Below are positions 1 through 27,680 of a stretch of 27,680 bases of DNA, piece after piece. A program made the translations under genes and the position numbers. Under the pieces are notes generated by a model that saw only the letters and a list, made by a program, of their open reading frames with translations, was not told where the DNA came from and searched no databases. The DNA is from a virus: positions 1-27,680 of the IMG/VR virus record IMGVR_UViG_3300031539_000246, one strand, 5' to 3'. Each line of letters begins with the position of its first letter. The stretch's first letter is position 1.

Positions 1-111
1 ACAGGTATAATTATCTCTTGTAATTATTTCTGCTTTTAACATTCTCCAATCTAAATATTTGTTATCATTATAAGATATATTATTTATTGTTCCTTTTCTT
101 GAACTTAACAT
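1..111 (-). CDS. HNH endonuclease, N-terminal fragment (cut by window edge)
   Basis: The ATG is at 111-109, preceded by a GGAGATAAT ribosome site. Only 37 codons lie inside the window and the frame is still open at position 1. The visible part contains DWRMLKAEIITRDNYTC, the usual lead-in of small HNH nucleases, where an Arg-Asp-x-Tyr-x-Cys segment precedes the first zinc cysteine. The catalytic His-Asn-His residues would lie beyond the edge, so the family call rests on this lead-in alone. The gene follows a strong terminator-like hairpin, so it may be separately expressed or a late insertion. Confidence 0.55.
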   Translation of the reverse strand, partial: MLSSRKGTINNISYNDNKYLDWRMLKAEIITRDNYTC

Positions 112-127
112 ATTATCTCCTTTATAA

Positions 128-168
128 TAAAAAATTACCCCCTGGGACTCTTGCATTCCCAGAGGGGG
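128..168 (-). terminator. Rho-independent terminator
   Basis: On the minus strand a 10-bp stem (positions 168-157 against 147-138, one G.U pair, core CTGGGA/TCCCAG) closes a loop of about 9 nt and is followed by a T-rich tail at 136-129. It sits about 20 bp after the stop of the gene at 188-463, just before the HNH gene. The T tract is present only on the minus side, so it acts on leftward transcription. Confidence 0.75.
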
Positions 169-187
169 AGGAAAAAATGATCCGAGA

Positions 188-463
188 TTACCCGCTCGGC
201 CCGGGTTGGGGGGATTGTGTATTATCTTCGATGATCCATTCAGGTTCGGGAAATTTCTCCTTCATTAATTCTTCTATAGTTTTCTTTCCACTCATATATC
301 TTTCTATTTCATCTAATATTTGTTTCTCTGCTTTTTTAGCGAATCTTTGCTGTTTTGTATATAACAGCCATTCCATTATTTCCTTCTGGTATACTATATC
401 CAATCCTAACTTGCGAAACATATACAGGGCATATAACCCCAGTATATAACCTAAAGCATTCAT
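188..463 (-). CDS. small hypothetical phage protein with hydrophobic N-terminus
   Basis: This 91-residue protein was not recognised. Its first ~17 residues (MNALGYILGLYALYMF) are hydrophobic and could form a membrane segment. The rest is charged and helical, with many Lys and Glu, ending in a Pro/Gly-rich tail. No good Shine-Dalgarno precedes the ATG at 463; instead the start lies between the arms of a 10-bp inverted repeat. A later Met (residue 15) would remove the hydrophobic part and cannot be excluded. It is the last gene before the terminator at 128-168. Confidence 0.55.
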   Translation of the reverse strand: MNALGYILGLYALYMFRKLGLDIVYQKEIMEWLLYTKQQRFAKKAEKQILDEIERYMSGKKTIEELMKEKFPEPEWIIEDNTQSPQPGPSG

Positions 464-476
464 ATAACTGGGGTTA
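434..476. repeat. 10-bp inverted repeat spanning a start codon
   Basis: The arm TAACCCCAGT at 434-443 is matched by its exact reverse complement at 467-476, with 23 bp between. The ATG of the gene at 188-463 (positions 463-461) lies in the loop. In the leftward mRNA this could fold over the start; as DNA it could be an operator. No protein is known to bind it. Confidence 0.6.
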
Positions 477-486
477 ACCCTTGCCT

Positions 487-660
487 TTAGTTTTTTATTT
501 CATAGGATTTAACTGAATCGATTACCAGTTTAAACAACTCATTATCTATCTGGTTGGGGCTTGCGAGTACTGCATTATTGACTGAATTTAATAGGGAATG
601 GACTCCCTTTTCGCCTAATACAGCCAAAGCACGTATGACTATTAAAATCATGTCCTCCAT
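487..660 (-). CDS. small hypothetical phage protein
   Basis: A 57-residue protein starting MEDMILIVIRALAVLGEKG. An upstream in-frame ATG at 669 directly abuts the AAAGGAG ribosome site; the ATG at 660 stands 9 nt from it and is preferred. The N-terminus is hydrophobic and the remainder amphipathic and helical. No motif or family was recognised. It is separated from its upstream neighbour by a 220-bp palindrome-rich gap. Confidence 0.55.
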   Translation of the reverse strand: MEDMILIVIRALAVLGEKGVHSLLNSVNNAVLASPNQIDNELFKLVIDSVKSYEIKN

Positions 661-669
661 TATTATCAT

Positions 670-890
670 CTCCTTTCTTTCTTAATTTGTTACACCATAG
701 TTATCATTAATGGTATGTATCATGTATATGATTGCGAACTATCCAGAATTACCGGATAGTCTAAAATATTCGTGACTTTTCTCGAATTGAATACAATAGT
801 AGTCAATTATGACTACTATATTGCACATTTTAACCATTTATTAGTTCACATATTGCAGGTTTGAGTAATAGTAGGTAAGGTTATTACCAT
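670..890. other. non-coding gap with several inverted repeats
   Basis: No convincing gene lies here. It holds a perfect 10-bp hairpin with a 4-nt loop (arms 796-805 and 810-819, ATAGTAGTCA), and an imperfect 23-bp palindrome (738-760, arms ACTATCC/GGATAGT). Neither is followed by a T tract. A TTGACT box on the minus strand overlaps the first hairpin, but no good -10 element was found at the right distance. Operator or mRNA-processing sites are possible. Confidence 0.4.
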
Positions 891-1238
891 TTATGGCACA
901 ATCCTGCAATTAATCCATTCCCTATACATAATATTATTAATTTTTGAATAAACCGATATATCCCTCAACTTATCTTCAACCGATTCTATGGTGTTCTTTT
1001 TCCCCTCGCCAATAATGTCATAAACTGCATCTATCTGCTTTGCCATCTGCACCATTCCAATTTTTAAATTATCCGGTACATCAGGATTAAGTAATACTTT
1101 ACGGCATAGTATTCCTACACGGTTGAAATTACCTAATGGGTCTTTCTCACTTGCATATTGATAATTTTTTTGATTATGCAGTTCTATTTCTTCACTAGTT
1201 AATTTATAGAATAATGGATGGCCATGATATTCTTTCAT
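891..1238 (-). CDS. phage DUF1599-like (nucleotide-modification-associated) protein
   Basis: A 115-residue helical protein. Residues around 24-39 (KNYQYASEKDPLGNFN) match the pattern K-N-x-x-Y-A-x-x-x-D-P-L-G-N-F of a common phage family related to DUF1599. The matching C-terminal signature is IESVEDKLRDISVYSKI. Such proteins often sit beside nucleotide-metabolism genes; the biochemical role is not firmly established. Its ATG overlaps the stop of the deoxyribosyltransferase-like gene (ATGA at 1238-1235), implying coupled translation and a shared pathway. The family assignment is from memory of the motif and not from a search. Confidence 0.65.
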   Translation of the reverse strand: MKEYHGHPLFYKLTSEEIELHNQKNYQYASEKDPLGNFNRVGILCRKVLLNPDVPDNLKIGMVQMAKQIDAVYDIIGEGKKNTIESVEDKLRDISVYSKINNIMYREWINCRIVP

Positions 1239-1552
1239 AGACTCGCCTCATACTCATACATGCCATCGACTAAATGCTTATCATTCGTATAGATAATTTT
1301 TAATGGTTTTCCCATCGCAAAACACATTCCAAAATCAAACTTTGTTCCATCACTCCGCCCGTCATAAATCATGTGCACTTCATCGGCTAATCTCATTAGT
1401 CGTCTATTCTCGGTTAAAATTTCTAATACGGTTGCATTTTCCCAACTATCAAAGACGGGTATCAAAACCTCGTGACCTTCTTTTCTTAATTCTTCTGCAT
1501 ATTTATTTATCTTATCTTGATATGCAGTAGAACCAATCATAAATACTTTCAT
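1235..1552 (-). CDS. nucleoside 2-deoxyribosyltransferase-like / Rossmann-fold protein
   Basis: A 105-residue protein with the compact Rossmann-like layout of the nucleoside 2-deoxyribosyltransferase superfamily. The N-terminal strand KVFMIGSTAY is followed by a helix and the strand HEVLIPVFD. The second half, ADEVHMIYDGRSDGTKFDFG then MCFAMGKPLKII, corresponds to the family's acidic loop (usually D-x-x-S-x-G-T-x-x-E-x-G). Phe-Asp replaces the usual Glu region, so catalysis is uncertain. It has a strong site, AAAGGAGGTTAAT, before the ATG at 1552. A role in nucleotide salvage or modified-base supply is inferred. Confidence 0.65.
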   Translation of the reverse strand: MKVFMIGSTAYQDKINKYAEELRKEGHEVLIPVFDSWENATVLEILTENRRLMRLADEVHMIYDGRSDGTKFDFGMCFAMGKPLKIIYTNDKHLVDGMYEYEASL

Positions 1553-1553
1553 A

Positions 1554-1598
1554 TTAACCTCCTTTCTTTAAGTCAACTAAACCTTTCTTACTTGACAT
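1554..1598 (-). CDS. possible 14-residue leader peptide
   Basis: ATG at 1598 follows an AGGAGGTAGAG site and opens the peptide MSSKKGLVDLKKGG. Its last codons (AAA GGA GGT TAA) are themselves the ribosome binding site of the gene at 1235-1552, whose ATG comes one base after the stop. Translation through the short frame would place ribosomes on the downstream start, so it may couple or gate that gene. Coding status rests on the two good ribosome sites only. Confidence 0.4.
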   Translation of the reverse strand: MSSKKGLVDLKKGG

Positions 1599-1607
1599 CT
1601 CTACCTC

Positions 1608-1673
1608 CTATGTCAACTTTACCAGCCTTATCCTTACATTCGTTATTTTGTCTGGTAACTCAGTCGGTGTCAT
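1608..1673 (-). CDS. possible 21-residue microprotein
   Basis: ATG at 1673 follows an AGGTGATAAA site and opens the peptide MTPTELPDKITNVRIRLVKL plus Thr, ending in TAG at 1610-1608. The stop overlaps the AGGAGG site of the next short frame. The sequence is charged with no recognised motif. A 9-codon frame at 1682-1711 lies just upstream and is too short to judge. Confidence 0.35.
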   Translation of the reverse strand: MTPTELPDKITNVRIRLVKLT

Positions 1674-1734
1674 TTTATCACCTACTGGTTACGCTTTTTA
1701 ACTACTTGCATATCACATTTGATACATTTGTGTC

Positions 1735-1824
1735 TTATATGTATAATGTAAACGCTTCCCTAATCTCTTTTTCCCAGCCATATCTTAACTTTGATAGCCA
1801 GATATCGAGAATGGTTATTGTCAT
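1735..1824 (-). CDS. 29-residue microprotein
   Basis: The ATG at 1824-1822 overlaps the TGA of the gene at 1821-2048 (ATGA), the junction used by many real genes in this window, and the end of that gene supplies TTAGGAAT as a ribosome site. The product begins MTITILDIWLSKLRYGWEKE and ends with a hydrophobic LYI. It looks like a single amphipathic helix rich in aromatic residues. Function unknown. Confidence 0.5.
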   Translation of the reverse strand: MTITILDIWLSKLRYGWEKEIREAFTLYI

Positions 1825-2048
1825 ATTCCTAACCAATGTGATTTGGATATATCCATTTCTATATGTGCCTTACAAAATGGACATTTATTAATCCACTTCC
1901 CTTCATAAGACATTTTATAATTTAGGTATGGCGGGACTTCCTCTGTGCTATCAAATTTTATATCACTGTGGCTTTCATAATAATCTTCCATTTTCTTACA
2001 ACAAAACCTAACTTCGTCAATTATTTTAATTCTCATATTGTCTTTCAT
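1821..2048 (-). CDS. small zinc-binding-type hypothetical phage protein
   Basis: A 75-residue protein with Cys-Cys near residues 16-17 (RFCCKKM) and CPFC near residue 56 followed by KAHIEMD. This spacing resembles small phage proteins that bind one zinc through a CC..KM and a CPxC half-site. The ribosome site AGGAGGTTAGTT precedes the ATG at 2048. Partner and function are unknown. The last bases overlap the start of a 29-residue frame. Confidence 0.6.
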   Translation of the reverse strand: MKDNMRIKIIDEVRFCCKKMEDYYESHSDIKFDSTEEVPPYLNYKMSYEGKWINKCPFCKAHIEMDISKSHWLGI

Positions 2049-2206
2049 AACTAACCTCCTATCTTTCTAAACCAGATGTCGATAATATATATTTCCATTA
2101 ATTAAGTGTCCTTATACCTCTATACTTATTAACAAGTATTAGTATTTAGGTTAATAACTGATAATAGCGTTGTCGCTTATTATCACAAGTCTCTTTAAAA
2201 GAGAGT
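2049..2206. other. intergenic segment with hairpins after the endonuclease VII gene
   Basis: No gene was found. On the minus strand a 10-bp stem with one bulged A (arms in 2160-2184) follows the stop of the gene at 2207-2533, preceded by a small TCTCTT/AAGAGA hairpin near 2190-2205. The downstream bases are AT-rich but are not a clean T tract, so a terminator is possible but unproven. Confidence 0.35.
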
Positions 2207-2533
2207 TCAAAGTTTATATAACAATAAATAATCTGCTACTTTTATTAATAGTTCTGGCTTATCATTAAATAAACCAATACCAAAATTACATTGTTTACAA
2301 AGCAATCCTCTAATATTATCGGTTTTATGGTCATGGTCTATGCAAGCATCGGACTTATTTTTAAATTCCTTCCCGCAAATAGCACATTTTCCATTCTGAT
2401 TTTCCCACATCTTTAACCATTCTTTATAAGATAAGCTATAATTGCGTTCAATTAAATATCGATGATGATATTTTTTTATTTTATCTTTATGATCTAAATA
2501 ATATTGCTTACTATATTCTTTTTGATTAAACAT
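2207..2533 (-). CDS. recombination endonuclease VII-type HNH nuclease
   Basis: A 108-residue nuclease of the T4 endonuclease VII family (zinc-dependent His-Me finger). The order is typical: a basic Tyr-rich N-terminal helix (residues 1-30), an aromatic helix (YSLSYKEWLKMW), zinc pair C50-A-I-C53, catalytic segment DHDHK at 66-70, then R-G-L-L-C79-K-Q-C82-N and a helical tail. Family members resolve branched DNA or act as free-standing homing nucleases. At 108 residues it lacks the extra C-terminal domain of T4 gp49, so a nicking or homing role is equally likely. TGAGGAATT serves as ribosome site. Confidence 0.85.
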   Translation of the reverse strand: MFNQKEYSKQYYLDHKDKIKKYHHRYLIERNYSLSYKEWLKMWENQNGKCAICGKEFKNKSDACIDHDHKTDNIRGLLCKQCNFGIGLFNDKPELLIKVADYLLLYKL

Positions 2534-2573
2534 AATTCCTCAAATAATTATTTGCTAACAATATATTCCTTTT

Positions 2574-2699
2574 TCACGCTAACATTATGTTAAATGTTCG
2601 TTTGGTAGTGAATCTACGGTATGAACACTTTTTGCCGTAACTTGTTATATCAGGAATGCAATTATGTTTACAGCGTTCGCACTTTTGCAGTTTCGATAT
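2574..2699 (-). CDS. possible 41-residue Cys-rich zinc-finger-like protein without a standard start
   Basis: The frame reads SKLQKCERCKHNCIPDITSY then GKKCSYRRFTTKR, with cysteines spaced as in small phage zinc proteins (C-x2-C-x3-C-x10-C). It ends at TGA 2576-2574. No ATG, GTG or TTG is in frame upstream before a stop; the most natural position is ATA at 2699-2697, but only a weak GTGGA stands before it. It could be a real gene with ATA start, a decayed gene, or one whose start was lost. A 10-bp inverted repeat overlaps the proposed start. Confidence 0.4.
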   Translation of the reverse strand: MSKLQKCERCKHNCIPDITSYGKKCSYRRFTTKRTFNIMLA

Positions 2700-2773
2700 A
2701 ACAAATCCACTAATGCCAACATAATCGAAAGTCTGGCATTAGTGACTAAGGCGACATTTACGGATAAGGTCGC
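2642..2773. repeat. cluster of three inverted repeats
   Basis: Arms TTGTTATATC (2642-2651) and GATATAACAA (2695-2704) are perfect 10-bp complements 43 bp apart. CACTAATGCCA (2708-2718) and TGGCATTAGTG (2734-2744) are perfect 11-bp complements around a 15-bp loop. GCGAC (2751-2755) and GTCGC (2769-2773) form a third, shorter pair. They lie between the genes at 2783-2998 and 2207-2533. No T tract follows. Confidence 0.6.
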
Positions 2774-2782
2774 ATTGGTAGA

Positions 2783-2998
2783 TTATTTCTTAATCCCAAT
2801 TAAACTTGCCGCATTATCTCTTAATCTATTCCAACAATCCCTATAACCTTTTAGATAATCATTATCTGAGGGATTACCCCTCTGCTTCTCCCATATAAGA
2901 TGGTCTTCATCAATGAATATTTTCTCCAACTCATTAACAAATTTCTCTTTAAATTCCTCATTCTCCATTAACTTATCGAGATAGGTTTTTTGCTTCAT
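2783..2998 (-). CDS. small hypothetical phage protein
   Basis: A 71-residue charged helical protein starting MKQKTYLDKLMENEEFKEKF, with a Trp-Glu-Lys segment near the middle and the helix DYLKGYRDCWNRLRDNAASL near the C-terminus. It resembles many small acidic early phage proteins but no family was recognised. AAGGA stands 10 nt before the ATG. It is the first protein gene downstream of the tRNA-like RNA at 3149-3254. Confidence 0.6.
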   Translation of the reverse strand: MKQKTYLDKLMENEEFKEKFVNELEKIFIDEDHLIWEKQRGNPSDNDYLKGYRDCWNRLRDNAASLIGIKK

Positions 2999-3148
2999 TT
3001 CTAAAGCGTCCTTAAAATAGCATTTTCAAGAAATTATAGCCCGTCTTTAGCCAAAGCCCTCAACGGGCGGTTGATGAATGGATTGCTCAAACCCCAACTT
3101 CCTCGTCAATCCTCGTAGTAATCCAGTTTCATTACTACTTCCCGTTTT

Positions 3149-3254
3149 TGGTGGAGGCGTCGGGAATCGAACCCGAGTGTAGCTTTTCGCACCTGTTAGG
3201 AGTGCCCTAATCCTATTTAGCGGTGTTATTCCGCTATCGAAACCTTACGCCCCC
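3149..3254 (-). ncRNA. 106-nt tRNA-like RNA with tmRNA-type ends
   Basis: The minus strand reads GGGGGCG at 3254-3248 and CGCCTCC, discriminator A and encoded CCA at 3159-3149: a 7-bp acceptor stem with a G.U at the third pair. A perfect T arm (TCGGG/CCCGA, loop TTCGATT) precedes the 3' strand. After the 5' strand comes TAAGGTTTCGATAG, without a normal D stem but like the GGxUUCGAC D-loop of tmRNA. G3.U70 with A73 are the alanyl-tRNA synthetase identity elements shared by tRNA-Ala and tmRNA. No arm has a canonical anticodon loop. The centre instead forms TAGCGG/CCGCTA and TTAGG/CCTAA hairpins. Normal tmRNA is about 350 nt, so this is a much reduced relative, a remnant, or a new tRNA-like RNA. 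Confidence 0.6.
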
Positions 3255-3257
3255 ATA

Positions 3258-3962
3258 TTAAATACTGCAATTTGTCTTACTTACGAATTTATTTAGTTTT
3301 AGCCATATATCCTCTAAAGCAATAACATCTTTTTCGTTATGGTCCAATATATAGGCAAGAGCTTTTTTATCTCCCCTTGCCCCTGCAATCCAATACTTTG
3401 GTGTAAGGTGTGTCTTTATACTTTTACCGTTTAAAGCTCTGTCTATTGTTTCTAATCTATTATTATTTAGTTTTAATTTTTTCCTTGCTATACACCAAGT
3501 ATCATCATTTTGTATGCTACCGAAGTGTGGGAAATCTATTCCCATAATTAAAGCTCTTGTTCTTATATAGGGTAAATCAAACCGTCTACCATAATGGGCT
3601 ACCAATCTGTCAAACTTCAACATATCTGCTATTAAGTCTTTAACTATTCTTTTATCTGTCTGATCTTGTGGGTATTTATTTATATCATTTATGGTTATTA
3701 CATCTTTAAGTATTCCTGACCCGCCTCGTGGTTTAATACAATAACTTAAAATTATTCCCCAGTTAGCGTCAAGGTTAGAACATTCAATATCTAAAAATCC
3801 TATCTTCTCTTGGATTTCGGGGTGTTCTTGGAGATAACAATTATAATGCTCAAGATAGTTGTGGCTGTGTTTACACTTATGGCTGTATAACCATAATATT
3901 TCTTTCTTTTTTAATCTGTGTATAGGACATTTAACTTTTTTAGCTATCTTTTTTGTAGCTAT
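3258..3962 (-). CDS. DnaQ/YprB-like 3'-5' exonuclease (RNase H fold), apparent ATA start
   Basis: Read from ATA at 3962-3960 this is a 234-residue protein. Motif I is GFLDIE (D58, E60), motif II is VAHYGRRFDLPYI (D129), and motif III is ILDHNEKDV (H208, D212). These are the acidic residues of DEDD exonucleases, closest to the YprB/RNase_H_2 group. Residues 12-42 hold C-x2-H and several further Cys/His, suggesting a small zinc module. An ideal AAGGAGG (3976-3970) lies exactly 7 nt before ATA, and the following codons read ATKKIAKKVKCP. No ATG, GTG or TTG is in frame until Met114, which would delete motif I. The gene follows the methyltransferase, whose stop overlaps its ribosome site. Confidence 0.8.
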   Translation of the reverse strand: MATKKIAKKVKCPIHRLKKKEILWLYSHKCKHSHNYLEHYNCYLQEHPEIQEKIGFLDIECSNLDANWGIILSYCIKPRGGSGILKDVITINDINKYPQDQTDKRIVKDLIADMLKFDRLVAHYGRRFDLPYIRTRALIMGIDFPHFGSIQNDDTWCIARKKLKLNNNRLETIDRALNGKSIKTHLTPKYWIAGARGDKKALAYILDHNEKDVIALEDIWLKLNKFVSKTNCSI

Positions 3963-3974
3963 TTTATTTCCTCC

Positions 3975-4670
3975 TTACTTAAATAATAATTCTGGAATAG
4001 CATTAAGTCGCCTTCGTGCTATCTCGCAATATTCCGGACTTATTTCTATACCGATATATCTACGCCATAATTCTTTACAAGCTACTGCGGTTGTACCTGA
4101 ACCGAGAAAGGGGTCAAGGACTATATCTTCTTTATTGGAACTATAATTTATTATTTTATAAATGACTTCTAAAGGTTTTTGAGTAAAATGAAATTCATTT
4201 TTGCAAGATTTTATACTCCAAACACTACCGCATCTTTTTTCCTTTAGGATATGTTTGTCTTTTACGGCAAAAAGAATAGATTCGTAATTATTCGCATAAT
4301 TACCTCTTAAATCTCCTAATCCTGTAGCTTCAGTTTTTTTATACCAAATTATTTGATTTTTAACCTTGAAGTATCTCCTAAATTTGATAAACAAATAAGG
4401 GTAAACATCAAATCTTGTAAACCAGTAGATAGCTGAATTAGTTTTTAAAATTCTCTTGAACTCCATTAAGATATCATCTAAGAAAACCATAACTTCAAAG
4501 CCTGTATCCCCTATAATGGTTTCACTATTATTTTTATAACCCCTTTTAAAATCTATTCCATACGGTGGGTCAGTCACCACTAAATCCACACTCTTATCGG
4601 GTATCCCCTTCATCACTTCAAGACAATCACCACATATTATTTGATTGATATAATCTTTTGGATATTCCAC
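3975..4670 (-). CDS. DNA methyltransferase, beta class (N6-adenine or N4-cytosine)
   Basis: A 231-residue S-adenosylmethionine-dependent methyltransferase. The catalytic motif DPPY is at residues 34-37 and comes before the cofactor-binding motif DPFLGSGTT at 186-194, the beta-class order. QKP (164-166) and GIEISPEYCEIA (207-218) complete the N6_N4_Mtase pattern; the region between (about 60-150) would recognise the target. DPPY favours N6-adenine, but N4-cytosine cannot be excluded. No restriction gene is adjacent, so it is probably an orphan enzyme protecting phage DNA. The start is GTG at 4670, sharing one base with the stop of the zinc-ribbon gene, with AAAGGAGG upstream. Confidence 0.92.
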   Translation of the reverse strand: MEYPKDYINQIICGDCLEVMKGIPDKSVDLVVTDPPYGIDFKRGYKNNSETIIGDTGFEVMVFLDDILMEFKRILKTNSAIYWFTRFDVYPYLFIKFRRYFKVKNQIIWYKKTEATGLGDLRGNYANNYESILFAVKDKHILKEKRCGSVWSIKSCKNEFHFTQKPLEVIYKIINYSSNKEDIVLDPFLGSGTTAVACKELWRRYIGIEISPEYCEIARRRLNAIPELLFK

Positions 4671-4804
4671 TATTCCTCCTTTACCAATCCTAAATTAAGC
4701 TGAAACATACATTTAGGACAGATATATACCAATCCCTCCTCTGTGGCTTCAGCCAGTAACATAGCGGTAATACATATCGGGCAGAATATCTGCGGGTCAG
4801 TCAT
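4670..4804 (-). CDS. 44-residue zinc-ribbon microprotein
   Basis: MTDPQIFCPICITAMLLAEA continues through a short linker to VYICPKCMFQ, giving two C-P-x-C knuckles about 20 residues apart, a classic zinc ribbon. An in-frame ATG at 4810 gives two extra residues, but the GGAGG inside the end of the thioredoxin gene is better spaced for 4804. It overlaps the thioredoxin stop, and its TAG shares a base with the methyltransferase GTG, so the three genes are probably translated as a coupled unit. Molecular partner unknown. Confidence 0.7.
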   Translation of the reverse strand: MTDPQIFCPICITAMLLAEATEEGLVYICPKCMFQLNLGLVKEE

Positions 4805-5273
4805 TGTCATATTCCTCCGGTGGTTCGCAAATTCCACCTTTGCAACCATCGTCTTTATCCTCTTTCTTTTCTACTTTCAACATGAGCATTATTTTATCGT
4901 TGATGGTAAGAAAGGGTGTAAATCCTATTAGCCTATCAATTTCTATCCCATCTTTAAAAAATATTAAGATTGGTAACCCTCGAAGTGGCCTAAAATTATT
5001 CAGGAATTTAAGACTTTTATCCACATCTACCTTTACAAATTTAACCTTGTTTTTGTGGAATATGGCCAGCCTCTTAATGATAGGGTCCATTAACTTACAA
5101 TATCTGCACCATGAAGCCCAGAAATCTATCACAACCGGTATATCACTTTTAAGCACCTCTGCCTCGTAGTTATCAGCATTTAATTCTATTATTTTGATTT
5201 CTTCACATAAACCGAATATAGATAGTAGACTGATTACACATAAGGTTAAGATAATAATTTTAAATATTTTCAT
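4797..5273 (-). CDS. exported thioredoxin-fold protein
   Basis: A 158-residue protein. Residues 1-23 form a signal peptide or membrane anchor (KIFKIIILTLCVISLLSIFG). A thioredoxin domain follows: strand IPVVIDFWASW, redox motif W55-C56-R-Y-C59, strand VKFVKVDVD and cis-proline P101 (RGLPILIFFKDG). The active site is CRYC and not CGPC. The tail has an extra pair, C144 and C149, then an acidic end. It would act outside the inner membrane as a disulfide reductant or exchanger, possibly for lysis or fibre proteins nearby. Its start overlaps the endolysin stop (ATGA at 5273-5270). Confidence 0.88.
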   Translation of the reverse strand: MKIFKIIILTLCVISLLSIFGLCEEIKIIELNADNYEAEVLKSDIPVVIDFWASWCRYCKLMDPIIKRLAIFHKNKVKFVKVDVDKSLKFLNNFRPLRGLPILIFFKDGIEIDRLIGFTPFLTINDKIMLMLKVEKKEDKDDGCKGGICEPPEEYDND

Positions 5274-5803
5274 GCCTTTTCCTTTGGAATTAACTTACAC
5301 TGTTCAGCTATTTGAATTACTTTGTCCGGATAAAATTTATCGGTGGCATATCCGGCTACCCAAATTTCTCGAATAAATATTCGCATATCTTTTAAGGCTT
5401 CATCGGTAAGTGCCCTTCTATATCTTTGGAGTTTTACTCCATTTATATCTATCATTGAATTTTTGATTACATTCACATAATCAAGCATACATTCTTTGTA
5501 AGTAAAATATGCCCTGAAGGTCGCTTTTGGTATGAAAATATACTTGTTTAATACTTTATCCCATTCATGAGTACCGCAAGTTACATAGCCATTTGTGCCT
5601 TCGTATTTACCCGGTTTAGCCTTTATACCCAAAATATTATTAGATTTCTTTCCGGTAATTGTATCGCAAGCTATTTTCTTTAACCAATCCGTTTCCCAGA
5701 TACCTTGCGAAATGATAGCAGAGGCAGGAAAACCAGATAGTTTTTTTACCTCATAAGCAATATCTTTTAATTGCCTTACTACCCACCACTGGCGAATATT
5801 CAT
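5270..5803 (-). CDS. endolysin, glucosaminidase family
   Basis: A 177-residue peptidoglycan hydrolase of the FlgJ/endo-beta-N-acetylglucosaminidase type, which cuts the glycan backbone. Diagnostic segments are SGFPASAIISQGIWETDW, with the probable catalytic Glu37; NNILGIKA near 55-61; the substrate-groove strand ATFRAYFTYKECMLDYV; and IWVAGYATDKFYPDKVIQIA near the end. It has no signal peptide, so release would depend on holin-like proteins just upstream. It overlaps the 46-residue gene before it and the thioredoxin after it by 4 nt each. No cell-wall-binding domain is fused. Confidence 0.88.
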   Translation of the reverse strand: MNIRQWWVVRQLKDIAYEVKKLSGFPASAIISQGIWETDWLKKIACDTITGKKSNNILGIKAKPGKYEGTNGYVTCGTHEWDKVLNKYIFIPKATFRAYFTYKECMLDYVNVIKNSMIDINGVKLQRYRRALTDEALKDMRIFIREIWVAGYATDKFYPDKVIQIAEQCKLIPKEKA

Positions 5804-5940
5804 TTAATATCTTCCCAGTCAAGCAATTTAATATATGGTAATGTTGCTTTTGTAATTAAAGCCCATTGAAAAACATTTAATTCAAAATGCTCATTTATTG
5901 GGTATTCTTCAAATAGATGTTCATAAATTCCTGTATTCAT
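5800..5940 (-). CDS. 46-residue hypothetical protein in the lysis cassette
   Basis: MNTGIYEHLFEEYPINEHFE opens this short acidic protein, which ends LPYIKLLDWEDIK. Its ATG at 5940 overlaps the stop of the upstream membrane-protein gene and its TGA overlaps the endolysin ATG, both as ATGA. This double overlap is strong evidence that it is translated. AGGAGGTAAATT lies before the start. It has no membrane segment and no recognised motif; a role in lysis timing is only suggested by position. Confidence 0.65.
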   Translation of the reverse strand: MNTGIYEHLFEEYPINEHFELNVFQWALITKATLPYIKLLDWEDIK

Positions 5941-6149
5941 AATTTACCTCCTTCCTCTTTATCTCTACTATCGTGATAAAACTTTACGATAAATGTTTCT
6001 ATCCCGCCAAAGAATATATAGGCACTTAATTTGAATGTATCTAATGTGATACCATTAAAGAAAATCTTATAGGTAATCTTCAGAAAGAAATAAGTAAATA
6101 TGATTAATAATGACCGCCTAATAATATGGTATTTATCTATCCAATTCAT
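5937..6149 (-). CDS. small membrane protein, holin-like candidate
   Basis: A 70-residue protein with two hydrophobic stretches, about residues 13-31 (LLIIFTYFFLKITYKIFF) and 38-55 (TFKLSAYIFFGGIETFIV), and a charged C-terminal tail (HDSRDKEEGGKL). Size, two membrane passes, charged end and position just before the endolysin fit a class II holin, though no family was identified. It overlaps its neighbours on both sides by 4 nt. Confidence 0.6.
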   Translation of the reverse strand: MNWIDKYHIIRRSLLIIFTYFFLKITYKIFFNGITLDTFKLSAYIFFGGIETFIVKFYHDSRDKEEGGKL

Positions 6150-6361
6150 CGTTTCGTACCAAAATAAATACCAACAATAGATGTTATAAGAGAAACAAAA
6201 AAAGCGATAACCCCACTCTGCCCTTTCATCTTTGCTATGTCGGTACTATTCTTAAATGTTCTGCCATTCAATGTGTCTAACCTTGTATTAACTCCATCAA
6301 CTTTTTTATCAAGATTGCCAATCATTATCGCCAGTGATTGATGAGATATTTTTTCAGGCAT
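6146..6361 (-). CDS. XhlA-like holin-associated membrane protein
   Basis: A 71-residue protein with a helical coiled-coil-like N-terminal half (IGNLDKKVDGVNTRLDTLNG) and a single C-terminal membrane helix (GVIAFFVSLITSIVGIYFG) ending Thr-Lys-Arg. This layout is that of the XhlA/haemolysin family and related phage lysis proteins that assist holins. Its ATG shares a base with the upstream stop (TAATG). The exact family is inferred from layout only. Confidence 0.65.
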   Translation of the reverse strand: MPEKISHQSLAIMIGNLDKKVDGVNTRLDTLNGRTFKNSTDIAKMKGQSGVIAFFVSLITSIVGIYFGTKR

Positions 6362-7074
6362 TATTCCACCACCTTTTTGCTTCTATCAAATATGCAAGAC
6401 CCTTCTAATATCTCCCCTTGCTTTGCCTCTGCAATCCACTGTAATTTGCCCGTTTCCCAATGACGGCAACGGATCAAGATTATCCCTTCCGGAAAGGTCA
6501 GTTCACCTATATCTACATAATCATTAAATCCTTTATCTACCCACCATGAAGTATTAGAGAATGCCGTCAGCTTGCCATTTCTTTCATATACTGTGATTGC
6601 ATGACCGCCCAGTTCGATATCGTAAGTCCATTTATCGTCTTTTAAATAATAATACCTGTAATAACCATAGAACTCGCACCACCAGACTTCAGGAATTTTT
6701 ACAAATCTGCCTAATCCATCAGCGGAAAGCATGGCCAGACCATCACAATCATCTTTTTTATTTTCAAAGACCAGGTCAGGAGGCGCCCAGAAATCCTCTT
6801 TATTGAATAAATCCCAATCGCTTACCCATTTATAATTTTTCATTTCAAGAGCCATTAATGTATCAGATGTGATATAGTTCATGCCCTGCATATAGATATC
6901 CCAGCGTTCAGTCGTCATATCCTTCTTTGGCCATTTCCAAAAAAGCGGGTCATGTATAGGTGGCGGTTCAGGGTCGGGGTTAGGGTCGGGGTTAGGGGTC
7001 GGTGTTATTGGAGTACAACCTGACAAATATAATCCTACTCCTATCAATAAAATGACTAAAAACCATATTGACAT
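6361..7074 (-). CDS. lipoprotein with papain/transglutaminase-like fold
   Basis: A 237-residue predicted lipoprotein. The signal peptide ends in lipobox L17-S-G-C20. A Pro/Asn/Asp-rich linker (about 21-40) follows, then a globular domain. Residues DDCDGLAML (C110), GGHAITVY (H158) and FSNTSW (about 172-177) match the Cys, His and third-residue positions of bacterial transglutaminase-like and NlpC-like cysteine enzymes, with Asn in the third position. It could cut or crosslink cell-envelope peptides, or be a decayed, binding-only version. AAGGAGATGAAGTC precedes the ATG at 7074. Its presence in a lysis cassette is unusual. Confidence 0.75.
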   Translation of the reverse strand: MSIWFLVILLIGVGLYLSGCTPITPTPNPDPNPDPEPPPIHDPLFWKWPKKDMTTERWDIYMQGMNYITSDTLMALEMKNYKWVSDWDLFNKEDFWAPPDLVFENKKDDCDGLAMLSADGLGRFVKIPEVWWCEFYGYYRYYYLKDDKWTYDIELGGHAITVYERNGKLTAFSNTSWWVDKGFNDYVDIGELTFPEGIILIRCRHWETGKLQWIAEAKQGEILEGSCIFDRSKKVVE

Positions 7075-7086
7075 GACTTCATCTCC

Positions 7087-7623
7087 TTAAAAATTAATCG
7101 CAAAATTTATCGCATTACTTGCTGAAGTTGCCCCTGTACCATAAAGACTTATGGCATCACCTGCATAAGAATTTCCAAAGTTTGTATTTGTACAAGGAAT
7201 ATTATCGCCAGATAGTTGCCAAAATCCACCATAACCCTCACCATCATATTCTATTTTGCCACTCGTAAAATACATTCCAATGAAATCCCCTACCACCACA
7301 TCAAGGTCAACAGTAAAAGTTCGTTTTGCTCCAGCAGTTATAGTTCCAGATATGGTTTCGCTATCACGAGTAGATAAATAATTCCCTGATACTACATAGA
7401 AAGTAGCTACTTCGCAACCAGTTATATCCGTCTCAGCCCAAATTTCCACTGAGTTGATTTTACCTGTTGCATTTGCAGAATTTCCTATATTTACGTCAGT
7501 ATAGCCAGGTGAAGAAGCAAAATTTCTATTCTTAGCAACTTCACCTATATCAATAGCAGTTGCTAAAACAATCATCTGAAATATCGCCATTATAAGAGCA
7601 ATGATTAATAATATTTTTTTCAT
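7087..7623 (-). CDS. secreted beta-rich hypothetical protein
   Basis: A 178-residue protein with an N-terminal signal peptide (MKKILLIIALIMAIF, cleavage likely near residue 23). The mature part is rich in Gly, Thr, Asn and Ser with alternating hydrophobics (VEIWAETDITGCEVATFYVV and others), suggesting a beta-sandwich. Two cysteines (in ITGCEV and IPCTNT) could pair outside the membrane. It overlaps the upstream coiled-coil gene by 4 nt. No family was recognised; a surface or fibre-accessory role is inferred from its place after the tail fibre. Confidence 0.65.
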   Translation of the reverse strand: MKKILLIIALIMAIFQMIVLATAIDIGEVAKNRNFASSPGYTDVNIGNSANATGKINSVEIWAETDITGCEVATFYVVSGNYLSTRDSETISGTITAGAKRTFTVDLDVVVGDFIGMYFTSGKIEYDGEGYGGFWQLSGDNIPCTNTNFGNSYAGDAISLYGTGATSASNAINFAINF

Positions 7624-7889
7624 ATCTTATCCTTATAAGTTAAAAGAATTTGTTCTGTCAACTTTAATCGTTTTAACGTTATTTCATCCATGCGTTTTTT
7701 ATCATGGGAATCTTCTTGTATTAATTTCTGCATTTCCAAAGATAGATTTAGACATTCTTCAGCTAATTTAATACGTTCCTCTAATAAGCTAATTTGTTTC
7801 CTACTATCTACAATATTTTTAGTAACGCATGAAATAATAACCCATAAAATAAGGCAAGTTATTATAATCACTAATAATATTTTTTTCAT
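7620..7889 (-). CDS. signal-anchored coiled-coil protein, spanin-like
   Basis: An 89-residue protein with a hydrophobic N-terminus (residues 1-20, ending IISC) followed by a long charged helix with heptad character (ISLLEERIKLAEECLNLSLE). This is the layout of i-spanin/Rz-type lysis proteins. If Cys21 is acylated it would instead resemble a lipoprotein o-spanin; the lipobox is imperfect. AAGGAGAAGAT lies before the ATG, inside the gap after the fibre gene. No overlapping partner gene was found. Confidence 0.55.
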   Translation of the reverse strand: MKKILLVIIITCLILWVIISCVTKNIVDSRKQISLLEERIKLAEECLNLSLEMQKLIQEDSHDKKRMDEITLKRLKLTEQILLTYKDKI

Positions 7890-7898
7890 ATCTTCTCC

Positions 7899-10800
7899 TT
7901 AATAGAAATCTTTATTTAAAACTGCATACCATTGCTTATCAGCGGTCTTGTAGGTTAGTCCCAATATATCTTCTGAACCTGCTGTAGTAGATAGAACTCC
8001 TAAAGTTCCACCTGTCCATTTTACTAATTGTTGAACGGTCTGAGTATCTGTGCCATCATCAGTTAAATTAACAGCCGTCCCAGCTATTGCAAGAGCCTTT
8101 GTGGTTGCCACCTGAATGTGATTTTCTGAACTTCTAATAGCCCAGTAAATAGTATCTGCCACTAAAGGGGTTGGGATAACACCAGAAGTTTTAAATCTAA
8201 TCCTTGCACCCGTAGGAATATCAACAGTTAAATCTATAATCTCTGTATCTGTATGAACCTCTGCTTCAACAATGGTTGCATCTGATTGAGTTACTATTTC
8301 ATCCATTACTCTCGTACCAGTACCGTCTTGAGTAATGATTACTTGTGCATTTAAAGCACCAGATGGAGCAGTTATGGTAATAGTAAAATTATGTTCTGCG
8401 GTCAAAGTGGCTTTATTACTGTTTCCCAAATTCCAAGCTATAGCAGCCCCAGAAGTTAAGACCTGTTCTGTGAAGTTAATACTATGTGCGCCTGATTGTA
8501 ATTGACCACCTAATTGTGGTGTAGTATCATCAACTAAATCCTCTAAAAATAGGTCTACATCCGAAAGCGTGCTATATAAACTTGCTTCATCGGTTAATGC
8601 CATTTCAACACCAGTTAGACCAGTGCCACCACCAACAAATTCAACTGCGGTCAGAGTATCGGTTGTTTTATTGTAAGTCAAACCTGCGTCACCAGCGGGG
8701 GTATTTGCACCATCAAAAAATAAAACATAAGTATCTGTTCCAGTTATAGCAGTTTGGAAGTAAGAAGTATCGTGAGTATCGAGTGTGTCAGCGTCATTGA
8801 CTTTGTCATAAGTTCCTGTTACTGCAATATTCCCCGCTATGACAACATCACCATCTTCATCAACAGTAAATAAAGGTGTATTACTTGCCTGAGTCCCTTT
8901 ACTTACACCAAATACCTGCTGGTCAGCGGTAGGAGTCGCACCTACTATAATTTCAAACATTGGGTCAGTAGTAGCGATAGAAGCCGTTCCAGCGGTAAGG
9001 AATAATAACTGGTCGTCAACGCCTTCGTCATATTGAACTAACCAGTTTCTATCACTACCAAAGACTAAATCAATATCATCATTAACAATTCCCCAAGATA
9101 CTATTCCTGCGGTAGTGCCAGCTATCCCTGAAGCAATATTTGGGTCTAATTTACAATTTACTAAACTTATATTTGTATTTGTTCCAGCTAATTCTAATCC
9201 TCTATATTGAAGATATTGTGTGATGGTAACTGTAGCTCCTGCTATTTCTGCGGTTAAAGTGCCTGTTGCCAAAGTAATCGTTCCTGCTACCACGCTAACA
9301 ATAGTTTTATTGCCGTTATTAGAAACAGAACCTGAAATATTAATGGCTTTTCCTGCTACAAATCCAGAAGTAAGAAAATCACCAGTAGTTCTGGTTATTG
9401 TATCTGCACCTGCACCGCCATCTACAAAAGCAATATCAGTTCCTGTTACTACTCTGCCTTCATAAGATTGAAAAGAAGTTAGTTTTACATTTGAGCAACT
9501 AGTAATAAGTGTTCCAGCAATTTCGGTAAAACCAACATTGTTACTTTTCACAATTACATCTGTGAGAGTAATATTTGTTGAACCCTCTAATATCATTCCT
9601 TGTTCGTCATTTCCGATTGCCGAGCAATTAGTAATGTTAAAATCTTCAACATAATCAAAAGTTATTCCTATCCCATTGTTCCTTGAACGTAAATTAGATG
9701 CCACACCGTCTTTTTGATAATCTATCATTATGCCTTGATCACCATTATCCCAAGCCTGTATATTGTCGTATACATTATGACAATCCTCTATGGGATGTCC
9801 TTCTTCCCCATCACCCCTGTCATAAAATCCTGCATTACCACTATTCCAAACATAAATATCTCGATAGGTATTCCACTTGTTTCTTCCTACCGCATTAGAA
9901 CCGGGATGTATACCATCATAATAATTATCGTGTGCATAAATGTTTTGAAGTGTGGAATGATTATTTTGCCAAGCACCTATTCCATAAAATCCACCATTTT
10001 TTGCTTCTATATTTTGCAATAATGTATATTCATTACCGATATTCTGTATAGGAGCATAGTATGCGGTTCCATCAACTTCTGCTGCTCCATCTATAGTAAG
10101 ATTTTTAATAGAAACATAATCACCAGTAATCCAAAAACCAGTCTCATTCGCAGTAAGTATTATGGTTTTGCCTATACCCTCGCCGATTATATTAATGGTT
10201 TTAGCAAGTGTTAATTTCCCGGCTAATTGATAATAACCTGCCCTTAAATAAATCGTGCCACCTGTCGGACAGGCAGTATAGGCATCTTCGATACAAGAGC
10301 CAGCCCAAGGGGTCTCAACTGTTCCATCTCCTGTTTCGGCATAGGGTTGAGGATAGATAACATAGTTTTCTAAATCATTTCTGGTTTCTGAATAACTTCT
10401 GCCCTCGACGGTGTCAGCGTCAGTAAATTTGGCAAAGTCATTATCAACAGGAGTGCCAGAGTAATTAATTAACGTCAATTCTGATTGAGTTTTACCCTCG
10501 ATTGTGTTTGTGTCGGTAAAGTATGCGATATCATTATCAGCGGGAGTACCATAAGTATCAACTCCGAGAGAACTATCCCATTCTATACCTGTAGCAGTAG
10601 ACCGAGCGTACTTACCAGTGTCATAAGCAGCAGGAGTATCACTTAAATTAAGGAAACTTAAACCACCGCTTGATGACCAAACGGCTGCACCATCTGAATT
10701 GTCAAGACAGGTGTAAGCGTCATCATTGGTTGTATCTATCCATATACTACCTACCACATATCCTAAAGTTATATCATCAGTTACAGCAGGGGCAACAGCA

Positions 10801-12386
10801 TTAGCGAAAGAGCCGAAGAATACGTTGGTAGCACCTAACTGTCCTGTACCGGCGTTATAGGTAAGCCCTGCATCAGACTTTAATTTTTGAGCACCTGTTA
10901 CAGTTTCCCATAATGCAACAAAAGTCGTCGTGTCAGTAGTATCGGCTGCGGTTATGGTGAGGTCATCGGCTACGTCTGCATCTACTAAAGCTGTGGTTAA
11001 GTCGATTGAAGGCACTGTAAGAATTCCAGTTGAAGGATTATAAGTTAAATCTCCATCAGTTTCACCACCTTGTGCGCCTGTTGCTCCATCTACAAAAATT
11101 AATAGACAGGCAAGAGCTTCGTTCTCGTTATCGGTAGCGGTAAAGGTTGTAGCCAACGTGGCTAAATCAATAGTGATATTATCAGCCACTTCATTGTCAG
11201 CCCAGGGGTTGGTAGTGTTAACCCAGTTCCCAGTAATTGCTTCTGCTTCATTAAGCATGGCAATAGAGGCTACATCTGAAAGATCATCACTATCCAGTGC
11301 TAAATCTGTTATAGTTTGAGCAATAGTTCTAATTGCGTATGTATCTGTCGCAGTAACCTTTATAAAACTATCAGAAACATAAGTTAAGGCTGCAAGACTG
11401 TCTAAACCTGCATCGTAAGTCTCAAGCCGTGTCCAGTCATATCCTGTTGAGCCATTAACAGTTAAAGCGTAATTATCTGTTCCTATTAGTATTTCTCCGA
11501 AAGCAGTAGTTCCAGAAAGATAGGGAATTGCATAGAGTGTCCAAGATGATTTTTCTGTTCCACCTGACGATACTTCAATATCACCATCCTGATCAGTATC
11601 ATACACAGCCTTTAACATATCCCCTGCACCAGTAGGCGTATCAAAAGTAGGTGCAGAAGTTGCACCGTTAGCCCTTAAATACTGTCCATTAGTACCTAAA
11701 GCAAGTTCTGTTACATCCCCAGAACCATTAGAATAAAAAACCTTCCAATTATTCTGTCCCACAAATTCAGTTAGATTGGAATATCCGACATTATCATCAA
11801 CATATTTTTTTATACTCTGCTGGGTAGCTAAATAAGTAGCAGAATCCGAGGCCATATCATCTTCATCTTTTACGGGAATGACAAAATCTATATCTGCTGT
11901 ATCATCTTGATAATCTACAGAAATAAATGTTTCCGTTCCCCCCAACATTCCGCCTACATAGTCCTCTACTTCTTCTTCGGTTAGTTGCCCTACATAATCA
12001 TCCACGTACTTTTTAATGCTTTGTTGAGTAGCAAGGTGAGTAGCGGAATTGGAGACCATATCATCTTCATCTTTGACGGGTACAACTGCATCAACCGTAT
12101 TATCGGCATCTTGATAGGTCATAGTAATAAATGTTTCAGTATTGCCTGTCCACATTGCACCTGCCCTATCTTCTATATACTCTCCGTCATCAAATGCCAT
12201 TACATCATCAAAGGCAGCATCAATTAAGACCATGTTAGCGTTCATGGTATCATACCAGTCAACCGTTTCATCTTCTGTGGCAGGCATAGATAATTCTAAA
12301 TTATCGGTTTTGGTAACTGTGGTATAACCTATAATATAGGCAATTAAACATAAGATAATAAATAAGGGTATAAAATATTTTTTCAT
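7899..12386 (-). CDS. tail fibre/spike with signal-like N-terminus and beta-helix domain
   Basis: A 1495-residue protein. Residues 1-22 are a strongly hydrophobic signal-like segment. The usual fibre start follows (NLELSMPATEDETVDWYDTM then NANMVLIDAAFDD). Residues about 80-132 and 148-201 are a duplicated unit containing PVKDEDDM and LATQQSIKKYVDD. LTYN-type repeats follow (LTYNPSTGILTV, LTYNAGTGQLGA, LTYNKTTDTLTA). A pectate-lyase-like right-handed beta-helix begins near 690 (GGTIYLRAGYYQL) and runs to about 1090, interrupted by a Thr/Gly/Val-rich insertion. The C-terminus is beta-rich. It probably binds or degrades host surface glycan. AGGAG precedes the ATG at good distance, so the hydrophobic N-terminus is probably translated. 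Confidence 0.85.
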   Translation of the reverse strand: MKKYFIPLFIILCLIAYIIGYTTVTKTDNLELSMPATEDETVDWYDTMNANMVLIDAAFDDVMAFDDGEYIEDRAGAMWTGNTETFITMTYQDADNTVDAVVPVKDEDDMVSNSATHLATQQSIKKYVDDYVGQLTEEEVEDYVGGMLGGTETFISVDYQDDTADIDFVIPVKDEDDMASDSATYLATQQSIKKYVDDNVGYSNLTEFVGQNNWKVFYSNGSGDVTELALGTNGQYLRANGATSAPTFDTPTGAGDMLKAVYDTDQDGDIEVSSGGTEKSSWTLYAIPYLSGTTAFGEILIGTDNYALTVNGSTGYDWTRLETYDAGLDSLAALTYVSDSFIKVTATDTYAIRTIAQTITDLALDSDDLSDVASIAMLNEAEAITGNWVNTTNPWADNEVADNITIDLATLATTFTATDNENEALACLLIFVDGATGAQGGETDGDLTYNPSTGILTVPSIDLTTALVDADVADDLTITAADTTDTTTFVALWETVTGAQKLKSDAGLTYNAGTGQLGATNVFFGSFANAVAPAVTDDITLGYVVGSIWIDTTNDDAYTCLDNSDGAAVWSSSGGLSFLNLSDTPAAYDTGKYARSTATGIEWDSSLGVDTYGTPADNDIAYFTDTNTIEGKTQSELTLINYSGTPVDNDFAKFTDADTVEGRSYSETRNDLENYVIYPQPYAETGDGTVETPWAGSCIEDAYTACPTGGTIYLRAGYYQLAGKLTLAKTINIIGEGIGKTIILTANETGFWITGDYVSIKNLTIDGAAEVDGTAYYAPIQNIGNEYTLLQNIEAKNGGFYGIGAWQNNHSTLQNIYAHDNYYDGIHPGSNAVGRNKWNTYRDIYVWNSGNAGFYDRGDGEEGHPIEDCHNVYDNIQAWDNGDQGIMIDYQKDGVASNLRSRNNGIGITFDYVEDFNITNCSAIGNDEQGMILEGSTNITLTDVIVKSNNVGFTEIAGTLITSCSNVKLTSFQSYEGRVVTGTDIAFVDGGAGADTITRTTGDFLTSGFVAGKAINISGSVSNNGNKTIVSVVAGTITLATGTLTAEIAGATVTITQYLQYRGLELAGTNTNISLVNCKLDPNIASGIAGTTAGIVSWGIVNDDIDLVFGSDRNWLVQYDEGVDDQLLFLTAGTASIATTDPMFEIIVGATPTADQQVFGVSKGTQASNTPLFTVDEDGDVVIAGNIAVTGTYDKVNDADTLDTHDTSYFQTAITGTDTYVLFFDGANTPAGDAGLTYNKTTDTLTAVEFVGGGTGLTGVEMALTDEASLYSTLSDVDLFLEDLVDDTTPQLGGQLQSGAHSINFTEQVLTSGAAIAWNLGNSNKATLTAEHNFTITITAPSGALNAQVIITQDGTGTRVMDEIVTQSDATIVEAEVHTDTEIIDLTVDIPTGARIRFKTSGVIPTPLVADTIYWAIRSSENHIQVATTKALAIAGTAVNLTDDGTDTQTVQQLVKWTGGTLGVLSTTAGSEDILGLTYKTADKQWYAVLNKDFY

Positions 12387-12634
12387 GTTTTTGACTCCTC
12401 ACTCCACGTCACCGTGGTTTTAGTTTCCTCCGTAAAGGTAGTAGTATTCTTACTGCCAAATGCGTTCTCGATATCCAGACGCACAACTTCGGCGGCAATA
12501 TCATTATGGATAGCTTTGGCCATCCCGCCTCGTGTCATAGCTCCAGTCTTGCCTCGTGTTACCGTTCTATCGGTAATATCCTCACTTTTCCAGTGGGGAC
12601 CTTGTGATTTGGTTTCTTCAGTCCAGTCGGTCAT
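12383..12634 (-). CDS. small fibre-associated hypothetical protein with WTEETK-type repeats
   Basis: ATG at 12634 with AGAGGTGACC just upstream is preferred over the in-frame ATG at 12652, giving 83 residues. The ends carry short repeats: TDWTEETKSQGPHWKSED at the start and TFTEETKTTVTWSEESKT at the close. The repeated unit is (W/F)-(T/S)-E-E-(T/S)-K. The centre is a charged helix. Its TGA overlaps the fibre ATG, so it is probably a coupled virion or fibre-assembly protein. Family unknown. Confidence 0.6.
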   Translation of the reverse strand: MTDWTEETKSQGPHWKSEDITDRTVTRGKTGAMTRGGMAKAIHNDIAAEVVRLDIENAFGSKNTTTFTEETKTTVTWSEESKT

Positions 12635-12645
12635 TTGGTCACCTC

Positions 12646-12674
12646 TTGACATTTATATTTATTTGTGATATATG
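12646..12674 (+). promoter_or_regulatory. sigma70-like promoter on the plus strand
   Basis: A perfect TTGACA at 12646-12651 is followed after 17 bp by TATATG (12669-12674); an alternative TATGAT (12671-12676) sits at 19 bp. Transcription would begin near 12682 and run rightward, against every other confident gene, through the structured leader and two short membrane-protein genes. The box overlaps the 5' end of the leftward gene at 12383-12634. Confidence 0.55.
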
Positions 12675-12693
12675 ATAGGTGTGAATTTTGAAG

Positions 12694-12850
12694 TAGGTGA
12701 GCCGAGTTCCGTGTTCCCAGAATAGTTTATGTTGTAGTGGCTATTTCGGGTTTGCGTCCTTTCTCGGCTTGCCTAATGTGGTGGTAGGCAGGGCAGGTTC
12801 TCAAGTTCTGGTACTACCCATGTACCAGACTCACGTTCCTTACCTGCTCT
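12694..12850 (+). ncRNA. structured RNA leader of the plus-strand transcript
   Basis: Hairpin 1 has a 13-bp stem, 12694-12706 with 12763-12775 (core AGCCGAG/CTCGGCT, two G.U pairs). It encloses a 9-bp inner stem, 12716-12725 with 12741-12750, with one G.U pair and one mismatch. Hairpin 2 has a 9-bp stem, AGGGCAGGT (12790-12798) with ACCTGCTCT (12842-12850), one G.U, enclosing an 8-bp stem TCTGGTAC/GTACCAGA with a 7-nt loop. Every wobble is G.U on the plus strand and would be a mismatch in the minus-strand RNA, so the RNA is rightward. A leader or cis-regulator for the following genes, or an independent RNA, are both possible. Confidence 0.55.
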
Positions 12851-12872
12851 ATCTTCCATAAGGGGGTCTATT

Positions 12873-12971
12873 ATGAAAGCATATATGCGAAAGGTCGGAA
12901 AGACCTTGCTGTTCGGGTTGGTTATACTGGCGATTGCGGGGATAATATATATGGTAGGGAATGTGGTATGA
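12873..12971 (+). CDS. 32-residue single-pass membrane peptide
   Basis: ATG at 12873 follows AAGGGGG by 6 nt. The peptide starts MKAYMRKVGKTLLFGLVILA and ends with a further hydrophobic run and GNVV: a basic N-terminus and one membrane helix. This is the build of small holins, regulatory membrane peptides and type I toxins. Its TGA overlaps the ATG of the next plus-strand gene (ATGA at 12968-12971). Too short for family assignment. Confidence 0.6.
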   Translation: MKAYMRKVGKTLLFGLVILAIAGIIYMVGNVV

Positions 12972-13138
12972 ATAATCAGACCAGTAAATTGCAAGATGTT
13001 ATCCTTTTTGTTATGAAGATGTTTTATTATGCTGTTGCGGCTATTATAATGTTTAGAATATTACAAGCTGATTGGTTTGTTTTTATGCTTATATGCATAA
13101 TAATATTTATGTGCTTCCCTGATTATTTTAAAGATTAG
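12968..13138 (+). CDS. 56-residue two-pass membrane protein
   Basis: MNNQTSKLQDVILFVMKMFY opens the protein. Two hydrophobic stretches follow, about residues 11-32 and 37-50 (WFVFMLICIIIFMC), before a charged end, FPDYFKD. It overlaps the 32-residue gene by 4 nt, and its last 11 bases overlap the 3' end of the convergent ejection-protein gene at 13128-15056. Size and topology fit a holin or other small inner-membrane effector; no family was recognised. Confidence 0.6.
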   Translation: MNNQTSKLQDVILFVMKMFYYAVAAIIMFRILQADWFVFMLICIIIFMCFPDYFKD

Positions 13139-15056
13139 GTAGTTTCTTGGTTGGTGCGGATTTATATTTAAAGAAATTTTTCTTAAATATATCATTCTTT
13201 ATTTCTGTTTTTTTCTTGGTAATTACCTTTTGTTTATCTTCATCTGATAGAGATTTATATGTTCGATTTGCCTGCATAAGTTTAAACCATAAATTAAACT
13301 TCTTATTAAAATCATCATTTAATAACTTGAATCTTTGCTCTCCAACCTTTTCTCTAAATTGCTGTAATACTACACCGGGATTTTGTGACCAGTCTGTATT
13401 TGCCGAATAAGTATTTGTACTTATACCCAATCCTTCGGCTATCATCGAAAGTAACATATCGGCTGAATCCGGGTCATCTTTTAATTCTTTATAGTTAGTC
13501 ATTATAATCGGAACAAATAAATCCTTTAAAGTACTTCCTGCTGTTGGTTTCTTACCTTCCCAATCCCTTCCTATTGCAAGACTTTTTATCACTGAATACA
13601 ATGGAGATAATTTATTTTCAAAGAAATTATAAACAACATCTAATCTTGTAGATTCTCCAAATTCTCCTGTCCCTAATTCTTTTACTATACCAGTTGTACT
13701 GCTTTTAGTAGAATTAGTTATCAAGCGGGAAGCTAATGTTACTATTGAAGCCATACCACCTGATACGTCAAAACGAGTACTACCTACTTTTATATCACCA
13801 AAATCAGCACTGTTGGGATTCCAGTCAACACTTCCAGGCATTGCTGCACCTGCAATAACGAGTACTGCGGCTGTCCCACTTACTATTTTTACCAGATTAA
13901 CTGCCGCCATTTTTTTGGCAAAAGGAGTAACTTTTGAATCAAATCTATGTGCGGTTAAAACATCAATATGACTTTTAAGTAATCTCGGAGAGAAGAATAC
14001 ATTATTAACTATATTTGCAACAGGTTCGAGTATACCTAAATTCCCTCTACCTGTTAAAGAATTAATTACTTTGCCTATACTTTCAAGTTGTGTTTTATCA
14101 TCTATATCAACCCCAGACCTTTCCCCAATTTCCATATATTTATCAAATATATCGGCTCTTTGTTTATATAAAAAAGCAGTATAAGCGTCCTGACTTGCTT
14201 TATATACCCTGCCAATAGCGGGTATCTTTTCGGGTAATCCACTTGGAAATTCTTCTTCAATAGTTGCTATTGCTAACCGTGCTTTTCTCATTCTGTCATA
14301 ATTCGGTCTTGATACGATATCGGCTTTTACTTCATTTATCACTGTTTTACCGCCAATTATTTTGCCAATATCAATAAATGATTTTATAGCATTTTTTGTC
14401 CATATTCCGGGGTTAGTCCAAAGAGTTTTCCACCCTTGCCTGAATAATGCACTATTATCCATAGAAGCCTTTAATGACCTTGCTATTCCTCCGATATTAA
14501 CCACACCTTTTGCCCACTGTCCGGGCTTGAGTTGTTCTGATATTGTTAATTTCTTAGCATCTTCTTTAAGTCCGCTAACATAATTTCCAAATGCCACTGC
14601 TGCCCTTCCGTATTCCAACCTGTCCCCTATACCTTCATTCATTAAATTCTTTTTATCTGCGGTTATCTTGGCCAATTCAGCTATCTTATTCGCCTGTTCT
14701 ATGGTAACTTTTGTTTTTAATTTATGAGCCACTAAATCCTCTAAAAAGGCTTTTTCGGTTGCAGGATTTAATATCTCGGTCATCTTATTGACTCTTGATA
14801 AGATATCTCTTTGTGCTTCAGGTTTTAATCCTGAAACTGTTTTCGCCCATGTAATCATACCCCGTTGTTGATTTTTTAATAATAACTTACTCTCAAATAA
14901 TGAATTGGTATATTTAGCATGTATCTCGCCCATAATTTCTTGAAAGAAAGTTCGCCTGCCTTCAGAGGACATTTCAGAAAGTTTAGCGGGGTCAATACTT
15001 CCATTTTTCAATCCTTCTATAAATTTATTGGCTAAAGGTTTTGGTAAACAATACAT
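13128..15056 (-). CDS. large internal virion / ejection-like protein
   Basis: A 642-residue, mainly helical protein, Lys-rich at the C-terminus (KKKTEIKNDIFKKNFFKYK). One hydrophobic segment lies near 385-410 (NLVKIVSGTAAVLVIAGAAM). The stretch VNNVFFSPRLLKSHIDVLTA resembles segments common in very large phage internal proteins. Position at the end of the internal-protein series and before the fibre corresponds to gp16 of T7-like phages. No lytic transglycosylase motif was seen. AAAGGATAAT precedes the ATG at 15056. A role in DNA ejection is inferred from order and character. Confidence 0.6.
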   Translation of the reverse strand: MYCLPKPLANKFIEGLKNGSIDPAKLSEMSSEGRRTFFQEIMGEIHAKYTNSLFESKLLLKNQQRGMITWAKTVSGLKPEAQRDILSRVNKMTEILNPATEKAFLEDLVAHKLKTKVTIEQANKIAELAKITADKKNLMNEGIGDRLEYGRAAVAFGNYVSGLKEDAKKLTISEQLKPGQWAKGVVNIGGIARSLKASMDNSALFRQGWKTLWTNPGIWTKNAIKSFIDIGKIIGGKTVINEVKADIVSRPNYDRMRKARLAIATIEEEFPSGLPEKIPAIGRVYKASQDAYTAFLYKQRADIFDKYMEIGERSGVDIDDKTQLESIGKVINSLTGRGNLGILEPVANIVNNVFFSPRLLKSHIDVLTAHRFDSKVTPFAKKMAAVNLVKIVSGTAAVLVIAGAAMPGSVDWNPNSADFGDIKVGSTRFDVSGGMASIVTLASRLITNSTKSSTTGIVKELGTGEFGESTRLDVVYNFFENKLSPLYSVIKSLAIGRDWEGKKPTAGSTLKDLFVPIIMTNYKELKDDPDSADMLLSMIAEGLGISTNTYSANTDWSQNPGVVLQQFREKVGEQRFKLLNDDFNKKFNLWFKLMQANRTYKSLSDEDKQKVITKKKTEIKNDIFKKNFFKYKSAPTKKLPNL

Positions 15057-15069
15057 ATATTATCCTTTC

Positions 15070-16749
15070 TTAACACTGTATTGATTCGATAAATGCTTGC
15101 CATGAATAAGCAGTATTGGCTTTTTTAATCTCACTTTTAATACTATTGGTTACATTCTCTTTTGCTTTGGCTAATATCTGTTTTGGATATCTTTTTTGAG
15201 CAGTCTCTTCTAATAGTTTATTAATATCCGCTATTGCCTTAACAGGTGATTCAGGGTCTCTTTCGGCTGCCAGTCTTAATTCCTGTGCTGCTGCTGATGT
15301 GCCTGAAACAAGTGGAGAACTGGCCAGTTCAGAGGCTAATTCGCCATCTGCGGTTTTCTTTACATAATCTTCCATTGCAGTAATTAAGGCAGTTCCTTTT
15401 AGCCCTTCGGGTAATGGTATTTCGCCTCTTATAATCTTTCTTGCTTCATTAATATTGGTGTTTATTAAATTACTTGCCTTTTGTGCCTGCTCTTTAATCA
15501 CAATAGGGGTATATTCGGCTAAATGACCATACCCTTTAGTTAAGCCTTGCTCGATAGATTTTGCTTCAATGCTTGTGGCTATCTTGCTTACTTTACCTTT
15601 GCCTGTGGTTATTGGTATCGGCTCTGCGGTTTTTATTTCCTCTATTGTCTTTTTAATTTCAGGGTCGGTTTTAGCTTGATTAACAACATTATCAAAACTA
15701 ACACTTTTAGTTACGGTATCCATTTGTGAATATGTTCTGTCAATAATATTCTTAACGAATGTTTCAGGTGCATTGGTTTCATTGACAACACTACTTATAA
15801 CTACATCCGCACCTGCACCTAACAGGAAGCCCATTACCCCAGCTTTAGCACTTCCCTCATTCCATTTTCTTGCTTTATCCCAGCCTACTTTAGCAACGAT
15901 ATTAGAACCTGCTTCCTGTAAATATTCCTGACCTGCATTTTCAACACCTTTAAGTGCTAAACTTATTAATTTTGAAGTAGGTAATTTGGTTAGCAAGAAA
16001 TTAAGCCCTAAATATTCTAATCCAGATTCTGTGGCAAAATTAACTGCACCTAACGCACTTGCCTTTAAAGGTTCTACTCCTGCTTCCTTTGCTTCCTGAT
16101 AAGACCTACCTGAAGCCAGTCCTCCAAAAGCAATCGCAGCCGCCCCAGCATTACCAGTAACTAAAGATACGCCAACCGCAAGTGCTATTGAAGAAGCTCC
16201 AGACCCTAATTCAAATAGGAATTTATTTAATTTACTTGTATCTTTAGGAGGTAAGTATTTTTCCGTATATGCTTGATTAGCTTTAATTAATTCTTGCCCT
16301 TTTTCAGAAACAACTTTACCTGCCTGACCTATTTGCTTGTTAAGTAATTTTCTACTACCATACATGGCTTCAAATATCTTTTTATCTACACCTTCCCATT
16401 TTGGTTCACTTACAAATTTAGTCGGGTCGGAAATAACCTGTTCAGTTTCGCCCCATTGACTCATTAGACTACCAATAGCCTGTGGTAAGGTAATTATGCC
16501 ATACCAGACACCTTTGGCAATAGAAGGGATAGATTGTTTTATATCAGATAATATAGGTTTATTTTCTGCTTCAGGTAGAATTACCCCGCCTTTAGCTTGC
16601 CCGCCTATACCTAATGGAGTTTTTATAGGTGTAGTTATAGGTACAGGAGTGGTTACATCTTCCTGTGTTTTTGGTGGTTCAATAGTTGCCCAATCTAATT
16701 TTTCTTTCTCATTTTCTTCTGGTGGCTTTACTAAACTCCAATCTATCAT
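15070..16749 (-). CDS. internal virion protein with glycine/alanine membrane-prone segments
   Basis: A 559-residue protein. The N-terminus holds short repeats, IDWSLVKPPEENEKEKLDWA then TIEPPK, (I/L)-D-W-(S/A) followed by (V/I)-x-P-P, and then Pro/Thr-rich sequence. Around 180-220 is a Gly/Ala-rich hydrophobic region (SIALAVGVSLVTGNAGAAAI), and another lies near 300-318 (VMGFLLGAGADVVISSVV). These resemble glycine-zipper segments of phage ejection proteins that enter host membranes. The C-terminal half is helical. It overlaps the 433-residue gene by 4 nt. Function is inferred from context. Confidence 0.6.
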   Translation of the reverse strand: MIDWSLVKPPEENEKEKLDWATIEPPKTQEDVTTPVPITTPIKTPLGIGGQAKGGVILPEAENKPILSDIKQSIPSIAKGVWYGIITLPQAIGSLMSQWGETEQVISDPTKFVSEPKWEGVDKKIFEAMYGSRKLLNKQIGQAGKVVSEKGQELIKANQAYTEKYLPPKDTSKLNKFLFELGSGASSIALAVGVSLVTGNAGAAAIAFGGLASGRSYQEAKEAGVEPLKASALGAVNFATESGLEYLGLNFLLTKLPTSKLISLALKGVENAGQEYLQEAGSNIVAKVGWDKARKWNEGSAKAGVMGFLLGAGADVVISSVVNETNAPETFVKNIIDRTYSQMDTVTKSVSFDNVVNQAKTDPEIKKTIEEIKTAEPIPITTGKGKVSKIATSIEAKSIEQGLTKGYGHLAEYTPIVIKEQAQKASNLINTNINEARKIIRGEIPLPEGLKGTALITAMEDYVKKTADGELASELASSPLVSGTSAAAQELRLAAERDPESPVKAIADINKLLEETAQKRYPKQILAKAKENVTNSIKSEIKKANTAYSWQAFIESIQC

Positions 16750-18047
16750 TTTTCGATAAGTCCTCTCTTTACCGCCTCATCATAAAGTGCTTTATAAATT
16801 GGGTCTGAAGGGTCAAGACCTTTTAATGCGTTATATAATTCATCATTGGTCATTGTCGGGATTAATGCTTCTTTTATTTCTGTTGGAACTTTCGGAGTTG
16901 GAGTTTCTCCGGTCTTTGGAATACCTTCCATACCTAACCAATCTTTGACTTTACTAATACCTTTTTGTAAGATATTGGGTTGTGGTTCTGGTGTAGATTC
17001 GGAAATAGGTTCGGTAATGGGTGTAGTTACATCAATTCCTATCTGTCCCAAATAATCTTCAACTTGTTTTCTGGTTTCTTCACTTAATGCAGGTTTTATC
17101 ACATTGTAATTATTTCTAATTTCTGCTTTTTGTTCTTCACCTAACTGACTACCGCTATTGATATAATCCTTCATTATTCCATTAGTACCAAATAACACAT
17201 CATTGGGATCAACCATTCTTACAACTAAGGGTGTTGATGGTTTCGGTGGATTAACCCCCTGTACGCCTGCACCAAGTGACTCTAATATATCAGCATCTGT
17301 GCCACCTGCCGCCCTTATGGCATTTACCTTTTCAGCAGTAGCACTATCATTGGCAAGAGTATTAACCTTCATCTGGTTGCGTCTTTCTTCGGTCAGGAAA
17401 GTCAGCTTGTCTATCTCGGCTAACTTGACCTGTGTGTCGGTTGGTTTTTCTGGTGCAGTCGGTTTCTGATATATTGGAACATACCCCTTTGCGGTAGCAC
17501 TATATTCATAACCTGCTTCTGGATATTTTTCTGTAACTCCCGAAGGTGAAGTAAATGTTTCAGGGGCAGGTTTATATTTCTTCTTTTGTATCTCTTCATA
17601 GGCCGTAAAATAATTTTTAGCTTTATCGGTTTGAAAACGACTTTTAGCCATATCAAATATTCCTTGTACATCACCTGGGTTTAATCCTTCTGCTTGACTT
17701 ATAAATAAATCGAACCATTGAAGGTCTTCCTCAAATTTATTTTTATTCATTGTTTGTATGGCATTAACAGCATCTTTCCATACTGCTTGAACTTCAGGAA
17801 CAGCAGCTGAAAGAGCTGTATTTAATTGCATAATCTCATCATCTGAATATGTGCTATCAGCTCCATACTGTTTAAATAAGTTACCAATAGTGGACATACT
17901 TTCTTCAATTTTCGCTTCTTTTTCTTCTAATTTTTTCCTTTGGGCTTTTTGCCATTGCATCTCTTGTATTTGAGTGCCTAAATTCACCCCAGTCTGTAAT
18001 CCACCAGCTAAACCCTTAAGGAAATATCCAGAGTAATTTCCTGCCAT
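16746..18047 (-). CDS. internal virion-like protein with coiled-coil N-terminus
   Basis: A 433-residue protein. A glycine-rich lead (MAGNYSGYFLKGLAGGLQTG) is followed by a long charged helix (QKAQRKKLEEKEAKIEESM). The middle is helical and the region around 320-400 is a Pro/Thr-rich linker (EPISESTPEPQPNI). This layout is common in internal or tail-tube-lining proteins of short-tailed phages. It lies directly downstream of the HNH gene and is coupled by ATGA to the next internal-protein gene. No specific family was recognised. Confidence 0.55.
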   Translation of the reverse strand: MAGNYSGYFLKGLAGGLQTGVNLGTQIQEMQWQKAQRKKLEEKEAKIEESMSTIGNLFKQYGADSTYSDDEIMQLNTALSAAVPEVQAVWKDAVNAIQTMNKNKFEEDLQWFDLFISQAEGLNPGDVQGIFDMAKSRFQTDKAKNYFTAYEEIQKKKYKPAPETFTSPSGVTEKYPEAGYEYSATAKGYVPIYQKPTAPEKPTDTQVKLAEIDKLTFLTEERRNQMKVNTLANDSATAEKVNAIRAAGGTDADILESLGAGVQGVNPPKPSTPLVVRMVDPNDVLFGTNGIMKDYINSGSQLGEEQKAEIRNNYNVIKPALSEETRKQVEDYLGQIGIDVTTPITEPISESTPEPQPNILQKGISKVKDWLGMEGIPKTGETPTPKVPTEIKEALIPTMTNDELYNALKGLDPSDPIYKALYDEAVKRGLIEK

Positions 18048-18674
18048 TTAAATCATCTCCTTTAATAATAATCCTAAAAGTATTGGATTTATTATTTTAT
18101 CATTTTTTGATAAATTCTCTTCTTTAGATAATAATCTTAAATTATATAAACTCCAACATTGTAAAAATTCTTTATCTTTTGGACTATTAAATTGAAAAAG
18201 TCTTATAGGTAAAATGTGGTCAATATGTAATTTACCTTGCAAAAAATCTTTCCATTTGTAATCTTTGGGAATAGTAGATTTTAATCGTTTAATTAAATCA
18301 GTTAAAGTGTAGTTAATTAAACATTCCCAATGTCTTCCATTTTTATTGCCTTTTAAAGACAATCCTATGGCTGTATTAATTCTATGATTAAGATTAAATT
18401 TTAAATCTGTTTTACGTTTATACTTTTTTCTTTGATTTATATCTTTTCTATTTTCAGACCGATATTGTTTCCACCGTTTTTTCTCTTTCTCAAGATTATT
18501 TATACGATATAATTTATTATATTCTTCCCTTTTTACAGGATTGTTTTTTATCCATTCTTTAGACCGTTCTATTTCTTTTTCTCTATTTTTAATATAATAT
18601 TCTCTACTATATTTTTTCGTATATTCCTTATATTTTTCTCGCCATTCTTTCATATATGCTTTTTTATCAAACAC
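18048..18674 (-). CDS. HNH endonuclease inserted among virion genes
   Basis: A 208-residue nuclease. Residues 1-90 are a very basic helical region with repeated K-x-Y/R-E patterns. The nuclease core is KLHIDHILPI (149-157) followed by SLYNLRLLSKEENLSKNDK (175-193), the His-x-Asp-His and Asn-Leu-Arg-x-Leu elements of HNH homing enzymes. The frame's first start is GTG at 18674, with no clear ribosome site; ATG at codon 8 is an alternative. It fits a free-standing homing nuclease. Local sequence is richer in A and T than the surrounding genes, consistent with later acquisition. Confidence 0.82.
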   Translation of the reverse strand: MFDKKAYMKEWREKYKEYTKKYSREYYIKNREKEIERSKEWIKNNPVKREEYNKLYRINNLEKEKKRWKQYRSENRKDINQRKKYKRKTDLKFNLNHRINTAIGLSLKGNKNGRHWECLINYTLTDLIKRLKSTIPKDYKWKDFLQGKLHIDHILPIRLFQFNSPKDKEFLQCWSLYNLRLLSKEENLSKNDKIINPILLGLLLKEMI

Positions 18675-18676
18675 TA

Positions 18677-19099
18677 TTACTTTACATCCCTTGCGTAAGC
18701 AGTATATATTTTTTTAAATCCAAATTTACCCATTCGTCTTAAAATTATTTCTTCTTTTCTACTTGTAGCAAAAACAATTTTTTTGATATTTAATTCCTTT
18801 GCTTTTTCATTTCCAAAGTCTATAAATTCCTGCATTAAATTAGGGCAGCGAGCATTAATCCAAATAAATGTCATAAAGAAAGATAATTCTCCAAAATCAT
18901 CTCTAATTATTTTTACTACTACACATCCATTCATTTTATCGTTGTCATAACTTACTAAAGTCATAGCACTCTTGTCTATTTGTTCTGAAATCATATAATT
19001 ATATAAAATATTGGATGTTATTTTGCAGTTCTTTACCTCTTTTAATTTATCTAATATCTCTAAAAAAACATTATTATCGTTTTGACATTGTTTTATCAT
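18677..19099 (-). CDS. acetyltransferase-like (GNAT) virion-region protein, gp13-like
   Basis: A 140-residue protein with alternating strands and helices suggesting a GNAT fold: AMTLVSYDNDKMNGCVVVKI, then the helix LMQEFIDFGNEKAKELN, strand IKKIVFATS, and RRMGKFGFKKIYTAYARDV as the closing beta pair. The canonical acetyl-CoA loop R/Q-x-x-G-x-G/A is absent, so activity is doubtful. T7-like phages carry a protein of this size (gp13) among their internal virion genes, and the position matches. It overlaps the 343-residue gene by 4 nt. Confidence 0.55.
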   Translation of the reverse strand: MIKQCQNDNNVFLEILDKLKEVKNCKITSNILYNYMISEQIDKSAMTLVSYDNDKMNGCVVVKIIRDDFGELSFFMTFIWINARCPNLMQEFIDFGNEKAKELNIKKIVFATSRKEEIILRRMGKFGFKKIYTAYARDVK

Positions 19100-20127
19100 G
19101 ATGGTTTTATTAGGGAAATTATAGCTCCACTGGCAGTTCCCATAATGTTTCCAGCACCTTCTGCCGCTGCGGCCTTTTGTTTTGCCTCTAATTCCATTTC
19201 AGCCAGTTCAATATCGTATCCGTGTTGCTGTTCAGATAACTGACTCTGTAATTCTCCGGTTAATTTAATATTCTGCTGTTGATACGCCTGATTAATCGCC
19301 ATCTTCTGTATATCAATCTGTGCCTGCCAAGCCTGCATTTTAGTTAATTGCTCTGCCTGCCAGGTAGCAAATTCAGGCTGGTACTTTAACTGACTCATCT
19401 CACCGAGATAGCCCAGGAATTGTGCCGCCTGACCCATTGTTGTTTCAAAAGAAGATAACTTCATTAATGAATTTTGTATATTTAAGTCGGTAATGGAATT
19501 AGCAAGAGCAACGGTGGTATTTGACCTGATCTTCTGTTCGTTAGAGAAGACAAAACCCGAATTGGTAATACCCCGCCTTTCCATGTTGTTACGCATGACC
19601 CTGATATCTTCTGTTTCTTTTGCCTTTAAGATATCGGTAGTCTTTTGAGTCATTAGTGCCTGTGTTTCTTCGGGGATACCTCTGCCCCCCATTTCCAACG
19701 TTTCAGAAATATATCCGCCTATCTGTTCTTCCCAGGCTTTCTGTTCGGGGGAAATCTCAAAAGCGGGTGCGGGAGTGACTGCCGGTGCGGGGATATTAGC
19801 GCCAAAGGCGCCTGGTGTAGTTGCTGCGGCTCCAGCACTTGGAGTGCCTGTTATTGGGTTAACGCCAGAAGATGATATAAGTTTTTGATATTCTGATGTC
19901 GGTCTAATAGCATTATATTCCTCCGTTGTGGTGGGAAAATTTTCAGGCCATGCTTCAAGTCCATAAGTAGTTGAGGGAGCACCGGTACTTGCTGCTGATA
20001 CCAATTCTTCTCCAGTCCATGCCACGCCTGTTGAGGGGTTAATGCCGGAGGAAGTAATTAAATTTCCATCTTCATCATACCATCCTGGGTTTTCTTGTGT
20101 AGTTACTGTAGGGCATTTTTTTGCCAT
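19096..20127 (-). CDS. internal virion-like protein (gp14-like)
   Basis: A 343-residue protein in two parts. The N-terminal 130 residues are low-complexity Thr/Pro/Ala/Gly with a repeated unit, LITSSGINPSTGVAWTG (about 18-34) and LISSSGVNPITGTPSAG (about 83-99). Residues 140-320 are long Gln-rich helices, and the C-terminus (GAGNIMGTASGAIISLI) is a membrane-prone Gly/Ala helix. This recalls ejection proteins such as T7 gp14. AAGGAGCGTGATTTTTT precedes the ATG at 20127. Function is inferred from layout. Confidence 0.6.
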   Translation of the reverse strand: MAKKCPTVTTQENPGWYDEDGNLITSSGINPSTGVAWTGEELVSAASTGAPSTTYGLEAWPENFPTTTEEYNAIRPTSEYQKLISSSGVNPITGTPSAGAAATTPGAFGANIPAPAVTPAPAFEISPEQKAWEEQIGGYISETLEMGGRGIPEETQALMTQKTTDILKAKETEDIRVMRNNMERRGITNSGFVFSNEQKIRSNTTVALANSITDLNIQNSLMKLSSFETTMGQAAQFLGYLGEMSQLKYQPEFATWQAEQLTKMQAWQAQIDIQKMAINQAYQQQNIKLTGELQSQLSEQQHGYDIELAEMELEAKQKAAAAEGAGNIMGTASGAIISLIKPS

Positions 20128-20183
20128 AAAAAATCACGCTCCTTAAATAAAATCCCCCACTTCTATTAAATATTTCTTTACTG

Positions 20184-20675
20184 TTACCTCGCCTTAACGT
20201 CTAACTTAACTGTAACTTGCACGCTTAACCTTCCCCTTGCCGATGAGGTAAATTTAAGCAGTTTATTGCCTGAACCTGATAAAAGAGAAGTAATATCCAC
20301 ATCCGTTTGTTTGGTGGTATAACCGCCAAAAAAGATAGCATTGTAGGAAATCCCTTCATTCTCACTGACATAGAATTTGATGGTCGGTGAATTATCTTCC
20401 TCGTAGATACCGGTTGCAGGATAACCCCTGTAAGGAAGTATCCAGAATGATACCTTTACCGATACGATCTTGACCATTTCACTGGTGATATTAAAATGCA
20501 CATACAGGGGGTAACTATTATCGAGGCTGTCCTGGCAATAGATGGTAGAAATATTGCGGAACTCGCTTATATTAACCGAACGGATACCGCCTTCAATCGT
20601 GTCTTTTATTCCCTGTAATATAGCATTTGAAGTTTGTTCATCTTTCTTATTAAAATCTTCAAAATCAAAAGGCAT
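20184..20675 (-). CDS. beta-rich tail-associated hypothetical protein
   Basis: A 163-residue protein with a short helical N-terminus (FEDFNKKDEQTSNAILQGI) and alternating hydrophobic strands after residue 35 (VKIVSVKVSFWILPYRG, RLSVQVTVKLDVKAR). Its ATG shares one base with the stop of the nozzle-like gene (TAATG at 20677-20673), linking it to tail assembly. No family was recognised; a minor tail or appendage protein is likely. Confidence 0.55.
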   Translation of the reverse strand: MPFDFEDFNKKDEQTSNAILQGIKDTIEGGIRSVNISEFRNISTIYCQDSLDNSYPLYVHFNITSEMVKIVSVKVSFWILPYRGYPATGIYEEDNSPTIKFYVSENEGISYNAIFFGGYTTKQTDVDITSLLSGSGNKLLKFTSSARGRLSVQVTVKLDVKAR

Positions 20676-22963
20676 TATTCGTTTTCCTCCATAAAAGACT
20701 CTTCTTCATAACAAATCATCAATCCGTGTATCTCAAAGTCAAGTTTGTCAGACATCCAGGGTTTTATACTTAATGCCCTTGCACGTTTTCCTCCAGCACC
20801 TAATGATATCCGATACCATTTTGTGGTACTTACGGTTAAGGTTTTACTGGCATAAGTACCAGCCGAACCATCATCAAGTTCGTAATATAAGCGGAATGCT
20901 GTTCCTGTAGTGCTTTTAATCTTTACAGAAACCGAATACCACTGCTTATATTTTTCGGGTGTTCCCAAATCCAGCGGTTCGATATCATCATAGGCAGTTA
21001 TAGCTGAACCATCATCATCAAGTCCTGAAAAGACAGAATAGATTTGGCCTTCGGTATTACTCCCGCCTTTTAACTGTAATCCGTCCGTTCCACGATCCCA
21101 CTTCGAGAAGCAACTGAAGGCAAAACTGTATACGCCGTAGGTATAATTCTTTAAGTCAATCCAGATGGTTTCAGTCGGATAAGTCCCGCCTGTCTTGGGG
21201 TAGCAGAGGATATATTTATTGTCCCAGTAAGTTGCACAGGATAAGTAGGCAGAACCATCCACGATATTATCTTTGATATATTTATTTAGTGCCTGACTGA
21301 ATATCCCCGAAGCAGTCCCGTTATGCCAGTTAATCCCGTTATAGCCTAAATAGACTGCCAGGTTATCACAATCAACCAGACTCCTTATGGCAATACAACC
21401 TTCTGTCGAATAGGCATTTTTAAACTCAAAATTATCTTCATCCGTGCCTGTCAGCCGTTCAACGGAATCTTCCGTTAATACAGGAAGTTCGGTTAGTAGT
21501 TCAATTAAGCCCGTTATCTTCTGGCTGTTGCCTGTTCGTTGTCGCCAGGTAGCAGGAAAGTATTCCACATCTGAAATATGGGAAGGATAGACATAATCGT
21601 TGTAGGCTAAATAGAGTCTTTCCCTGCGTTTGGCAATGAGGTGTACTGTGGTTGGCGGTACGGTGTGATTTTCTGCTACTGCAGTACCTAAAGTGCTGTC
21701 GGCTTGGGATGAAGTATAGGTCTCTATGTCGTTATCTGCCACTTCTCCGTCATAATAATAAATCGCACCTGCAAGTGAAGTGCGATAGATATTCTTTGAG
21801 GATATTTTGGCGTCAGTGGAGTTGACGATAGTTAAGGTAACTTTCTCCCCTGATTCAACGTCAATAGCGTCAGAAACAGGTGAAGGATCACCTTCATATC
21901 CATCTTCATCTACATAGGTATAGCAAAAATAATAATTTCCTACACCCAGTAGACCGCCTGTACTCCCACCTACTCCTGTCGGTTTGGCAGCAGGCGGAGC
22001 AGGACATACCGTCCTGACATTGGCTAAATCATATTTAAAGACCCCGTCAACGCCATTCAGAAAATAGCAGGTATTAAGGAAGTCGCAAAAGTAGGTATCA
22101 GACTCAGCGGTAAGTCCCGACTTGATTGAGGCGACACCCCATATTGTGGTAATATCGCTGGTATAATAAAAGTAATTAATATAAATCTTACAAGAACTTC
22201 CAGTATCATTATCTCCAAACCGAACCAAATCAGTACAATAAGCAGGTCCTTGAACTGCCCATTCGCCCTTATAGATATTATCAATATATAGGGTTGCAGT
22301 CGTACCGACAACAACTATTTTATATACATGGTTTTCGTCAGTCGTAGTAAAATCACATATTTTAGTTAGATAATGATATACAGAATCTGTTTTAAGAGAT
22401 ACTTGAATCCATAAGTTTTGTGAACCATCTTGAATATAAATCCTAAATGGATAGTTCCCTGCACCGGACACCATCTGTGCCTCAAACTGAACAAGGAAGC
22501 CGCTGGAAAAATCAATATCCGGCGTTCTATTATAATAACAGGTTCTTGAATTGGCAGCAGACGTATCAATGGTTAATATCCCATCAGTACAAGAGGCATA
22601 ACCGGTTGTTCCACCTGCTGTCCATACCGGAGTATCAGCATCAGGTTTAACGGTACACAAATATTGTAAATCCCAGGTTGTAGCTGTGGGTATAACTATA
22701 AATTTATATACATCAGTATTCCAGGCCACTAAAAACGTTTTATCATAAGTATCCTGCTTATAATATCGGTGCATACCCTTGATTGGATGGTCTGCACCGA
22801 TTGAAGTAGCATTATATTCGGCATAACCTGCACGCTTGACCAACTGTCCGTATTCGTTAAAATGCATGTTATATAAGCCATCCGGCTTGCGTGGGAGTTG
22901 CGTCAGTTTTACGTCAGACGGTGAGAGGTTATCGAGTGCTTTCCATATTATTTTTTTGGTCAT
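20675..22963 (-). CDS. tail tube/nozzle-like protein (gp12-like) with LamG-like insertion
   Basis: A 762-residue beta-rich protein. The N-terminus (LPRKPDGLYNMHFNEYGQLV then KRAGYAEYN) is typical of a family in short-tailed phages that occupies the place of T7 gp12 or P22 gp10. Residues about 110-270 look like an inserted concanavalin/LamG-type module: SSGFLVQFEAQMVSGAGNYP, then VYKIVVVGTTATLYIDNIYK. The later half continues the main domain, with an Ig-like or fibronectin-like stretch near 330-420 (GVGNYYFCYTYVDEDGYEG). It would form the tail nozzle below the adaptor. The insert could contact carbohydrate. Confidence 0.65.
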   Translation of the reverse strand: MTKKIIWKALDNLSPSDVKLTQLPRKPDGLYNMHFNEYGQLVKRAGYAEYNATSIGADHPIKGMHRYYKQDTYDKTFLVAWNTDVYKFIVIPTATTWDLQYLCTVKPDADTPVWTAGGTTGYASCTDGILTIDTSAANSRTCYYNRTPDIDFSSGFLVQFEAQMVSGAGNYPFRIYIQDGSQNLWIQVSLKTDSVYHYLTKICDFTTTDENHVYKIVVVGTTATLYIDNIYKGEWAVQGPAYCTDLVRFGDNDTGSSCKIYINYFYYTSDITTIWGVASIKSGLTAESDTYFCDFLNTCYFLNGVDGVFKYDLANVRTVCPAPPAAKPTGVGGSTGGLLGVGNYYFCYTYVDEDGYEGDPSPVSDAIDVESGEKVTLTIVNSTDAKISSKNIYRTSLAGAIYYYDGEVADNDIETYTSSQADSTLGTAVAENHTVPPTTVHLIAKRRERLYLAYNDYVYPSHISDVEYFPATWRQRTGNSQKITGLIELLTELPVLTEDSVERLTGTDEDNFEFKNAYSTEGCIAIRSLVDCDNLAVYLGYNGINWHNGTASGIFSQALNKYIKDNIVDGSAYLSCATYWDNKYILCYPKTGGTYPTETIWIDLKNYTYGVYSFAFSCFSKWDRGTDGLQLKGGSNTEGQIYSVFSGLDDDGSAITAYDDIEPLDLGTPEKYKQWYSVSVKIKSTTGTAFRLYYELDDGSAGTYASKTLTVSTTKWYRISLGAGGKRARALSIKPWMSDKLDFEIHGLMICYEEESFMEENE

Positions 22964-22992
22964 TTAATCACGCCCTATTTTATTTTACTTAA

Positions 22993-23250
22993 TTACCGTC
23001 CGCCTATAATGCCTAATCTTTTTCTCTTTTTAAGTAAATTGGCGATGGTAGGATTATTACTTCCTATACTTTTTAATGGAGATACTTTTTTCTTAGCTGG
23101 TGATATACCGCTTGTGGAAGCACTATAATTAGTTAAACTTTTCTTTTTGGCCTGTACTCTTTTCCAACCATATTTCTGGCTCGATTGCGTTGCCTGTATC
23201 TTTTTCTTTCTTGCTTTCTCGTCAACAAAATGTTTTTTTGCAAATGCCAT
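22993..23250 (-). CDS. small very basic hypothetical protein
   Basis: An 85-residue protein, strongly basic (AFAKKHFVDEKARKKKIQAT, VQAKKKSLTNY, NLLKKRKRLGIIGGR). It sits between the adaptor-like and nozzle-like genes and has an AAGAAAGGAGAAT ribosome site. A DNA- or RNA-contacting virion protein is possible from charge alone. No known family. Confidence 0.55.
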   Translation of the reverse strand: MAFAKKHFVDEKARKKKIQATQSSQKYGWKRVQAKKKSLTNYSASTSGISPAKKKVSPLKSIGSNNPTIANLLKKRKRLGIIGGR

Positions 23251-23273
23251 AATTATTCTCCTTTCTTAATTAA

Positions 23274-23963
23274 TCAATAATGTGAGGTATCACCATAATT
23301 AATCCCGTAACGATGTCCTCGTGCCCGATATTCGGGTATCATCTTCGCCCCCTGATTTTTGTGTCCGTTCAATATGGCATTAATGTTGTATATCCCCCTG
23401 TCGAATCTTGCCATCCACTTATCACCTTTACCATCTTCATTTTTTGCATACCAGCACATAGCAACAGCATAATTACGCATATATATACGGAAGGCTATCG
23501 TCCTATAATCACCTGATAAGGGAACGGTAGAGCCTGATAACTCGGTTGCCCTTTCTATACCGTAATACTTCACCGTATCCCCAGCTGATGGTTTAGGGAA
23601 AAATCCCATCATGTCGCTTCTGAAATAGAAGCGGGTCGGCGTGCCTGTGGTACTCCGCCAATTACCTAAATGCTCGTCAAGTTCTTTTAATGAGGTCTGT
23701 TCAAGCGGTTTATCGTTATAGAGGACTCCACCCTCATCAAGGGCAACAAAATCACTGGAGAAGCGGATCTCCCTGTCATTAACGATATCGGCAGCGATTA
23801 AGGGACGGGAATATAATTTAGATAGGCACTTTGTTTCAGTGGCAATCTTTTCCTGGGCTTCATTAATGTAACTCTGTATTTCTGTCGATGTCCAAAAACC
23901 TGCAGTAGCTTCTCTTATTTGATATCTTACGCTGGTTTCTATTTCAGCTATTGTCGCTAACAT
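23274..23963 (-). CDS. head-tail adaptor / tail tube A-like protein
   Basis: A 229-residue protein with the helical start IAEIETSVRYQIREATAGFW then TSTEIQSYINEAQEKIATET, a frequent opening of phage adaptor proteins. A beta region follows (REIRFSSDFVALDEGG and TPTRFYFRSDMMGFFPKPSA), and the C-terminus is helical with a region binding portal or nozzle in this family. Size and order after the capsid gene match T7 gp11-type adaptors. The adaptor would ring the portal and seat the tail. Confidence 0.75.
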   Translation of the reverse strand: MLATIAEIETSVRYQIREATAGFWTSTEIQSYINEAQEKIATETKCLSKLYSRPLIAADIVNDREIRFSSDFVALDEGGVLYNDKPLEQTSLKELDEHLGNWRSTTGTPTRFYFRSDMMGFFPKPSAGDTVKYYGIERATELSGSTVPLSGDYRTIAFRIYMRNYAVAMCWYAKNEDGKGDKWMARFDRGIYNINAILNGHKNQGAKMIPEYRARGHRYGINYGDTSHY

Positions 23964-23978
23964 CTATATCACCTAACT

Positions 23979-24161
23979 TTATTGTTTCTTTGTTATTGGT
24001 TTCTTAACTTCTTTAGGTTCACATACGCAAGGCTCTAACTTATTAAGGATAAGCAGGGCAAGGTCGTTCATCTCTTTCTTCAGCTCCGCCTTTATCTCCG
24101 CCTTATCCTTATCCAGCCTTGCAAATAATTCATCTCGGTATATCGGTATACGTGTTGGCAT
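23979..24161 (-). CDS. small coiled-coil hypothetical protein
   Basis: A 60-residue protein: PTRIPIYRDELFARLDKDKA, then a Lys/Glu-rich helix, a C-V-C pair near residue 45 and a Lys-rich end. It is probably a single helix forming an oligomer. A clear AAGGAGGAAATT site precedes the ATG at 24161. Located between a small beta-rich gene and the adaptor gene; function unknown. Confidence 0.6.
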   Translation of the reverse strand: MPTRIPIYRDELFARLDKDKAEIKAELKKEMNDLALLILNKLEPCVCEPKEVKKPITKKQ

Positions 24162-24182
24162 AATTTCCTCCTTTCTTATTTA

Positions 24183-24467
24183 TTAATCTACGGTCAAAAA
24201 TACTTCTCCCGCGTTAAATTCAACATAACAGCCAACTGCGAACTTAACTCCTCCTGCTGGAATGAGTGCATCATCAGTTGATTTATAAGTGGCTAATGTC
24301 TCTAATCCAATTCTCTTTAATGCAGCAGTAGGACTGCCTGCCGTTGCACCTGCTTCGTCATAGATGGCAGCAGTAGTATCGCCTTGGTATTGTAGTCTTG
24401 CCGCATATATTGTAATCGGCACTGCATAAGCTAATTGTGTATCAGCCGCAATTCTTATAATTTGCAT
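24183..24467 (-). CDS. small beta-rich protein, possible head decoration
   Basis: A 94-residue protein: YAVPITIYAARLQYQGDTTA then IYDEAGATAGSPTAALKRIG and IPAGGVKFAVGCYVEFNAGE. The pattern (strand, I-Y-D loop, strand, G-V/I-x-F-x-x-G-x-Y-V) is common in small proteins encoded near capsid genes of marine and environmental phages and is thought to be a decoration or appendage fold. AGAAGGTGAT precedes its ATG. Confidence 0.5.
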   Translation of the reverse strand: MQIIRIAADTQLAYAVPITIYAARLQYQGDTTAAIYDEAGATAGSPTAALKRIGLETLATYKSTDDALIPAGGVKFAVGCYVEFNAGEVFLTVD

Positions 24468-24492
24468 AAAATCACCTTCTTTTTATTAGAAT

Positions 24493-24516
24493 GCGGTTGT
24501 ATCATCGGACAACCGC
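24493..24516. repeat. 8-bp hairpin between head genes
   Basis: GCGGTTGT at 24493-24500 and ACAACCGC at 24509-24516 form a perfect 8-bp stem with an 8-nt loop between the beta-helix gene and the 94-residue gene. The leftward RNA continues into A-rich sequence and a ribosome site, so mRNA stabilisation or processing is more likely than termination. Confidence 0.5.
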
Positions 24517-24528
24517 GAAACCTGTTAA

Positions 24529-25458
24529 TTAAAATTGAGCTAAATCAGGTACTATAGTTGCTGTTCCAGCATCACTTGCATAATTGTTTTTAGACCATGA
24601 AGTATTTATATCGTAAGGTGTTCCACTAACATGGAATACAACATTATCTAAAACCATTGCATTGTCATTGTTGTCGTCTATACCAGTTCCAGCACCAGTA
24701 AGTTTAATTATATTGTTCCTGATTATAGTTTCAGAGGCAGTACAATCGCTGGCTATATATATTGCAGTTCCAGCCGCATCCATTCCACTAAATACGTTAT
24801 TTTCTATAACACCAGAAGCAAGGTACTTATCTGAACCACCACCAAAATATAAACAATAAGCAAATCCAGCAGTAGCTAAAAGACAATCAAATCTGCAATC
24901 TCTTATAGTTAAATAACTACTATTTTGGGTTGATATAGCAGCAACATTATCAGCATCAGCACATGCAAACGTACAGTTTAAAATTTCAACATTATTACAA
25001 ATATTGAAATCAAGTAAGTCAACTGCACCAACTGCTTCAAATCTCATGTTAATAAGACGTAAACCAGAAACCGTTCCTGCTATTGGAATACCAGCCGAAG
25101 GATGTAGTTCAACGTGTTTATCAGTTCCAGGATGCCCTAATCCAATCATATTGCAAGAAAATGGTAATGCAGTAATATTTTCATCATAAGTGGCAGGTGC
25201 TATAATAATATAATCGTAGATTGATTGTTGTGCTGAAGGTATTGTTGTTCTGTATCTTGTATGTTCGGTAATGGCTTCAGTAATTGTAGGATAAGCAGTT
25301 TCCCAAGATTCACCACCTTGACCATTACCACCCTTCCAGACATAAAAGACTTTGCAAGGTGTAAGTATTGCCATATTTTGCAGTTGTTTTAAGATATCGT
25401 ATAATCCGCCTGGCTTTCCGCTAAATCCTTGTTCTATTGATTTTTTTATTTCTAACAT
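24529..25458 (-). CDS. right-handed beta-helix protein in the head gene cluster
   Basis: A 309-residue protein. The short helical N-terminus (LEIKKSIEQGFSGKPGGLYD then ILKQLQNM) is followed by a pectate-lyase-like solenoid: coils such as GLRLINMRFEAVGAVDLLDF, NVEILNCTFACADADNVAAI, SYLTIRDCRFDCL, SGVIENNVFSGM and ETIIRNNIIKLTGAGTG repeat about every 23-30 residues with Asn/Cys ladders. It lies between the capsid and adaptor genes, not with the fibre, so it may be a capsid fibre or decoration. AAAGGAGATAACTTAA precedes the ATG. Enzymatic residues were not identified. Confidence 0.75.
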   Translation of the reverse strand: MLEIKKSIEQGFSGKPGGLYDILKQLQNMAILTPCKVFYVWKGGNGQGGESWETAYPTITEAITEHTRYRTTIPSAQQSIYDYIIIAPATYDENITALPFSCNMIGLGHPGTDKHVELHPSAGIPIAGTVSGLRLINMRFEAVGAVDLLDFNICNNVEILNCTFACADADNVAAISTQNSSYLTIRDCRFDCLLATAGFAYCLYFGGGSDKYLASGVIENNVFSGMDAAGTAIYIASDCTASETIIRNNIIKLTGAGTGIDDNNDNAMVLDNVVFHVSGTPYDINTSWSKNNYASDAGTATIVPDLAQF

Positions 25459-25478
25459 TTAAGTTATCTCCTTTCTCA

Positions 25479-25501
25479 AGAGGGGCAGTTTACGCCCCTC
25501 T
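25479..25501. repeat. 8-bp hairpin after the capsid gene
   Basis: AGAGGGGC (25479-25486) and GCCCCTCT (25494-25501) form a GC-rich stem with a 7-nt loop. In the leftward RNA it is followed directly by the ribosome site of the beta-helix gene and not by a T tract, so it probably protects or attenuates the capsid mRNA. The plus side has a broken T-rich tail and could stop rightward transcripts. Confidence 0.55.
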
Positions 25502-25536
25502 ATTTTATTTTGTTAATCTGTTATTATGTTATTCTG

Positions 25537-26742
25537 TTAGGCTGGTGTTGAAGCACCACTTACAATGTTTACTCCGAATAATCCGTTTAATACTACAGCA
25601 ACGAAGTAAGCTCTCCAAGATACCATGCTCCAGGCATTAATAAAGTTGGAAGTATCCTGCGGTCCGGGGATTTTGATGATGAGTTTGTCCTTTACGCCGC
25701 TTATCCTTGTACCTGCAAAACAATGCTTTCCGAATATCGGGGTGTGATTAATAGTACCTGTTGCAGAATAGTATCCAAATCCTCTTGCTGCAGAAGTAGA
25801 AGCTCCGGTAGTAATGGTTTCTGTCCAGCCTTCGGTATCTTCCCAGAAGCGAACTCCGCCCCATTTGCCTAATTCTCCGTTTAAAATATCTTGGGGAGAA
25901 GCATAGTGTACTGCATTAACCCATGCACTATCTTGCATGAAGTCATAGACTACGAAGGGACTCATAATCCCTGCATAGAATTTTCCATCATACTTAGGTG
26001 CTTTGTTGTGTTTTAGGATAGCTACTGCTCTTTCTACTGCTGAGCCAGTTACAATATTAGTAGCAGCCAGACCTGTAGAAACAACGATACGGAAAGTATC
26101 GCCTACAGCACAGACATCTTTTAATGCAGGACCAAAAGTAACCGTATCACTTGAAGCAACAAAATCGCTTACTAACCCTGCATATCCTGCGTTCTGTCCC
26201 GAAGTAAAGATGATTACTCCGTCATTCCAGAAGTCATCTGCTTGGGTTAATAAAGCAGCTGTTATTGTGGTAGTAAGAGGTGCAGAAGTAACTACTCCAC
26301 TAACTGCATAAGTGCTTGAATTGTCTACCCTCATCGGATAGAGACCTAAAGCCATTGCCTTTCTATACTGATAATTTATTGATTCACCCATATTTACGCC
26401 CAGAAGTTGAACCCCATTATCAAGTGGTTCGCAATAACTAAATAATTGTATTTCTTCAGTAAGTCTTATAGCGTTAGCATATTTACCAACGGTCTTTTCA
26501 AACTCGAAGGCTTCCAATTCGACATAATCGCAGTTTGCATCTTCGGCAGTTACAGCGGTTACTTTAGCTAAAGGGACATAACGGGTGAAATTTACTACCT
26601 TACCCTCTTTTTGAGGAATATCACGAGAGTGGTCTGCTAACTTATCTGCTACCATTACTGGTTCGGCAAGTTCTAATAGTTTTCTATCGTAATAAGTCTT
26701 TAATGCCTGGGTAAGGGTTGAGGTTGTAGTTGAAGTTGACAT
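25537..26742 (-). CDS. major capsid protein, N4-gp56 family type
   Basis: A 401-residue protein matching the N4-gp56-type major capsid layout (HK97 fold). The N-terminal helix ALKTYYDRKLLELAEPVMVA is followed by the diagnostic RDIPQKEGKVVNFTRYVPLA (P-x-x-x-G-K-x-V-x-F-x-R-Y). KTVGKYANAIRLTEEI corresponds to the usual Y-G-x-x-x-x-L-T-D segment, and a peripheral domain includes FYAGIMSPFVVYDFMQDSAW. The gene lies directly after the scaffold-like gene. A 12-bp inverted repeat stands just before the start; the only purine-rich ribosome site lies in its loop. Confidence 0.85.
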   Translation of the reverse strand: MSTSTTTSTLTQALKTYYDRKLLELAEPVMVADKLADHSRDIPQKEGKVVNFTRYVPLAKVTAVTAEDANCDYVELEAFEFEKTVGKYANAIRLTEEIQLFSYCEPLDNGVQLLGVNMGESINYQYRKAMALGLYPMRVDNSSTYAVSGVVTSAPLTTTITAALLTQADDFWNDGVIIFTSGQNAGYAGLVSDFVASSDTVTFGPALKDVCAVGDTFRIVVSTGLAATNIVTGSAVERAVAILKHNKAPKYDGKFYAGIMSPFVVYDFMQDSAWVNAVHYASPQDILNGELGKWGGVRFWEDTEGWTETITTGASTSAARGFGYYSATGTINHTPIFGKHCFAGTRISGVKDKLIIKIPGPQDTSNFINAWSMVSWRAYFVAVVLNGLFGVNIVSGASTPA

Positions 26743-26796
26743 TTATAATTCACGACCTTTTAATTTTAAATTTTTGTTTTCCCCCGTGAATTATAA
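26743..26796. promoter_or_regulatory. 12-bp inverted repeat before the capsid start
   Basis: TTATAATTCACG (26743-26754) and CGTGAATTATAA (26785-26796) are exact complements separated by 30 bp. In leftward mRNA the stem would end one base before the capsid ATG and carry AAAAGG in its loop. It could regulate capsid translation or mark an mRNA processing site. Confidence 0.55.
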
Positions 26797-26820
26797 GACT
26801 ATTTAATTTTTATTTTTATG

Positions 26821-27680
26821 TTAGTCTTTTGGTTTCCCGACTAATTTTCCAAGTTGTTCCATCGGCATAGTATCATAATCGGTTGATCCACTTGGAGCAG
26901 AACGAATGCCTTGCGGTTCGGTGTAAGTTCGCAGTTTCTTCTGGGCTTTTTCTTCTGCTTCTTTTTCTGCTTTCTCAATGATTGTTTGCTCTTTCTTCTG
27001 TAACGCTTCTGGAAGGTTCTTATCCCTGTAAATCTTATATCCTTCTTCAAAGGCTGTCGTACCGGGAATTTCAAACAGCTTATTCCTGCCGTCTGCTCCC
27101 GTAAAACCTGCTATGATCTTATCAACTGCCTTGCGGTCATAAGGGACTAATCCGTCTTTATTTGCCTCAATTAACCTGTTTATCTCATTTTCGTTTGCCT
27201 GTCTTGCCTGTACCACTGCAATCGGCTTGATTGCCTTTGATATGTAGGGCATCAGGGCTTTAACAGGGTCCTCGCTAAAGGCATCATAGAACTGCTGTTT
27301 CTCGGCATCAGTCATGCCTTTTATCTCGGTTTCTACAATACGCCGTGAAGTAGCATCTATCTGATACTGCTTCATCTGGGTATCGAGGTCGATTGCATCT
27401 TCCTTGAATTTACGCAGTTCGCCAACCTCTTTACCCTGTTCGTCTAATTTCTTACGCAAGTTGACATAGTCTTTGGCCAGTTCTTCAGCAGTCTTGCCCT
27501 TGATATAATCAGGCAGTTCTTCGGTCGGTTCGGCAGGTGGAGGTTCTTCGCCCTCCTTAACAGGTTCGGCAGGTACAACAGGTGCAGGTTTCACGCCAGT
27601 CTTGACTAATGCTTCCAGTGCTTCATTGGAAAGCTTGTCATAATCCTCTGTTTCTACCAGTCCTTCACTTACTTGTCCTT
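26821..27680 (-). CDS. scaffold-like protein, N-terminus cut by window edge
   Basis: The frame is open to the window end; an internal GTG at 27594 is only a codon. About 286 residues are visible. They are highly charged and helical, with an acidic Pro-rich stretch (VVPAEPVKEGEEPPPAEPTE), coiled-coil segments (LAKDYVNLRKKLDEQGKEVG, then the Lys/Glu-rich helix IIEKAEKEAEEKAQKKLRTY) and a polar C-terminus. Composition and place immediately before the capsid gene match phage scaffolding proteins, which guide capsid assembly and are lost on maturation. No protease motif was seen in the visible part. Confidence 0.75.
   Translation of the reverse strand, partial: GQVSEGLVETEDYDKLSNEALEALVKTGVKPAPVVPAEPVKEGEEPPPAEPTEELPDYIKGKTAEELAKDYVNLRKKLDEQGKEVGELRKFKEDAIDLDTQMKQYQIDATSRRIVETEIKGMTDAEKQQFYDAFSEDPVKALMPYISKAIKPIAVVQARQANENEINRLIEANKDGLVPYDRKAVDKIIAGFTGADGRNKLFEIPGTTAFEEGYKIYRDKNLPEALQKKEQTIIEKAEKEAEEKAQKKLRTYTEPQGIRSAPSGSTDYDTMPMEQLGKLVGKPKD

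Follow-up and report, generated by a model that had tools for sequence, protein, structure and literature searches.

A 106-Nucleotide Phage RNA with the tRNA-like Domain of tmRNA and No Normal Tag Frame: A Candidate Competitor of Host tmRNA

Results

The stretch of DNA analyzed here, called the window, is a virus record of 27,680 bases with genes for a major head protein, an internal virion protein and an endolysin. A 106-nt RNA gene occupies positions 3149-3254 of the minus strand, near an exonuclease-like frame and genes for a DNA methylase, a thioredoxin and an endonuclease VII. Read on the minus strand, the order of its parts is GGGGGCG-TAA-GGTTTCGA-TAGC...GCTA-CAC-TCGGG-TTCGATT-CCCGA-CGCCTCC-ACCA. 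The 5′ strand of the acceptor stem, GGGGGCG (3248-3254), forms 7/7 pairs with the 3′ strand CGCCTCC, including G3 with U70, and the latter strand is followed by A73 and an encoded CCA (3149-3159). The D-loop, GGTTTCGAT (3236-3244), is of the tmRNA type and common to all kin, and the T arm is TCGGG-TTCGATT-CCCGA (3160-3176). The original prediction had listed the G3·U70 acceptor, A73, the encoded CCA, an ideal T arm and a tmRNA D-loop, all of which were confirmed by direct reading; it had placed about 60 nt between the two halves, and 62 nt were counted from the D-loop motif to the T-arm motif. These observations firmly establish a tmRNA-type tRNA-like domain (TLD) that has neither an anticodon arm nor a normal tag frame.

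The halves are joined by a short arm that starts with a 4-bp helix in the register of tmRNA helix P2, as in the relatives. Its strands, TAGC (3233-3236) and GCTA (3180-3183, with the linker CAC next at 3177-3179), were assigned by a fixed-register test and by counts among the relatives. Farther along the arm, CACC (3222-3225) is predicted to pair with 3190-3193, and TAGGA-TTAGGGCAC-TCCTA (3197-3215) forms a putative apical hairpin. By its sequence, GGTGC (3189-3193) could either complete the inner helix as its 3′ strand (GGTG) or be the partner of the loop in a possible pseudoknot (GCAC/GTGC); the two modeled pairings are mutually exclusive. Predicted helices occupy most of the 57 nt from the D-loop to the linker, and the folding energy of the RNA has a z score of -2.98.

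The limited space in the arm bears on whether the RNA could be a real tmRNA whose very short tag frame is concealed there. Two-amino-acid tags are known in 25 bacterial sequences (PMC11915505), and the triplets GCG GAA TAA follow the D-loop in the window, with GCA GAA TAA in relatives. However, GCG GAA TAA lies just a few bases past the D-loop and overlaps P2, the triplets are absent from three relatives (L216, L063 and L034), and the room beyond P2 is about 15-17 nt in the commonest RNAs and 4 nt in the shortest. A two-codon frame within the window RNA retains a small residual chance, and we regard a concealed tag as very unlikely.

The original prediction had suggested searches with the Rfam tmRNA models and with ARAGORN. 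RF00023, the tmRNA family, was the sole Rfam match across the window (52.3 bits, E 4.5e-18), spanning model positions 1-374 with the middle absent. This match is borderline, the gathering cut-off being 47 bits, and its score depends on the flanks: a 306-base sub-range had no match at the gathering score and a 401-base sub-range aligned worse. Since the score barely exceeds the cut-off and varies with the flanking sequence, the case for tmRNA identity was not built on it. ARAGORN called no tRNA and no tmRNA in the whole window, and accordingly no canonical tRNA fold with an anticodon arm was found in the RNA. The program likewise called none of the mini-tmRNAs at 24 loci, though the adjoining tRNAs were called. 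The model of permuted tmRNA, RF04321, gave 19.6 bits, where the cut-off is 47, and direct reading agrees that the gene is not permuted, its 5′ acceptor strand coming first. Alanine identity and P2 are features of standard tmRNA that the window RNA has; the mRNA-like region and the further pseudoknots are absent. Because it measures 106 nt overall and has no mRNA-like region or later pseudoknots, it was not classed as a standard tmRNA. The features that it combines, namely a tRNA-like domain, no mRNA-like region for a tag and a phage carrier, are those of the type without coding sequence known from phage DS6A.

Beside the window RNA, neither a promoter of the sigma-70 type nor a terminator was found above chance. 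The open frame upstream of it, RNase_H_2 or exonuclease-like (3258-3974, minus strand; Pfam PF13482, 2.1e-9), ends at 3258, and the RNA starts after 3 nt. This frame directly follows the methylase gene (3975-4670) and is open from 3974, yet it has no ATG, GTG or TTG before 3623, which leaves its start codon uncertain; translation may begin at a rare start or read on from the methylase gene. In related phages, too, the RNA starts 3-4 nt downstream of a stop codon or overlaps a frame's end, but the genes found upstream are different ones (phosphoesterase-like, radical SAM). The RNA abuts the upstream stop at loci L526-L531, as at 3255-3258 of the window, and overlaps the gene end in L527 and L529. 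Excision of the mature RNA would leave the upstream mRNA with nearly nothing past its stop codon, or without one where the two overlap. Elsewhere in the window, a 208-amino-acid protein (18048-18674) has four separate homologues, 42-53% identical to it, in a 12-kb stretch of a related phage (L530: 2090-2746, 3921-4481, 6807-7190 and 13573-14166), a pattern suggestive of a mobile gene family. A nucleotide search of isolated phages with a 5-kb structural stretch of the window gave no match.

Relatives were sought by scanning IMG/VR for the tmRNA D-loop followed a short distance on by the T arm, acceptor pairing being required afterwards. Many raw matches proved to be ordinary tRNAs that had the motif upstream by chance. 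To exclude them, the acceptor had to pair at offset 10-11 and the T stem had to be paired; a looser filter that passed some tRNAs was not used. All scans together gave at least 150 distinct RNAs built in this way, 63-140 nt long, at least 138 of which differ in their P2 strands; these counts are lower bounds that depend on exact-match patterns, and a few weak members (e.g., L041) may be false. The scan with a gap of 107-137 nt found no RNA of this build. Full-length tmRNAs are also common in IMG/VR, with at least 120 in one 31-nt length bin. Five Markov-resampled copies of 4.5 Mb of loci gave no match to the D-loop/T-arm pattern. The first scan ignored the acceptor and gave 70 distinct pattern matches; among these, 7/7 acceptor pairing occurred 19 times at the tmRNA offsets 10-11 and once at the remaining offsets between 7 and 27 taken together. 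On these two grounds, the pattern exceeds what chance would produce.

Carriers include the isolated Streptomyces phages LuckySocke, pSt2308, BRock and Shaeky, Pontimonas phage phiPsal1 and Stenotrophomonas virus Jojan60, in whose records the site has no RNA feature and, in Jojan60, is overlapped by a hypothetical protein. Several of the RNAs lie among tRNA genes: one between tRNA-Tyr and tRNA-Phe within a 20-tRNA array (L152), another inside an array of 12 tRNAs (L321), and those of L038/L039 and L018 immediately before a tRNA. In 84,980 bacterial and archaeal genomes, a pattern requiring encoded CCA and a 45-75-nt gap had six matches, and L202 and L207 alone passed the structural filter. Among 40 carrier virus records, many of them fragments, none had an SmpB match, so the phage RNA would rely on the SmpB of the host. 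None of the 40 had a second tmRNA above the Rfam cut-off. A full-length tmRNA in relatives would have counted against the original prediction; the relatives' records hold only the short form above that cut-off. Its candidate of a phage tmRNA that has shrunk, keeps alanine identity and lacks a tag frame was right.

The scans also brought up neighboring cases. The RNAs of L159, L173, L185 and L186 are 138-140 nt long, and a short tag frame is possible before the P2 3′ strand (in L159, GCA GGG TTG ACC GAG TAG); instead of being tagless, these may be functional tmRNAs of minimal size. In Tunturiibacter phage Tunturi_4 (L521), a gene annotated as an RF-1 domain release factor lies directly beside an unannotated permuted tmRNA (116-463 and 468-877; RF04321, 79 bits), possibly as two adjoining ribosome-rescue genes. 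Unannotated permuted tmRNAs are also present in Rhodobacter phage RcSimone-Hastad (L522, 470-757, 109 bits) and Xanthomonas phage Rb1 (L523, 470-775, 103 bits).

The P2 pairing is conserved by compensation. In the fixed register, P2 begins at the base that follows TCGA and ends three bases ahead of the T stem. Its pairs 1-7 were formed in 100, 100, 98, 93, 91, 89 and 85% of the 89 RNAs listed of 76-83 nt, while in a control with swapped 3′ strands from RNAs of this length pairs 2-7 were formed in 41-53%; pair 1 is nearly invariant and therefore uninformative. Pairs 2-4 behaved likewise in the 11 shortest RNAs and in 29 RNAs of 89-118 nt among the matches listed. At one and the same position, P2 reads TAGC/GCTA in the window family, TAGGA/TCCTA in L216 and TAAGG/CCTTA in L063. 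In the apical hairpin, pair 2 changes from A-U to G-C on both sides among the window RNA, L025, L038 and L018. With four sequences, this covariation would by itself be weak support for the arm structure. The inner helix CACC/GGTG does not vary in the relatives. A related copy in L018 (4908-5012), directly before tRNA-Trp, forms 2/5 T-stem pairs and has an intact acceptor, and is a decaying copy or a sequence error.

It had also been proposed that the RNA is a remnant, here of a full tmRNA; a related idea is an attP copy of the host tmRNA gene. Phages Yeezy, TPA4, Shandong1 and Oscar do have a tmRNA-like 3′ end beside an integrase gene. In the window RNA, unlike in these phages, both halves are present and paired, and there was no Phage_integrase match in the window or in nine related records, and the attachment-site reading was discarded. 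As to a remnant, the relatives are equally short and their TLD is nearly identical, though the shared proteins are 30-87% identical. In L063, where proteins shared with the window span that range and a tail gene, the RNA and a small gene follow one another as in the window, the RNA is 98 nt long, with T arm and acceptor identical to those of the window RNA and a different arm. The TLD kept in divergent relatives and the compensatory changes in P2 and the arm led us to reject the remnant as well, and we find either origin barely credible.

Alanine identity was followed in 80 distinct RNAs listed by scans that left the acceptor stem unfixed (51 clusters at 80% identity). All 80 have G·U at 3-70 and A at 73, while pairs 4-69, 5-68, 6-67 and 7-66 each occur in four or five forms, by compensation. 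ACCA is encoded in 9 of the 80 RNAs listed; an unencoded CCA is common for phage tRNAs. G3·U70 is common to full-length tmRNAs, and inheritance contributes to its retention. Nonetheless, since G3·U70 and A73 are invariant while the rest of the RNA diverges, the sequences argue that chargeability with alanine is still under selection.

An acceptor stem with invariant G3·U70 and A73 would also fit a decoy of alanyl-tRNA synthetase (AlaRS) or EF-Tu, or an alanine source for another reaction, acting without SmpB. EF-Tu contacts the T arm and the acceptor. However, P2 and a D-loop of the tmRNA type are kept too, although these roles require neither, and no enzyme using alanyl-RNA was identified among the neighbor genes scanned. 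We therefore consider this explanation unlikely. The decoy offered by the original prediction held up in kind; titration of AlaRS or EF-Tu alone is less well supported than competition with tmRNA for SmpB, which has its precedent in DS6A.

Discussion

In tmRNA, the tRNA-like domain is the part to which SmpB binds, which AlaRS charges and which EF-Tu delivers. We consider it somewhat probable that the window RNA is a phage-borne tagless tmRNA and a competitor of its host counterpart for SmpB, EF-Tu and stalled ribosomes. It consists of the tRNA-like domain and of a short P2-based arm that takes the place of the mRNA-like region and of the pseudoknots beyond it. The RNA would be made as a stable transcript with processing of the tRNA type, charged with alanine by host AlaRS through G3·U70, bound by host SmpB and EF-Tu-GTP, and set against host tmRNA for SmpB and stalled ribosomes. 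Having no template and no stop codon, it could not complete trans-translation, and host tagging and rescue would be damped during infection. The occurrence of these RNAs in viral contigs, tRNA arrays and isolated phages, and their near-absence from bacterial and archaeal genomes, support this explanation; the carrier records are mostly fragments. Sequence, architecture, conservation and phage distribution were established here, as was the lack of an SmpB match in the phage records, and others have shown inhibition of tmRNA in E. coli for a similar molecule; that the window RNA itself would be expressed, charged, bound by SmpB and inhibitory is what we infer.

The main rival to inhibition is rescue without a tag, in which the charged RNA, brought to stalled ribosomes by SmpB and EF-Tu, takes the nascent peptide and drop-off or hydrolysis of the peptidyl-RNA frees the ribosome, as suggested for mitochondrial tmRNA. 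An alanine identity that is strict in all 80 RNAs listed suits such a factor. We know of no release step for a tagless RNA of this kind, which counts against it. Mitochondrial tmRNA, which has no tag frame, is retained together with SmpB (PMC11915505), again in keeping with rescue. A TLD-only molecule like that of DS6A, however, is reported to be a strong inhibitor of tmRNA in E. coli, perhaps through titration of SmpB (Mao et al. 2009, as cited in PMC4131195 and PMC11915505). We see tagless rescue as possible but rather doubtful.

Inhibition by competition has its own point to explain. SmpB titration is reported to be effective whether or not the RNA can be charged (PMC4131195), so titration alone leaves a strict alanine identity unexplained. 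The invariant identity may point to use on the ribosome, the least secure step of the argument. We tentatively suggest that tagless alanine-charged mini-tmRNAs could be a widespread, unrecognized anti-trans-translation device of tailed phages, acting as dead-end acceptors of nascent chains on the ribosome and not as mere SmpB sponges. DS6A provides the one phage RNA of the kind named in the literature that we found. More than 100 distinct viral ones are added here, some in isolates without annotation, which turns a curiosity into a class. Whether phages inhibit trans-translation in this way, and why they keep the RNA chargeable with alanine, are questions now open to work in culture.

Standard one-piece tmRNA (ssrA, RF00023) shares with the window RNA the G3·U70 acceptor, A73, CCA, the tmRNA D-loop, the T arm and the P2 register; it differs in its mRNA-like tag region, in the space for later pseudoknots and in its length of about 350 nt, compared with 106. 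Permuted two-piece tmRNAs (RF04321, RF01849-51) have the tRNA-like domain in common with it, whereas the window gene has the 5′ acceptor strand first. Tagless tmRNAs have been reported in mitochondria and two plastids (PMC11915505). The mitochondrial (RF02544) and Mallomonadaceae plastid (about 65 bp) forms resemble the window RNA in having lost the tag frame and kept the tRNA-like domain, but they are organellar and not virus-borne, and the mitochondrial ones are usually permuted. A 2025 tmRNA database holds nine standard-form tmRNAs without coding sequence and 79 phage tmRNAs overall (PMC11915505). When we searched the literature for previous descriptions of such a class in phages, DS6A and the organelle cases alone came up, which is no proof that a widespread phage class has gone unreported. 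DS6A is reported to carry a TLD-only tmRNA without coding sequence (PMC4131195, PMC11915505). Compared by description, the RNA of this mycobacteriophage (tmRNA Website) is, like that of the window, phage-encoded, with little beyond the tRNA-like domain and no tag coding sequence; it is reported to resemble the plastid form of about 65 nt, whereas the window RNA is 106 nt long, has a longer arm and belongs to an unrelated phage. The window RNA belongs to a kind already known from DS6A and barely described so far.
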